A DNA stretch of 64,000 nt from Rhodospirillales bacterium (GTDB lineage: Bacteria; Pseudomonadota; Alphaproteobacteria; Acetobacterales; Acetobacteraceae): positions 1-64,000 of the forward strand of contig JANYDF010000118.1 of assembly GCA_025359905.1 (NCBI GenBank), read 5' to 3'. The position numbers and the translations under genes were made by a program. The notes beneath the pieces were generated by a model. It did not search any database. It saw only the letters and a program-made list of their open reading frames with translations, and was not told where the DNA came from. Positions 1-64,000 of the stretch are shown in pieces (position 1 is the first letter of the stretch; each line of letters starts with the position of its first letter).

Positions 1-44
1 GTTGGGCGGTTGCACAGTCGGGATGATGAGAGGAGGAAAGGTCA

Positions 45-253
45 TCTTCTTTTTGAAAAAAAAGCAAAAAAACTTTGCTCCATTGGTACAATCCCGCCGC
101 AACGGCGAAGCCAATAGTCCACATCCTAGCGCACTTCTACCTCCCATTTTGCACAGTACCAATCGGATAAAAGTTTTTTGCTTCTTTTTTTCAAAAAAGA
201 AGCGCTTTCTTACTTTCTTCCTCCCCCCTCCAAGCGCCCCCCCAAGGGGGGGC
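45..253. repeat. A/T-run inverted repeat and GC hairpin upstream of xseB
   Basis: The first 328 bases hold no gene that I can support. They contain two A/T-rich arms, about 45-76 and 170-202, that are near-perfect reverse complements of each other (runs of T, then GCTTC, then runs of T/A), separated by about 93 bp. A second hairpin of C7/G7 with an AA loop lies at 236-253. The base composition is very unlike the surrounding coding DNA. This could be a small repeat element or a strong bidirectional transcription barrier upstream of the xseB operon. The pairing is seen directly; the role is inference. Confidence 0.55.
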
Positions 254-328
254 ATTGGCGCCGAACGTTGGAAGGGGTATCGACGGCAAACTCGCGTTAC
301 ACTTTGGCGATATCGGAGTCTTCCCTGC

Positions 329-598
329 ATGTCCGCCCGCCCCACCGCTCCTCCCCAGGCTGCCGCCGCCGAGCCCGATGTCGCGTCCATGTCTTTCGAG
401 GACGCGCTCGCCGAGCTTGAGCGCATTGTCCGCGCCCTTGAGGGCGGGCAGCAGAAGCTTGAGGACGCCATTACCGCCTATGAGCGCGGCGCCCGCCTCA
501 AGGCCCATTGCGAAGCCAAGCTCGCCGCTGCCGAGCAGCGCGTTCAGGCCATCGTGGCCGGCGTCGATGGCGGCCTTAGCCTGCGGTCCGCCGAATGA
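329..598 (+). CDS. xseB: Exodeoxyribonuclease VII small subunit
   Basis: XseB is the small subunit of exonuclease VII, which degrades single-stranded DNA to oligonucleotides in complex with XseA. The 89-residue product carries the family core SFEDALAELERIVRALEGG at about residues 25-43, followed by a helix ending in ERGARLKAHCEAKL; the whole is a short helical hairpin of normal family length. The ATG at 329 is preferred over the open frame running back to position 2, because the upstream residues are low-complexity translation of the A/T repeat. Its stop overlaps the ispA start (ATGA), so the two are translationally coupled. The order xseB-ispA-dxs-tlyA is a common alphaproteobacterial arrangement. 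Confidence 0.93.
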   Translation: MSARPTAPPQAAAAEPDVASMSFEDALAELERIVRALEGGQQKLEDAITAYERGARLKAHCEAKLAAAEQRVQAIVAGVDGGLSLRSAE

Positions 599-1488
599 GC
601 GCGGAGTCTCTGGCCGACGCCGTGAAGCGCATCGCCGGCGAAGTCGAGCAGGCGATTGATGCCTTGCTGCCCATTCCCGAAGGCCCGGAATCCCGCCTGT
701 TCGAGGCCATGCGCTACGCCACCCTTGGCGGCGGCAAGCGCATGCGCGGTTTTCTGGTGATACAAACCGCCGGGCTGTTCGGGGTCGACCGCAACTGCGC
801 TGCCCGCGTCGCCGCCTCGGTCGAAATGCTGCACGCCTATTCCTTGGTGCATGATGACCTCCCGGCGATGGACGATGACGATCTTCGCCGCGGCAAGCCT
901 TCCGCCCACAAGCAGTTCGACGAGGCCACCGCCATTCTCGCCGGCGACGCCTTGCAAACCCGCGCCTTCGAGGTGCTGGCCGAGCCCGCGACCCATTCCA
1001 ACCCCGAGGCACGCGCGGAACTGGTGGTGGCCCTCGCCCACGCCGCCGGCGCGCGCGGCATGTGCGGTGGCCAAATGATCGACATGCTGGCCGAGGGTCA
1101 GCAACTCACCGCCGACGAGGTCGGCCGCCTGCAGGCGATGAAAACCGGCCGTCTTATCCAATACAGCGTCGAGGCCGGCGCCATTCTTGGCCGCGCGCCA
1201 CTGCATCAGCGCCACCTTCTCGCCGCCTATGGCCGCGACGTCGGTGCCGCCTTCCAGATCGCCGACGACCTGCTCGACGTCGAGGGCAGCGCCGCCGAAC
1301 TGGGCAAAACCGCGGGGAAGGACGCCGAGCAGGGCAAGGCCACCATGGTCGCCGTGCTCGGCGTCGAGCGCGCCCGCGCCCAGGCCGAACACCTCGCGAC
1401 CCAGGCCGCCGCGCATCTCGACAGCTTCGGCGAAGGCGCCGATCATCTGCGCCGCCTCGCCGCCTTCATGGTCACCCGGCGGAACTGA
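595..1488 (+). CDS. ispA: Polyprenyl (farnesyl/geranyl) diphosphate synthase
   Basis: A trans-isoprenyl diphosphate synthase of 297 residues that condenses IPP with allylic diphosphates in the cytosol, most likely to C15 (farnesyl diphosphate). The first Asp-rich motif is [10 protein letters not shown] (D87, D88, D93) and the second is IADDLLD (D224, D225, D228). [10 protein letters not shown] near residue 45 is the IPP-binding Lys/Arg region. It overlaps xseB by four bases and is followed after 11 bases by dxs, so precursor supply and chain elongation are co-expressed. Chain length cannot be fixed from sequence alone; geranylgeranyl synthase is the main alternative. Confidence 0.93.
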
Positions 1489-1499
1489 AAGCACCCGAT

Positions 1500-3458
1500 A
1501 TGAATGCCCCGCTCCCGCCTACGCCCATCGCCAGCCGGCCCGCCACGCCGCTTCTGGACCGGGTGCGGGTCCCGGCGGACCTGCGGAACTTCTCCCACGA
1601 CCAGCTCAAGCAGCTCTCCGAGGAACTCCGCGCCGAAACCATCGACGCCGTCTCGGTAACCGGCGGCCATCTCGGCGCCTCCCTCGGCGTGGTCGAACTC
1701 ACCGTCGCCATCCACGCCATTTTCGACACCCCTGATGACCGCCTGATCTGGGACGTCGGGCACCAGTGCTACCCGCACAAAATCCTCACCGGACGGCGTG
1801 AGCGCATCCGCACGCTGCGCCAGGGCGGCGGTCTGTCCGGCTTCGTGCGCCGCTCGGAATCGGCCTACGACCCGTTCGGCACCGCGCACTCCTCCACCTC
1901 GATCTCCGCCGGGCTCGGCATGGCCGCCGCCGCCGATCTGCAAGGCGACAACCGCCATGTGGTGGCCGTGATCGGCGACGGCTCGATGAGCGCCGGCATG
2001 GCCTACGAGGCGATGAACAACGCCGGCGCCATGCGCTCGCGGCTGATTGTCATCCTCAACGACAACGAGATGTCGATCGCGCCGCCAGTGGGTGCGATGA
2101 GCGCCTATCTGTCACGGCTGCTGTCCTCGCAGCGGTTCCTCAGCCTGCGTGACGTGGCCGCGCGCATGGTCAAGCGCTTCCCGCGCGTGCTGGAACGCAC
2201 CGCCAAGCGCGCCGACGAGTTCGCGCGCGGCATTCTGACCGGCGGCACGCTGTTCGAGGAGTTGGGGTTCTATTACCTCGGCCCGATCGACGGCCATAAC
2301 CTCGACCATCTGTTGCCGGTGCTGCGCAACGTGCGCGAGGCGTCGGACCCGGCGGACGAGAAGGAAGGCCCGTTCCTGCTGCATGTCATCACGCAGAAAG
2401 GCAAGGGCTACGCGCCGGCCGAGGAAAGTGCCGACAAGCTGCACGCGGTCAGCAAGTTCAACGTCATTACCGGCGAGCAGGCCAAGGCGCCGCCCGGCCC
2501 GCCGAGCTACACCCGCGTGTTCGCCGACGCGCTGATCGCCGAGGCCGAAGCCGACAAGAACATCGTGGCGATCACCGCCGCGATGCCGTCCGGCACCGGA
2601 CTGGACCGCTTCGCCAAGCGGTTCCCCGGGCGGCTGTTCGATGTCGGCATCGCCGAGCAGCACGCGGTGACGTTCGCGGCCGGCATGGCGACCGAGGGCA
2701 TGGCGCCGTTCTGCGCCATCTACAGTACGTTCCTGCAACGCGGTTACGACCAGTTGGTGCACGATGTGGTGCTGCAATCGCTGCCGGTGCGCTTCGCTAT
2801 CGACCGCGCCGGACTGGTCGGCGCGGATGGCGCGACGCATGCGGGCAGCTTCGATCTGGCGTATCTGGGCTGCCTGCCCGGCATCGTGCTGATGGCGCCG
2901 AGCGACGAGGCGGAACTGGCGCATATGGTGGCGACGGCGGCGGGCCTGGGCGACCAGCCGAGCGCGTTCCGCTATCCGCGCGGTGAGGGCACCGGGGTGG
3001 CGGTGCCGGCGCGCGGCAGCGTGCTGCCGATCGGACGCGGAAGGATCGTGCGCGAGGGCGGCAAGGTGGCGATCCTGTCGCTGGGCACACGGTTGGGGGC
3101 GGCGCTGCTGGCCGCCGACGCGCTGGCGGCGCGCGGGCTGCCCGCGACAGTGGCCGACGCGCGCTTCGCCAAACCGCTGGACACGGCGCTGATCGCGCAA
3201 CTGGCGCGGCATCACGAGGTGCTGGTGACCATCGAGGAAGGCAGCCAAGGCGGCTTCTCGGCGGCGGTGCTGCACTATCTGGCGACGCACGGCATGCTGG
3301 ATCACGGGCTGAAGGTGCGCCCGATGGTGCTGCCGGACCGTTTCATCGAGCACGACAGCCAGGCCAAGCAGTGGATCGACGCCGGGATCGACCCGGACAG
3401 CATCGTGGCCACCGTGCTTGCGGCGCTGGGCCGCGCCGGCGTTCTGGCGACAGCGTAG
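1500..3458 (+). CDS. dxs: 1-deoxy-D-xylulose-5-phosphate synthase
   Basis: A thiamine diphosphate enzyme that joins pyruvate and glyceraldehyde 3-phosphate in the first step of the MEP isoprenoid pathway. The 652-residue protein has the N-terminal signature [20 protein letters not shown], the [15 protein letters not shown] segment, and the ThDP/Mg motif [18 protein letters not shown]. The transketolase central domain contains the catalytic Glu region [17 protein letters not shown], and a C-terminal transketolase domain follows. The ATG at 1500 gives normal family length; an open frame continues upstream through ispA but lacks homology. It sits between ispA and tlyA in one tight operon. Confidence 0.96.
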
Positions 3459-3460
3459 GC

Positions 3461-4201
3461 ATGGCGGCCAAGCCGCGCGCCGATCAGCGGCTGGTCGATC
3501 TGGGTTTGGCGGAAAGCCGCGCCCGGGCGCAGGCGCTGATCCTGGCCGGTAAGGTCTATGCCGGCGACCGCCGGGTGGAGAAAGCCGGGCAGCCGGTGGC
3601 CGAGGACATGGCGTTGGACGTGCGTGGCCAGAACCACCCATGGGTGTCGCGCGGCGGTCTGAAACTGGGCCACGCGCTCAGCCATTTTTCGTTGCCGCCG
3701 GAAGGCCGCGTGTGCCTGGACATCGGCGCCTCGACTGGCGGCTTCACCGACGTGCTGCTGACCCACGGTGCGGCCCGCGTGCACGCGGTCGATGTCGGCC
3801 ACGGTCAACTGGCCTGGAAGATGCGCAGCGACCCGCGCGTGGTGGTGCATGAGCGCACCAATGCGCGGCATCTGACCGCCGGGCAGATCGGCGAACCAGT
3901 GCAAGTCCTGGTGTGCGACGCGAGCTTCATCGGCCTGTCCACAATCCTGCCCGCGCCGTTGGCGTTGCTAACGCCGGGGGCCTGGGCGGTGGCGCTGATC
4001 AAGCCGCAATTCGAGGCTGATCCCGCTTTGGTCGGCAAGGGCGGCGTGGTGCGCGACCCGGAGGTGCACACCATGGTGTGCGAGCGGGTGCGCGACTGGT
4101 GGGCGGCCCTGCCCGGCTGGGAGGTGCTCGGCATCGAGCCGTCGCCGATCACCGGACCGGAGGGCAATCGGGAGTTTTTGATTGCGGCGCAGAAGGCGTG
4201 A
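3461..4201 (+). CDS. tlyA: TlyA family rRNA (cytidine-2'-O)-methyltransferase
   Basis: A hemolysin/TlyA-family S-adenosylmethionine-dependent 2'-O-ribose methyltransferase; known members act on rRNA. The 246-residue product has an N-terminal S4 RNA-binding domain (about residues 4-66, ending before HPWVSRGGLKLGHAL) and an FtsJ-like domain with the SAM loop CLDIGASTGGFTDVLL starting at C85. The presumed catalytic K-D-K-E residues lie in GGLKLGHAL, VCDASF, LIKPQFE and EGNREFL. The gene starts two bases after the dxs stop and closes the xseB operon. TlyA family membership is secure; the exact rRNA site is not visible. Confidence 0.92.
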   Translation: MAAKPRADQRLVDLGLAESRARAQALILAGKVYAGDRRVEKAGQPVAEDMALDVRGQNHPWVSRGGLKLGHALSHFSLPPEGRVCLDIGASTGGFTDVLLTHGAARVHAVDVGHGQLAWKMRSDPRVVVHERTNARHLTAGQIGEPVQVLVCDASFIGLSTILPAPLALLTPGAWAVALIKPQFEADPALVGKGGVVRDPEVHTMVCERVRDWWAALPGWEVLGIEPSPITGPEGNREFLIAAQKA

Positions 4202-4286
4202 GCGGCCTAAGCGGCTGTGGGTGACGGATAGCGCTCGACTTTGATGCTGCCGGCGCGCTGGCGAACATGTCCATGGACTGCGTCCC

Positions 4287-4716
4287 TCAGGAATAATCGG
4301 CCAGATCGGCATTGATGGCATCGCTGCCATCGAACGCGAACACCAGCCGCCAATAGCCCGATACCCAGGCCGCCCACTGACCGTCGCGGCTGCCTTTCAG
4401 GCGGTGCAGACGGTAGCCCGGAGCATTCATACCAAATCTCGCTGACCAAGACTCATCGTCGTTGCCGGGCTTGACCCGGCAATCCATGGCGCCGCACAGA
4501 GCATCGCGCCTCTGACACCGAGCGTTGGCATGGATCGCCGGGTCAAGCCCGGCGATGACGATTCAATGGATGATGGGTTCTCTCCCACCAGATTTGGTAT
4601 CAGTGCGTCCGGGCTGCCGCCTGCATCGAGCAACAGCAGCATGCGCCGCAGCTTCGGCGCCAGTTGCGGATCGACGCCGCTCGCGTCGCGGTGGCCGTCA
4701 GTCCGCCTGCCCGTCA
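4287..4716 (-). pseudogene. HigB/RelE-type toxin remnant split by a MITE
   Basis: Minus-strand coding fragments of a HigB-like (RelE superfamily) mRNA-endonuclease toxin lie on both sides of the 170-bp element at 4430-4599. The distal part (about 4600-4690) reads VDPQLAPKLRRMLLLLDAGG then SPDAL; the proximal part (4287-4428) reads NAPGYRLHRLKGSRDGQWAA and ends in LADYS and a stop. Removing the element and one 3-bp duplication restores DAL-NAPGYRLH in frame, matching the family core (APKLRR, PGxRLHxLKG, WxxxVxGxWRL). The usual first residues (FRHKGL-type) are missing and no antitoxin gene follows before tlyA, so the toxin is inactive. Family recognition is from memory of typical HigB sequences. 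Confidence 0.75.
4430..4599. mobile_element. 170-bp MITE, copy 1, with TCA target duplication
   Basis: A non-coding palindromic element with ends TACCAAATCT...AGATTTGGTA (10-bp perfect terminal inverted repeats). Its inner arms (GCCGGGCTTGACCCGGC and GCCGGGTCAAGCCCGGC) can fold into a long hairpin. It is flanked by TCA at 4427-4429 and TCA at 4600-4602. A second copy of exactly the same length lies at 21801-21970 in the opposite orientation. A 3-bp TNA duplication is the pattern described for IS1031-type IS5-family elements, so it was probably moved by such a transposase; that link is inference. It encodes no transposase. Confidence 0.85.
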
Positions 4717-4863
4717 GTCCGAGTGCCCGTCCGGCTCTGCCAGATCGTGTTGCGAAATTTCGGCCAGCAACGACCAGACGCGCGCCGGTTCCAGCCGGGC
4801 GTCCGGGTCGTTCAGCAGATAGTCCAGCTCATCGAGCTTGTGCCGGTAATCGGTCTCGGTCAT
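4714..4863 (-). CDS. Small protein (49 aa), conserved-looking, function unknown
   Basis: A 49-residue open frame starting ATG at 4863 and reading MTETDYRHKLDELDYLLNDP, followed by a helical, acidic C-terminus. The ELDxLLNDP core resembles the N-terminal helix of peptide-chain-release-factor-like small proteins annotated in other alphaproteobacteria, but this is a weak resemblance. The protein would be soluble and helical. It lies on the minus strand downstream of the hypothetical gene at 4957-6156, with 93 bp between them, and its 3' end abuts the broken toxin. It may be a remnant or a true small gene. Confidence 0.45.
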   Translation of the reverse strand: MTETDYRHKLDELDYLLNDPDARLEPARVWSLLAEISQHDLAEPDGHSD

Positions 4864-4956
4864 GGCCCTCTCCCGCTGCGGTGGCGATGGCGGGAGTGGA
4901 AGCCCGGAAAATGGCGGCGCTGTGGCGAAGCGGCGGCGCGGGCGTGGCGCCGTCTG

Positions 4957-6156
4957 TCACATCGACGACAACACGGCCGGGGCCAATGCCGGCATCCGCG
5001 CCGCCGGATGCGACGGATTGCGGAAACGCAGTTCGCCGCCCTCGGCCCCATCCGGTGCCGGTGTGCCAAACAGTTCAAGGCGTGAGGTGCAGGTAACGGC
5101 CACCACGCAGCGTGCGGCGGGGCCGGTGAGGAACTGGCGGGTTTCACCTTCCAACTCCAGCCGCTCGCGCAAATGCCGCCATTCGGCGCGGTCGGTGTCT
5201 TCGATGAACAGCGCCAGAATGCCCGGCCGGGTTCCGGTCAGCCGGGTGGGGGCGACGGCGGCCATCCGGCGGCGCATGGCGACCGCGACTTCGTTTTCGC
5301 GCCCGGCGCGGGCCGCCATCACGAACACGCCGCGCCCGGCGGCGGTGACGGCCAGATGCGCTTCGTGGCCGAATTCGCGGCGCAACGAATTCATCAGCCC
5401 GGTTTCGCTGGCTTGGGCGGCGGCGAGCAGCAGCGGGTCGAGCCGCAGCACGGCGGCTTCGTCGTGATCGGCGCGGCGCTGTTCGACGAGCAGGTCGCGG
5501 ATACGTCCGTGCAGTGCCGCCAGCCGGTCGTGATCGGCCTCGTCGCTGCGCAGCCCCTGCGGCAGCGTCATTTTCAGCAAATAGCGGCCGGGGTGGGCGG
5601 CGAGCCAAGTTTGCAGATCGGGATCGACGCGGTCCATCAACCGTACCCAGGCACCGCGATGCACGTCACGGCCATCTTCGGCGGAGGCGACGTCGCAGGC
5701 GACTTCCGCTTCCGCACCGTCGCGGCGCAGCAGCAGGTCGAACGGCGCGCCGTCCTCGATCCCGGCGAAATCGACCGCGAAGCCGCGCCGCTGGTGCAGC
5801 ATGGCGGTGCGGATCAGGTGGAACAGCGGCACCAAGGTATTGTCGCCGCTCAGCGCCAAGCGCAGCGCCGCGCGCAGCCGGTCGCGGGCATCGGGTGTGA
5901 TGAGGTTGAACACCTGCGCCGTCTCGGCCGCCAGATCGAGCAACAGCCGCTCGGCGATGCCAGGCGCGCGGTTCAGCCCGCGCCGCAGCCGGTCCAGTGT
6001 GAGTTCCACGGCATGGCGCTGCGCCAGCGCCCGGCCGGAATACTGGCCGCGCGCAACGCCGTGGCCGAGTTCGGCCATTCGCGCATCCCAGTGCGCAGCA
6101 CCCACCGCATCGATCAGCGCCCGCAGGGCCCGCGCATCCGTCCGCTCGATCGTCAT
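4957..6156 (-). CDS. Hypothetical protein (399 aa)
   Basis: I do not recognise this protein. It is a soluble 399-residue protein with no signal peptide or membrane segment. The N-terminal part is helical (about residues 1-110). A segment near residues 125-155 reads FAVDFAGIEDGAPFDLLLRR followed by AEAEVACDV, which superficially resembles a PD-(D/E)xK nuclease-like strand pair, though not convincingly. A Glu/Arg-rich central region follows, and the C-terminal 150 residues look like a mixed alpha/beta domain. A perfect 12-bp palindrome lies 38 bp upstream of the start. Neighbours give no functional hint. Codon use looks native, so I believe it is a real gene. Confidence 0.7.
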   Translation of the reverse strand: MTIERTDARALRALIDAVGAAHWDARMAELGHGVARGQYSGRALAQRHAVELTLDRLRRGLNRAPGIAERLLLDLAAETAQVFNLITPDARDRLRAALRLALSGDNTLVPLFHLIRTAMLHQRRGFAVDFAGIEDGAPFDLLLRRDGAEAEVACDVASAEDGRDVHRGAWVRLMDRVDPDLQTWLAAHPGRYLLKMTLPQGLRSDEADHDRLAALHGRIRDLLVEQRRADHDEAAVLRLDPLLLAAAQASETGLMNSLRREFGHEAHLAVTAAGRGVFVMAARAGRENEVAVAMRRRMAAVAPTRLTGTRPGILALFIEDTDRAEWRHLRERLELEGETRQFLTGPAARCVVAVTCTSRLELFGTPAPDGAEGGELRFRNPSHPAARMPALAPAVLSSM

Positions 6157-6193
6157 CGCTGCCTCCGCCCCGCCATGCCCACACGCAGTGATG

Positions 6194-6205
6194 ACACAGC
6201 TGTGT
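6194..6205. promoter_or_regulatory. 12-bp perfect palindrome upstream of the 399-aa gene
   Basis: ACACAGCTGTGT is a perfect palindrome in the 82-bp gap between the hypothetical gene (start 6156) and aroC (stop 6239). Since aroC reads leftward into this gap, the site would serve the hypothetical gene or be a chance feature. No regulator is identified. Confidence 0.25.
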
Positions 6206-6238
6206 TACGGACGCGAGAGGGGACCGCAGCAGTCCTGA

Positions 6239-7342
6239 TTAATTTCTGGGGAGCCGAGGCTGGGTTGGCGCATCAACATTTTGTGCGCGATGCCGCAGCA
6301 GATGGTCGGCCAATACGCAGGCCATCATCGCCTCGCCGACCGGCACGGCGCGAATGCCCACGCACGGGTCATGGCGGCCCTTGGTGGACACCTCGACATC
6401 GTGTCCGGTGCGGTCCACCGCGTGGCGCGGGGTCAGGATGGAACTGGTCGGCTTGACCGCGAAGCGCGCCACCACCGGCTGGCCGGTGGAAATGCCGCCC
6501 AAAATGCCGCCGGCGTGGTTGGAGCCGAATTCCACCAGTCCGCCGGTCATGCGCATCTCGTCGGCATTGGCCTCGCCGGACAGTGCGGCGGCGGCGAAAC
6601 CGTCGCCGATCTCCACACCCTTGACCGCGTTGATGCCCATCAGCGCTGCGGCCAAATCGGCGTCGAGCTTGGCGTAGATCGGGGCACCCAGGCCGGGCGG
6701 CACGCCTTCGGCCACCAGTTCGATCACCGCGCCGCAGGATGAGCCGCTTTTGCGGACATCGGACAGATAGTCCTCCCATACCGGCACGGCGGCGGGGTCC
6801 GGACAAAAGAATGGGTTGTTCAGCGTTTCGTCCCAGTCCCAGTTGCGCCCGTCGATGGTCAGCCCGCCAAGCTGCACCAGCGCGCCGCGAATGGTGACGC
6901 CCGCGCCGAGGATTTTCCGCGCGACCGCCCCGGCGGCCACCCGTGCCGCTGTCTCGCGCGCCGAACTGCGCCCGCCGCCGCGATAATCGCGGATGCCGTA
7001 TTTCAGCTCATAGGTCAGATCGGCATGGCCGGGCCGGAAGCGCTGGGCGATCTCGCCATAGTCCTTCGAGCGCTGATCGACGTTGTCGATGTGCAGCGCG
7101 ATCGGCGTGCCGGTGGTCATGCCCTCGAACACCCCGGACAGGATGCGCACCGTGTCCGGTTCCTGGCGCTGGGTGGTAAATTTCGACTGGCCGGGGCGGC
7201 GGCGGTCGAGCCAGGGCTGGATGTCGGCTTCGGTCAGCGGGATGCGCGGCGGGCAGCCATCCACCACGCAGCCGAGCGCCGGGCCGTGGCTTTCGCCCCA
7301 GGTGGTGACGCGGAACAGATGGCCGAAGCTGTTATGCGACAT
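6239..7342 (-). CDS. aroC: Chorismate synthase
   Basis: Catalyses the last shikimate-pathway step, EPSP to chorismate, using reduced FMN. The 367-residue protein begins [20 protein letters not shown], holding the first family signature (GESHG), and has [20 protein letters not shown] near residues 125-145, the third signature. Length is normal. The ATG at 7342 is two bases from the fabI stop, so fabI and aroC form one minus-strand operon with fabI first. The longer open frame upstream is out-of-frame fabI and is rejected. Confidence 0.96.
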
Positions 7343-7344
7343 AT

Positions 7345-8187
7345 CTACTCGCGCGTGTCGATATCGGGCGCGTCCGGGTTCTTCATGCCGACGACGTGGT
7401 AGCCGCAATCGACGTGATGCACCTCGCCGGTCACGCCGCCCGCGAGATCGGACAGGAAATACACCCCAGCCCCGCCGACATCCTCGATGGTGACATTGCG
7501 GCCGAGCGGGGCGTTGTATTGGTTCCACTTCAGAATGTAGCGGAAATCGCCGATCCCGCCCGCCGCGGCCAGGGTGCGGATCGGCCCGGCGCTGATCGCG
7601 TTGACGCGGATCTGCGCGCGCCCGAGATCGGCGGCGAGGTAGCGCACCGAGGCTTCCAGCGCCGCCTTGGCCACGCCCATGACATTATAATGCGGCACCA
7701 CTTTCTCGGCACCGTAATAGGTAAGCGTCAGCACCGAGCCGCCCGGCTTCATCATGGCACTGGCGCGGCGGGTGACGGCGGCGAAGCTGTAGCAAGAAAT
7801 GTCCATCGCTTGCAGGAACGCGGCGCGCGGCGTGTCCATGTAGCGTCCGCGCAGGAATTGTTTGTCGGCGTAGCCGATGGCGTGCACCAGGAAGTCGATG
7901 CTGTCCCATTTTTCGGCGATGGCGGAAAACGCCGCGTCGATGCTGTCGTCGTCGGCCACGTCGCACGGCGCGAGGAACGACGAGCCGGCGCTGGCGGCCA
8001 GCGGGCGCACGCGCTTTTCCAGCGCGTCGCCCTGATAGGTGAAGGCCAGTTCGGCCCCTTGCGCGGCGCAGGCGGCGGCGATGCCCCAGGCGAGCGAGCG
8101 GTCGTTGGCAACGCCCATGATGACGCCGCGTTTGCCGGCCATCAGGGTCCCTTTGACCGGGAGAGTGGCGGGTTCGCCGTCGGGCAT
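7345..8187 (-). CDS. fabI: Enoyl-[acyl-carrier-protein] reductase (NADH)
   Basis: Final reductive step of type II fatty-acid elongation, and a short-chain dehydrogenase fold protein. The NAD-binding stretch [20 protein letters not shown] is typical of FabI, and the catalytic Tyr-x6-Lys is in [13 protein letters not shown]. Starting at 8187 gives 280 residues. An alternative ATG at 8142 (265 residues), with an AGGGA ribosome site five bases upstream, is equally plausible because the core begins at its MAGKRG; alphaproteobacterial homologues usually carry the short N-terminal extension, so I keep the longer form. The gene is divergent from pdxH and coupled to aroC. Confidence 0.94.
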
Positions 8188-8320
8188 GGCTTGGGTCCTG
8201 AATGGGGGCGGGCGTGCATGGGTCGCATAGCCGGGCGCATCCCGGCAAGAGCATGACCGCTCGGACTTGGCCAGATCGGCTGCAAAGCGGCATACTGGCC
8301 GCGCAACAGGAGAGCCGGTG

Positions 8321-8902
8321 ATGCCGCATCGCGAGCCATTTGAGCATTTCGCCGCCTGGTTCGCCGACGCGGCAGCGTCCGAGCCGAACGACCCCAACGC
8401 AATGACGGTAGCGAGCAGCACGCCAGACGGGATGCCGTCGGCCCGTATTGTGCTGCTGAAGGACTACGATGCGCGCGGTTTTGTGTTTTACACCAACAAG
8501 CAATCGCGCAAGGGCAATGAGTTGAACGCCAATCGCCGCGCGGCACTACTGTTTTTCTGGAAGTCGCTGCACCGGCAGATCCGCATCGAAGGCGTGGTCG
8601 AGGATGTCAGCGAGGCCGACGCCGACGCGTATTACAGCAGCCGTCCGCGCGACTCCCGGCTGGGGGCCTGGGCATCGCTGCAATCGCAGAATTTGCCGGA
8701 GCGCGGCGACCTGCTCCGCCGTCTGGAGGAAGCCGGGGCCTGCTATCCGGGCGAGGCTGTGCCGCGTCCGCCGCATTGGTCCGGCTATCGTGTCGTGCCG
8801 GAATATTTTGAATTCTGGCAGGACATGCCGTTCCGGCTGCACGACCGTACGACCTACCGGCGCAACGGCGGCGGCTGGGCGAGCGGGAAGCTGTATCCGT
8901 GA
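8321..8902 (+). CDS. pdxH: Pyridoxamine 5'-phosphate oxidase
   Basis: FMN-dependent oxidation of pyridoxine/pyridoxamine 5'-phosphate to pyridoxal 5'-phosphate. The 193-residue protein contains the FMN-binding segment [56 protein letters not shown], and the C-terminal signature region [12 protein letters not shown]. The ATG at 8321 follows an AGGAG ribosome site. A GTG directly precedes it. The stop overlaps the GTG start of the next gene (GTGA). The promoter lies in the roughly 130 bp shared with the divergent fabI. Confidence 0.95.
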
Positions 8903-10368
8903 TCCCGGCGGTGCAGACGGCGACGGCTGACCTGCTACGCGGTCTGGCCGGGCGGGATGCGCTGGAGACGCATATCTCGGCGGTGTTCGCCGGCGATGAT
9001 ACGGTGTGGAAGCTGCGCAAGGCGGTGCGGCTGCCGTTCGTCGATTTCACCACGCTGGCCGAACGCCACCGCACTGCGCTGCGCGAACTGGAATTGAACG
9101 CGCCGCACGCGCCGGGGCTGTATCGCGACGTGGTGGCGGTGAATCGCGCGGGCGATGGCGGCCTGTCGCTCGGCGGCGCAGGTGAGCCGGTCGATTACGT
9201 GGTGCGCATGGCGCGCGTGCCGGAGGCGGATTTTCTGGATGCGGTGGCGGCGCGCGGCGAATTGGCGCCGTGGCTCGATGCGCTGGCCGATGCGGTGGCC
9301 GCACTGCACGCAGCCGCCCCGGTGGCGCGGATCGACGGTGCGGCGGCCCAGCGCGACGTCACGCTGGGCGACGCCCGCTCGGCGCGGGCGGCCGGGCTGC
9401 CGGAGGCTGCGGTGGCGGATTGGCTTGCCGGGATGCTGGCCGAACTGGAGCGGCGCGCGGACTGGCTGGGGCAGCGCGGGGCGGATGGGTTCATCCGCCG
9501 GGTGCACGGCGACCTGCATCTCGGAAACTTGTGTCTGTGGCGCGGCCAGCCTGTGCCATTCGATGCGCTGGAATTCGACGAGGCGATGGCGACGACCGAT
9601 GTGGCCTATGACCTCGCCTTTCTGCTGATGGACCTGGAACACAAATCCGGCCGCCCGGCGGCCAACCGGGTGCTGTGCCGCTATGTGGCGCGCACCGGCG
9701 ACTGGGCGCTGGTGGCCGGGCTGCCGCTGTTTCTGTCGCAGCGCGCCATGGTGCGCGCGCATGTCGAAGCCGCACGCGGGCGCGCGGCGGAGGCTTCGGC
9801 CTATCTGGCGCTGGCGCTGGGCTATTTGCGCCCGGCCGCCCCGGTGGTTGTGGCGGCCGGCGGCTTGCAGGGCACCGGCAAGACCACGCTGGCGCGGGCG
9901 CTGGCGCCGGATCTGGGCGCCGCCCCCGGCGCCTTGGTGCTGCGCAGCGACGAGTTTCGCAAGCGCCGGCATGGCGTGCCGCCAGAACAATTGTTGCCGC
10001 AGGCGGCTTACACGGCGGCGGAAAGCCGCCATGTCTTCGACGAACTGTTTCACGCCGTGCGTGGTGTGGCGCTGGCCGGGCATGCAGCGGTGGCGGATGC
10101 GGTGTTCCTCGACCCGGAGCACCGGCGGCGGGTGCGGGCAGCGGCTGGCGGCGTGAAGTTTGCCGGGCTTTGGCTGCAAGCGCCGCTGGCTGAATTGGAA
10201 CGCCGGATCGCGGCGCGCAGCCACGATGCGTCCGATGCGACGCCCGAAGTGTTGCGCCGGACGGCTGCCGCCACGCCGGGTGTGCTGGAGTGGACAATAA
10301 TTGATGCGCGAGACGCCGGAATTGCGCTGGCGCAAGGGCGCGCTGCGATTGAGCACATAGTATACTGA
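8899..10368 (+). CDS. Aminoglycoside-phosphotransferase-like / P-loop kinase fusion protein
   Basis: A 489-residue two-domain protein. Residues about 20-300 resemble the APH/choline-kinase fold, with the Brenner motif [12 protein letters not shown] and the metal-binding-like FDALEFDE. Residues about 315-480 form a P-loop kinase domain with Walker [16 protein letters not shown] and [11 protein letters not shown], as in zeta-toxin/gluconate-kinase-like enzymes. This architecture is widespread in proteobacteria and its substrate is unknown; it is not evidence of drug resistance. The start is GTG at 8899, overlapping the pdxH stop, so it is co-translated with pdxH. A stress gene (Usp) follows after 31 bp. 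Confidence 0.85.
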
Positions 10369-10399
10369 TAGCGCCGTGACGGCCACTGGAGACGACATC

Positions 10400-11266
10400 A
10401 TGCCGATCCGCAAGCTATTGCTGCCATTGACCGGAACCAGAGACGGCGAGGCCGCTTTGTCGACCGCGCTGATCGTGGCGCAGGCGTGGAACGCCCATGT
10501 GCTGGCGCTGCATGTGCGCGTCGATAGCCGCGACGTGGCGCCGCTGGCGGGCGAGGGCTTGTCCGGTGCGATGATCGAAGAAATGATGGAAGCTGCCGAG
10601 ACCGAAAGCGGCGAGCGGGCCCGCGCGGTGCGGGCGATGTTCGAAAAATTCGTGGCCCAGCATAACGTCCATCTCGGCGAACCGGCGCCCGGCGTGCACA
10701 TGCCCACCGCCAGCTTTGCCACGGTGACCGGGCGCGAGGAAGATTTGGTGGCCCAGCAGGCGCGGCTGGCCGATCTGACCGTGGTCCCGCATCTGGAAAC
10801 ATCGGAGGACATTTCGTCGTCCGACGCGCTGCATGCGGTGCTGTTCGATTCTGGCCGCCCGGTGTTGATTGCTCCGCGCGAGCCCCCGGCGACGCTTGGC
10901 ACACGCATCTGTCTGGCCTGGAACGGCACGGCCGAGTCGGCCTCCGCCGTGTGGGCCGCCTTGCCGTGGATGCAGCGCGCCAGTGCGGTGCGTATTTTGT
11001 CGGCCGAAGAATATCAACGGCGCGGGCCGGGCGCGCCGGACTTGGTGGAATATCTGGCGCTGCACGGCATTGCAGCCGAGATTGCCACATTCAAGCCGAA
11101 GGACCGTGAAGTGGGGGCCGGATTGCTGCACGCGGCGCATGAATTCGGCGCCGATTTGCTGGCCATGGGGGCGTATTCGCACAGCCGGTTGCGCCAGTTG
11201 ATCCTGGGCGGCGTCACCCGGCATGTGCTGGAGCATGCCGGGCTGCCGATCATGATGAACCGTTGA
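10400..11266 (+). CDS. Universal stress protein, tandem UspA domains
   Basis: A 288-residue cytosolic protein with two Usp-type alpha/beta domains: residues 1 to about 150 (start MPIRKLLLPLTGTRDGEAAL) and about 165-288 (RICLAWNGTAESASAVW). The second domain ends in MGAYSHSRLRQLILGGVTRH, the position of the G-2x-G-9x-G(S/T) nucleotide loop; one Gly is replaced by Ser, so ATP binding is uncertain. The ATG at 10400 with GGAG upstream is chosen over an in-frame GTG at 10376. The marR gene starts just past its stop. Confidence 0.88.
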   Translation: MPIRKLLLPLTGTRDGEAALSTALIVAQAWNAHVLALHVRVDSRDVAPLAGEGLSGAMIEEMMEAAETESGERARAVRAMFEKFVAQHNVHLGEPAPGVHMPTASFATVTGREEDLVAQQARLADLTVVPHLETSEDISSSDALHAVLFDSGRPVLIAPREPPATLGTRICLAWNGTAESASAVWAALPWMQRASAVRILSAEEYQRRGPGAPDLVEYLALHGIAAEIATFKPKDREVGAGLLHAAHEFGADLLAMGAYSHSRLRQLILGGVTRHVLEHAGLPIMMNR

Positions 11267-11268
11267 CC

Positions 11269-11748
11269 ATGTACGGTGTAACCGACCCTGCCGTGGTGGC
11301 CGCGGTCCGCAGTTACGTGAAGCTGCTGCGCGCCAGCCGCGCTGTGGCATCCAGGGTCGAGGTCCGGTTGCACGCTTTGGGCCTGACGCTCACCCAGCTG
11401 GGGGTGCTGGAGGTCATTCTGCACAAGGGGCCGATGACCCATCGTGACTTGGGCCGTAAAGTGCTGACCAGCGCCGGCAACATGACCGATCTGGTCGATA
11501 AGCTCGAAGCGCGCGGCTTGGTGTTGCGGGTGCGCGCGGCGGATGACCGCAGGCAAGTGCGGGTCGAACTCACCGCCGCCGGACGTGCGATGATCGAGGA
11601 GCTGTTTCCGCTGCATGCGGGCGACATCGCACAGGCCATGGCCGGATTGAATGCGCCGGAGCTCGATCAACTCGGCGACTTGTTGCGCAAGCTAGGCATG
11701 GCTGCCGCGCAGGCCGGTGCCGAACGGCCTCTTGCCGAATATCCATAG
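11269..11748 (+). CDS. MarR family transcriptional regulator
   Basis: A winged-helix repressor/activator of 159 residues. It has the recognition-helix region THRDLGRKVLTSAGNMTDLV (about residues 62-81) and the wing LVLRVRAADDRRQVRVELTA, both diagnostic of MarR proteins. The ATG at 11269 lies two bases after the Usp stop. A perfect palindrome sits between its stop and the pirin gene and is a plausible binding site. The ligand is unknown; pairing with pirin suggests a response to oxidative or phenolic stress, which is inference. Confidence 0.92.
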   Translation: MYGVTDPAVVAAVRSYVKLLRASRAVASRVEVRLHALGLTLTQLGVLEVILHKGPMTHRDLGRKVLTSAGNMTDLVDKLEARGLVLRVRAADDRRQVRVELTAAGRAMIEELFPLHAGDIAQAMAGLNAPELDQLGDLLRKLGMAAAQAGAERPLAEYP

Positions 11749-11769
11749 GTCCCCCACCTCCCGCTCAAC

Positions 11770-11785
11770 CGTTCGATATCGAACG
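11770..11785. promoter_or_regulatory. 16-bp perfect palindrome, candidate MarR operator
   Basis: CGTTCGATATCGAACG lies in the 53-bp gap between marR and the pirin gene, 16 bp before the pirin ATG and just before its AGGAG ribosome site. MarR dimers bind palindromes of this length, so autoregulation or control of pirin by the adjacent MarR protein is likely. The symmetry is seen; the binding is inferred. Confidence 0.6.
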
Positions 11786-11801
11786 ATCACAGGAGAGACC
11801 G

Positions 11802-12503
11802 ATGATTCAAGTGCAGCCGTACGGGCGTCTCGGCGGGGCCAACCATGGCTGGCTCAACGCCAAGCATCACTTCAGCTTCGCCAGCTATCACGATGCGAAC
11901 CGCATGGGCGTCGGCGGCCTGCGGGTGTGGAACGACGATGAAATCGCGCCGGGCACCGGGTTCGACCCGCATCCGCACCGCGAGATGGAGATCATCACCT
12001 ACGTGCGCGACGGCGCGATCACCCATAAGGACAGCCTGGGCAACGAGGGCCGTACGGTCGCGGGCGACGTGCAGGTGATGCACGCCGGGACCGGCATCGT
12101 GCATGCTGAATACAATATGGAGAAAGAGATCACCCGGATCTTCCAGATCTGGATCGTCCCCAACCAGCGCGGCGTGCAGCCGGGCTGGGGCACCCGCACG
12201 TTCCCGAAGTCGCCGGAAAGCGCGTTGGTGCCGCTGGCCGACGGGCGGGCGGGTGCCGATGGTTCGGCGCTGCCGCTGTATGCCGACGCGGCGGTGCTGG
12301 CAGGCACAGTGCGCAAAGGCGCGTCGGTGCGGCAAAGCCTGCAGCCGGGCCGAGTGGCCTATCTGGTGCCCGCGAGCGGTGCCGTGACGGTGAACGGCGT
12401 GCCGGTGAACACCCGCGACGGCGTGACGATCACCGGCGAAACCGAACTTGAGATCGTCGCCATCGACGACGCCGAAGTGGTGATGGTGGACGTGGCAGCA
12501 TAA
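11802..12503 (+). CDS. Pirin family protein (quercetinase-like bicupin)
   Basis: A 233-residue YhhW/pirin-type bicupin. The N-terminal cupin has the metal-binding segment GFDPHPHREMEIITYVRDGA (three His/Glu ligands) and HAGTGIVHAEYN. The C-terminal cupin (about residues 150-233) has lost metal ligands, as usual in the family. Known members are quercetin 2,3-dioxygenases or redox-sensitive regulators. It is preceded by AGGAGAG and the marR operator candidate, and followed by a GC hairpin. The substrate is unknown. Confidence 0.93.
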   Translation: MIQVQPYGRLGGANHGWLNAKHHFSFASYHDANRMGVGGLRVWNDDEIAPGTGFDPHPHREMEIITYVRDGAITHKDSLGNEGRTVAGDVQVMHAGTGIVHAEYNMEKEITRIFQIWIVPNQRGVQPGWGTRTFPKSPESALVPLADGRAGADGSALPLYADAAVLAGTVRKGASVRQSLQPGRVAYLVPASGAVTVNGVPVNTRDGVTITGETELEIVAIDDAEVVMVDVAA

Positions 12504-12511
12504 ACAGGGTT

Positions 12512-12540
12512 GCGCCCGGCGGCATGCGGCCGCCGGGCGC
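12512..12540. terminator. GC-rich hairpin between convergent genes
   Basis: A perfect 12-bp stem (GCGCCCGGCGGC paired with GCCGCCGGGCGC, 5-nt loop) lies between the pirin stop and the convergent small membrane protein gene. There is no T-run, so it is either a Rho-assisted or RNA-stabilising 3' end serving both strands. Confidence 0.5.
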
Positions 12541-12563
12541 GCGCTATTGGGCCGTTGCTTCTC

Positions 12564-12764
12564 CTATTGAGATGCTTCGTCCTGGGCCCACCAGGCGGCG
12601 TAGCTCATGATGCCGAGGCCGATGGCGGACAGCAGCGCCAGCATGGTGCCGGTCCGTCCGATGCCGCGCGATCCGAACCGTTCGCCTGCGTAGACCATCG
12701 CCATCGCGGCGAGAAAGACGCAGACCACAAACGGCGTCCAGGCGCGGCGGTCGTAATGCGGCAT
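12564..12764 (-). CDS. Small two-helix membrane protein (66 aa)
   Basis: A 66-residue protein with two hydrophobic segments, FVVCVFLAAMAMVYAGERFG (about residues 12-31) and TMLALLSAIGLGIMSYAAWW (about residues 39-58), and a charged loop between them, predicted as an inner-membrane hairpin. No family is recognised. It starts 14 bp after the stop of the NTF2-like gene upstream on the same strand, so the two are probably co-transcribed. Confidence 0.65.
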   Translation of the reverse strand: MPHYDRRAWTPFVVCVFLAAMAMVYAGERFGSRGIGRTGTMLALLSAIGLGIMSYAAWWAQDEASQ

Positions 12765-12778
12765 AGCCTGTTGCTTTC

Positions 12779-13198
12779 CTAGTTGCCGCCGACTTGGCGG
12801 ACCCAGTCACCTAAATTGTAGTGGTTGGAAATCCGCGCGATGCGGCCTTCGTGGATGTCGAAGAACGCGCCGGCCGGCAGCACATAGGTTTGCCCGCTGG
12901 CAGGCGGCGTGCCGGCCGGTACGCCGGGGTCGGTGGCGATGTAGCTGCCGTGCACGATGAACTCGGCTGCCGCACGGGTGCCGCTGGGTTCGGTCAGCAC
13001 CACCAGATCGGCGATCCGCTCGCGGTAGCAGCGGTTCATGTGGTCCAGAAACGGCCGGAACAGCTCGCGCCCGGTCTGGCGCGGCCCCTGGCTGATGTCG
13101 TGCGCCACATCTTCGGTCAACAGCGCCAGAAACGCTTCCACATCCCCGGCGTTGAAGGCGGCGTAGTAGGCGCGGACGAGGGTTTCGGCGTCGATCAT
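12779..13198 (-). CDS. NTF2-like / SnoaL-type ketosteroid isomerase-related protein
   Basis: A 139-residue single-domain cone-fold protein. Its start, ETLVRAYYAAFNAGDVEAFL, is the classic NTF2/SnoaL N-terminal helix pair, followed by LTEDVAHDISQGPRQTGREL. The C-terminal strand has FFDIHEGRIARISNHYN. Such proteins are isomerases, hydrolases or small-molecule binders; the substrate cannot be told. The ATG at 13198 is used rather than a TTG two codons upstream. It lies between a small membrane protein and a 2OG oxygenase on the minus strand, probably one unit. Confidence 0.85.
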   Translation of the reverse strand: MIDAETLVRAYYAAFNAGDVEAFLALLTEDVAHDISQGPRQTGRELFRPFLDHMNRCYRERIADLVVLTEPSGTRAAAEFIVHGSYIATDPGVPAGTPPASGQTYVLPAGAFFDIHEGRIARISNHYNLGDWVRQVGGN

Positions 13199-13212
13199 GC
13201 ACAAGTATCCGG

Positions 13213-13839
13213 TTACGCGGTGAGCCGTTTGAGGAAGGCGGAAATGCGGTGGCGGCGCAGTTCCGAGCGGGCGGCGCCGTCGCGCGCCATGTAGTTCAGT
13301 TGCACCACGTAGCGCTGTCCAACATGGCGTTTATGGCCGTGCCACGTGTTCGGGCCGTTCGGGAACACCAGCAGCGTGCCGTCCACCGGCGGTACTTCGC
13401 GGGCGTAGTTCTCGATGTCGTCCGGCCCGCGCAGCAGACGCAGGCAGCCGTCGTGCTTGGCCCAGGCGGCGGTGTGCGGGTTCAGGTACAGCAGCACCGT
13501 CACCCGCTTGGACACCGAATCGGTGTGAATCCGGCCGTCCTTCTCGCGCGAATTGCCGCGCAGAGTCAGCATGGTTGGCGCGCCTGACAGATCGAGACCG
13601 AATTTTGCCGCGATTGCGCCGCGCAGCGCCGGGCCTTCGAGTTCCTCGACCAGCGCGCGGGCGTTCGGGCCGAGCTTCAACCCGTTGATCGGAAACGAGC
13701 CGCCCTGCGTCATCGCCGGCAGGTCTTGCACCACGGCGGCCAGCGGGCCGGGCGGCACAAAGTTTTCCACCACGACATGCGCGAACGGATCGGTGGCGGG
13801 CGGCGTGGCGCGCAGCGCGTCGTAGTCGAGGCGGATCAT
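13213..13839 (-). CDS. 2OG-Fe(II) oxygenase family protein
   Basis: A 208-residue prolyl-4-hydroxylase-like dioxygenase. The iron triad appears as HxD in GRIHTDSVSKRVTVLLYLN and the distal His in NTWHGHKRHVGQRYVVQLNY, followed by the Arg that would bind 2-oxoglutarate. MLTLRGNSREKDGRIH leads into the first strand. Function is unknown; homologues are often near polysaccharide or stress genes. It is first in a minus-strand group with the NTF2-like and small membrane proteins and divergent from zapE. Confidence 0.85.
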   Translation of the reverse strand: MIRLDYDALRATPPATDPFAHVVVENFVPPGPLAAVVQDLPAMTQGGSFPINGLKLGPNARALVEELEGPALRGAIAAKFGLDLSGAPTMLTLRGNSREKDGRIHTDSVSKRVTVLLYLNPHTAAWAKHDGCLRLLRGPDDIENYAREVPPVDGTLLVFPNGPNTWHGHKRHVGQRYVVQLNYMARDGAARSELRRHRISAFLKRLTA

Positions 13840-13959
13840 CCAGAAGCTCCGGCAACGTGCGCCGATTCTACGGCGTGCGGCCCGTGCGCGCCAGCAGCCG
13901 CGTCATGCGGCGCCGGTTCAATTGAACCCTGAAGCGTTTCCAGCTATGCGCGGCGCATC

Positions 13960-15138
13960 ATGGATTTACCGCCCGGCGCCGCGCAGCTATCCGCCAATCC
14001 CTTGGAGCAAGGCCCGCTGACCGCCTACCGCGCGCTGGTCGCCGACGGGCGGCTGGTGGCCGACCCGTCGCAGCGCATGGCCGCCGAGCGGTTGCAGGAT
14101 TTGTGGGTCAAGCTGCGTGGCTACGATCCGCCGCTGAAACTGGCTGCCGGACAGGGCCTGTTCTCGCGCCTGCTGCGCCGCCGCCCGGCGGACTGGGCGG
14201 ACGAGGCGCGGCCGAACGGGCTGTATCTGGTGGGCGAGGTCGGGCGCGGCAAATCCATGCTGATGGATTTGTTCTTTGCCGCCGCCGATGTGGGCCGCAA
14301 ACGGCGCATTCATTTTCATCACTTCATGCAGGACGCGCACAAGCGCATCCATGCGTGGCGGCAGGCCAACCCAGGTGCGGACGATCCCATCCCGCCGTTG
14401 GCCGATGCGTTCGCCGCCGAGGCGGCGCTGCTGTGTTTCGACGAATTCCAGGTCAACGACATCGCCGACGCGATGATTTTGGGCCGCTTGTTCGAGGCGC
14501 TGTTCGCGCGCGGCGTGGTGGTGGTGGCGACCTCCAACACCACGCCGAACGAGTTGTTTGCGGGCCAGCCGGGGCGGGACGCGTTCCTGCCGTTCATCGC
14601 GCTGATCCAGCGCCATCTGGATGTGCTGGTGTTGGAGGCCGGGCGGGACTTCCGCCGCGCCCGGCTGCGCGGCATGGTGACCTGGCACACGCCGGTTGGC
14701 GGGCGCGCGGAACGGGCGCTGGACGACGCGTTCGCGCAACTGACCGGCAACACCCCGGCGCGCGAGGGGCGGTTGCGGGTCAGCGGGCGCAATTTCGTGG
14801 TGCCGCAGGCTGCTGAAGGCGTGGCGCGCTTCGAATTCGATATGCTGTGCGGCACCGCCCTGGGGGCGGGCGATTATCTGGCGCTGGCCACGCATTTTCA
14901 CTCGCTGGTGCTGGACGGCATTCCGCGCCTGTCGCCCGACAACTACGACGTGGCGCGGCGCTTCATCGTGCTGATCGATGCGCTGTACGATCACCGCGTG
15001 AAGCTGGTCGCCTCCGCCGACGCGATGCCGGATCAGTTGTACCAGCGCGGTGAGGGCGCCAAAGCGTTCGAGCGCACGGCGTCGCGGCTGGAGGAGATGC
15101 AGAGCCAGGAATATTTGGCGCTGCCGCATTTGACCTGA
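13960..15138 (+). CDS. zapE: Cell division protein ZapE (AFG1-like ATPase)
   Basis: A 392-residue AAA-type ATPase of the AFG1/ZapE family, which in bacteria interacts with the Z-ring and aids division under stress. Walker A is YLVGEVGRGKSMLMDLFFAA (about residues 88-107), followed by IHFHHFMQDAHKRIH. Walker B is LLCFDEFQVNDIADAMILGR, and VVVATSNTTPNELFAG is the sensor-1 segment. Length is normal. It is often next to mdh/suc genes in alphaproteobacteria, as here, apart from the intervening PQQ cluster. Confidence 0.94.
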   Translation: MDLPPGAAQLSANPLEQGPLTAYRALVADGRLVADPSQRMAAERLQDLWVKLRGYDPPLKLAAGQGLFSRLLRRRPADWADEARPNGLYLVGEVGRGKSMLMDLFFAAADVGRKRRIHFHHFMQDAHKRIHAWRQANPGADDPIPPLADAFAAEAALLCFDEFQVNDIADAMILGRLFEALFARGVVVVATSNTTPNELFAGQPGRDAFLPFIALIQRHLDVLVLEAGRDFRRARLRGMVTWHTPVGGRAERALDDAFAQLTGNTPAREGRLRVSGRNFVVPQAAEGVARFEFDMLCGTALGAGDYLALATHFHSLVLDGIPRLSPDNYDVARRFIVLIDALYDHRVKLVASADAMPDQLYQRGEGAKAFERTASRLEEMQSQEYLALPHLT

Positions 15139-15256
15139 GGGCTGCGGCAGGTTCGCGCGCCCTCGCACAACTGTCACGCAATTGTCTCCGCCGGGCGCTG
15201 TTGCCCTGCTGCGGCACTCGGCCACCTTGCGCGCGATAGTGCGCGGGGGAACCACG

Positions 15257-16648
15257 ATGGCGAAACGGCGTGCGGGCTGGGCGCTGACGGCGCGGCTTGG
15301 GGCGGCGATGCTTGGCGCTGCGGCACTCGTGCCGGGCGTGGCTGGCGCGCAGGGGGCGGGGGCGGAGTGGACCACCCCAGCTGGCACGTTGCAGGGCACG
15401 CGCTACAGCACGCTCACCGACATCACGCCGGCCAATGTCGCGGGACTGGTCGAGGAATTCTCGGTGCCGTCCGGCCTGCACGGCAGCCAGGAAGGCCAGC
15501 CGGTGGTCGCGGGCACCACGATGTACGTCGTGACCCCATTTCCGAACAGTCTGATCGCCATCGATTTGGCCAACGCCGGAGCGGTGAAGTGGACATTCAC
15601 GCCGCCGGTGAATGAATACGCGCGCGGCGTCGCCTGCTGCGACACGGTCAATCGCGGCGCGTCGTATGCCAGCGGCAAGGTCGTGTTCACCTTGCTGGAC
15701 GACGGCGTGGTCGCGGTGGACGCGGTGACCGGGGCGCAAGTGTGGCGCACCAGCATGGGCGAACCGCTGACCGGCATGACCATGAGCGGGGCGCCGCTGA
15801 TCGTCGGCGACAAGGTGATTGTCGGCAATTCCGGCGGCGAGCTTGGCATTCGCGGCTGGGTGGCGGCGCTGGATCTGGCGACCGGGCATGAAGTCTGGCG
15901 GGCCTACAGCACCGGCCCGGATACCGACGTGAAAATCGGCCCGGATTTCCACGCCTTCTATCCGAAGGACCAAGGCGCCAATCTTGGAGTGACGACGTGG
16001 CCCGCCAACAATATGTGGCAACAGGGCGGCGGCACCGTGTGGTCGTGGCTGACCTACGATCCGGCGCTGAAATTGCTGTTTCACGGCACCAGCAATCCCG
16101 GCGTTTGGAACCCAGACCTGCGGCCGGGCGACAATAAATGGGCCACCAGCGTGTTTGCGCGCAACCCTGACACCGGGGCGGCGGTGTGGGCCTATCAGGT
16201 CACGCCGCACGACAATTGGGATTTCGACGCCACCAACGAATATATCGCCGTCGACCTGCCGTGGGCGGGCAAGGCGAACCGCCAGTTGCTGGTGCATTTC
16301 GACAAGAACGGTTACGCCTACACGATGGACCGCAAGACCGGCAAAGTGCTGCTGGCCAAGCCATTCATTGCTGAAAATTGGTCGCTGAAGGTCGATCTTA
16401 CCACCGGCGCGCCGCTGTTCCAGGCCCAGCTTGAGTGCGGCATCGGCGCGAACCCGATCAGTTTCACCGGCGCGGACGGCAAGCAGCGCATCGCGGTCTA
16501 CACCGGTACCGGCTGGATCGCGGGCGGCATGTCCGGCGGGTCCTGCCCGAATGGCGCGTGGGATAACAACCACGCCGGGCCGCCGCCCGGGCCCACCACC
16601 ACATCGACGGCAACCAGCGGCGCGGTGCATGTTTTCAAACTGCCGTAA
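15257..16648 (+). CDS. PQQ-dependent alcohol dehydrogenase, short form, lanthanide-type active site
   Basis: A periplasmic quinoprotein of 463 residues with a signal peptide (residues 1-31, ending VAGA). Family features are the vicinal Cys pair C127-C128 in GVACCDTV, GGELGIRG (E195), GTSNPGVWNPDLRPGDNKW (N280), and HDNWDFDATNE with catalytic D322 and an extra D324. An Asp two residues after the catalytic Asp is the known marker of lanthanide-dependent enzymes (XoxF, PedH type). The protein is about 100 residues shorter than usual: after VDLTTGAPL at about residue 387 it jumps directly to the C-terminal blade (FQAQLECGIGANPISF). The MxaJ-like gene overlaps its 3' end. The alcohol substrate is unknown. 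Confidence 0.85.
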   Translation: MAKRRAGWALTARLGAAMLGAAALVPGVAGAQGAGAEWTTPAGTLQGTRYSTLTDITPANVAGLVEEFSVPSGLHGSQEGQPVVAGTTMYVVTPFPNSLIAIDLANAGAVKWTFTPPVNEYARGVACCDTVNRGASYASGKVVFTLLDDGVVAVDAVTGAQVWRTSMGEPLTGMTMSGAPLIVGDKVIVGNSGGELGIRGWVAALDLATGHEVWRAYSTGPDTDVKIGPDFHAFYPKDQGANLGVTTWPANNMWQQGGGTVWSWLTYDPALKLLFHGTSNPGVWNPDLRPGDNKWATSVFARNPDTGAAVWAYQVTPHDNWDFDATNEYIAVDLPWAGKANRQLLVHFDKNGYAYTMDRKTGKVLLAKPFIAENWSLKVDLTTGAPLFQAQLECGIGANPISFTGADGKQRIAVYTGTGWIAGGMSGGSCPNGAWDNNHAGPPPGPTTTSTATSGAVHVFKLP

Positions 16649-17483
16649 CCGCGCTGCCGCGCTGCTGTCGGCTCTGCTGGCGGCTCTGCTGGCGGCTCTG
16701 CTGGCGGCTCTGCTGATCGGCGCCTGCGGTTCGGCGCAAGCTGCGCCAGAGACGATGCGCGTCTGCGCCGACCCGGACAGCTTGCCGTTTTCCAACCAGC
16801 GCGGCGAGGGGTTCGAGGACAAGATCGCTGGCGTGCTGGCTGCCGATCTGGGGATGAAGCTGGCGTTCGCGTGGAGTTCGGCGCGGCGCGGCTTTCTGCG
16901 CCGCACTCTGTTCGCGGGCGCCTGCGACGTGGTCATGGCGGTGCCCGATGGCTTCCCGGCGGTGGCCACGACCAAGCCGTATTACCGCTCCAGCTACGTC
17001 GCCGTTTCGCGCATGGCGCAGCGCCTGCCGCCGGTGGATTTCGACGCGCCAGGGCTGCGAGCACTGAAGATTGGCCTGCCCGCGCTCGGCGCCGACGGCG
17101 CCAATACGCCGCCGGCGCAGGCGCTGGCGCGGCGCGGGATCGCCGATAACATCACCGGCTTCCCGGTCTTTGGCAGCGTGCCGCAAGGCCAGCCGGGCCG
17201 GATCGTCGATGCGGTGGCGGCTGGCGAGATCGATCTGGCGCTGCTCTGGGGGCCGGTGGGCGGCTACTTCGCCCAGCGTCATCCGGGCGAACTGGCGGTG
17301 ACCCCGGTGCTAGCCGACCCCGCCCAGCCGGAACTGGCGTTCGTGTTCGCCATCTCGCTCGGCGTGCGCAAGGCCGACACCGCGCGGCGCGATGCGCTGG
17401 ACGGCGCGCTGATCCGGCGCGCGGCCGAGATCGCCGCCATCCTGCACGGCTACGGCGTGCCGCTGGCCGAGAGTCCGCCATGA
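16629..17483 (+). CDS. MxaJ/XoxJ-like periplasmic solute-binding protein
   Basis: A 284-residue periplasmic-binding-protein fold protein of the quinoprotein-dehydrogenase-associated (MxaJ/XoxJ) class, thought to help mature or activate the PQQ dehydrogenase. The N-terminal signal sequence is built from a 12-bp tandem repeat and ends IGACGSAQA. The mature start MRVCADPDSLPFSNQRGEGF is typical of the family, followed by FAWSSARRGFLRRTL and DVVMAVPDGF. It overlaps the dehydrogenase gene by 20 bp, and an ATGA overlap marks the reading frame that leads into the cytochrome gene. The context with a cytochrome c supports the assignment. Confidence 0.85.
   Translation: MFSNCRNRAAALLSALLAALLAALLAALLIGACGSAQAAPETMRVCADPDSLPFSNQRGEGFEDKIAGVLAADLGMKLAFAWSSARRGFLRRTLFAGACDVVMAVPDGFPAVATTKPYYRSSYVAVSRMAQRLPPVDFDAPGLRALKIGLPALGADGANTPPAQALARRGIADNITGFPVFGSVPQGQPGRIVDAVAAGEIDLALLWGPVGGYFAQRHPGELAVTPVLADPAQPELAFVFAISLGVRKADTARRDALDGALIRRAAEIAAILHGYGVPLAESPP
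16669..16716 (+). repeat. 12-bp tandem repeat in signal-peptide coding region
   Basis: Four near-perfect copies of CGGCTCTGCTGG run from 16669 to 16716, the last with one changed base at its end. Each adds four residues (A-L-L-A) to the hydrophobic core of the MxaJ-like signal peptide. Copy-number change by slippage would alter the length of the hydrophobic core without a frameshift. Confidence 0.85.
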
Positions 17484-17527
17484 CCCTGCGCGCGGCGCGT
17501 GGCCGCATGCTTCAAGGAGACCGCACG

Positions 17528-17899
17528 ATGCGCGTTCTGCTCGCTCTGCTGGGATCGTTCGCTATCGCGGCATCGCTGGCGTTGCCAGCGATTGCCGATC
17601 CGGCCCCGCCAGCGGCGCCGCCGGTGCTCAGTTCGGCGGCACAGGGCCGCAAATTGTATTTGAAGCTGAACTGCTATGGCTGCCACGGCATGCACGGCTA
17701 CGGCACCATGGGGCCGAACATCGCGCGCCAGGGCGACATCGTCGAGGCGCTGCGCGGCGGCGGCGCGCAGGGTATGCCATCGTACGCCAAGCTGGTCAGT
17801 ATCGCCGACATCATTGCGCTCAGCGCCTATCTGCAATCCATCGGCACGCCCGCCGAACCGGCATTCTTGCGCTGGTGGGAAGCCGTTCCGAGCCAGTAG
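17528..17899 (+). CDS. Periplasmic c-type cytochrome (class I)
   Basis: A 123-residue monohaem cytochrome c, probably the electron acceptor of the PQQ dehydrogenase (XoxG/MxaG role). A signal peptide ends at ALPAIADPA; the haem motif NCYGCHG is at about residues 49-55 and the probable axial Met is in GGAQGMPSY. The ATG at 17528 follows AAGGAG with 8-nt spacing and yields a proper signal peptide; an in-frame ATG at 17480 overlapping the previous stop is less likely. It is small, as expected for such partners. Confidence 0.9.
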   Translation: MRVLLALLGSFAIAASLALPAIADPAPPAAPPVLSSAAQGRKLYLKLNCYGCHGMHGYGTMGPNIARQGDIVEALRGGGAQGMPSYAKLVSIADIIALSAYLQSIGTPAEPAFLRWWEAVPSQ

Positions 17900-19027
<1,128 letters not shown>

Positions 19028-19031
19028 GATC

Positions 19032-20227
<1,196 letters not shown>

Positions 20228-20228
<1 letters not shown>

Positions 20229-21103
20229 TGGCGATCCTGGTGGACGCCAATACGCGCGTCATCACCCAAGGCTTCACCGGCGCGCAAGGTACGTTCCATT
20301 CGGAACAGGCCATCGCGTATGGCACCAAGGTTGTGGGCGGTGTGACCCCCGGTAAGGGCGGCACCAAGCATCTCGATCTGCCGGTGTTCGACACCGTGGC
20401 CGAAGCGGTCGCGGTGACCGGCGCCAATGCGAGTGCCATCTATGTGCCGCCGCCGTTCGCGGCGGACGCCATCCTGGAAGCCATCGACGCCGGGGTGAAG
20501 CTGATCGTGACCATCACCGAGGGTATCCCGGTGCTGGACATGGTGCGCGTCAAGCGGGCGCTGTCCGGCAGCCAGTCGCGGCTGATCGGCCCGAATTGCC
20601 CGGGCGTGATCACGCCGGACGCTTGCAAGATCGGCATCATGCCGGGCCACATCCACCGGCGCGGCAAGGTCGGCATCGTCTCGCGCTCTGGCACGCTGAC
20701 CTATGAGGCGGTGGCGCAAACCACGGCGGCGGGCCTGGGGCAGAGCACCTGCGTGGGCATCGGCGGCGACCCGGTGAAGGGCACCGATTTCATCGAAATC
20801 CTGGAAATGTTCCTGGCCGACGATGAGACCGAGGCGATCATCATGATCGGCGAAATCGGCGGGCAGAGCGAAATCGATGCCTCCGAGTTCCTGGCCGCCA
20901 ACAAAATCAAGAAGCCGACCGTGGGCTTCATCGCCGGGGTGACCGCGCCCCCGGGCCGCCGCATGGGCCATGCCGGTGCGGTGATCAGCGGCGGGCGCGA
21001 CACAGCACAGGCCAAGATCGAGGCAATGCGCCTGGCCGGCATCCACGTCGCCGAAAGCCCGGCGGCGCTGGGCAGCACCATGGTGCGGGCGCTGCGCGGC
21101 TAA
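20228..21103 (+). CDS. sucD: Succinyl-CoA synthetase subunit alpha
   Basis: The CoA-binding, phosphohistidine-bearing subunit, 291 residues. The CoA site is [19 protein letters not shown] and [20 protein letters not shown], and the phosphorylated active-site His is in [33 protein letters not shown] is the second family signature. A strong GC hairpin follows the stop, suggesting that the mdh-sucC-sucD transcript ends here, before the convergent secreted-protein gene. Confidence 0.97.
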
Positions 21104-21121
21104 ACCACACCGAACAGTGAT

Positions 21122-21149
21122 CCGGCCCGGGGCGCGTGCCCTGGGCCGG
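21122..21149. terminator. GC hairpin after sucD
   Basis: A stem of CCGGCCC-GGGC pairing with GCCC-GGGCCGG (one mismatch, 4-nt loop) lies 18 bp after the sucD stop and 30 bp before the stop of the convergent gene. No T-run follows, so it is a candidate 3' end or Rho-dependent terminator for both strands. Confidence 0.5.
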
Positions 21150-21178
21150 GCCTGATCGCGCCGCCAGTCTGCTCAGGA

Positions 21179-21697
21179 TTATGGCATCCACCCGGCCTGC
21201 AATACGCCGCGGATAATCACGCTTTGCACGCCGCCGCCGCCGGAAAATGGGCCTGGGGTGATATCGGTGCAGATCGTCGCGTTGCTGTTGATCGCCGCCG
21301 GAGTATGCACGGTGGCCGACGTTCCGCCCTGACCCGCGCTGCTCAAAGTGATGGTGCTTTCCAGCACGATCACACCGAAGCCGCCTCCGGTCTTGGGCAC
21401 CGCCGACAGCCGCAGCGTCTGCTGTTGGCCCGCTTCTGCCGCACCGGTGGGAGCGTTGTACTGCCAGTCGATATCGGTGATCAGGAACACGTTGCCGGCC
21501 GGAATGACGAAGCTTCCCAGCGAATTGCCAGATGCGCCGCTGCGCGAGAAGACGTAACCGTTTTGGCAAATACCCGGCGCGCCGCCGGCCAATTCCAGCA
21601 TCACCACGCGCGCAACGGCGGTCTGCGCCAGCGCTTGGGGTGCCGCCAACCCGGCTAGTCCGATGGCGAGCGCCAAAGCCGCAACGGGTCTGTTCAT
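21179..21697 (-). CDS. Secreted hypothetical protein (172 aa)
   Basis: I recognise no family. Residues 1 to about 25 (AALALAIGLAGLAAPQALA) form a clear Sec signal peptide. The mature part is a small beta-rich, Gly/Thr/Ser-rich domain with a likely disulfide (Cys in GICQNGYVF and in NATICTDI), resembling secreted carbohydrate- or surface-associated beta-sandwich proteins only in general composition. It is encoded alone on the minus strand inside the TCA gene cluster, splitting sucCD from sucAB, so it was probably inserted there. Confidence 0.7.
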   Translation of the reverse strand: MNRPVAALALAIGLAGLAAPQALAQTAVARVVMLELAGGAPGICQNGYVFSRSGASGNSLGSFVIPAGNVFLITDIDWQYNAPTGAAEAGQQQTLRLSAVPKTGGGFGVIVLESTITLSSAGQGGTSATVHTPAAINSNATICTDITPGPFSGGGGVQSVIIRGVLQAGWMP

Positions 21698-21800
21698 GGT
21701 TCGGTGTCTTCCCTGACGGTTCGCGGAGTGCAGATTTTCGGAGTGGTAACTCTACGGTTACAACGCCGGCACGTCTTCTCAATCAGCGCAGCCGGCGTTA

Positions 21801-21970
21801 TACCAATTCTCGTGGGCGACAACCCATGATCCATTCAATCGTCATCGCCGGGCTTGACCCGGCGATCCATGTCAGCGCTCGGTGTTAGACGCGAGATGCT
21901 CTGTGCGGCGCCATGGATTGCCGGGTCAGGCCCGGCAACGACGATGAGTATTGGTCAGCGAGATTTGGTA
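21801..21970. mobile_element. 170-bp MITE, copy 2, with TTA target duplication
   Basis: The same element as at 4430-4599, in opposite orientation. Its right end (read on the minus strand) begins TACCAAATCTCGCTGACCAA as in copy 1, and its left end is slightly diverged (TACCAATTCT). It is flanked by TTA at 21798-21800 and TTA at 21971-21973. It lies in the 523-bp gap between the secreted-protein gene and sucA; the rest of that gap (21698-21797 and 21974-22220) shows no gene or clear signal. Confidence 0.85.
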
Positions 21971-22220
21971 TTAGCGCTGCGTGCGCCGGTTGAACGTCTG
22001 TGTTGCCGGCAGCATCGGGGTTCCAAAATACGGTCCGCCCGGCTATGGCTGCGGCGGAACCGTCGCCGTGGCGGCCATTGAGCGCTGGCCAGGGATCGCT
22101 GCGATATGCGCCAATGGCTGGGCTGGGGGCCAGACGTCCCACCGCTAACGCTGTTGTGCACCGCTATGTAACGGCTCTGCGCCACACTGGCCGCAGACAC
22201 TGAAGCACGAAGGACTTCCG

Positions 22221-25085
<2,865 letters not shown>

Positions 25086-25118
25086 CCTTTCCCGTTCGGA
25101 TCAGGAACCAAGCGCATC

Positions 25119-26351
25119 ATGGCGACCGAGATCAAAGTGCCCACGCTGGGCGAGAGCGTCACCACCGCCACCATCGCGCGCTGGCTGAAGCAGCCGGGCG
25201 ACGCGGTGGCGGCCGATGAGCCGCTGGTCGAACTGGAAACCGACAAAGTTACCGTCGAAATCAACGCCCCGGCTGCTGGGCGGTTGGGCGCGCAGTTCTT
25301 CGCGGCCGGTGCGGAAGTCGAAGTCGGCACGATTTTGAGTGAGATCGTCGACGGTGGCGCTGCCGCGGCCCCGCCGCCGATGGCAACACCGCTGCCGCCC
25401 GCTGGCGTGCAGCCGCCCTTGCAGGCGCCCGGCCCAGTGGCGCGCCCGGCTTCGGCGCCGCACGCGCCGCTGCCCGCCGCCGCCAAGATGATGAGCGAGC
25501 AGCAGGTCAGCGCTGAGCAGATCGGGGCGGGCGAAGGCAAGGACGGCCGCATCACCAAGGGCGACGTGATTGCCTTCCTCAATCGCCCGGCCCCGGTGGT
25601 TCCGGCCGTCAACGTGCCGCCAGCCCCGAAGCCGCCGCGCGCGGCGGAGTCCGGCGAGGAGCGGGTGAAAATGACCCGCCTGCGCCGCACCATCGCGGCG
25701 CGGCTGAAGGAAGCGCAGAACACCGCTGCGATGTTGACCACCTTCAACGAGGTGGACATGTCGGCGGCGATGGCGCTGCGCAGCGAATACAAGGATGCGT
25801 TCGAGAAGAAGCACGGCGGCGTCCGGCTCGGATTCATGAGCTTCTTCGTGCGCGCCTGCGTGGCCGCCCTGAAGGAATTCCCGGCGGTCAACGCCGAGAT
25901 CGACGGCGATGAACTGGTCTACAAGAATTTCGTTCACATGGGCATCGCGGTCGGGGGCGCGAACGGCCTCGTGGTTCCCGTGGTGCGCAACGCCGACAAT
26001 TTGAGCTTCGCCGGGATCGAGAAGGCTATCGCCGACCTCGGCAAGCGGGCCCGCGACGGCGCGTTGAAGCTGGAAGAACTGACTGGCGGCACGTTCAGCA
26101 TCACCAACGGCGGCATCTACGGCAGCCTGATGTCGACCCCGATCCTGAACCCGCCGCAATCCGGCATTCTCGGCATGCACAAAATTCAGGATCGCCCGGT
26201 CGCCATCGGCGGCAAGGTCGAAATCCGCCCGATGATGTACGTGGCGCTGAGCTACGATCACCGCATCGTCGACGGCAAGGAAGCGGTGTCGTTCCTGGTG
26301 CGGGTCAAGGAAGGCGTGGAAGATCCGCGCCGGTTGCTGCTGGGACTGTAA
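25119..26351 (+). CDS. sucB: Dihydrolipoyllysine-residue succinyltransferase (E2)
   Basis: Core acyltransferase of the 2-oxoglutarate dehydrogenase complex, 410 residues. The lipoyl domain is at residues 1-77 with the lipoylated K43 in [17 protein letters not shown]; a Pro/Ala linker follows. The E3-binding domain is at about residues 125-155 ([20 protein letters not shown]). The catalytic domain is at about residues 180-410, with the active-site [16 protein letters not shown] near the C-terminus. It starts 33 bp after sucA and 36 bp before lpd. Confidence 0.96.
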
Positions 26352-26387
26352 GTCCGCCACCGACACCGTTTTGAGAGTGCCCGCCCC

Positions 26388-27776
26388 ATGAGCGACTCCT
26401 TCGACGTCATCGTCATCGGCTCCGGCCCTGGCGGCTATGTGTGCGCCATTCGCGCCGCCCAGCTCGGCATGAAAGTGGCCTGCGTGGAAAGGCGCGCGAC
26501 ACTGGGCGGCACCTGCCTGAACGTCGGCTGCATTCCGTCCAAGGCGCTGCTGCAATCCAGCGAAGTATTCGCCGAAGCGGGCCACATGAAGGACCACGGC
26601 GTGCTGGTCGGCGAGGTGAAGCTCGATCTCGACCGCATGCAAGACCGCAAGGGCGAAGTGGTGTCAGCCAACACCAAGGGCGTCGAGTTCCTGTTCAACA
26701 AGAACAAGGTGACGTGGCTGAAGGGCGCCGGGAAAATCGTCGCACCCGGCAAGGTGGCCGTCGGCGCGAAGGAATACGGCGCCAAGCACATCGTGATCGC
26801 CACCGGCAGCGAGAGCGTGCCGCTGGCTGGTGTCGAGGTGGACGAGGACCGCATTGTGACCTCGACCGGCGCATTGGAACTGGAGGAAGTGCCCGGCCAT
26901 CTGGTGGTGATCGGCGGTGGCGTGATCGGGCTCGAGCTCGGCAGCGTGTGGCGCCGGCTGGGTGCGAAGGTGACGGTGGTCGAGTATCTCGACCGCTTGG
27001 TGCCGGGGATGGATGCCGAGATCGCCAAGACGTTCCAGCGCGTGCTGGCCAAGCAAGGCTTTGCCTTCAAGCTGTCCAGCAAAGTCACCGGCGCGGTGAC
27101 GGGCAAGGACGGCGTAATGCTGACCATCGAGCCCGCCAAGGGCGGACCCGCTGAGGAACTCAAGGCCGACGTGGTGCTGCTGGCGATTGGGCGGCGCGCG
27201 TTCACCGAGTCGCTCGGGCTGGCCGAGGTGGGTGTCGCCACCGATCCGCGCGGCCGGGTGGTGACCGACAAGCATTTTGCCACCACAGTCCCGGGCATCT
27301 ACGCCATCGGCGACGTGATCGCCGGGCCGATGCTGGCGCACAAGGCGGAAGATGAGGGCGTCGCACTGGCGGAAATCCTCGCCGGTCAGGCGGGCCATGT
27401 GAACTACGGCGTGATTCCGGGCATCGTTTACACGTGGCCCGAAGTGGCCTCGGTCGGCCAAACCGAGGAAGAACTGAAAGCTGGTGGTGTTTCCTACAAC
27501 ATCGGCAAATTCCCGTTCACCGCCAATGGCCGCGCGCGGGCGATGGGGATGACCGAAGGTTTCGTGAAAATCCTCGCCGACAAGGCCACCGACCGGCTGC
27601 TCGGCGCGCACATCATCGGCCCGGATGCCGGCACGCTGATCGCCGAGATTGCCACCGCGATGGAATTCGGCGCTTCGGCGGAGGACGTGGCGCGGATTTG
27701 CCACGCGCACCCGACGTTGAGCGAAGCGGTCAAGGAAGCGGCGTTGGCCGTGGCTGGCCGGGCGTTGCACATCTGA
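26388..27776 (+). CDS. lpdA: Dihydrolipoyl dehydrogenase (E3)
   Basis: FAD-dependent disulfide oxidoreductase that reoxidises lipoamide of the 2-oxoglutarate (and possibly pyruvate) complex. 462 residues: FAD motif [20 protein letters not shown], redox disulfide [13 protein letters not shown] (C43, C48), NAD motif [20 protein letters not shown], and the C-terminal catalytic HAHPTLSEA. It closes the sucAB operon. A 7-bp hairpin (GATGGGT/ACCCATC, 27784-27800) follows the stop. Confidence 0.96.
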
Positions 27777-27812
27777 GCGCGGTGATGGGTTGCACCCATC
27801 CATAGCGCTCCC

Positions 27813-28784
27813 GTGCCGCTCTTCCTCCTCATCGCGGCACTGCTGATCGAAGCGGCCGCCGGTTACCCGGACGCGCTGTTCCGCGCCATCGGCCATCCAG
27901 TGGTGTGGATCGGCGGGCTGATCGGCTGGCTGGATCGCATGTTGAACCGGGAGGGTTCGGCCCCGGCGCTGCGGCGCGTCGCCGGTGTGGCGGCGTTGCT
28001 GCTGGCGCTGGCTGCGGCGGTCGTTCCGGCTGCCGCCCTGCAAACCGAAGCATTCAATACATTGCCTTCCGCGCTGGCGCTGCTGCTGCTGGCGGTGCTG
28101 GCCAGCAGTCTGCTGGCGCAGCGCAGCCTGTACGCGCATGTGCGTGACGTCGCCGCCGGGCTGGAACACGGCGGCCTTGCGGGCGGGCGGGCGGCGGTGT
28201 CGCGCATCGTCGGGCGCAATCCGAACATGCTGGACGAAGCGGGTGTGGCGCGGGCGGCCATCGAAAGTCTGGCGGAAAATTTCTCCGACGGCGTGGTGGC
28301 CCCGGCGTTCTGGTGTGCGGTGCTCGGCCTGCCCGGCATTGCCGCCTACAAAGCTGCCAACACGGCGGACAGCATGATCGGCCACCGCACCCCGCGCCAT
28401 GCGGCCTTCGGCTGGGCGGCGGCGCGGTTCGACGACGTGGTGAACCTGCCGGCGTCGCGCTTGTCGGCAATTTGGCTGGCGCTGGCGGCGGTGCTGTTGC
28501 CCGGCGGGTCGCCGTTGGCCGCCTTGCGCACCGTGGCGCGCGATGCGGGCAAGCACCGTTCGCCCAATGCCGGCTGGCCGGAAGCGGCGATGGCGGGCGC
28601 ACTCGGCCTGCGGCTGAACGGGCCGCGCGTCTATGGCAGCACCCGCGTCGAGGACGCCTGGATGGGCGAGGGGCGCGCGGACGCCGGACCCGCCGATATT
28701 CGCCGGGCGCTGGCGCTGTACCGGCTGGCCTGCGCCATCCAACTGGCCGCCGCCGTGGCGCTGGCCGTTACGCTGCTAGGCTGA
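27813..28784 (+). CDS. cbiB: Adenosylcobinamide-phosphate synthase (CbiB/CobD)
   Basis: Inner-membrane enzyme that attaches aminopropanol (or its phosphate) to adenosylcobyric acid. 323 residues with several hydrophobic helices. It starts at GTG 27813 ([20 protein letters not shown]) and contains the family [33 protein letters not shown] and [14 protein letters not shown] segments. It is the first cobalamin gene of the block, transcribed toward cobQ, and its last 17 bp overlap the cobQ 3' end on the other strand. A partner threonine-phosphate decarboxylase is not in the window. Confidence 0.93.
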
Positions 28785-30231
28785 GCAGGCGCTCCACATC
28801 GACATGAAGCTCCAGATGCGCCGCCAGCGCATCGAGTGCAGCTTCCACTTCGCCGTCATGCGAGCGCGGCGCGGCGGTGGCCCCAAGGCTGCGCAGCCAC
28901 GTGGCGCGGGCGGCGTCGTTCAGGAACAGCCCGTGCACGTAGGTGCCGGCCACGCGGCCATTCGGCGACACCGCGCCGTCCGGGCGGCCGCCGCTGAAGT
29001 GCAGCAGCGGTGCGGCGGCGCCGGGGCCGGTGGTGCGGCCGATATGCATCTCGTAGCCGTCGAACGCAGCGCCAAACAGCGTGCCCTGCGCTGCCGCCAG
29101 ATGCTTGCCGCCGGTCAGCACGGTCTCGACATCCAGCAGCCCGAGCCCGTCCACCGCGCCGGGCGGGCCTTCGATGCCCTCCGGGTCGGCGATGCGCCGC
29201 CCCAGCATCTGATAGCCGCCGCACAGCCCCAGCACCCGGCCACCGGCGCGGATATGCGCCGCGATGTCGATGTCCCAGCCCTCGGCGCGCAAGGCGGCGA
29301 GGTCGGCGATGGTGGCTTTCGAGCCGGGCAGGATCACCACATCGGCATCGCGCGGCAGCGGCGTTCCACGTGGAACAAGGCTGAGCCGCACATCCGGCTC
29401 GGCGCGCAGCGGGTCGAGGTCGTCGAAATTCGAGATGAACGGCAGCAGCGGCACCGCGATGTGCAGCTTCGCACCGGGGCGGGCGGCGCTGGCCAGATCG
29501 GCCAGATCGGCCGCGTCCTCGGCGGGCAATGTCCGCACGGCGTCGAAAAACGGCACCAACCCGAGCGCAGGCCAGCCGGTGTGGGCACTGATCGCCGCCA
29601 TGCCATCGGCGAACAGGGAAAGATCGCCGCGCATCCGGTTGACGATGAACCCGCCGATCAACGCAGCGTCGGCAGGGTCGAGCACGGTATGCGTGCCAAC
29701 CAGACTGGCGATCACGCCGCCCCGGTCGATATCGCCGATCAACGCCACGGGCACGTTGGCCGCCCGCGCAAATCCCATGTTGGCGATGTCGTTACGCCGC
29801 AGATTGATCTCCGAGGCACTGCCCGCCCCTTCGACCAGCACAATGTCCGCTTGCGCGCTCAGTCGGTTGAAGCTCTCCAGAACCTGCGGCAGCAGGCCCG
29901 CTTTGAGCTCCTGATACGCACGGGCGCGGGCGCTGCCGGTCACGCGGCCTTGCACGACAATTTGCGCCCCGGTCTCGCTCTGCGGTTTCAGCAGCACCGG
30001 ATTCATATGGACTGACGGCGCCACGCCGCAGGCCCGCGCTTGCAGCATCTGCGCGCGGCCGATCTCGCCGCCATCGGCGGTGACGCCCGCGTTGTTGGAC
30101 ATGTTCTGCGGCTTGAACGGGCGCACCCGCAGACCGCGCAGCGTGAACGCGCGGCACAGACCGGCGACCAGCACGGATTTGCCGACGCTGCTGCCGGTGC
30201 CTTGGAACATCAGGGCGCGGGCGGTCACCAT
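28768..30231 (-). CDS. cobQ: Cobyric acid synthase
   Basis: Glutamine- and ATP-dependent amidation of adenosylcobyrinic acid a,c-diamide at four side chains. 487 residues from ATG 30231 ([20 protein letters not shown]), holding a deviant Walker A of the MinD/BioD type. [20 protein letters not shown] follows. The C-terminal GATase domain has the nucleophile Cys in [11 protein letters not shown] and the His in [11 protein letters not shown] longer open frame upstream lacks homology. Its 3' end overlaps cbiB on the opposite strand. It lies in the minus-strand unit cobU-cobO-cobQ, with 193 bp between cobO and cobQ that contain only a 16-codon frame with a good ribosome site. Confidence 0.95.
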
Positions 30232-30424
30232 GTGCTGAGCGAAAAACCAAGCGACAGCAACAGGTCCAGCCGGTTCGCGTGACCCAAACTGATCAATGGC
30301 CCGGCGCCGGGAACGACCAGTACAACCCGGCGGCTCAACGCTCCGCCATTGCCGCCAATTGCTCCGGCGGCCGAACAACGTTCATCGCATCATCCTCCAG
30401 TGCGGCATAATACAGTTCCCCCGC

Positions 30425-31033
30425 CTAAAACTCGATGCCTTCCTGCGCCTTTACCCCGGCGGCGAAATGGTGCTTCACCAGCGCGAACTCGGTCACCAGA
30501 TCGGCCGCCGCGATCAGTTCCGGTTTGGCGTTACGGCCGGTGACCACGACATGCAGCCCGGCCGGGCGGGCCGCCAGATCGCGCAGTACATCGGCCAGTG
30601 GCAGGTAATCGTAGCGCAGTGCGATGTTCAGTTCGTCCAGCACCAGCAGCGCCAAATCCGGTTGCGCCATCAGTTCGACAGCTTTGGCCCAGGCCCGCGT
30701 GGCGGCGGCGATGTCGCGGGCGCGGTCCTGGGTTTCCCAGGTGAAGCCCTCGCCCATGCTGTGCCATTCCAGTTGATCGGACAGCCGCTCCAGCGCGCCG
30801 CGTTCGCCGGTCGACCACGCGCCCTTGATGAACTGCACCACGCCGACGCGCCGCCCGTGCCCGAGCATCCGCAAGGCAAGGCCGAAAGCGGCGGTGGATT
30901 TGCCCTTGCCCGGCCCGGTGTGGACGATCAGCAGGCCCTTTTCGACGGTTTTCGACGCCACCTCGGCGTCCTGCACCGCCTTGCGCTTCTCCATCTTGGC
31001 GCGGTGGCGGGCGGCTTCGTCGTCCTCGGTCAT
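30425..31033 (-). CDS. cobO: Cob(I)yrinic acid a,c-diamide adenosyltransferase
   Basis: Transfers the 5'-deoxyadenosyl group of ATP to the corrin cobalt. The 202-residue CobO/BtuR-family P-loop protein has HTGPGKGKSTAAFGLALRML (about residues 38-57), FIKGAWSTGERGALE, LVLDELNIALRYDYL and VVVTGRNAKPELIAAADLVT. Its start overlaps the cobU stop (ATGA), so the two are translationally coupled. Confidence 0.96.
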   Translation of the reverse strand: MTEDDEAARHRAKMEKRKAVQDAEVASKTVEKGLLIVHTGPGKGKSTAAFGLALRMLGHGRRVGVVQFIKGAWSTGERGALERLSDQLEWHSMGEGFTWETQDRARDIAAATRAWAKAVELMAQPDLALLVLDELNIALRYDYLPLADVLRDLAARPAGLHVVVTGRNAKPELIAAADLVTEFALVKHHFAAGVKAQEGIEF

Positions 31034-31524
31034 TTCACCCTCATTGGCAGCCCGGCCACCATGAACAGCACGCTGCCGGCCCGCGCCGCGAGATGCTGGT
31101 GCAGGCGTCCGGCTGCGTCGCGGAACCGCCGCGCCAGTGCGTTATCGGGCACGATGCCGAGCCCGACCTCGTTGCCGACCAGCACAGTGGCGGCGGTGCG
31201 CTGGTCCAGTGCGGCGTCCAGTGCTGCCGTGGCGGCGGCGATGTCGCGCTCGCTGAGCATCAGGTTGGTCAGCCACAGCGTCAGGCAATCCACCAGCGCC
31301 GGGTGCGGCGTGGCCAGTGCGGCGGGCAGATCGAGCGGCGCGTCGATGGTTTGCCAGCCTTCGCAGCGCCGGGCGCGGTGGATGGCGATGCGCTCGCGCA
31401 TTTCATCGTCCCACGCCTGCGCGGTGGCGATGTAGGCCCAGGGCGCCACTTCGGCCTCGATCAGCGCCTCGGCGTGGCGGCTTTTGCCGGAACGCGCGCC
31501 GCCGAGCACCAGGGTGAGAGCCAC
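31030..31524 (-). CDS. cobU: Adenosylcobinamide kinase / guanylyltransferase
   Basis: Bifunctional enzyme (CobU/CobP) that phosphorylates adenosylcobinamide and converts it to adenosylcobinamide-GDP. 164 residues: Walker A LVLGGARSGKSRHAE, IATAQAWDDEMRERIAIHRA, and VLVGNEVGLGIVPDNALARR. The start is GTG at 31524, four bases after a perfect AAAGGAGG site; a second GTCAAAGGAG copy lies about 19 bp further upstream, a small direct duplication. It heads the minus-strand operon diverging from the riboswitch-controlled operon, with under 70 bp between its start and the riboswitch 5' side. Confidence 0.94.
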   Translation of the reverse strand: MALTLVLGGARSGKSRHAEALIEAEVAPWAYIATAQAWDDEMRERIAIHRARRCEGWQTIDAPLDLPAALATPHPALVDCLTLWLTNLMLSERDIAAATAALDAALDQRTAATVLVGNEVGLGIVPDNALARRFRDAAGRLHQHLAARAGSVLFMVAGLPMRVK

Positions 31525-31590
31525 GCAACCTCCTTTGACGGCCGCGCTCCTTTGACGAGCGGCGGATGGCAGGCGTATGACACGCTACGA

Positions 31591-31760
31591 ATGGTCCTTC
31601 CACGCGGAAGGTGAAAAGGGAATGCGGTGCGGGGCTGACCCCCCAACGCCGCAGCTGCTCCCGCAACTGTGAGCGGAAAGCAGCCCGTCGCAGCGCCACT
31701 GGGAGCGATCCCGGGAAGGCTGGCGGGCCGCGTTCGATCCGCAAGCCAGGAGACCTGCCA
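31591..31760 (+). promoter_or_regulatory. Cobalamin riboswitch
   Basis: The leader contains the conserved cobalamin-riboswitch elements in order: TGGTCC...GGTGAAAAGGGAATGCGGTG, CCGCAGCTGCTCCCGCAACT (31647-31670 region), GCCACTGGGAGC, GGGAAGGCTGGCGGG, and the B12-box GCAAGCCAGGAGACCTGCC ending near 31759. It precedes the DUF1636-cobW-cobN-cobG-cobH-cobI-cobJ operon by about 128 bp and should repress it when adenosylcobalamin is plentiful. Boundaries are approximate. The divergent cobU operon does not carry a visible copy. Confidence 0.93.
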
Positions 31761-31887
31761 TTCAGGAATGACCGCGACGCCGGGCGGGATGCCCTGGTGG
31801 CGGTGCCGTGCGGCGGCCCGGCGGAGCGATCCGCCGGCTGGCATCCCATACATGTAAGGCGGCGCGACCGCGCCGTTGGGGGGTCCA

Positions 31888-32259
31888 GTGAGCCAGCCGC
31901 GCCTGATCGTTTGCACCACCTGCCGCGCCGGACGGCCGCTTGCCGAGGGCGAGACCCCGCCGGGCGCGCTGCTGCACGCGGCGTTGGCCGCCGCACTCGG
32001 CCATCCGGATACCAATATCCAGTTGCAGGCCGCGACCTGCATGGCGAACTGCGAGCAGGGTTGTTCCGCCGCCATCGCCATGCCGGGCAAATGGACCTAC
32101 GTGCTCGGCCATTTGTCGCCCGGTCACGCCGCCGATCTGCTGGCCTACGCCGCAATCTACGCCGCCTCGGCCACCGGCACGGTGATGCCGTCGCGCCGCC
32201 CCGCCTCGCTCGGCCGCGCGGTGATCGCCCGCGTGCCGCATCTGGAGTACGCCGCATGA
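31888..32259 (+). CDS. DUF1636 metal-binding (ferredoxin-like) protein
   Basis: A 123-residue protein with the Cys set CTTC (in RLIVCTTCRAGRPL) and CMANCEQGC, as in the DUF1636 family of putative [2Fe-2S] or metal-binding proteins found in cobalamin loci. Its role is undefined; a link to cobalt handling with CobW is inferred from co-occurrence. The start is GTG at 31888; a TTG four codons upstream is possible. It is the first gene after the riboswitch and overlaps cobW by four bases. Confidence 0.88.
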   Translation: MSQPRLIVCTTCRAGRPLAEGETPPGALLHAALAAALGHPDTNIQLQAATCMANCEQGCSAAIAMPGKWTYVLGHLSPGHAADLLAYAAIYAASATGTVMPSRRPASLGRAVIARVPHLEYAA

Positions 32260-33287
32260 GCGCTAAGGTCCCCGCCACCATCGTCACCGGCTTTCTCGGC
32301 GCCGGCAAAACCACGCTGCTGCGCCATGTGCTGGCCAACGCGGGCGGGCGGCGCATCGCCATCATCGTCAACGAATTCGGCGCACTCGGCATCGACGGCG
32401 AGACGCTGCGCAGTTGCGGCATCGAGGGCTGCGAAGACGACGACATTATCGAACTGGCCAATGGCTGCCTGTGCTGCACGGTGGCCGACGACTTCCTGCC
32501 TGCCATCGAGGCGCTGCTCGACCGCGCCCGCCCGCCGGAACACATTCTGATCGAAACGTCGGGCCTGGCGCTGCCCAAGCCGCTGCTCAAGGCGTTCGGC
32601 TGGCCGAGCATCCGCTCGCGCGTCACCGTCGATGGCGTGATCGCGGTGGTGGACGGCCCGGCGGTCGCCGCCGGGCGTTTTGCCGACGATCCCGAGGCGG
32701 TAGCGCGCCAGCGCGCCGAGGATGCCTCGGCCGATCACGACAACCCGCTGGCCGAGGTCTACGAGGACCAGTTGCAATCCGCCGACATGGTGGTGCTGAA
32801 CAAGGCCGACCTGATGGACGACGCCACCATCGCCCGGCTGCGCGCCGAGATCGGGGCGGCGATCAACCGGTCGGTCAAGCTGGTGCCCGCCCGTGAAGGC
32901 CGCCTCGACCCGGCCGTGCTGCTCGGGCTGGCGGCGGCGGCGGAGGACGATCTGGCGTCGCGCCCGTCGCATCACGACGCCGAGGACCTCGCGCACGAGC
33001 ACGACGATTTCGAGAGCTTCGTGGTGCCGGTGGCCGAGATCGACGCACCGGAAGCGCTGATCGAACGCCTCGCGGCGGCGACGGCGGCGCATGACATTCT
33101 GCGCACCAAGGGCTTCGTCGCGGTGCGCGGCAAGCCGATGCGCCTTGCGGTGCAGGGCGTCGGCGGACGGTTCCGCCACCAGTTCGACCAGCCGTGGGCC
33201 GCAGGTGCTGACCGCGCCGGCCATATCGTGGTGATCGGCCAAACCGGGCTGGATCGCGCCGCCATCGCCGCCGCCATCGCGGGCTGA
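32256..33287 (+). CDS. cobW: CobW family GTP-binding cobalt metallochaperone
   Basis: A G3E P-loop GTPase thought to deliver Co(II) for corrin metallation. 343 residues: Walker A TIVTGFLGAGKTTLLRHVL, metal-binding GCLCC in ELANGCLCCTV, NKADLMDD for guanine recognition, and a His/Asp/Glu-rich stretch SHHDAEDLAHEHDDFES at about residues 234-250. The C-terminal CobW_C domain covers about residues 250-343. It lies immediately upstream of the chelatase gene cobN, which fits its role. The ATG at 32256 overlaps the DUF1636 stop. Confidence 0.95.
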   Translation: MSAKVPATIVTGFLGAGKTTLLRHVLANAGGRRIAIIVNEFGALGIDGETLRSCGIEGCEDDDIIELANGCLCCTVADDFLPAIEALLDRARPPEHILIETSGLALPKPLLKAFGWPSIRSRVTVDGVIAVVDGPAVAAGRFADDPEAVARQRAEDASADHDNPLAEVYEDQLQSADMVVLNKADLMDDATIARLRAEIGAAINRSVKLVPAREGRLDPAVLLGLAAAAEDDLASRPSHHDAEDLAHEHDDFESFVVPVAEIDAPEALIERLAAATAAHDILRTKGFVAVRGKPMRLAVQGVGGRFRHQFDQPWAAGADRAGHIVVIGQTGLDRAAIAAAIAG

Positions 33288-33291
33288 CGCC

Positions 33292-36200
33292 TTGCACCTG
33301 CTGGTCCGCGAAACCCGCACGCTCGACGGCGAACAAGGCGCCGCCGATCTCGGCCACGCCCCGGCCGATGTGGTGCTGTTGTCGTTTTCGGACGCCGACC
33401 TCGGGGCCGCCGCTGCCGCGTGGCAGGCGATGGGCGCGGACCGGCCAACGCTGCGGCTGGTCAATCTGGCCCGGCTGCGCCACCCGATGTCTGTGGATCT
33501 CTACGTCGAACAGGTCATTGCCCGCTCACGCTGCGTGGTGCTGCGCCTGCTGGGCGGGGTGGATTACTGGCCGTACGGCGCGCAGGAAGTCTCGGCTGCC
33601 TGCCGCACAGCGGGCGTGGCGCTGGCGCTGGTGCCGGGCGATGTGCGCGACGATCCGCGCTTGCTGGACCTGTCCACGGTCGCGGCGGCCGATGTGGCGG
33701 CGCTGGACGGGTATTTCCGGCACGGCGGGCCAGAGAACATTACCAATGCGCTGCGGCTGGCGGGGCATTTGGGCGGGGTGGGCGCGCGGCCCGCGACAGC
33801 GCCGCAGGTGGTGGCAAGTGCCGGGGAGTACACTGTTTCCCCAAACGCCGAGCGTAAGCCCTCTCCACCCGAAGCCGGGCGGAGAGGCAGCGCTTCGGAG
33901 CAGCTTGGTTTGGCCGTCCTCGTTTTCTATCGCTCCCACCTGCTGTCTGGCGACACCGCGCCGATCGACGCGCTGGCCGCCGCCCTCGCGGCACGCGGCT
34001 TCGCGGTGCGGACGCTATACGCCGCCAGCCTGAAGGACCCGCAGGCCGCTGCGTTCATCATGGCCCGGCTGCGCGACTGGCGGCCGGCGGTGGTGCTGAA
34101 CGCCACAGGGTTTGCCGCGTCGCAGGACGCCAGCGGCTCGCCGCTCGATGCGGCTGGCTGCCCGGTGTTGCAGGTGATCCTGGCGGTCGGCGGCCAGGAC
34201 GCCTGGGCGGCGTCATCGCGCGGCGTGTCGCAGACCGATCTGGCGATGCAGGTGGTGCTGCCGGAACTCGATGGGCGGCTGCTGACCAGCGCCGTGTCGT
34301 TCAAGGCCGAAGCCGAGCCGGTGGCCGGGCTGGATTTCGTCCGCGTGGTCAACCGCCCGGACCCGGACGGCATCGCGCTGGCGGCCGGGCGCGCGTTTGG
34401 CTGGGCCCGGCTGTCCGCCACGGCTCCGGCGGATCGGCAAGTGGCCATCGTGCTGTCCGACTATCCTGGCGCGGGCGGCGGGCAGATTGGCCATGCGGTC
34501 GGGCTGGATAGCTTCGCCAGTTTGACCCAGATCATCTCCGCGCTGCGTCTGGCCGGTTATCGGAGCAGCGCGATGGCCGATGTGCAAACCCAATTATGCG
34601 ATGGCCCGGCCACGCCGTTCCTGGCGCTGGCCGAGTACCGGCGCTTGTTCGCCGATCTGCCCGATGCCACGCAGGCCGCCATCGCCGCCGCGTGGGGCGA
34701 ACCCGAGGCCGATCCGGCGGTCAGTGGCGGCGCGTTCGCGCTGCGCCACATCGTATCGGGCAACCTGACCGTCGCGGTGCAGCCGGACCGGGGCACCGCG
34801 CTGGACCGCAAAGCCAGCTACCACGACCCCGATTTGCCGCCGCGTCACGCCTACGTGGCGTTCTACCTGTGGCTCCGCCACGTCCGCGCCGCGCACGCGC
34901 TGGTGCATCTGGGCACCCACGGCACGCTGGAATGGCTGCCGGGCAAAGCCGTCGCGCTGTCCGCCGCCTGCGCGCCGGTGGCTCTCGCGGGCGGGCTGCC
35001 GGTGATCTATCCGTTCATCGTCAACAACCCCGGCGAGGCCGCCGCCGCCAAGCGCCGCCTGGGCGCGGTGACCATCGGCCACCTGACCCCGCCGCTGAAA
35101 TCGGCCGGCACGCACGGGGCGGCCGCCGAACTCGAACGCCTGATCGACGAATATGCCGCCGCCGACGGGCTGGACCGCCGCCGCACCGCGCTGTTGCGGC
35201 GCGAGATTCTGGACCGCGCCGACGCCGCCGGCTTGCTTGCCGAAAGCGGCGTGGCCCGCGATGCGCCGGAGGACGAGGCGCTGGCCCGGCTGGATGCGTG
35301 GCTGTGCGACGTCAAGGAACTGCAAATCCGCGACGGGCTGCATGTGTTTGGCCACGCGCCACCGCCGGACACCCGCGCCGCATTGCTCGCCGCCATGCCG
35401 CACGCGGCCGCGGCGCTGGACCGTTCGCCGCCGGCCGAAATGGCCGCACTGCTGGCGGCGCTCGACGGCAAGTTCGTCGCCCCCGGCCCGGCCGGTGCGC
35501 CGACGCGCGGGCGGGCCGACGTGCTGCCGACCGGGCGCAACCTGTTCACCATCGACCCGCGCGCGGTGCCGACACGCTCAGCGCTCGCGTTGGCCGAGCG
35601 CGCCGCCGCCGAACTGCTGCGCCGCCATATGCAGGACCACGGCGACTGGCCGCGCGCGCTGGTGATCGACTTGTGGGGCAGCGCCACCATGCGCACCGGC
35701 GGCGAGGATTTCGCGCTCGCATTGGTGCTGATGGGCGTCCGCCCGCTGTGGGACGACGGTTCGGCGCGCGTCACCGGCATCGACGTGCTGCCGCTGGCGT
35801 TGCTGGATCGCCCGCGCGTCGATGTCACGCTGCGGATTTCTGGCCTGTTCCGCGATGCGTTCGAGGCGCAGATCGCGCTGTTCGACGCGGCCGTGCGCGC
35901 CATTGCGGCGCGCGACGAGGCCGAGGACTGGAATCCGCTCGCTGCCAACGCGCGCGGGCTGGACGGCGCGGCGCTGCGCCACGCCACCGCACGCATTTTC
36001 GGCGCGGCTCCCGGTGCTTATGGCGCGGGCGTGCTGGACCAGACCGAACGCGGCGCGTGGCAAGCGCGCAGCGAGCTTGGCCAGTCGTATCTGGCGGCTT
36101 CCGGCCACGCCTATGGCCGCGATCTGGACGGCGCGGCGGACGCCGCCGGGTTCGCCGATCGCGTGGCGGCGGCGGACGGGTTCCTGCACACCCAGGATCA

Positions 36201-36669
36201 CGCCGAAACCGATCTGCTCGACAGCGCCGATTACGCGGCGCACGAGGGCGGCTTCGCGGCGGCGGCCGATGCGCTGGGGGCGGCACCGGCGCTGTATCAC
36301 CTCGATACCTCGCGCCCCGACGCGCCGCGCGCCCGCGCCGTGGCCGAGGAAATTGCCCGCGTGGTGCGTGGCCGGGCGGCCAATCCGGCGTGGCTCGCGG
36401 GCCAGATGCGGCACGGCTATCGGGGCGCGGCAGAGATCGCTCGCAGCGCCGACAGTCTGCACGCCTTCGCCGCCACGCTGCCGCAGCGGCTGGACGCGCA
36501 ATTCGACTTGCTGTTCGACGCCACGCTGGGCGACCCGGCGGTGGATCGCTTTCTGGCCGACGCCAATCCCGCCGCCCGCGCCGCGATGGCCGCCAAGTTC
36601 CGCGACGCCCTGCAGCGCGATCTGTGGCGGTGCCGCCGCAATAGCGTGGCCGAGGCGCTGGCCGCATGA
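33292..36669 (+). CDS. cobN: Cobaltochelatase subunit CobN
   Basis: Large subunit of the ATP-dependent aerobic cobaltochelatase that inserts Co(II) into hydrogenobyrinic acid a,c-diamide. 1125 residues from a TTG start four bases after the cobW stop. Family segments include LLGGVDYWPYGAQEVSA, FYRSHLLSGDTAPIDALAAA, HAYVAFYLWLRHVRAAHALV, HLGTHGTLEWLPGKAVALS and LLDSADYAAHEGGFAAAADA. An in-frame palindromic insert occupies about residues 185-205. The partner chelatase subunits (CobS and CobT of the aerobic pathway) are not in this window and must be elsewhere. The cobG start overlaps its stop. Confidence 0.95.
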   Translation: MHLLVRETRTLDGEQGAADLGHAPADVVLLSFSDADLGAAAAAWQAMGADRPTLRLVNLARLRHPMSVDLYVEQVIARSRCVVLRLLGGVDYWPYGAQEVSAACRTAGVALALVPGDVRDDPRLLDLSTVAAADVAALDGYFRHGGPENITNALRLAGHLGGVGARPATAPQVVASAGEYTVSPNAERKPSPPEAGRRGSASEQLGLAVLVFYRSHLLSGDTAPIDALAAALAARGFAVRTLYAASLKDPQAAAFIMARLRDWRPAVVLNATGFAASQDASGSPLDAAGCPVLQVILAVGGQDAWAASSRGVSQTDLAMQVVLPELDGRLLTSAVSFKAEAEPVAGLDFVRVVNRPDPDGIALAAGRAFGWARLSATAPADRQVAIVLSDYPGAGGGQIGHAVGLDSFASLTQIISALRLAGYRSSAMADVQTQLCDGPATPFLALAEYRRLFADLPDATQAAIAAAWGEPEADPAVSGGAFALRHIVSGNLTVAVQPDRGTALDRKASYHDPDLPPRHAYVAFYLWLRHVRAAHALVHLGTHGTLEWLPGKAVALSAACAPVALAGGLPVIYPFIVNNPGEAAAAKRRLGAVTIGHLTPPLKSAGTHGAAAELERLIDEYAAADGLDRRRTALLRREILDRADAAGLLAESGVARDAPEDEALARLDAWLCDVKELQIRDGLHVFGHAPPPDTRAALLAAMPHAAAALDRSPPAEMAALLAALDGKFVAPGPAGAPTRGRADVLPTGRNLFTIDPRAVPTRSALALAERAAAELLRRHMQDHGDWPRALVIDLWGSATMRTGGEDFALALVLMGVRPLWDDGSARVTGIDVLPLALLDRPRVDVTLRISGLFRDAFEAQIALFDAAVRAIAARDEAEDWNPLAANARGLDGAALRHATARIFGAAPGAYGAGVLDQTERGAWQARSELGQSYLAASGHAYGRDLDGAADAAGFADRVAAADGFLHTQDHAETDLLDSADYAAHEGGFAAAADALGAAPALYHLDTSRPDAPRARAVAEEIARVVRGRAANPAWLAGQMRHGYRGAAEIARSADSLHAFAATLPQRLDAQFDLLFDATLGDPAVDRFLADANPAARAAMAAKFRDALQRDLWRCRRNSVAEALAA
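33847..33900. repeat. Palindromic element inserted in frame in cobN
   Basis: The inner stem CCTCTCC-A-CCCG pairs with CGGG-C-GGAGAGG (33860-33887, 4-nt loop AAGC), and the flanks CCGAGCG and CGCTTCGG extend the symmetry. It is translated as a Pro/Arg/Ser-rich linker (SPNAERKPSPPEAGRRGSAS), unlike the rest of CobN, between the N-terminal segment and the domain beginning FYRSHLLSG. It looks like a REP-type palindrome tolerated within a coding sequence. Confidence 0.65.
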
Positions 36670-37913
36670 ATGCGGCCGCACCCCGGGGCTGGTGCCCCTC
36701 GCTGTTCGCCCCGATGCAATCCGGCGATGGGCTGCTGCTGCGGGTCAAGCCGCCCGGCGGCGTGCTGACTGCCGAGGCGGCGCGTTCGCTGGCGGTTGCT
36801 GCCACGCGCTACGGCAATGGTGTGATCGAACTGGGCAACCGCGCCAGCGTGCAATTGCGCGGCTTCCAGCCGGACGGCGTGGCCCTGTTCGCCACCGCGA
36901 TGGTGCGGCTCGGGCTGGCCGAGGCCGATCCGGCGGCGGAAGCGCGGCGCACGGTGATCGCGCCGCCGCTGGCCGGTGACGACCCCGCCGCCAGCCCGCA
37001 CGCGATGCCGCTGGCCACGGCCTTGGCCGCATTGCTGGTGGCCGAACCAAGATTTGCCGTCCTGCCGGCAAAATTCGGCAGCTTGGTGGATGGCGGCGGC
37101 GTGCTGCCGCTGGGCGCAGTGGCCGCCGATCTGACCATGACGCTGACGGACGGCGTCTGCCATGTCGGGATCGATGGCACGCCGCTCGGCGTTGCGTGCG
37201 ATCCCGCCGTGGCGCTGGAAGTCGCCCGCCGCTTGCTGCTGGCGTTCGTCACGCGCGCGCCGCGCTGTGCCAAACCGCCGCGCCGGATGCGGGGCTTGGT
37301 GGCCGAACTGGGTGCGGAGGCGGTGTTCGCGGCGGCTGGCTTCGTGGCCGCGCCATTGCCGTTGCGGGCCGCGCCCGCCGCCAGGGCGGGCTGGCTGCCG
37401 TATGGCACGAGCGGGCGCGGTGGCTTTGCCGCCGGGCTGCCGTTCGGGGCCACCGATGCGGCAACGCTGACCGGCTTGGCTGACTTGGCCGAGCAATTCG
37501 GCGGCGGCAGCCTGCGGGTCACGCCGTGGCGCGCCTTCGCTATTCCCGGCGTCACCGCGCCGGATGCGCTGCGCGCGGGGCTGGAAAGGCTCGGGCTGAT
37601 CACCGATCCCGCCGACCCGCGCACCCACATATCCGCTTGCCCCGGCAGTCCGGCCTGCGCCAGCGCCAGCATGGCGTGCCGCGCGCTGGCCACATCGCTG
37701 GCGGCGCTCAGCCTGCCCGGCACGCTGCATGTCAGCGGGTGCGGCAAAGGCTGCGCGCATCCCGGACCCGCCGATTTCACCGTCACCGGCGGCGCTGACG
37801 GCTACAGCCTGATCCGCCACGCCACCGCCTCTGGCGTGCCGCTGGCCGCTGGGCTAACCGCCACCGCTCTGCACGATCTGCTTCTCACCTTCGGCAAAGG
37901 CGCCAGCGTGTGA
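36666..37913 (+). CDS. cobG: Precorrin-3B synthase
   Basis: Oxygen-dependent monooxygenase of the aerobic corrin route, related to sulfite/nitrite reductases. 415 residues with two ferredoxin-like half-domains (LLLRVKPPGGVLTAEAARSL and GGGSLRVTPWRAFAIPGV). The cluster Cys residues are CPGSPAC (C325, C331) and SGCGKGC (C359, C363). Its presence marks this pathway as the aerobic version. The start overlaps cobN and the end overlaps cobH, each by four bases. Confidence 0.93.
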   Translation: MNAAAPRGWCPSLFAPMQSGDGLLLRVKPPGGVLTAEAARSLAVAATRYGNGVIELGNRASVQLRGFQPDGVALFATAMVRLGLAEADPAAEARRTVIAPPLAGDDPAASPHAMPLATALAALLVAEPRFAVLPAKFGSLVDGGGVLPLGAVAADLTMTLTDGVCHVGIDGTPLGVACDPAVALEVARRLLLAFVTRAPRCAKPPRRMRGLVAELGAEAVFAAAGFVAAPLPLRAAPAARAGWLPYGTSGRGGFAAGLPFGATDAATLTGLADLAEQFGGGSLRVTPWRAFAIPGVTAPDALRAGLERLGLITDPADPRTHISACPGSPACASASMACRALATSLAALSLPGTLHVSGCGKGCAHPGPADFTVTGGADGYSLIRHATASGVPLAAGLTATALHDLLLTFGKGASV

Positions 37914-38536
37914 CCCCTGACTACATCCGCGATGGTGCCGCCATCTATGCCAAGTCGTTCGCCACCATCCGCGCCGAGGCCGATCTGTCGGGCCTGACGC
38001 CCGATGAGGCGCGGGTCGCGGTGCGCGTCATCCACGCCTGCGGCATGGTGGAAGCCGCGCGCGATTTGCTGTTCGGCGGCGGCTTTACCGATGCGGCGCG
38101 CGCCGCCCTGCTGGCGGGCAAGCCCATTCTGGTTGATTCACAAATGGTCGCCCACGGCATCACCCGCGCCCGGCTGCCGGCTTGCAATGCGGTGATCTGC
38201 ACGCTGACCGACCCGCAGGTGTCGGCGCTGGCCGCCGCCATCGGCAACACCCGCTCCGCCGCCGCGCTCGATTTGTGGGGCGAGCGCATGGCGGGGGCGT
38301 TGGTCGCCATCGGCAACGCGCCGACCGCGTTGTTTCATCTGCTGGAATTGCTCGACGCCGGGGCGGCGCCGCCCGCCGCGATCATCGGCATGCCGGTGGG
38401 CTTCGTCGGCGCGGCTGAGTCGAAGGAGGCGCTGGCGCTGGACGGGCGGGTGCCGTTCCTGATCGTGCGCGGCCGCAAGGGCGGCAGCGCCATGGCCGCC
38501 GCCGCCGTCAACGCGCTTGCCAGCGAGGCCGAATAA
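37910..38536 (+). CDS. cobH: Precorrin-8X methylmutase
   Basis: Moves the C11 methyl group to C12 to form hydrogenobyrinic acid. 208 residues from GTG 37910: DYIRDGAAIYAKSFATIRAE, VRVIHACGMVEAARDLLFGG, the catalytic His context VDSQMVAHGITRARLPACNA, and GMPVGFVGAAESKEAL. Length is typical. It overlaps cobG and is two bases from cobI. Confidence 0.96.
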   Translation: MTPDYIRDGAAIYAKSFATIRAEADLSGLTPDEARVAVRVIHACGMVEAARDLLFGGGFTDAARAALLAGKPILVDSQMVAHGITRARLPACNAVICTLTDPQVSALAAAIGNTRSAAALDLWGERMAGALVAIGNAPTALFHLLELLDAGAAPPAAIIGMPVGFVGAAESKEALALDGRVPFLIVRGRKGGSAMAAAAVNALASEAE

Positions 38537-38538
38537 TC

Positions 38539-39264
38539 ATGGCGGGCACGCTGTTCACCGTGGGACTCGGCCCCGGCGATCCCGAGTTGATGACGCTGAA
38601 GGCCGCCCGCATCGTCGGCAGCGCGCCGGTGATCGCCTTCTTCGCCAAACGCGGCCGCAACGGCCACGCGCGCAGCATCGTCGAGGGGCGGACGCGGGCC
38701 GACGCCGAGGAGCTGCGGCTGGAATACCCGTTCACCACCGAAGTGGCGCTGGAAGATCCGCGCTATGCGGCGGACATCGGCACCTTCTACGAAGCCTGCG
38801 CCGCCCAGGTCGCCGCCCGGCTGGATGCGGGCCAGGACGTGGCGCTGCTGTGCGAGGGCGACCCGTTCTTCTACGGCTCGTCGATGTATCTGTTCGACCG
38901 GCTGCACGGCGCCTATCGCAGCGAAGTGGTGCCCGGCGTGTCGGGCATGAGCGGCTGCTGGACCCAGGCGCGCACGCCGATCACCCACGGCGACGACGTG
39001 CTGACCGTGCTGCCCGGCACGCTGGACGAAGATACCCTTGCCGCCCGGCTGTCTGGCTGCGATGCGGCGGTGATTATGAAAGTCGGCCGCAATCTGCCGA
39101 AAATCCACGCTGCCCTTACTCGCGCCGGGCTGGCGCAGCGGGCGATCTATGTCGAGCGCGGCACCATGCCGGGCGAGCGCATCCTGAAACTGGCCGACTG
39201 GGACGGTGCAGCGGCGCCGTATTTCTCGATTGTGCTGGTCCCAGGCCGGCAGCGCGCCCGATGA
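38539..39264 (+). CDS. cobI: Precorrin-2 C20-methyltransferase
   Basis: SAM-dependent tetrapyrrole methylase that acts at C20. 241 residues: the N-terminal loop TLFTVGLGPGDPELMTLKAA, the SAM-site motif CEGDPFFYGSSMYLFDRLHG, and VVPGVSGMSGCWTQARTPIT. It precedes cobJ with a four-base overlap, so sequential C20 and C17 methylation enzymes are coupled. Confidence 0.96.
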   Translation: MAGTLFTVGLGPGDPELMTLKAARIVGSAPVIAFFAKRGRNGHARSIVEGRTRADAEELRLEYPFTTEVALEDPRYAADIGTFYEACAAQVAARLDAGQDVALLCEGDPFFYGSSMYLFDRLHGAYRSEVVPGVSGMSGCWTQARTPITHGDDVLTVLPGTLDEDTLAARLSGCDAAVIMKVGRNLPKIHAALTRAGLAQRAIYVERGTMPGERILKLADWDGAAAPYFSIVLVPGRQRAR

Positions 39265-40016
39265 GCGGCCAGCTTGTTGTCGTCGGCCTTGGCCCCGGCG
39301 CTGCCGATCTGCAAACCCCGCAGGCCGCCGCCGCGTTGGCCGCCGCCACCGATTTGCTTGGCTACGAGACGTATCTGGCTCGCGTGCCCGAGCGGCCCGG
39401 CCAGTTGCGCCACCCCACCGACAACCGCGCGGAAATCAGCCGGGCACGGCACGCGCTGAGGCTCGCGGCCGAGGGGCGGCGCGTGGCGATGGTGTCGTCT
39501 GGCGATCCCGGCGTGTTCGCCATGGCCAGCGCGGTGTTCGAAGCGGTGGAGCAGGGCGAGCCGGACTGGCGCGGGCTGGACATTCAGGTGCTGCCCGGCA
39601 TCTCGGCGATGTTCGCCGCCGCCGCGCGGATCGGGGCACCGCTGGGCCATGATTTCTGCGCGCTATCGCTGTCCGACAATTTGAAACCCTGGGCCACGGT
39701 GCTGCAACGCCTGACCGCCGCCGCCACGGCGGGGTTTGTGATCGCGCTGTACAACCCGCTGTCGCGCGCCCGGCCCTGGCAACTGGGGGCGGCGTTCGAC
39801 ACGCTGCGGCCGATCCTGCCAGCGTCCACGCCGGTGATGTTCGCCACCGCCGTCAGCCGCGCCGATGAGCGCATTGTGCTGGCCACACTGGGCGATGCCG
39901 ATCCGGCGCAGGCCGACATGCGCACGCTGGTGCTGATCGGCACCGCCGCGACCCGCCGCATCGAACGCCCGGACGGTGGCGCGTGGCTTTATACGCCGCG
40001 CTGGACGGCGGCATGA
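39261..40016 (+). CDS. cobJ: Precorrin-3B C17-methyltransferase
   Basis: Ring-contracting methyltransferase, 251 residues. Features are VVVGLGPGAADLQTPQAAAA, MVSSGDPGVFAMASAVFEAV, VLPGISAMFAAAARIGAPLG and FVIALYNPLSRARPWQLGAA, all typical of CobJ/CbiH. It is the last plus-strand gene before cobK, and its last 28 bp overlap the cobK 3' end on the opposite strand. Confidence 0.95.
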   Translation: MSGQLVVVGLGPGAADLQTPQAAAALAAATDLLGYETYLARVPERPGQLRHPTDNRAEISRARHALRLAAEGRRVAMVSSGDPGVFAMASAVFEAVEQGEPDWRGLDIQVLPGISAMFAAAARIGAPLGHDFCALSLSDNLKPWATVLQRLTAAATAGFVIALYNPLSRARPWQLGAAFDTLRPILPASTPVMFATAVSRADERIVLATLGDADPAQADMRTLVLIGTAATRRIERPDGGAWLYTPRWTAA

Positions 40017-40747
40017 CGGCGCAGCAGCCACGCCAGGGCTGCCTCGGCGTCCGCCACGATCTCCGCTTCGGGCGGCGGCGGGCGGGCGGTCATCACCACC
40101 GGCAAGCCGAGCACGCGGGCCACCGCGAGCTTGGCCTCGGTGGCGGTGCCGCCGGAATTCTTGGTGACGATCACTTCGATCCGCTCCTCCGTCAGCAGCC
40201 GGTGCTCATCAGCCTCGGTGAACGGCCCGCGCGCGGCCAGGAAGCGGGCGCTGGGCGGCAGCACGCCGGGCGGCGGCGGCTCAATGGAACGGACCAGATA
40301 ATCGTGCCAGGGCGCGCTGGTGAACGGGGTCAGGTCTTTCTGACCGACGGTCAGCAGCACCCGGCGCGCAACGCCGCCAAGCGCCTCGACGGCTGCCTGC
40401 ATGTCGGGCACCTCGGTCCAGCGGTCGCGCGGTCCGGGCTGCCACGCGGGGCGCAGCACAGTCAGCAGCGCCACCCCGGCTTGCCGCGCGGCGGCAACGG
40501 CGTGTGCGGTCATCTGGGCGGCGAACGGATGGGTGGCGTCGATCAGCGCATCGATGCGCTGATCGGTCAGGTACCGCGCCAGTCCGTCGATGCCGCCGAA
40601 CCCGCCGGTGCGGGTCGGGATGGCCTGCGCCAGCGGGCGCTGGGTGCGCCCGGCGAACGACAGCGTGGCGGCGAACCGCGCATCGCCCGCCAGCATCCGG
40701 CCGAGGGCGGTCGCTTCGGTGGTGCCGCCAAGGATCAGCAGGTTCAT
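39989..40747 (-). CDS. cobK: Precorrin-6A reductase
   Basis: NADPH-dependent reduction of the corrin macrocycle at C18-C19. 252 residues: LLILGGTTEATALGRMLAGD, DALIDATHPFAAQMTAHAVA, and TVGQKDLTPF; the C-terminal IEVIVTKNSGGTATEAKLAV is a CobK signature. Transcribed against its neighbours, it ends 28 bp inside cobJ and starts only 23 bp from cobL, which reads away from it. Its promoter must lie within or beside the cobL start, and no ribosome site is obvious. Confidence 0.95.
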   Translation of the reverse strand: MNLLILGGTTEATALGRMLAGDARFAATLSFAGRTQRPLAQAIPTRTGGFGGIDGLARYLTDQRIDALIDATHPFAAQMTAHAVAAARQAGVALLTVLRPAWQPGPRDRWTEVPDMQAAVEALGGVARRVLLTVGQKDLTPFTSAPWHDYLVRSIEPPPPGVLPPSARFLAARGPFTEADEHRLLTEERIEVIVTKNSGGTATEAKLAVARVLGLPVVMTARPPPPEAEIVADAEAALAWLLRRHAAVQRGV

Positions 40748-40770
40748 AGTTGTCCGATGAGTATGGGGCG

Positions 40771-41982
40771 ATGAGCGGGCGCTGGCTCGCTATCCTGGGA
40801 ATCGGCGAGGACGGTGTCGAGGGGCTCGCCCCCTCGGCCCGCGCGCTGATTGCGCAGGCGGTGCTGGTGGTGGGCGGCGCGCGGCACCTTGGTCTGGCCG
40901 CGCCGCTGATCCACGGCGAGCCGCTGCCTTGGCCGTTACCATTGCAGGGCGCATTTCCGGCAATTTTGGCGCGGCGTGGTCAGCCGGTGGTGGTGCTGGC
41001 CTCGGGCGATCCATATTGCTACGGCATCGGCGGCACGCTGGCGGCCGTGGTGCCGGTGGCCGAAACGCTTTGTATTCCGGCCCGCTCGGCGTTCTCGCTG
41101 GCCTGCGCCCGGTTGGGCTGGGCAATGCAGGATGTGGCCACGGTGTCGCTCTGCGGCCACGACCCGGCGACGCTGCTGCCGCTGCTGCACCACCGCCGCC
41201 GCGTGCTGGTGCTGTCGGCGGACGAAACCACGCCGGGCGTCGTCTGCGCCCTGCTGCGCCGCCACGGCTTCGCCGGCTCCACCGTGCATGTGCTGGAAGC
41301 GCTCGGCGGCCCGCGCGAGCGCGTCCGCGCGGTGACGGCCGGTGCCGGGCCGCCCGAGGACGTGCAGCGGTTGAACCTGCTGGCGCTGGAACTGATCGCC
41401 GGACCGCAAGCCCGCGCCATTCCGCTGGCGCGCGGCCTGCCCGACCAGTTCTTCGAGCACGACGGCCAGATGACCAAGTCCGAGGTGCGCGCCGTCACGC
41501 TGGCCGCCCTGGCGCCATGCGCCGGTGAGACGCTGTGGGACATCGGCTGCGGCTCCGGCTCGATTGCCATCGAGTGGCTGCTGAGCCATCCGGCCAATCG
41601 CGCCATCGGCATCGAATCGCGCCCGGATCGCGCCGCGCGGGCGGCGCGCAATGCGCTGGCGCTCGGTGTTCCGCGCCTGGAATTGGTGATCGGCGACGCC
41701 CCGGCGGCGCTGGCCGGGCTGCCGCCGCCGGACAAGGTTTTCATCGGCGGCGGCGCGCAGGATGCGGGCGTCGTACAAGCCGCCTGGGCGGCGCTGCCCA
41801 GTGGCGGGCGGTTGGTGATCAATGCGGTGACCATCGAGACCGAGGCGCTGCTGTTCGCTGGACATGCCGCGCACGGCGGCATGCTCACGCGCCTGTCGGT
41901 GGACCGGCTGGATACGGTGGGCTCCATGCACGGCTTCCGCCCGGCGATGACGGTGACGCAGTGGGTTGCGGTGAAACCATGA
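40771..41982 (+). CDS. cobL: Precorrin-6Y C5,15-methyltransferase (decarboxylating)
   Basis: Fusion of CbiE-like and CbiT-like methylases that methylates C5 and C15 and decarboxylates the C12 acetate. 403 residues: N-terminal domain WLAILGIGEDGVEGLAPSAR with LASGDPYCYGIGGTL; C-terminal Rossmann methyltransferase from about residue 235 (FEHDGQMTKSEVRAVTLAAL, LWDIGCGSGSIAIEW, FIGGGAQDAG). The ATG at 40771 is chosen; an in-frame TTG at 40750 overlaps the divergent promoter. The cobE start overlaps its stop. Confidence 0.94.
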   Translation: MSGRWLAILGIGEDGVEGLAPSARALIAQAVLVVGGARHLGLAAPLIHGEPLPWPLPLQGAFPAILARRGQPVVVLASGDPYCYGIGGTLAAVVPVAETLCIPARSAFSLACARLGWAMQDVATVSLCGHDPATLLPLLHHRRRVLVLSADETTPGVVCALLRRHGFAGSTVHVLEALGGPRERVRAVTAGAGPPEDVQRLNLLALELIAGPQARAIPLARGLPDQFFEHDGQMTKSEVRAVTLAALAPCAGETLWDIGCGSGSIAIEWLLSHPANRAIGIESRPDRAARAARNALALGVPRLELVIGDAPAALAGLPPPDKVFIGGGAQDAGVVQAAWAALPSGGRLVINAVTIETEALLFAGHAAHGGMLTRLSVDRLDTVGSMHGFRPAMTVTQWVAVKP

Positions 41983-42362
41983 GCTTCGTCGTCGCCGGCA
42001 TCGGCTGCCGCAAGGACTGTCCGGCCGAGGATATTCTCGCCGTGGTGCAGCGCGCCTGCGGCGCCGCCGGGCGCGCCGCCGACGCGCTGGCCGCGCCGTC
42101 GTTCAAGGCCAGCGAGGCCGGATTGCAGGGGGCGGCGGCATCGCTCGGGCTGCGGTTGATCCTGGTCGAACCCGGCGCGCTGGCGGCAGCACAGCCGCGT
42201 TGCGTGACGTTTTCAGAGTTTGCCGCGCGCGCCGCCGGCGCCGCCGGCGCCGCATCGGTCGCCGAGGGCTGCGCGCTGGCCGCCGCAGGTCCGCAGGCGC
42301 GGCTGCTGCTGCCGAGACTGGCGGGCGCGCGGGCGACCTGCGCGCTGGCGGAGGCCGGTTGA
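41979..42362 (+). CDS. cobE: CobE / CbiG C-terminal domain protein
   Basis: A 127-residue protein with the CbiG C-terminal fold: [20 protein letters not shown] at the start, [20 protein letters not shown], then [20 protein letters not shown]. CobE is needed in the aerobic pathway, possibly assisting precorrin-5 processing or intermediate handling; its exact reaction is unresolved. It is Ala-rich, with a short GCCGCCGGCGCCGCC duplication near 42233. It overlaps cobL by four bases; 142 bp with a large palindrome separate it from cobM. Confidence 0.88.
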
Positions 42363-42392
42363 TGTTGTTTCACATGGCAAATCGGGGCGCTG

Positions 42393-42476
42393 CACCCCTC
42401 CCCCAACCCCTCCCGCAAGGGGAGGGGGGCAGCATTCTTCTCCCCTCCCCTTGCGGGAGGGGCCGGGGGAGGGGTG
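42393..42476. repeat. Large palindromic repeat between cobE and cobM
   Basis: Two 35-bp arms, 42393-42427 and 42442-42476, match as reverse complements at 33 of 35 positions around a 14-nt loop. They are composed of CCCCTCCCC-type runs and TTGCGGGAGGGG. This is a REP/PU-type intergenic palindrome that would form a very stable RNA hairpin within the operon and could act as a processing or attenuation point. Confidence 0.85.
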
Positions 42477-42504
42477 GCTCAAGCACCCCGGCCAGGATCA
42501 CCCC

Positions 42505-43263
42505 ATGACCGTGCATTTCATCGGCGCCGGCCCAGGTGCGGCCGACCTCATCACCCTGCGCGGCCGCAACCTGCTGGCGGCCTGCCCCGTATGCCTCTAC
42601 GCCGGGTCCATCGTGCCCGCCGAACTGCTGGCGCATTGCCCGCCGGATGCCCGCATTGTCGATACCGCGCCGATGACGCTGGATCAGATCGAAGCGGAAT
42701 ACGTCGCCGCCGCCGCCGCCGGGCAGGACGTGGCGCGGCTGCATTCCGGCGATTTGTCGATCTACAGCGCGGTGGCCGAGCAGATTCGCCGGCTGGAAAA
42801 GCACGGCATCCCCTACACACTGACCCCCGGCGTGCCCGCCTTCGCCGCCGCCGCAGCAGCCCTCGGGCGGGAACTGACGGTGCCGGAAGTGGCGCAAAGC
42901 CTGGTGCTCACCCGCGTCTCCGGCCGGGCCTCGGCCATGCCGCCCGGCGAAACCCTGGCCGGGTTCGGCGCCACCGGGGCCACGCTGGCGGTGCATCTGG
43001 CGATCCACGCGCTGGAGCGGATCGTCACCGAACTCACGCCGTTGTATGGCGCCGATTGTCCGGTGGCGGTGGTGGTGCGGGCCAGTTGGCCGGACGAGCG
43101 CATCGTGCGCGGCACGCTGGAAACCATTGCGGCGCTGGTGGCCGAGGAACCCATCGAACGCACCGCACTGGTGTTCGTCGGCCGCACGCTGGCCGCCGAA
43201 GGTTTCCGCGATAGCGCGCTGTACGACCCGGATTACCGCCGCCGGTTCAGGGGCGGCGTATGA
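42505..43263 (+). CDS. cobM: Precorrin-4 C11-methyltransferase
   Basis: SAM-dependent methylation at C11, 252 residues. Motifs are [60 protein letters not shown] and [20 protein letters not shown], typical of CobM/CbiF. AGGA lies 9 bases upstream of the ATG at 42505. Its last 31 bp overlap the cbiD 3' end on the minus strand. Confidence 0.95.
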
Positions 43264-44324
43264 ACCGGCGCGAACCCGCAACGGCCAAGCAGCCCGCCCG
43301 CACGGTCGAACACGGCGATTTCCAGTTCGGTCTCGGCCGGGCGCAACGCCTCGGCGGCGACATTCCAGGCGGCCCGCGCCACCGCGTCACCGAGCGGGAA
43401 AATGCCGAACGCCTCCAGCACCGTGTTGGCGGCGGCGATGCGCGCCGCGTCCTCGCTGCTTGCTCCGGCCTCCAGCGCCAAGCTGGCAAGGGCGGCAAAA
43501 TCGGTCGCGCCGCGTTTGGAGTGCAAATCCAGGCGGCCCTGGGCCAATTTGGTCATCTTGGCCAAACCGCCCGCCACGGTCACGCGCCGCACCGGGTGGG
43601 CGCGCAGGTATTTCAGCATCCCGCCAACGAAATCGCCCATTTCGATCAGCGCCACCTCGGCCAGCCCATGCAGCGCCTGCACGGCGGCTTCGGTCGTGCT
43701 GCCGGTGCTGCCCGCGACGTGGTCCAGCCCCATCGCGCGTGCCACATCGATGCCGCGATGGATCGAATCGATCCAGGCGGCGCAGGAATACGGCACCACG
43801 ATGCCAGTGGTGCCCAGCACCGACAGCCCGCCGGCGATGCCGAGCCGCCCGTTCAGCGTGCGTTTGGCCAGTGCCTCGCCGTGCTCGATGCCAATTTCGA
43901 CAATCACGTCCGGGGTAGCGGCGATCTCGGCCAGCGCCGCGCGGATCATGGCGCGCGGCACCGGGTTGATGGCGGGTTCGCCGGGCGGCAGCGGCAGGCC
44001 GGGGCGGGTGATGGTGCCGACGCCGGTACCGGCGCGGAACTGCACGCCGGTGCCGGGTTCGCCGTGGCGGACACGTGCGCGCACCAGCGCGCCATGCGTC
44101 ACATCGGGGTCGTCGCCCGCGTCCTTCACCACGCCAGCGGTGGCGGCATCGGCGGTCAGCGCCGTTTCGGCCAGCGCGAACGCGACCCGTTCGCCGCGCG
44201 GCAGCGTGATTTCAACGGGATCGGGAAAGCCATGGCCGCACAGCGCCGCGTAAGCGGCCTTGGCGGCAGCGGTAGCGCAGGCGCCGGTGGTCCAGCCTCG
44301 GCGCAACGGACGGTCTTGCTCCAC
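43233..44324 (-). CDS. cbiD: Cobalt-precorrin-5B (C1)-methyltransferase (CbiD type)
   Basis: CbiD is the C1-methylase best known from the anaerobic pathway. The product (363 residues from GTG 44324) has [60 protein letters not shown] and GNxGxxxE-like [17 protein letters not shown]. The longer open frame upstream is not homologous, so the start is an estimate. In this aerobic gene set no CobF (the aerobic C1-methylase) is seen, so CbiD probably fills that step. It overlaps cobM convergently by 31 bp and is divergent from cobA by about 50 bp. Confidence 0.9.
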
Positions 44325-44374
44325 GCCGCTGCTTCTAGGCGGCCCGCGCGGTTGTGTCACGGCGGAGAACGCGG

Positions 44375-45205
44375 ATGAGCGGGGCGGCGACGGCGCTGTT
44401 CGATCAATTGCCCGAATTGCAGCCGGGGCATGTGTGGCTGGCGGGGGCCGGGCCGGGCGATCCGGGCCTGCTGACGCTGCACGCGCTGTCCGGTCTGCAA
44501 CAGGCCGACGCGATCGTGCACGACGCGCTGGTGCATCCGCGTATTCTGGGCCTCGGCCGGGCCGACGCCGAACGCATTTTCGCCGGCAAACGCGGCGGCA
44601 AGCCATCGACCGAGCAGGCCGACATCACCGCCACACTGGTCGCCCTGGCGCGCGCCGGGCGGCGGGTGCTGCGGTTGAAGGGCGGCGATCCGTACGTGTT
44701 TGGGCGCGGCGGCGAGGAAGCCCTGGTGTTGGCCGAGCAGGGCATTCCGTTCCGCGTCATCCCCGGCATCACCGCTGGCATTGGCGGACTGGCGGCGGCG
44801 CTGATCCCGGCGACGCAACGCGGCATCAATCAGGCGGTGGTGTTCGCCACCGGCCACGGCGCCGAGGAAGGCGAGGGCGCCGGCGGCGCGGTGGATTGGC
44901 ACGCGCTGGCCCGGCTCGGGCAGCCCATCGTGATCTACATGGCGATCACCCATGTTGCCGCCATTGCCCGCGCGCTGCGCGAGGGCGGCCTGGCGGCGGC
45001 CACGCCAGCGGCGGTGATTGCCTCGGCAACCACGCCGAAGCAGCGGGTGCTGATCACCACGCTCGGCGAACTGCCCGAGGCGCTGGCCGCATCCGGGATT
45101 GGCACGCCGGCACTGGTGGTGGTCGGCGGCATCGTGACGATGCGGGCCAAGTTGCTGGAGTTGCTGCCGGAACTGGAGGAATTAGCCCAGTGGCGCGCGG
45201 TCTGA
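44375..45205 (+). CDS. cobA: Uroporphyrinogen-III C-methyltransferase
   Basis: SUMT: methylates uroporphyrinogen III at C2 and C7 to precorrin-2, the branch point to cobalamin (and sirohaem). 276 residues: VWLAGAGPGDPGLLTLHALS, VLRLKGGDPYVFGRGGEEAL and VIPGITAGIGGLAAALIPAT are the classic motifs. The start is ATG 44375; a GTG at 44354 is possible. The GTG start of cobB lies inside its last codons. Confidence 0.95.
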   Translation: MSGAATALFDQLPELQPGHVWLAGAGPGDPGLLTLHALSGLQQADAIVHDALVHPRILGLGRADAERIFAGKRGGKPSTEQADITATLVALARAGRRVLRLKGGDPYVFGRGGEEALVLAEQGIPFRVIPGITAGIGGLAAALIPATQRGINQAVVFATGHGAEEGEGAGGAVDWHALARLGQPIVIYMAITHVAAIARALREGGLAAATPAAVIASATTPKQRVLITTLGELPEALAASGIGTPALVVVGGIVTMRAKLLELLPELEELAQWRAV

Positions 45206-46614
45206 TGATCGGCGCTCAGCGCGGTCTGATCATCGGCGCTCCGCGCGGCCCTATTATCGGCGCTCCGCGCGGCCCTATTATCGGCGCTCCGCGTGGCCTT
45301 ATTATCGGCGCTCCGCGCTCTGGCAGCGGCAAGACCACGCTGACGCTGGCGCTGCTGGCGGCGTTGCGGCGGCGCGGGTTGCGGGTGCGGGCGGGCAAGT
45401 CGGGGCCGGACTACATCGACCCGGCATTTCACGCCGCCGCCACCGGTGCCGCCTGCCCCAATCTGGATAGCTGGGCGATGGCTCCGGGTCAGCTTGACAC
45501 GGTGCTGGCCGGTTTGGCGCATGATGCCGATATTGTGCTGATCGAATCGGCCATGGGCCTGTTCGACGGCGTGGCCGCCGGGGCCGGGCGCAGCGGGGCG
45601 GCGGCCGATCTGGCGGCGCGCTTCGGCTTGCCGGTGCTGCTGGTGCTCGACGTCTCCGGCCAGTCGCAAACCGCCGCCGCTGTGGCGCGCGGCTTCATGG
45701 CGCACGATCCTGCGGTGCAAATGGCGGGCGTGGTGCTGAACCGGGTCGGCAGCGACCGGCACCGCAGCGGCATTGCCGCCGCCATGGCCGCCTTGCCGTT
45801 GCCGGTGCTCGGCAGCGTGCCGCGCGACGCCAGCGTGGCATTGCCCGAGCGGCATCTGGGGCTGGTGCAAGCAGGCGAGCACGGCGCACTGGCGGCGCTG
45901 TTCGACCGGCTGGCCGATCTGGCCGAGCGCACGCTGGACATCGGCGCCATCCTGTCCGCCGCCGCGCCGATCCGGGCGGACGCCTCGGCGGCGGCCTTCG
46001 TTCCGCCGCCCGGCCAGCGCATCGCACTGGCCAGCGATGCCGCGTTCAGCTTCGTCTACGCGCATGTGCTGGACGGCTGGCGCGCCGCCGGGGCGGATAT
46101 TGTGCCGTTCTCGCCGCTGGCCGATGCCGCGCCGCCGCAGGATTGCGACGCCGTGTGGCTGCCCGGCGGCTATCCCGAGTTGCACGCCGCCGCGCTGGCC
46201 AATGCCGCGACGTTCCGCGACGGTCTGCGCTGCTTCGCCGAAACCCGTCCGGTGCACGGCGAGTGCGGCGGCCACATGGTGCTGGGCGAGACGTTGCAGG
46301 ACGCCGATGGCGTAACGCATCCCATGCTCGGCCTGCTCGGCCATAGCACCAGCTTCGCCAAACGCAAGCTGCATCTGGGCTACCGGCAGGCCGTGCTGCT
46401 CGGCGACTGCGCCATCGGCCGGGCCGGGGCGGTGCTGCGCGGCCACGAATTCCACTACGCCAGCACCACCGCGCCCGGCGGCGACGCGCCGCTGGCCACG
46501 CTGACCGATGCGTTGGGCAACGACCTTGGCCCGGCGGGCGGGCGGCGCGGCCGGGTCAGCGGCTCGTTCTTTCACGCCATCGCCAGTCTCGATCCCATTG
46601 GAGAGCATTCGTGA
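45190..46614 (+). CDS. cobB: Cobyrinic acid a,c-diamide synthase with repeated N-terminal strand
   Basis: ATP/glutamine-dependent amidation of the a and c side chains of hydrogenobyrinic acid. 474 residues from GTG 45190, overlapping cobA by 16 bp. The family N-terminus (RGLIIGAPRSGSGKTT) is here extended because an 8-residue unit (I-I-G-A-P-R-G-x) is repeated about four times before the true Walker A loop SGSGKT. After it come KSGPDYIDPAFHAAATG, LIESAMGLFDGVAAGAG, and a GATase domain with the nucleophile Cys in HGECGGHMVLGE and HEFHYAST. The cobT start overlaps its stop. Whether the extra residues affect folding is unknown. Confidence 0.93.
   Translation: MARGLMIGAQRGLIIGAPRGPIIGAPRGPIIGAPRGLIIGAPRSGSGKTTLTLALLAALRRRGLRVRAGKSGPDYIDPAFHAAATGAACPNLDSWAMAPGQLDTVLAGLAHDADIVLIESAMGLFDGVAAGAGRSGAAADLAARFGLPVLLVLDVSGQSQTAAAVARGFMAHDPAVQMAGVVLNRVGSDRHRSGIAAAMAALPLPVLGSVPRDASVALPERHLGLVQAGEHGALAALFDRLADLAERTLDIGAILSAAAPIRADASAAAFVPPPGQRIALASDAAFSFVYAHVLDGWRAAGADIVPFSPLADAAPPQDCDAVWLPGGYPELHAAALANAATFRDGLRCFAETRPVHGECGGHMVLGETLQDADGVTHPMLGLLGHSTSFAKRKLHLGYRQAVLLGDCAIGRAGAVLRGHEFHYASTTAPGGDAPLATLTDALGNDLGPAGGRRGRVSGSFFHAIASLDPIGEHS
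45205..45318 (+). repeat. 24-bp in-frame tandem repeat at the 5' end of cobB
   Basis: Four full units (45205-45228, 45229-45252, 45253-45276, 45277-45300) of the type ATTATCGGCGCTCCGCGCGG plus CCT, and a fifth partial unit running into the Walker A codons. Units differ at only a few bases; the two central ones are identical from the third base on. Each unit is 8 codons, so gain or loss leaves the frame intact. Confidence 0.93.
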
Positions 46615-47627
46615 GCCAGTTCAACAGCCTCGCCGCTTTGGCCGCCGCCTGCGCCAGCCTTCCGGCGGGCGACGAAGCCGCCGCCGCCGCCGTGCGCGAG
46701 CGGCAGGCGCAACTGACCAAACCGGCCGGCAGCCTGGGGCAACTGGAGGATCTGGCGGCGTGGCTGGCGCGCTGGCAGCGCCGGGCGATGCCGGTGCTGG
46801 AGCGCGTCGATGTGCTGGTGTTCGCCGGGAATCACGGCGTGGTGGCGCACGGCGTCTCGCCGTTTCCGCCCGGCGTCACGGTGCAGATGGTCGCCAACTT
46901 CGCCCATGGCGGGGCCGCGATCAACCAACTGGCCGCCAACGCGGGGGCCACGCTCAAGGTGATCGCGCTCGACCTCGACCGCCCGACACGGGATTTGTCG
47001 GTGGAGCCGGCGCTGAGCGAGGCGGACTTCCTGGCCGCCGTGTCGGCCGGATACGCGGCGGTGCCGCCGGACTGCCATTTGCTCGCGCTCGGCGAAATGG
47101 GCATCGGCAACACCACGGCGGCGGCGGCGGTGGCGGCGTCGCTGTTCGGCGGCGATGGCGCGCGCTGGGCCGGGCGCGGCACTGGGCTCGACGATGCCGG
47201 GCTGGCGCGCAAATGCCGGGTGATCGATGCGGCCCTCGCCCGCCACGCGGCGGTGCGCTGTGATGCGCTGGCCACGGCGATGGCGTTGGGCGGGCGCGAA
47301 CTGGCGGCGATATTCGGCGCGGCGCTGGCGGCAAGGCTGCATGGCGTGCCGGTGCTGCTCGACGGCTTTGTGTGCACCGCCGCCGCCGCTCCGTTGTTCT
47401 TGCTCGCGCCGGGCGGTCTGGACCATGCCCGCGTCGCGCATGTGTCGGCCGAGGCTGGGCACCGCGCGCTGGTGGCAGCCCTCGGTCAAACCGCGCTGCT
47501 CGATCTGGGGATGCGGTTGGGCGAGGCGTCGGGTGCGGCGCTGGCGATTCCCATCGTGCGCGCGGCGCTCGCCTGTCATCGCGGCATGGCGACGTTCGCC
47601 GAGGCGGCGGTCAGCGGCAAGGCGTAA
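46611..47627 (+). CDS. cobT: Nicotinate-nucleotide-dimethylbenzimidazole phosphoribosyltransferase
   Basis: Activates dimethylbenzimidazole to alpha-ribazole phosphate for the lower loop (Salmonella-type naming; CobU in Pseudomonas naming). 338 residues from GTG 46611. Motifs are FAGNHGVVAHGVSPFPPGVT, ALGEMGIGNTTAAAAVAASL, GRGTGLDDAGLARKC, and the C-terminal catalytic Glu region GMRLGEASGAALAIPIVRAA. It overlaps cobB by four bases; cobS follows after 21 bp. Confidence 0.95.
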   Translation: MSQFNSLAALAAACASLPAGDEAAAAAVRERQAQLTKPAGSLGQLEDLAAWLARWQRRAMPVLERVDVLVFAGNHGVVAHGVSPFPPGVTVQMVANFAHGGAAINQLAANAGATLKVIALDLDRPTRDLSVEPALSEADFLAAVSAGYAAVPPDCHLLALGEMGIGNTTAAAAVAASLFGGDGARWAGRGTGLDDAGLARKCRVIDAALARHAAVRCDALATAMALGGRELAAIFGAALAARLHGVPVLLDGFVCTAAAAPLFLLAPGGLDHARVAHVSAEAGHRALVAALGQTALLDLGMRLGEASGAALAIPIVRAALACHRGMATFAEAAVSGKA

Positions 47628-47648
47628 GTCTCCGGGGGGCCTAACCCA

Positions 47649-48392
47649 ATGCGCGGCGAGCTCGCCGCCGCCTTGATGCTGCTGACCCGCTTGCCGGTGG
47701 GCTGGCTGGCGCGCGGGCCAGTTCTATTCGCTAACAGCGTATGGGCCTACCCGGTGGCCGGGGCGGTGGTGGGCGGATTGGCGGCAGCGGTGTACGCCGC
47801 GTGCCACGCGCTCGGCATGCCGCCTGCGCTTGCTGCGGTATGGGCGCTCGGCGCGGGCGTACTGGCGACCGGCGGCTTTCACGAGGACGGGCTGGCCGAT
47901 ACCGCCGACGGGCTTGGCGGCGGGCGCACCCGCGAGCGCAAGCTGGAGATCATGCGCGACAGCCGCATCGGCAGTTATGGCGCGCTGGCGTTGCTGCTGA
48001 GCATGGCGGCGCGTGGCGCGGCGCTGGCGGCCATCGCGCAGCCCTGGCGGGTGGCGGCGGCGATGATCGCGGCGGCGGCGCTTGGTCGCGGGGCGATCAT
48101 CGTGGTGTTGCTGGCCACCGGCCCGGCGCGGCCGGATGGGTTGGCGGCGGCATTGCGCGACCTGCCTACCGGGCGGGCGGCGCTCGGGTTGGCGTTGCCC
48201 ACCATTGCCGCATTGTTGTTGCTGCCGGCATTGGCTGCCCTGGCCGCAATCGGCGGCGCGTTGCTCGCAGCCCTGCTGCTGGCGTTTGCCGCACGCCGCC
48301 AATTGGGCGGCTACACCGGCGACGTGCTGGGAGCTGCGGCCGTGGCCGCCGAGTGCGCGGCGCTGTCGCTGCTGACCGGCTTTACACGGTAA
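47649..48392 (+). CDS. cobS: Adenosylcobinamide-GDP ribazoletransferase (cobalamin synthase)
   Basis: Integral membrane enzyme that joins adenosylcobinamide-GDP and alpha-ribazole (phosphate). 247 residues with about six hydrophobic segments: [18 protein letters not shown] at the N-terminus, the conserved metal/substrate motif [20 protein letters not shown], and [20 protein letters not shown]. It completes the plus-strand nucleotide-loop genes. The cobC gene overlaps its last 11 bp on the other strand. Confidence 0.94.
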
Positions 48393-48891
48393 ACGCCTGC
48401 ACCGAGCCAATCGGCGGGGCCTGCGCCAGCAGATCGGGCGCCTCGCCGCGCAGCAGCGCCGCCAGCAAGCGCAGCGGGCCGCCATGCGAGACCACCGCGC
48501 AATCGGCGTTTTCGGCCAAAATCGCCCGATGCATGTCGCGCACCCTGGCCAGCAACTGCGCCCCGCTCTCGCCGCCGGGCGGTGCAAAGCCCAGCGGGTC
48601 GGCGGCCCAGCGGTCCAGCGCCTCACGCGGCACGCCGTCCCAGGTGACACCTTCCCAGGCGCCGAAATCCAGTTCCAGCAAACGGGTATCGTGGCGCACC
48701 GGCAGACCGCTCGCCTCGGCGACCATGCGGCAGCGCAGCGCCGGGCTGCTCCAGGCCAGCGTCAAATTGAGCGCGGCCAGTTGCGCGCCGATCCGCACCG
48801 CATCCGTCGTCCGCACGGTCAGATCGAGCCGCCCGTAACACACGCCGGGGGGAATATCGGGCGGCGGATGGCGAACCAGCACGACTTGCAT
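48382..48891 (-). CDS. cobC: Alpha-ribazole phosphatase-like histidine phosphatase
   Basis: A 169-residue phosphoglycerate-mutase-superfamily protein. Its position beside cobS suggests that it removes the 5'-phosphate from alpha-ribazole phosphate or adenosylcobalamin phosphate. The catalytic loop is [20 protein letters not shown], i.e. RHP in place of the common RHG, then [20 protein letters not shown], and the second His in [16 protein letters not shown]. The ATG at 48891 places the active site at residue 8. It convergently overlaps cobS by 11 bp. Substrate assignment rests on context. Confidence 0.85.
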
Positions 48892-49061
48892 GGCCCACAG
48901 ACTAGCTTCCAGCCGCATGGCCCGGCCAGAGACCAGATTGCCCGGATAATCTCGCTTACGAGGCTATAGCGCCCGCCGGAATGCCCAGCTAAGGTCAGAC
49001 AAACCCGGGCGGATCGGCCTTTAGGCCGCGCAGACCGGAGCATAAGGGGAGACGCGGCCAG

Positions 49062-50600
49062 GTGAGCTGGACGGCGGCGCAACAGCGTCCGGGCGGGGCC
49101 GCCACGGCACCCCCAATTTTGGAAATGCGCGGCATTGCCAAACGCTTCGGCGCCACCCAGGCGCTGGACGATGTGTCGCTGACGCTGCGCGCGGGCGAAA
49201 TCCATGCGCTACTCGGCGAGAACGGCGCCGGCAAGTCCACGCTGATCAAGATCATGACCGGGGTATACCAGCCGGATCGCGGTGAAATTCTGCTGTCCGG
49301 CCAACCGATCGCTATCGGCAGCGCCGCCGAGGCGCAGCGCCATGGCATCGCGGCGATCTATCAGGAACCGTTGCTGTTTCCTGATTTGAACGTCGCCGAG
49401 AACATCTTCGTCAGCCATCAGAATCGCGGCGTCGTGACCAACTGGCGCAAGATGTTCCGCGAGGCCGAAGCTATCCTGGCCACGCTCGGCGTGACCCTGG
49501 ACGTGCGCAGTCCGGCGCGCGGGCTGACGCTGGCGGCGCAGCAATCGGTGGAAATCGCCAAGGCGATTTCGCTGAACGTGCGTGTGCTGATCATGGACGA
49601 ACCCACCGCCTCGCTCTCGGCGCACGAGGTCGGCCAGTTGTTCCGGCTGGTGCGCGACCTGCGCGATCAGGGCGTGGCGATCCTGTTCGTCAGCCACCGC
49701 ATGGAGGAGGTGTTCCAGATCGCCGACTCCGTCACGGTGTTCCGCGACGGCCGCCTGATCTCCACCCGCCCGGCCGCCGAGGTGTCTCCGCAGAGTGCGA
49801 TTGCCGACATGGTGGGCCGCGAGATGGGGCTGTTCCAGCGCCGCGCGCCCGCGCCAAAGGGCGAGAAATTGCTGTCGGTGCAGGGGCTTGGCCGCACCGG
49901 CGTGTTTTCCGATGTGTCGTTCGACCTGCATCGCGGCGAGGTGCTGGGCTTTGCCGGGCTGATCGGGGCTGGGCGCACCGATATCGGACTGGCACTGTTC
50001 GGCATCGAACCGGCCACCGCCGGTCAAATCGTGTTGAACGGCAAAACCGAGACGATCCGCTCGCCGCGTCAGGCCATGTCGCTCGGGGTCGCTTATGTGT
50101 CGGAGGACCGGCGGCAGCTCGGCTTGTCGCTGCCGATGTCGATTTCGGCCAACATCTCGCTGCCGGTGCTGTCGCGCTACCTGACACGCCTGGGGCTGAT
50201 CCGCACCAGCCAGGAACGCGACACGGCGGAGGGCTTCCGCAAGCGGCTGTCGATCCGCACGCCCAATGTGGAATTGCCGGTGGCCAAGCTGTCGGGCGGC
50301 AATCAGCAAAAGGTGATGCTGAGCAAGTGGCTGAACACCCACCCGGCGCTGCTGATCCTTGATGAACCGACGCGCGGCATCGATGTCGGCGCCAAGGCCG
50401 AAGTGCACGCCATGATCGGCGAACTGGCCGCCGAGGGCATTGGCATCATTCTGATATCGTCTGACCTGCCGGAAGTATTGGCGATGAGTGACCGGGTGCT
50501 GGTGATGCGCGAAGGCCGCCAGATGGCGATTCTGGACGGCGGCGCCGCCACCTCGCAAACCGTGATGACCGCCGCAATGGGCCAGGAGTTCGCCGCATGA
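49062..50600 (+). CDS. Sugar ABC transporter ATP-binding protein (RbsA/RhaT type)
   Basis: Double-cassette ATPase of a CUT2-type importer, 512 residues from GTG 49062. Cassette 1 has Walker [21 protein letters not shown] and Walker [19 protein letters not shown]. The second cassette, as usual in the family, has a degenerate Walker A ([15 protein letters not shown]) but an intact signature [16 protein letters not shown] and [20 protein letters not shown]. The gene heads an ATPase-permease-permease-binding protein operon. The order and the binding protein resemble rhamnose (RhaSTPQ) or AI-2 (Lsr) importers. Confidence 0.92.
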
Positions 50601-51646
50601 AGTGGCTGCAACGCCATATCCGGCCCGAGCAGGTGCGCGAACTCAGCTTGCTGCTGCTGATCGTTGCCGCCGTGCTGATCTTCGGCTCGATGATCGACGG
50701 CTATTATACCTCGCGCACCTTCAATCGGATCACGTCCAGCGTTGCCATCATCACGGTGGTGGCTGTCGGGCAAACCCTGGTGGTGCTGACCCGCAATATC
50801 GACCTCGCGGTCGGCTCCATCGTCGGCTGCACGGCTTACTTCACCGGCGCGCAACTGGCGGCGCATCATGGGATGCCGCCGGTGGTGGCGGTGCTGATCG
50901 CTATGGCGCTGGGCTGCGTGATGGGCGCGATCAACGGCGCGCTGGTGGCCTATGGCCGGGTGCCATCGATCATCGTGACGCTCGGGTCTTTGGCGATCTT
51001 TCGCGGCATCCTGATCGACTATTCCGGCGCGCGGACGGTGACCACCGACAGTCTGCCGAAATGGCTGCTCGAACTGCCGCGGCTGAACTTCGTCACCATC
51101 GGCGACCTCGACATCCGCGCGATGTTCGCGCTTGCCGTCGGCATCGTGCTGCTGTTCCAGATCGGCACCAGCTTCCTGAACGTGGCGCGGCAATTCTACG
51201 CGATGGGCTCCAACCCGGACGCGGCCGAACTGATCGGCATGCCCGCCCGGCGCATCGTGTTCAGCGCCTTCGTGCTGTCCGGCACGCTGTCCGGCCTCGC
51301 CGGGTTCATGTTCCTGGCCCGCTTCGGCAGCATCACCGTGGAAGCGGCGCGCGGCATGGAGTTGCAGGTGGTGGCGGCCGTCGTGGTCGGCGGCGTCAAT
51401 ATCTTCGGCGGTTCCGGCACGGTGTTCGGCGCCATGCTGGGTGCCATCATGATCGGCACGCTGGAACAAAGCCTGTTCCGCCTGCAAATCAGCGAGTTCT
51501 GGCGCGACGCCATTCTGGGCCTGCTGATCCTGCTGGCGGTGGCCAGTGACGCGGTGATTCTGAACCGGCTGCGCGCGATCTGGGCCCGCACCGACCTGAA
51601 ACTGGTGGCGCGCGACAGCGCAAGCCCGGCGGAGGCCAAGCGATGA
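50597..51646 (+). CDS. Sugar ABC transporter permease 1 (RbsC/RhaP type)
   Basis: Inner-membrane permease of 349 residues with eight to ten hydrophobic segments: [40 protein letters not shown] with [16 protein letters not shown] (the CUT2 permease signature), and [20 protein letters not shown] near the C-terminus. It overlaps the ATPase stop by four bases and the next permease by four bases. Confidence 0.92.
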
Positions 51647-52608
51647 ATATCCGCGCGCGGCTGCTGCGCTGGGAAACCCTGCTGCTGGCAATGCTGGTCG
51701 TCATCGCCGGGCTGAACATCGCCTATTCGCCGTTCTATCTCGGCGTCGGCAACATCGTGAACCTGTTTCAGTTGTCGATTGAGAAGATCATCGTCGCACT
51801 GATCATGACGCTGATCATCATCTGCGGCGAGATCGACCTATCGGTGGCCTCCGTGATGGGGCTGGCCAGTTGCGTGACCGCATGGCTGTTCCAGATGGGC
51901 TGGCCGATGCCGTGGGCGCTGGTGGCCGCCCTCGCGGTGGGCGGCGTTGCTGGTCTGATCAACGGATTCTGGACGGCTTACGTTGGGCTGCCGTCGCTGG
52001 CCGTCACCTTGGCCGGGCTGATCGGCTATCGCGGCGTGGCGCGCATTCTGGTCGAGGACCGCGCCATCGGCGGCTATCCGCTGTGGTTCAACAACCTGGG
52101 CCAGCAGCCGCAATTCGGGCCGCTGACCATTTCGATCGTGATCTTCCTGGCCATGTTCGCGATCATGGCGGTGGTGCTGCACCGCTCCGCGCTCGGGCGG
52201 CTGGTCTATGTGATGGGCAACAACCTGCAAGCGGCGCGCTATTCCGGCGTGCGGGTGCGGCGGGTGAAACTGCTGCTGTTCGTGGCCTCCAGCATGATCG
52301 CAGCCCTGGCCGGGCTGCTCTATGCCGCCCGGCTCGGTTCGGTGCGCGGCGACATGGCGCAGGGCTTCGAACTCGACGTCATCACCATGGTGCTGCTGGG
52401 TGGCGTCAGCATATTCGGCGGGTCGGGCAATCTGCTCGGGGTGGGACTGTCCATCCTGGTGATCCTGAACCTGCGCAACGGCATGGGGTTGGCCGATATC
52501 ACCGGCAACACCCAAACGAGCGTGATCGGGGCGCTGCTGATCCTGTCAGTGCTGGTCCCGAACATGGCGAGAATGATCCACACAAGATGGAAAGGGAGAG
52601 AGACATGA
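51643..52608 (+). CDS. Sugar ABC transporter permease 2 (RbsC/RhaQ type)
   Basis: Second permease, 321 residues: [40 protein letters not shown] (signature at [15 protein letters not shown]) and [20 protein letters not shown]. Two different permeases plus a double ATPase is the layout of rhamnose and AI-2 systems. It overlaps the binding-protein gene by four bases (ATGA). Confidence 0.92.
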
Positions 52609-53648
52609 AGAAACTGCTTCTCGCGACCGCCGCCGCCGCCATGCTGGCGCTGATCGTTCCGCACGGGGCGAAGGCACAATCCGCCGTCACCGGCGGCAAG
52701 GCGGTCGATATGGTGCTGCTGCCGAAATTCCTCGGCATTCTGCCGTTCGACCAGGCGCACCAGGGCGCCGAAGAAGCCGCCAAGGAACTGGCCAACAGCA
52801 AGAAGCTGCAGTACCTCGGCCCGACCCCGGAAAACAGCGTCGCGGGCCAGATCGAAATCGTCACCAACGCCGCCACCCAAGGCGTCGGCGCGATCATGAT
52901 CTCCAACAACTCGGGCGACCAGATCGTGCCGTCCGCCAAGGCCGCCAAGGCCAAGGGCATCAAGGTCGTCACCTGGGATAGCCCCATCCCGTCGGCCGAA
53001 GGCGAGGACGTGTTCGTCGCCCAGGTGGACTTTTCGGAAACCGGCAAGATCATGGCCGATATGGCCCTGAGCATTTTGGGCAAGGACGGCGGCAAGTTCG
53101 CCATCCTGTCGGCTTCGCCGGATGCGGCGAACCAGAACGCCTGGATCGACGCGATGAAGAACGCGCTGAAGGATCCGAAATACAGCAAGCTCGAACTGCA
53201 AGGCATCGTCTACGGCAACGACCAGTCGGAGACGAGCTACAACCAGGCGCTCGCCATGGTTGATAAGTTCCCTGGCATGAAGCTGATCATGGCGCCGACC
53301 TCGGTGGGCATCGTGTCTGCGGCCAAGGCAATGCAGGACGAGAAGCTGTGCGATAAGATCAAGATCAGCGGCTTGGGCGTGCCGAGCGAAATGCTAGCCT
53401 ACACCAAGAACGGCTGCGCGCCGCAGTTCGCGCTGTGGAGCTTCGTCGATCTTGGCTATCTCAGCTACTACACCGCCTACGCGCTCGCGACGGGCGCCAT
53501 CAAGGCCGAAGCCGGCGCCAGCTTCAAGGCGGGCCGGATGGGCAATTACGCCATCACCAAGGACCCGACCCGCAAGGCCGGACTGCGGATTCTGATGGGG
53601 CCGTTCTCGCTGTACGACATCAACAACGTCGAAGCTGCCGCGAAGTAA
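52605..53648 (+). CDS. Periplasmic sugar-binding protein (rhamnose/AI-2 type)
   Basis: A type-I periplasmic binding protein of 347 residues. Signal peptide: [20 protein letters not shown], cleaved near AKAQS. The mature start [20 protein letters not shown] resembles RhaS/LsrB-like proteins, followed by [20 protein letters not shown] and [28 protein letters not shown] ribosome site precedes the ATG. Being last in the operon before a strong terminator suits a highly expressed binding protein. The ligand is uncertain; no sugar catabolic gene is adjacent. Confidence 0.92.
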
Positions 53649-53711
53649 GCCGGCGCCGGGGCCGCGCGGCCCCGGTTAAGCGAATGGATTTCAAAGGCTG
53701 AGCCTTTGCCT

Positions 53712-53744
53712 GGGTCCAGGGGTAGCGCCCCTGGGCCCTTTTTT
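53712..53744 (+). terminator. Rho-independent terminator of the ABC operon
   Basis: The stem GGGTCCAGGGG pairs with CCCCTGGGCCC (single mismatch, short loop TAGCG) and is followed by TTTTTT at 53739-53744. It lies 63 bp after the binding-protein stop. A second perfect hairpin (CCGGGGCC/GGCCCCGG, 53656-53675) directly follows the stop and may protect the transcript end. Confidence 0.9.
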
Positions 53745-54104
53745 CGGTTTGCCGGATGCCTGGCAATTCCGCACCTACCGCTACTGCATCGTGCTGGCCC
53801 GTTTTTGGGCCGGGCTGGCGTTCGCCGAAGACCCCGGAGGAGCGAGCACGCTGGCCTGCGCTGCGATCGCCATGGCGGTGGCCGCCGCCGTCGCCCGCTG
53901 CGGCCGCGCGAGCGTAAAATCGGCGAACGATCACGAAATTTTTATGTTTTAGGAATCAAATGCCTAAGGCGTGAAAGCTGACAATCGTCCGATTTTGTGG
54001 TCGCGCAGTCCTTACGAACGATTGCGATTTGATACCCAGTACGGTAAGGCGTTCGTCTCAATCGACTAGCTAAAATTGGCAGTTTTGCGCGGGGACGCAC
54101 AACG
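53745..54104. other. Intergenic region, no supported gene
   Basis: 360 bp between the terminator and the SdrD-type gene. A 67-codon open frame from TTG 53749 exists, but it begins in the terminator tail and has no recognisable features. The second half (about 53920-54090) is clearly AT-richer than the rest of the window and probably carries the promoter of the following gene, though I cannot point to -35/-10 boxes with confidence. Confidence 0.4.
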
Positions 54105-57036
54105 ATGGCCGGCGTCACAACGATTATCGCAACCACCGTTTATAACGACAGCAACGCCGACGGTGTGCAGGACAGCGGTCAACACGCTGGCCGCTGGCGA
54201 TACGGCGAACGCCATTGAGGGCGTGTATCTGCCGGCCACCTTCACGACTCACGTCTACACGGACGCCAACGGCAACAGCACGCAGGACGGCGGCGACAGC
54301 AACCTCGCCAACGTCAAGGTAACGCTGGAGAACGCGGCCGGTGTGGTGCAGTCCACCGCGACCACCGACGCCAACGGCAACGTGACCTTCGGCGGTCTGG
54401 CCCCGGGCGGATACCAGGTGGTGATCGGCACCCCGGCGGGCGATGTGACGACGCAGGTCACCAATGTCGGCACGGTGAACGTATTGCCGTCGGGCGGCAC
54501 GGCGAACGCCATCGAAGGCGTCTATGTGCCTGCGACGTTCAACACCCATGTTTATCTCGATGTAAACGGCAACAGCACCCAGGACACCGGCGACACCAAC
54601 CTCGCTGGCGTGAAGGTGACGCTGCTGACCGGAACGGGCGCTCCGACCGGCAAGACGGCGACCACCGATGCCAGCGGCAATGTGTCGTTCACCAATCTGG
54701 TGCCCGGCAGCTATGAAGTCACCGTGCTGACGCCTGCGGGCGACACGGTCACCCAGCTCACCAATGTGGGCGTGGCAAATACGCTGGCGCCCGGCGGCAC
54801 CGCCCTGGCGATTGAGGGCGTGAAGCCGCCCGCCAGCACCACTGGTATTTCGGTGCTGAAGCTGCCGGCCTCCGTTGCTATCGCCACGTGCCAGACCGCC
54901 ACGTACACGTATCTGGTCACCAACACCGGCAGCACGCCGCTCGGCAACATCACAGTGGTGGACAACCACGGCACGGCGGCGAGTCCGGACAACGTCAAGG
55001 CCGTCGCGGTGCTCAGCGGCGGCTACAACATTGGCGACGTCAATCACGATGGGCTGCTGCAATCGGGTGAGACGTGGCAGTACACCGCGTCGATGACCGA
55101 AACCGGCGGTGCCGGCAGCGGTGCGTGCTCGCTGACGCACAAACTCAACAACTGCAATATCACCAGCGGCAAGACCGCGTGGCTCAGCACGTGCTTCAAG
55201 CCAACATCGACATCCGATGGCGCGACCTACGCCTTCAAGGGCGTCAAAGTGTGCGTCACTGGCACCGGCGGCCAGACGATCAACGAGACCTGCGGCGACT
55301 CGTACGTGAAGTTCTCCAAGGGCTGCACATCGCCCACCACCACCTGGGACGATAGCCAAAAGGCGTGGTGCACCACGCTGCCGGCCAATCAAAATTGCGG
55401 CAACGTGTTCCTGAGTGGCATTCCGGTTCAGGTCCCGTCGGGCTGCAACCTGTCGAACGCCACCGTCACCTGGACGATTGGCAGCAGCGCCAACAATTGC
55501 GGCTCGTCGAACGTGTCGTGGCAGGGTTCGGCCGGCGGTTACAACAACTTCGACCAGAACGGCTGCTATGGCTCCAGCGACAACAATCAGATTGGCGTGC
55601 AGCCGTGCGATAACGCGGCGAGCAGCGGCTGCGGCAGCTGGGGCACCTGGGGTGGCGGCTGCGGCAGTTGGGGCAGCGGCTGGGGCAGCGGCTGGGGCAG
55701 CAGCTCGCAGGGCTGCGCCGGCACGCCAAGCAACCAGAACACCTGGGGCAATTGCTGCTCTGGCAGCAACAATGGCCAGACCAGCGGCAGCTGCACGCTG
55801 CCGCAGGGCCAGCTTGGCAGCACCTCGGCGGTGGATATCGTCACCGCCACCGGCACGCCGATGACGGCGGCGCCGTCGTGCTCGGTCACGCATCATCTGA
55901 GCAATTGCGGCCTCGACAGCGGCAAGACCGCTTGGCTCAGTTCCTGCTTCAAGCCGTCCTCGACCGCCGATGGCGCGACCTACACCTTCAAGGGCGTGCA
56001 GGTCTGCATCACCGGCACCGGCGGCTCGCCCATCACCAAGGATTGCGGCAATTCCTCCGTGACGTTCTCCAAGTCCTGCACGACCGCCAACACTGTTTGG
56101 GACACCAGCAAAGGCGCGTGGGTCACCACGCTGCCGGCCGGGCAGACATGCGGCAATGTGTTCCTGACCGGCGTGCCGGTGCAGGTGCCGTCCGGCTGCA
56201 ATCTGTCGAACGCGACGGTCACCTGGAACACCCAAAGTGCGAGCAACAACTGCGGCGCCACGTCGTTGCAGTGGCAGACCTCGTGCAGCAGCTATGGCAG
56301 CTTCAATAAGGGTGGCTACGACGCCAACAGCGACTACAACCAGATCGGCGTGAAGCCGTGCGACGGCAGCAGCGGCGGCAGCAACTGGCAAACCTGCGCC
56401 GGCACGCCGACGGTGCAGAACACCTGGGGCAATTGCGGCTCCTCGCAGTCGTCCGGCAGTTGCGCGCTGGTGGCGGGCACCGCGATCAGTGCGACGGATA
56501 TCAAGGAAATCCAGGTGCTGGCTTGCAACAGCCCGATCACGGTGAATGGCGCGACCCCGGCTGGCGTGCTGACCAGCCTGTATGGCAATGCCACCAAGCT
56601 CGAATTCAGCTACAACCCATCCAGTAGCGTGTCGGTGAAGTCGTTGCAGGCGGGCCTTGGCACCGTGACCGGCAATACGCCTTCGGCCAGTGCCTTTATT
56701 CTGATGACCAACAACAGCAACGCGGCTTCGGCCAGTGCGCAAATCTTCTTCGAAGGCAACGTGCAAACCGGCGAGAAGATCTATGCCGACGCCACCACCA
56801 ACATCATCACGATGACGGCCCAGCCGGCCGCAAACAACCACTTCAGCACCACGCCGGGGGCCGATCTGTACGCCCATGTCTACGCCAGCCAGCAGGCTTT
56901 CCTGGCCGGTAACGCGCCGGTGCAGGAGATCGCCTACAACGTCAGCGGCAGTCAGGCGATGAACTTCGGCGACCAGATCGGCAGCCTGACGGTCATCGGC
57001 TACGTCGGCACCACCGGCGGGCATCTGGTTTCGTAA
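54105..57036 (+). CDS. SdrD-B / DUF11 / Cys-rich repeat surface-type protein, 5' end frameshifted
   Basis: A large extracellular-type protein. The apparent start at 54105 (MAGVTTIIATTVYNDSNADG) begins an SdrD-B repeat, but this frame stops after 38 codons. The rest of the protein reads on from about 54180 in the +1 frame (open from 54076 to 57036). Two full SdrD-B domains follow (HVYTDANGNSTQDGG and HVYLDVNGNSTQDTG types), then a DUF11-like domain (ISVLKLPASVAIATCQTATY) and two Cys-rich modules of about 200 residues. A unique C-terminal domain ends TTGGHLVS. The first repeat lacks about 60 residues relative to repeat two, so a deletion shifted the frame. There is no N-terminal signal peptide, so a type I or other export route would be needed. 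It is probably a pseudogene unless recoded. Confidence 0.7.
55123..56470 (+). repeat. Duplicated Cys-rich module in the SdrD-type gene
   Basis: Copy 1 (about 55123-55805) and copy 2 (about 55873-56470) encode parallel sequences with SGKTAWLSTCFKP / SGKTAWLSSCFKP, GNVFLSGIPVQVPSGCNLSN / GNVFLTGVPVQVPSGCNLSN and NQIGVQPCD / NQIGVKPCD. Copy 1 carries an extra Gly-Ser-Trp-Cys low-complexity stretch (GSWGSGWGSGWGSSSQGC). I cannot name a family for the module; its even spacing of Cys suggests disulfide-linked beta domains. Confidence 0.8.
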
Positions 57037-57047
57037 CCAGCGCGCAC

Positions 57048-57079
57048 GGCCACCCGGTGCGCACGGCGACCGGGTGGCC
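57048..57079. terminator. 11-bp perfect hairpin after the SdrD-type gene
   Basis: GGCCACCCGGT pairs perfectly with ACCGGGTGGCC around a 10-nt loop, 12 bp after the stop. No T-run follows. It is a probable 3' hairpin for the preceding gene. The following 107 bp to the M24 gene show nothing further. Confidence 0.5.
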
Positions 57080-57186
57080 AGTTGGGCGGAAACTTGCGTC
57101 ATACGAGGCGGCGGCAGCTTCGCATGAGCGCAGTCCGGGCTCTAGCATCCGATCGGTTCGCCATGAATTGACCGAGGATCGCCGCT

Positions 57187-58485
57187 ATGTCCGACGCTTC
57201 CAGTCCGCGCCACACCAGCCGTATCCTCGGCATGGCCACCGCAGCGCCGCCGCACACGCAGCGCGGCGTGGTGCCGTTGGACGGCGCGATCATGGCGCGC
57301 ATGGCGGAAATCGACCTTGATACTCTCACCCGCTACCGGCTCGGCCGGTTGCGCGCCGAACTGCGCAAGCGCGACTTCGCCGGTGCTGTGCTGTCCGACC
57401 CGATGAACCTGCGTTACGCCACCGGCACCCGCAACATGGCGGTGTGGACCGCCCACGCGCCCAGCCGCTACGCCTTTGTCGCCACCGATGGGCCGGTGAT
57501 TTTGTTCGAATTCACCTCATCCAAACACGTCTCGGCCGGATCGCCGGTCGTGGACGAAGTACGGCCCTGCACGCCGTGGATTTACTTCCTCGCCGGGCCG
57601 CGCACTGAGGAAAAGGCGCATCTATGGGCCGACGAGATCGAAAGCCTGCTGCGCCAGTACGGCGGCAATAACCGCCGCCTCGCGGTGGATCGCTGCGACC
57701 CGCTCGGCGCGCTGCGGCTGCATTCGCACGGCGTGCAGTTGTTCGACGTGCAGGAAGCCGCCGAGCAGGCCCGCATGGTGAAATCCACCGAGGAATTGGC
57801 CTGCATGCAGTCCGCCATGGACGTGTGCGACGCTGCCATCGTCAATATGCGCGCCGCCCTGACGCCGGGCATCACCGAGAATCAGTTGTGGTCGCTGCTG
57901 CACGAAACCAACATCGCGCATGGCGGAGAGTGGATCGAATGCCGCCTGTTGTCGGCCGGCCCGCGCACCAATCCGTGGTTTCAGGAATCGTCCGACCGGG
58001 TGATCCAGGCCGGTGAACTGGTCGGCTTCGACACCGATCTGGTCGGCCCATTCGGCTACCTGGCCGATATTTCCCGCACCTGGGTCTGCCCCGGCAAACC
58101 GCCGACGGACCGGCAGCGTAAGCTGTACGACATCGCCACCCAACAGATTCTGCATAATTGCAGCGTGTTGAAGCCGGGCGTCAGTTTCCGCGAATTCTCT
58201 GGCGAGTGCTGGCCGGTGCCGGAAGAATACGTGCCCAATCGCTACATGATGATGGTGCACGGCTGCGGCTTCGTCGACGAATACCCCTCGATCGCCTACG
58301 CCGCCGATTGGAAGGATTGGGGCTACGACGGCATGTTCGAGGAGAACATGGTGGTGTCGGTGGAAAGCTATATTGGTGAGGTTGGTGGTGCGGACGGGGT
58401 GAAGCTGGAGCAGCAGGTGGTGATCACCGCCAATGGCGCGAAATTGCTGTCGCGCACGCCGCTGATCGATGCGTTGATCCCGTGA
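57187..58485 (+). CDS. M24 family metallopeptidase-fold protein, DddP-like
   Basis: A 432-residue creatinase/aminopeptidase-P-fold protein. Its C-terminal domain strongly resembles the DMSP lyase DddP: HGGEWIECRLLSAGPRTNPW, FDTDLVGPFGYLADISRTW and MMMVHGCGFVDEYPSIAY. Metal ligands D282, D284, D294, H358, E393 and E408 and candidate catalytic D364 and Y353 all sit at a constant offset of 13 from the published Ruegeria DddP numbering as I recall it. It could cleave DMSP to acrylate and DMS, or be a related M24 enzyme for an amino-acid derivative. The next gene (OCD family) overlaps by four bases, so the two act together. An upstream in-frame ATG within the first 40 codons is possible. Confidence 0.8.
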   Translation: MSDASSPRHTSRILGMATAAPPHTQRGVVPLDGAIMARMAEIDLDTLTRYRLGRLRAELRKRDFAGAVLSDPMNLRYATGTRNMAVWTAHAPSRYAFVATDGPVILFEFTSSKHVSAGSPVVDEVRPCTPWIYFLAGPRTEEKAHLWADEIESLLRQYGGNNRRLAVDRCDPLGALRLHSHGVQLFDVQEAAEQARMVKSTEELACMQSAMDVCDAAIVNMRAALTPGITENQLWSLLHETNIAHGGEWIECRLLSAGPRTNPWFQESSDRVIQAGELVGFDTDLVGPFGYLADISRTWVCPGKPPTDRQRKLYDIATQQILHNCSVLKPGVSFREFSGECWPVPEEYVPNRYMMMVHGCGFVDEYPSIAYAADWKDWGYDGMFEENMVVSVESYIGEVGGADGVKLEQQVVITANGAKLLSRTPLIDALIP

Positions 58486-59393
58486 AACTGGTCGATGCCG
58501 CCACGGCGGACCGCCTGCTCGACTTTCCCTCGTTGATCGAAGCGCTGCGCGAGGGCCACCGCCACGATATGGACGATGCCGGACGGCTGCTGTTGTCGTC
58601 TGGTTCGGATCGTTTCCTGGCTATGGCGGCGTGGCAGCGCGCCGCCGGGTTCGGGGTGAAACTGGCCACCGTGTTTCCCGGCAACGCTGCGCTCGGCAAG
58701 CCGAACATCGCCAGCGTCTACGTGCTGTTCGACGGCGGGGACGGCAGCGCCCGCGCGGTGATCGACGCCACACCGCTGACGGTGCGCAAAACCGCCGCCG
58801 ATTCGGCGCTGGCCGCCGACTATCTGGCGCGCCGCGATGCCGCGACGCTGCTGATCGCCGGTGCGGGCGCGCAGGCGCGGTGGATGGTGCAGGCGTTTCG
58901 CGCCGTGCGGCCCAGTCTGCAGCGCGTGTTGATCTGGAACCGCACGCCGGAGCGTGCGGCGGCACTGGCGCAGGAACTCGGCGGCGAACTGGTCACCGAC
59001 TTGCCGGCGGCGGTGGCGGCTTCGGATATCGTGTCGTGCGTGACGGCGAGCACGACGCCGGTGGTGCACGGCGCATGGCTGCGGCCGGGCACGCATCTGG
59101 ATCTGGTCGGCGGCTACACACCCGACATGCGCGAGGCTGACGACGAAGCGGTGCGGCGGGCGCGGGTTTACGTGGATACGCGCTGGTACACGCTGCGCGA
59201 CGCGGGGGATATTTTTCAGCCGTTGCGCGATGGCGTTATTGCCGAAGCCGATGTGCTGGCCGACCTGTTCGAACTGGTGCGCGGCACCGTGCCGGGCAGA
59301 ACGAACGATAGCGAAATCACCCTGTTCAAGAATGCCGGCGGCGGCCATCTGGATTTGATGGCGGCCGGGTTGATCGCCGCCAGACTCCGATAG
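58482..59393 (+). CDS. Ornithine cyclodeaminase / mu-crystallin family protein
   Basis: A 303-residue NAD(P)-binding protein. The start MKLVDAATADRLLDFPSLIE, GFGVKLATVFPGNAALGKPN (substrate Lys in VKLAT), AVIDATPLTVRKTAADSALA and Rossmann motif LLIAGAGAQARWMVQAFRAV are typical. Family members include ornithine cyclodeaminase, ketimine reductase and delta-1-pyrroline-2-carboxylate reductase; the last would feed proline to the putA gene that follows. The GTG start overlaps the M24 stop. It is transcribed toward the PutA operator. Confidence 0.88.
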   Translation: MKLVDAATADRLLDFPSLIEALREGHRHDMDDAGRLLLSSGSDRFLAMAAWQRAAGFGVKLATVFPGNAALGKPNIASVYVLFDGGDGSARAVIDATPLTVRKTAADSALAADYLARRDAATLLIAGAGAQARWMVQAFRAVRPSLQRVLIWNRTPERAAALAQELGGELVTDLPAAVAASDIVSCVTASTTPVVHGAWLRPGTHLDLVGGYTPDMREADDEAVRRARVYVDTRWYTLRDAGDIFQPLRDGVIAEADVLADLFELVRGTVPGRTNDSEITLFKNAGGGHLDLMAAGLIAARLR

Positions 59394-59399
59394 CACCTC

Positions 59400-59433
59400 G
59401 GGTTGCACCTTTGCTATGAAGCAGGTGCAACCC
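59400..59433. promoter_or_regulatory. PutA operator (inverted GTTGCA boxes)
   Basis: GGGTTGCACC (59400-59409) and GGTGCAACCC (59424-59433) form a perfect 10-bp inverted repeat with a 14-bp spacer. Each half contains GTTGCA, the hexamer bound by the ribbon-helix-helix domain of E. coli PutA. The site fills the 51-bp gap just before putA, whose product has an N-terminal ribbon-helix-helix domain. Autorepression relieved by proline is the expected mode. Confidence 0.85.
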
Positions 59434-59444
59434 GCGAGGCCGCC

Positions 59445-62400
59445 ATGTCCACCACCCTTGGCTTGAAAGTCGATGAGGCGCTGCGCGCACGAATTCGAAC
59501 GGCCTCCGACACGACCGGCCGCACGCCGCACGCGCTGATCAAGCAGGGCTTGCTGGCGCTGCTCGACCGCATCGAGCGCGGCGAGAATATCGATTTGGCC
59601 GAGGACATGCCCGACGCTGCCGCGCCGCAGCCGTTCTTGGCGTTCGCGCAATCTGTGCAGCCGCAATCGGTGCTGCGCGCCGCCATCACCGCCGCGTATC
59701 GCCGCCCGGAGCAAGACTGCGTGCCGGTGCTGCTGGCCAGCGCGGCACTGCCCGAAGCAGCGGCGGGCCGGGCGCGGGCGTTGGCGCTGCGGCTGGTGGA
59801 GACGCTGCGGCAGAAGCGGCCATCGGGCGGCGTTGAGGGGCTGATTCAGGAATTTGCGTTATCCAGTCAGGAAGGTGTGGCGCTGATGTGCCTCGCCGAG
59901 GCGTTATTGCGTATCCCTGACCGGGCGACGCGCGACGCGCTGATCCGCGACAAGATCGGCGTGGGCGACTGGCAGGCGCATATCGGCCAAAGCCCGTCGT
60001 TGTTCGTCAACGCCGCAGCCTGGGGCTTGATGATTACCGGAAAGCTGGTCGGCACCAGCAGCGAATCCGGCCTGTCGCACGCGCTGACCCGGCTGATCGG
60101 GCGCGGCGGCGAGCCGTTGATCCGCAAGGGCGTCGATATGGCGATGCGGCTGATGGGCGAGCAATTCGTCTGCGGCCAGACCATTGCCGAGGCGCTGGCC
60201 AACAGCCGCCGCCTGGAAGCGCGCGGCTTCCGCTATTCGTACGACATGCTGGGCGAGGCGGCGGCGACCGCCGAGGACGCCACGCGCTATCTGGCGGCGT
60301 ACGAGCAGGCCATTCACGCCATCGGCCGTGCGGCGGACCGGCGCGGGATTTACGAAGGCCCTGGTATATCCATCAAACTCTCGGCGCTGCATCCGCGCTA
60401 CACGCGGGCGCAGTCGGGGCGGGTGATGCAGGAATTACTGCCCCGGCTGCACGCGCTGGCGGTGCTGGCGCGGCGCTACGACATTGGCTTCAACATCGAC
60501 GCCGAAGAAGCCGACCGGCTGGATATCTCGCTCGATCTGCTGGAGGCGCTGTGTTTCGACCCGGCGCTGGCGGGCTGGAACGGCATCGGTTTCGTGGTGC
60601 AGGCGTATCAGAAGCGGGCGCCGCAGGTGATCGAGTTCCTGATCGATCTGGCGCGGCGCAGCGGTCACCGGCTGATGGTACGGCTGGTCAAAGGCGCTTA
60701 CTGGGACAGCGAAATCAAGCGCGCGCAGGCCGATGGCTTAGAGGGCTTTCCGGTCTACACGCGCAAGATTTACACCGACGTGTCGTATCTGGCCTGCGCT
60801 CGCAAGCTGTTGTCGGCGCCCGACGCCGCGTTCCCGCAATTCGCCACCCACAACGCGCTGACGCTGGCGCAGATTCATGAGCTGGCGGGCGGCAACTTCT
60901 ACACCGGCCAGTACGAATTCCAGTGCCTGCACGGCATGGGCGAGCCGCTGTACGAAGACGTAGTCGGGCGCGACAAACTCGACCGGCCCTGCCGGGTGTA
61001 TGCCCCGGTCGGCACGCATGAGACGCTGCTGGCCTATCTGGTGCGGCGTTTGCTGGAAAACGGCGCCAATACCTCGTTCGTCAATCGCATTGCCGATCCG
61101 CGCGTGCCGTTGGATGATCTGGTTGCCGACCCGGTGACACTTGCTGCGGCCATGCAGCCGCAAGGCGCGCCGCACGCGAAAATCGCTGCCCCGCGCGCAC
61201 TGTTCGGCGTGGAACGCGCCAACTCGGCCGGATTGGATTTTTCCAACGAGCAGCGCCTAGCCTCGCTATCGGCGTCGCTGCTGGCCAGCGCCGGAATGGA
61301 ATGGCAGGCGGGCAGCGGCCCCATGCGCCCGGTGCTGAACCCGGCCGATCTGCGCGACGTGGTGGGCCAGGTTGGCGAATGCAGCCCGGAGCAGGTCGAT
61401 GCCGCGCTGGCCGCCGCCGTGCATGAGGGCGCTGCGTGGCAAGCCACCCCGCCAGCGGAACGCGCCGCCTGCCTGCTACGCGCCGCCGATGCGCTGGAGG
61501 CCGCCGGGCCGCAGTTGATGGGGCTGATCGTGCGCGAGGCGGGCAAGACCTTGCCGAACGCGCTGGGCGAAATCCGCGAGGCGGTGGATTTTCTGCGCTA
61601 CTACGCCCGCCAAGCCGAGGGTTTCGGTGCTGACACGCATCGCCCGCTCGGCCCGGTGGCGTGCATCAGCCCGTGGAACTTTCCGCTGGCGATCTTCACC
61701 GGACAGGTGGCGGCGGCGTTGGCGGCGGGCAATCCGGTGCTGGCGAAACCGGCCGAGGAAACGCCGCTGATCGCGGCGCAGGCGGTGCGCCTGCTGCATG
61801 CGGCCGGTGTTCCGAGTGCAGCACTGCAACTGTTGCCCGGTGACGGGCGCGTGGGCGCGCAACTGGTGGCCGGCGCGCGGGTGCGCGGCGTGGTGTTCAC
61901 CGGCTCCACTGAAGTTGCGCGGCTGATCCAGCGCAGTCTGGCCGGGCGGCTCGATCCGCAGGGCCGGGCGATCCCGCTGATTGCCGAAACCGGCGGGCAG
62001 AACGCGATGATCGTCGATTCATCGGCGCTACCCGAGCAGGTGGTGGCCGACGCGCTGGCCTCGGCGTTCGACAGCGCCGGGCAACGGTGTTCGGCGCTGC
62101 GCATTCTGTGCGTGCAGGCCGAAGCCGCCGAGCGGGTGCGCACCATGCTGTTGGGCGCCATGGCTGAAATCGCTGTTGGTAACCCGGACCGATTGGCGGC
62201 CGATGTGGGCCCGGTGATCACCGCCGAAGCGCGCGACCGTATCGTGGCGCATGTCGAAGCGATGCGCGCACGCGGCTTCGTGGTGCATCAACTGGATTTG
62301 CCGCCCGCTTGCCGCCTGGGCTTCTTCGTGCCGCCCACGCTGATCGAAATCGACAAGATCGCCGATGCCGGCGGCGAAGTGTTCGGCCCCGTGCTGCATT

Positions 62401-63245
62401 TCCTGCGCTACCGGCGCGAGGCGCTGGAGGCGCTGGTGCAGGACATCGGCGCCACCGGCTATGGCCTGACTTTCGGCGTGCACTCGCGCATCGACGAGAC
62501 CATCGCCAGGGTCTGCGAACACATTCATGCGGGCAATATCTACGTCAATCGCAATACCATCGGTGCGGTGGTTGGTGTGCAGCCGTTCGGCGGTCAGGGC
62601 TTGTCGGGCACAGGTCCGAAAGCGGGCGGGCCGCTGTATCTGCACCGTTTGCTGGCGCAGTGCCCACCCTTGGAGGTGGAAGGCGCCACCCCGCCCGCCG
62701 CAGCCCTCGCCTGGGCCGAATTCGTCGCCACGCGGCAACCGGTGGGGCCGGTGCGCGATTGCGAGGCGCTGCTGGCCCGTTGCCCGCTGCAAGCGCCGCG
62801 CGAACTGCCCGGCCCGGTGGGCGAGCGCAACGTCTATGCGCTGACCCCGCGCGGCACGGTGCTGTGTCTGGCGCAAGATGTGCAAGGCATGTGCCGCCAA
62901 GTGATGGCAGCCTTGGTTACCGGCAACCGCGCACTGGTGCTGCCGCCGCCGGATGCGTTGAACATGCTGGGTTTCCTACCCGCCGCATTGCGGCCGCAGG
63001 TGCAAGTGATCGGCGACCCGGACGGGGCGGCGTTCGATGCGGTGCTGTTCGAAGGCGACAGCGACGCGCTGGCCGCGTGGTGCCGCCGGTTCGCGGCGCT
63101 CGAGGGACCGATCGTGCCGGTGCACGGCATGCCACGCAATGCGGATGCGGCGGCCTACCCGCTGGAATGGCTGCTGCACGAACGCAGCATCAGCACCAAC
63201 ACGGCGGCAGCGGGTGGCAATGCCAGTTTGATGTCGATTGGGTGA
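59445..63245 (+). CDS. putA: Trifunctional PutA: regulator, proline dehydrogenase and P5C dehydrogenase
   Basis: Oxidises proline to glutamate and represses its own gene when proline is scarce. 1266 residues. The ribbon-helix-helix DNA-binding domain covers residues 1-46 (TTLGLKVDEALRARIRTASD). Proline dehydrogenase spans about residues 180-510 (YDMLGEAAATAEDATRYLAA, IYEGPGISIKLSALHPRYTR, GHRLMVRLVKGAYWDSEIKR). P5C dehydrogenase spans about residues 600-1020, with SPWNFPLAIFTGQVAAALAA, E848 in IAETGGQNAM and catalytic C882 in GQRCSALR. An extra C-terminal domain makes it the long PutA class. The ATG at 59445 is 11 bp after the operator. Confidence 0.97.
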   Translation: MSTTLGLKVDEALRARIRTASDTTGRTPHALIKQGLLALLDRIERGENIDLAEDMPDAAAPQPFLAFAQSVQPQSVLRAAITAAYRRPEQDCVPVLLASAALPEAAAGRARALALRLVETLRQKRPSGGVEGLIQEFALSSQEGVALMCLAEALLRIPDRATRDALIRDKIGVGDWQAHIGQSPSLFVNAAAWGLMITGKLVGTSSESGLSHALTRLIGRGGEPLIRKGVDMAMRLMGEQFVCGQTIAEALANSRRLEARGFRYSYDMLGEAAATAEDATRYLAAYEQAIHAIGRAADRRGIYEGPGISIKLSALHPRYTRAQSGRVMQELLPRLHALAVLARRYDIGFNIDAEEADRLDISLDLLEALCFDPALAGWNGIGFVVQAYQKRAPQVIEFLIDLARRSGHRLMVRLVKGAYWDSEIKRAQADGLEGFPVYTRKIYTDVSYLACARKLLSAPDAAFPQFATHNALTLAQIHELAGGNFYTGQYEFQCLHGMGEPLYEDVVGRDKLDRPCRVYAPVGTHETLLAYLVRRLLENGANTSFVNRIADPRVPLDDLVADPVTLAAAMQPQGAPHAKIAAPRALFGVERANSAGLDFSNEQRLASLSASLLASAGMEWQAGSGPMRPVLNPADLRDVVGQVGECSPEQVDAALAAAVHEGAAWQATPPAERAACLLRAADALEAAGPQLMGLIVREAGKTLPNALGEIREAVDFLRYYARQAEGFGADTHRPLGPVACISPWNFPLAIFTGQVAAALAAGNPVLAKPAEETPLIAAQAVRLLHAAGVPSAALQLLPGDGRVGAQLVAGARVRGVVFTGSTEVARLIQRSLAGRLDPQGRAIPLIAETGGQNAMIVDSSALPEQVVADALASAFDSAGQRCSALRILCVQAEAAERVRTMLLGAMAEIAVGNPDRLAADVGPVITAEARDRIVAHVEAMRARGFVVHQLDLPPACRLGFFVPPTLIEIDKIADAGGEVFGPVLHFLRYRREALEALVQDIGATGYGLTFGVHSRIDETIARVCEHIHAGNIYVNRNTIGAVVGVQPFGGQGLSGTGPKAGGPLYLHRLLAQCPPLEVEGATPPAAALAWAEFVATRQPVGPVRDCEALLARCPLQAPRELPGPVGERNVYALTPRGTVLCLAQDVQGMCRQVMAALVTGNRALVLPPPDALNMLGFLPAALRPQVQVIGDPDGAAFDAVLFEGDSDALAAWCRRFAALEGPIVPVHGMPRNADAAAYPLEWLLHERSISTNTAAAGGNASLMSIG

Positions 63246-63292
63246 TGGCCCGTTGTGGTCGTGTGGCTGTTGCAGCGGAGGGAGCGAATCCG

Positions 63293-63724
63293 ATGACCGA
63301 CCTGTATGACGCCGATATTCTGGAGTGGTCGGAGCGCCAGGCCGCATTGCTGCGCCGGATCGCGGCTGGCGAACGGATCAATACTGCTGAATTGGACTGG
63401 CCGAACATCATCGAGGAGGTTGAGAGCGTAGGCAACGAGCAGTTGCACGCCGTCGAGTCGTTGCTGGTTCAGTTGTTGATCCACCGCCTTAAGCTCATGG
63501 CTTGGCCGCAATCGTTGGCAGTTCGTGGTTGGGAGAAGCAAGTCCGGGTGTTCGGCCTGCAAGTCCGGCGGCGCTATGCGCCGTCGATGCGGCAACGCCT
63601 GGATCTGCCGGGGCTGTACGAGGAAGCGTTGCTGTCGCTTCCGGAGACGATTGACGAACGAGCCCCGCTGCCCATCCCAGCGGCCTGCCCATTCGCGCTG
63701 GATGATTTGCTGGCCGGCGAGTGA
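63293..63724 (+). CDS. DUF29 domain-containing protein
   Basis: A 143-residue helical protein of the DUF29 family: LYDADILEWSERQAALLRRI at the N-terminus, ELDWPNIIEEVESVGNEQLH, and LLVQLLIHRLKLMAWPQSLA; it ends with CPFALDDLLAGE. The function is unknown; the family is widespread in cyanobacteria and alphaproteobacteria, often in multiple copies. GGAGGGAG precedes the ATG. It starts 47 bp after putA and may be co-transcribed. Confidence 0.88.
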   Translation: MTDLYDADILEWSERQAALLRRIAAGERINTAELDWPNIIEEVESVGNEQLHAVESLLVQLLIHRLKLMAWPQSLAVRGWEKQVRVFGLQVRRRYAPSMRQRLDLPGLYEEALLSLPETIDERAPLPIPAACPFALDDLLAGE

Positions 63725-63737
63725 CACCGCCGCCCGA

Positions 63738-63758
63738 AGCGGAATGATAGGTTCCGCT
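63738..63758. terminator. Hairpin after the DUF29 gene
   Basis: AGCGGAA pairs with TTCCGCT around a 7-nt loop, 14 bp after the DUF29 stop. No strong T-run follows. It is a candidate 3' end of the putA-DUF29 transcript. Confidence 0.4.
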
Positions 63759-63852
63759 GCGCCGCATCTATCCTGCGGCGCGACATCTGCTTTCCTGTGC
63801 GTGGACAGGCGTCCACGGCGAAGCTAGGGTGCGCCGCATCTTGGAGGAAACC

Positions 63853-64000
63853 ATGACGATTCAACGCACTCAGGTTGGCCCGCGTATGAGCCAGGCCGTG
63901 GTTCACAACGGCACCGTGTATCTGGCCGGGCAGGTCGCCCTCGATAACGCCGGCAAGTCGGTGACCGAGCAGACCAAGGAAATTCTTGGCCGCATCGATG
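63853..64000 (+). CDS. RidA family protein (N-terminal part, cut by window end)
   Basis: 49 residues are visible, starting MTIQRTQVGPRMSQAVVHNG and continuing with TVYLAGQVALDNAGKSVTEQ, the typical RidA/YjgF start with its Gly-Gln-Val strand. RidA proteins hydrolyse reactive enamine/imine intermediates; neighbours that handle pyrroline and imine chemistry (OCD family, PutA) make this role fitting. A good TTGGAGGAA ribosome site precedes the ATG. The C-terminal part, including the substrate Arg, lies beyond the window. Confidence 0.9.
   Translation, partial: MTIQRTQVGPRMSQAVVHNGTVYLAGQVALDNAGKSVTEQTKEILGRID

Follow-up and report, generated by a model that had tools for sequence, protein, structure and literature searches.

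Within the window, by which is meant the whole 64,000-nucleotide stretch of DNA analysed, two genes at 57187-59393 occupy overlapping open frames on the forward strand. Gene A (57187..58485, +) encodes a DddP-like metalloenzyme of the M24 fold with 432 amino acids (PF00557, 5e-30). Gene B (58482..59393, +), which starts with GTG and overlaps gene A by 4 nt, encodes a 303-residue protein of the OCD/mu-crystallin family (PF02423, 3.2e-52), a probable ketimine reductase. The next gene is putA (59445..63245, +, from an ATG; the frame is already open from a TTG at 59403), and a RidA-family gene begins at the window edge (63829..64000, +), continuing to contig position 64200. The RidA-family match (PF01042, 8.9e-28) spans 63883-64200 of contig C42, which means that it is cut by the window end; the gene is also called in L226 (56-75 kb of the contig) and scores 69 bits on TIGR00004, under the cut-off of 106. 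The pairing with an OCD-family gene beside putA and ridA, described in the first-pass annotation, is therefore borne out. Upstream, at 54076-57036 of the window, an extensive frame encodes SdrD_B-like, SpaA-like, and DUF7467 domains and probably specifies a surface protein; the opposite strand has an open frame of 992 aa.

The product of gene A consists of Peptidase_M24 and Creatinase_N domains (Pfam). Its best solved relatives are the DMSP lyases RlDddP (4rzy) and RdDddP (4b28), with E values near 1e-84 to 1e-83, followed by a prolidase at 1.9e-16. A structure prediction (pLDDT 89.3) matches DddP 4rzy with a fold Z of 47.2, an Xaa-Pro dipeptidase with 36, creatinase with 33.7, and EutD/DoeA with 33.5. 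Gene A stays under the cut-offs of several family models. The DddP model NF043017 (an NCBIfam equivalog) gives 362 bits against 600, a shortfall of 238 bits; the ectoine hydrolase model NF038259 gives 36.9 against 575; and the prolidase and aminopeptidase models give at most 59.6 against cut-offs of 393-630.

The residues of the DddP active site, with numbering and roles (six metal ligands, Tyr366, and Asp377) as given in PMC4108388, all have counterparts in gene A. D282, D284, D294, and Y353 align with DddP D295, D297, D307, and Y366, and H358, D364, E393, and E408 align with H371, D377, E406, and E421. The offset is 13 for all eight, so the constant spacing reported at first sight is confirmed, and the agreement, judged on aligned sequence, is far above chance. 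In an alignment of 111 rows (108 DddP-like and three distant outgroup), D295, D307, H371, E406, and E421 are present in 108/108 DddP-like rows, D297 and Tyr366 in 106 each, and Asp377 in 87, the window protein included. Since the eight residues are common to most of the 108 proteins, they are a family trait and no pointer to DMSP. One position does separate the groups: residue 103 (DddP numbering) is Ala in all 21 rows of a ‘broad DddP’ group picked by hand from the tree, in contrast to Tyr in the 12 window-clade rows.

Xaa-Pro dipeptidases and aminopeptidase P (M24B) share with gene A the pita-bread fold, five metal ligands, and proline-related neighbours. They differ in the histidines that they carry besides the metal ligand. 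When gene A is aligned with Pyrococcus prolidase 1pv9, the LPHG histidine falls on W264/F265 and the IHEW histidine on D364; we take both histidines to be catalytic in peptidases. Gene A thus has two histidines replaced and an extra Asp ligand, the third acidic ligand D297, which together with Tyr366 belongs to the broad DddP-like family. With these replacements and the low model scores, prolidase was rejected as an identity for gene A. Placement with Xaa-Pro dipeptidases or creatinases, named beforehand, together with a lack of lyase activity, as the refuting outcome, did not occur: DddP is closest both by sequence and by predicted fold.

The phylogeny against DddP places gene A outside DddP proper. 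A quick tree of 111 rows was drawn from 202 hits (173 distinct; 8 of 71 SAR11 loci retained, L251 absent), and in it the window belongs to a clade of 12 rows (SH-aLRT 99) that is distinct from that of DddP. A careful tree used 46 of these rows, chosen by hand, with L201 standing in for DddP proper (E 1.5e-270 to RlDddP, 4rzy) and with L251 and fungal DddP absent; its 11 window-clade rows form one group (100/100), and forcing them together with the four core DddP rows is rejected in this 46-row tree (p-AU 2.45e-6). The window protein shares 36.7% identity with L201 (35-37% with the DddP lyases RlDddP and RdDddP) and 48.2% with L206, which exceeds the DddP cut-off with 632 bits. Distance alone is no argument against activity, because a functional fungal enzyme, FgDddP, is only 32% identical to RdDddP according to PMC4108388 and the tree has no fungal row. 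The tree and AU placement, together with the replaced histidines, indicate that gene A is neither a core DddP nor a standard peptidase. Its fold family is already known, and its clade is a new form within that family.

DddP-like genes are much more common than DddP itself. In the class-level sample, 87/385 genomes match the DddP model at E 1e-20, of which 12 reach the 600-bit cut-off and 75 fall under it. Single genomes carry up to four matching genes, four being the most scored per genome. Close homologues of gene A are rare; at E 1e-100 they occur in 7/395 genomes of the order, the window's genome included.

A DMSP lyase outside marine roseobacters had been one of the two functions suggested for gene A, and the evidence does not support it. 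Scores under the DddP cut-off, separation from the core clade in the quick tree, and the AU test led to rejection of gene A as a DddP member. Among 17 genomes searched for DMSP genes (seven DddP and ten window-clade), dmdA is above cut-off in 4/7 DddP genomes versus 0/10 window-clade genomes, and acuI in 6/7 versus 2/10 (G157 and G390). Neither gene is above cut-off in the six pair-bearing genomes searched (G000, G035, G422, G503, G505, and G685; the genome of L031 lay outside the search). A close relative without the OCD gene, L166, has a DMSP_lyase-family cupin (L166:6332-6928, +; PF16867 2.9e-58; DddQ 4la2 at E 2.3e-9) directly before its gene A homologue. The L166 genome has acuI above cut-off, and an OYE-type gene and a betaine-type ProV/W/X-like transporter lie close by. 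A phmmer search at E 1e-3 across L001-L220 for a cupin partner of this kind returned L166 itself only.

Gene B scores as a pyrroline-2-carboxylate (P2C) reductase, passing the P2C/Pip2C reductase model (NF004793, PRK06141) narrowly with 326.8 bits against a cut-off of 322. Four of the six pair partners scanned pass this cut-off (L032 322.3, L033 338.5, L035 331.1, and the window), and two, L034 (298.5) and L141 (314.1), fall under it. Another OCD copy in the window's genome reaches 191.8 bits, and gene B itself reaches 127.6 bits on the EutC model, far from the cut-off of 471.65. The catalytic Asp of ornithine cyclodeaminase lies within a GG-D motif, where gene B, read on its own, has GGY. OCD-family proteins found near trans-3-hydroxyproline dehydratases reduce the proline ketimine with NADPH, as described in PMC4113996.

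Conservation of the gene pair was examined across the family. An OCD gene directly follows gene A, with nothing between, at 7/13 window-clade loci (the window, L031-L035, and L141), a count that includes L031, where the contig stops within the OCD gene, and that becomes 6/13 under a 50% coverage filter. The OCD gene is missing at the other 6/13. The pair occurs in 0/75 other DddP-like windows (71 and four core DddP) and in 0/71 SAR11 loci. Gene B homologues are widespread, with 41-59% identity in 106/385 genomes of the class, and 0/18 fetched neighbourhoods contain an M24 match; 13/18 contain an ihfB-like gene (named by eye). Gene B may therefore be a general P2C reductase. Among the matches listed in a literature search, one title could bring M24 and OCD proteins together, that of the ectoine paper PMC3187862.

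The genes around the pair concern proline. PutA is trifunctional, comprising proline dehydrogenase, P5C dehydrogenase, and repressor: it scores 2033.9 bits on PRK11809, above the cut-off of 1750, and has RHH (PF21775), Pro_dh, and Aldedh domains. It follows gene B at 4/13 window-clade loci (the window, L032, L033, and L034). Between gene B and putA is an inverted repeat, CGGGTTGCACCT / AGGTGCAACCCG (59399..59434), a candidate PutA operator with 12-nt arms that are 100% complementary and 12 nt apart. It is the one match in the window, where 0.07 are expected, and 7/100 shuffles had a match. The GTTGCACC / GGTGCAAC cores also precede putA in L032, L033, and L034, where the core starts are 34 bases apart versus 24 in the window, about one helical turn less. 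GTTGCA is presumably the PutA operator core. A palindrome with PutA-type cores in this position suggests that putA is probably autoregulated from its own promoter and need not be co-transcribed with genes A and B.

At 6/13 clade loci, no more than 0.9 kb upstream of gene A, there is an ABC transporter of the SBP_bac_5 type whose ATPase is fused; it abuts gene A in L033, L034, L141, and L251, and one gene intervenes in L031 and L032. In the window's genome, the best match of the transporter binding protein is on another contig (C24, 69% identity). An OYE-type flavoenzyme gene lies within 0.8 kb of gene A at 3/13 clade loci: in L251 it neighbours gene A, in L141 it follows the OCD gene, and in L166 it precedes the cupin gene. 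Beyond the window end, the forward strand carries RidA, DadA (PRK00711 459.7 bits, cut-off 383), an EutA-like gene about 7 kb away (TIGR02990 223 bits, cut-off 318), and an AcnX split into large and small chains. DadA after PutA is found at 2/13 clade loci, including L033. The AcnX pair (L226:12130-13790, contig C42 68129-69789, same strand as the window genes) begins 9.6 kb from where gene A ends and 4.9 kb past putA; its large and small chains reach 381 and 91 bits, and the cut-off of the one-chain model is 700. It is preceded by a DUF563-like protein (named by eye), which also precedes AcnX in G422 (contig C492) and G423 (contig C44). As far as seen, AcnX and the A-B pair share a contig in the window's genome only; judged by length, C492 is not the contig of L033, and C44 is not that of L034. 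Judged by sequence, the RidA, DadA, transporter, AcnX, and PutA surroundings all point to imino acids.

These surroundings resemble the catabolism of trans- and cis-3-hydroxyproline, in which a substrate is dehydrated, reduced, and oxidised. An OCD-type P2C reductase with PutA and an AcnX pair on the contig are common to both. The dehydratases named in PMC4113996 and PMC5144071 differ from gene A, being of the proline-racemase family, AcnX, or the enolase superfamily and not M24. AcnX type I converts cis-3-hydroxyproline to P2C, as PMC5144071 shows; the AcnX here is split and under the model cut-off, and may differ from type I. AcnX may itself supply gene B and be its real partner.

The separate branch of gene A within the DddP family, combined with the proline-breakdown neighbours, suggests that it probably works on a proline-like compound. 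The reading that we tentatively prefer starts from the modelled fold, the eight residues, the two lost histidines, the recurring pair, the P2C-reductase-like partner, and PutA, from which we infer the elimination chemistry, the substrate class, the transporter role, and the order of the pathway. Gene A would be a dimetal enzyme from the DddP-like part of the M24 fold and would no longer hydrolyse peptides. The peptide-type ABC transporter would bring in a small zwitterionic carboxylic acid, to be bound by gene A, which would take the alpha proton, as in the mechanism proposed for DddP, and remove a leaving group beside the carboxylate. This would yield an enamine or a cyclic imine of the pyrroline-2-carboxylate type. 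Using NAD(P)H, gene B, made from the overlapping frame, would reduce this product to L-proline or a closely similar compound, which PutA would oxidise to glutamate. A DddP site followed by a ketimine reductase may be best accounted for by elimination beside a carboxylate and subsequent reduction, a judgement made with reserve. Several observations weigh against this reading: gene B homologues abound in neighbourhoods without M24, so that B may be general; putA has its own candidate operator and may be a separate unit; the binding protein of the transporter has its best match on another contig; nearly half of the clade loci are without the OCD gene; AcnX, a known way to P2C, lies in the same region; and creatinase and EutD, which are relatives within M24, act by hydrolysis of C-N bonds.

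The last point leads to a possible but rather doubtful alternative, that gene A is a hydrolase of the creatinase or ectoine hydrolase type, which would take an N-substituted imino acid conjugate brought in by the transporter, cleave a C-N bond in it, and so free proline or a hydroxyproline for B, DadA, and PutA. The peptide-type transporter upstream in 6/13 clade loci, the fold matches to creatinase and EutD/DoeA, and the EutA-like gene downstream are consistent with it, as is the ectoine pathway, where EutC (OCD) and EutD (M24) occur together and the M24 and OCD genes share one region as they do here. However, both genes score far under the models of that pathway, and gene A was rejected as an ectoine hydrolase on its 36.9 bits. 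The loss of two M24 peptidase histidines and the gain of a third acidic ligand also argue against hydrolysis, and a plain hydrolase leaves the reductase in the next overlapping frame unexplained. An ordinary Xaa-Pro dipeptidase is highly improbable: the Pfam domains, nearby PutA, and the peptide-type transporter of relatives would suit it, but the peptidase models score low, two histidines are replaced, and the fold is nearer to DddP (Z 47) than to a dipeptidase (36).

A divergent DMSP or DMSOP lyase is decidedly unlikely. All eight DddP residues, the cupin beside the homologue in L166 in a genome with acuI, the 48.2% identity to L206, and the activity of distant FgDddP speak for it; they are set against a score of 362 bits, the AU test (on a tree without fungal DddP), no dmdA or acuI above cut-off in the six pair-bearing genomes searched, and partner genes that concern proline. 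It is also quite unlikely, if somewhat less so, that gene A acts on a quaternary ammonium compound or N-methylated amino acid of the betaine class, a role that the DddP-like family at large may have, with B and PutA handling the demethylated imino acid. A gene of the DMGDH, Rieske, MttB, BHMT, or ProX type is found in 22/71 other DddP-like windows versus 0/23 controls (18 OCD loci and five stretches of the window's genome, including L229 and L230 around proline-racemase-family genes; Fisher p 0.0012), a comparison that is biased and indicative only, since the markers were drawn from DddP-like loci, the controls are mainly OCD loci, and some of the 71 windows overlap. The same markers occur at 5/13 window-clade loci, with ProX at 3/13, and SAR11 homologues of gene A adjoin Rieske, DMGDH-like, and homocysteine S-methyltransferase-domain genes. 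Against this, all five markers are absent from L226 and from the other six pair-bearing loci. They occur in 1/4 core DddP windows; a DMGDH-type gene is in 1/4 and an OYE-type gene in 1/4, and such neighbours are therefore not peculiar to the branches outside DddP. The broader suggestion of the first-pass annotation, that gene A may be a lyase or hydrolase of M24 type acting on a derivative of an imino or amino acid, agrees with the context (a P2C-reductase-like partner, PutA, RidA, DadA, and a peptide-type transporter in relatives).

A wider and unlikely extension of the elimination reading is that the DddP site is a general beta-elimination centre and not an invention for DMSP. Members of the clade would then be metal-dependent eliminases of a new kind, dehydratases or lyases acting on a proline-type imino acid with a 3-substituent, and would work with a ketimine reductase and PutA in an undescribed route of imino acid breakdown. 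If true, this would give a clue to the origin of DMSP lyase activity. Counts of DddP in ocean surveys and genomes go by resemblance, and the residues by which it is recognised belong to a much larger family, whose members, SAR11 included, are often near betaine and methylamine genes. Should the clade work on an imino acid, it would be a tractable outgroup for the evolution of DMSP lyase activity and a warning against DMSP lyase calls made from metal ligands alone.

The SAR11 loci (L039-L041 and L043-L110, e.g. L043:6746-9155) each have a DddP-like M24 gene whose product is 44-50% identical to the window protein, and the SAR11 rows L039, L043, and L106 are 36-39% identical to core DddP L201. 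In L043, a Rieske oxygenase gene comes immediately before the homologue, and the DMGDH-like and homocysteine S-methyltransferase-domain genes lie further upstream. No literature linking M24 with DMGDH, Rieske, and SAR11 was found. The window's genome also has two proline-racemase-family genes on other contigs (C20 and C111). At what we take to be the two motif positions, the protein of L222 (G000 C111) has Ser and Thr, and the other copy, L221, has Cys and Cys; the L222 protein is possibly a 3-hydroxyproline dehydratase.
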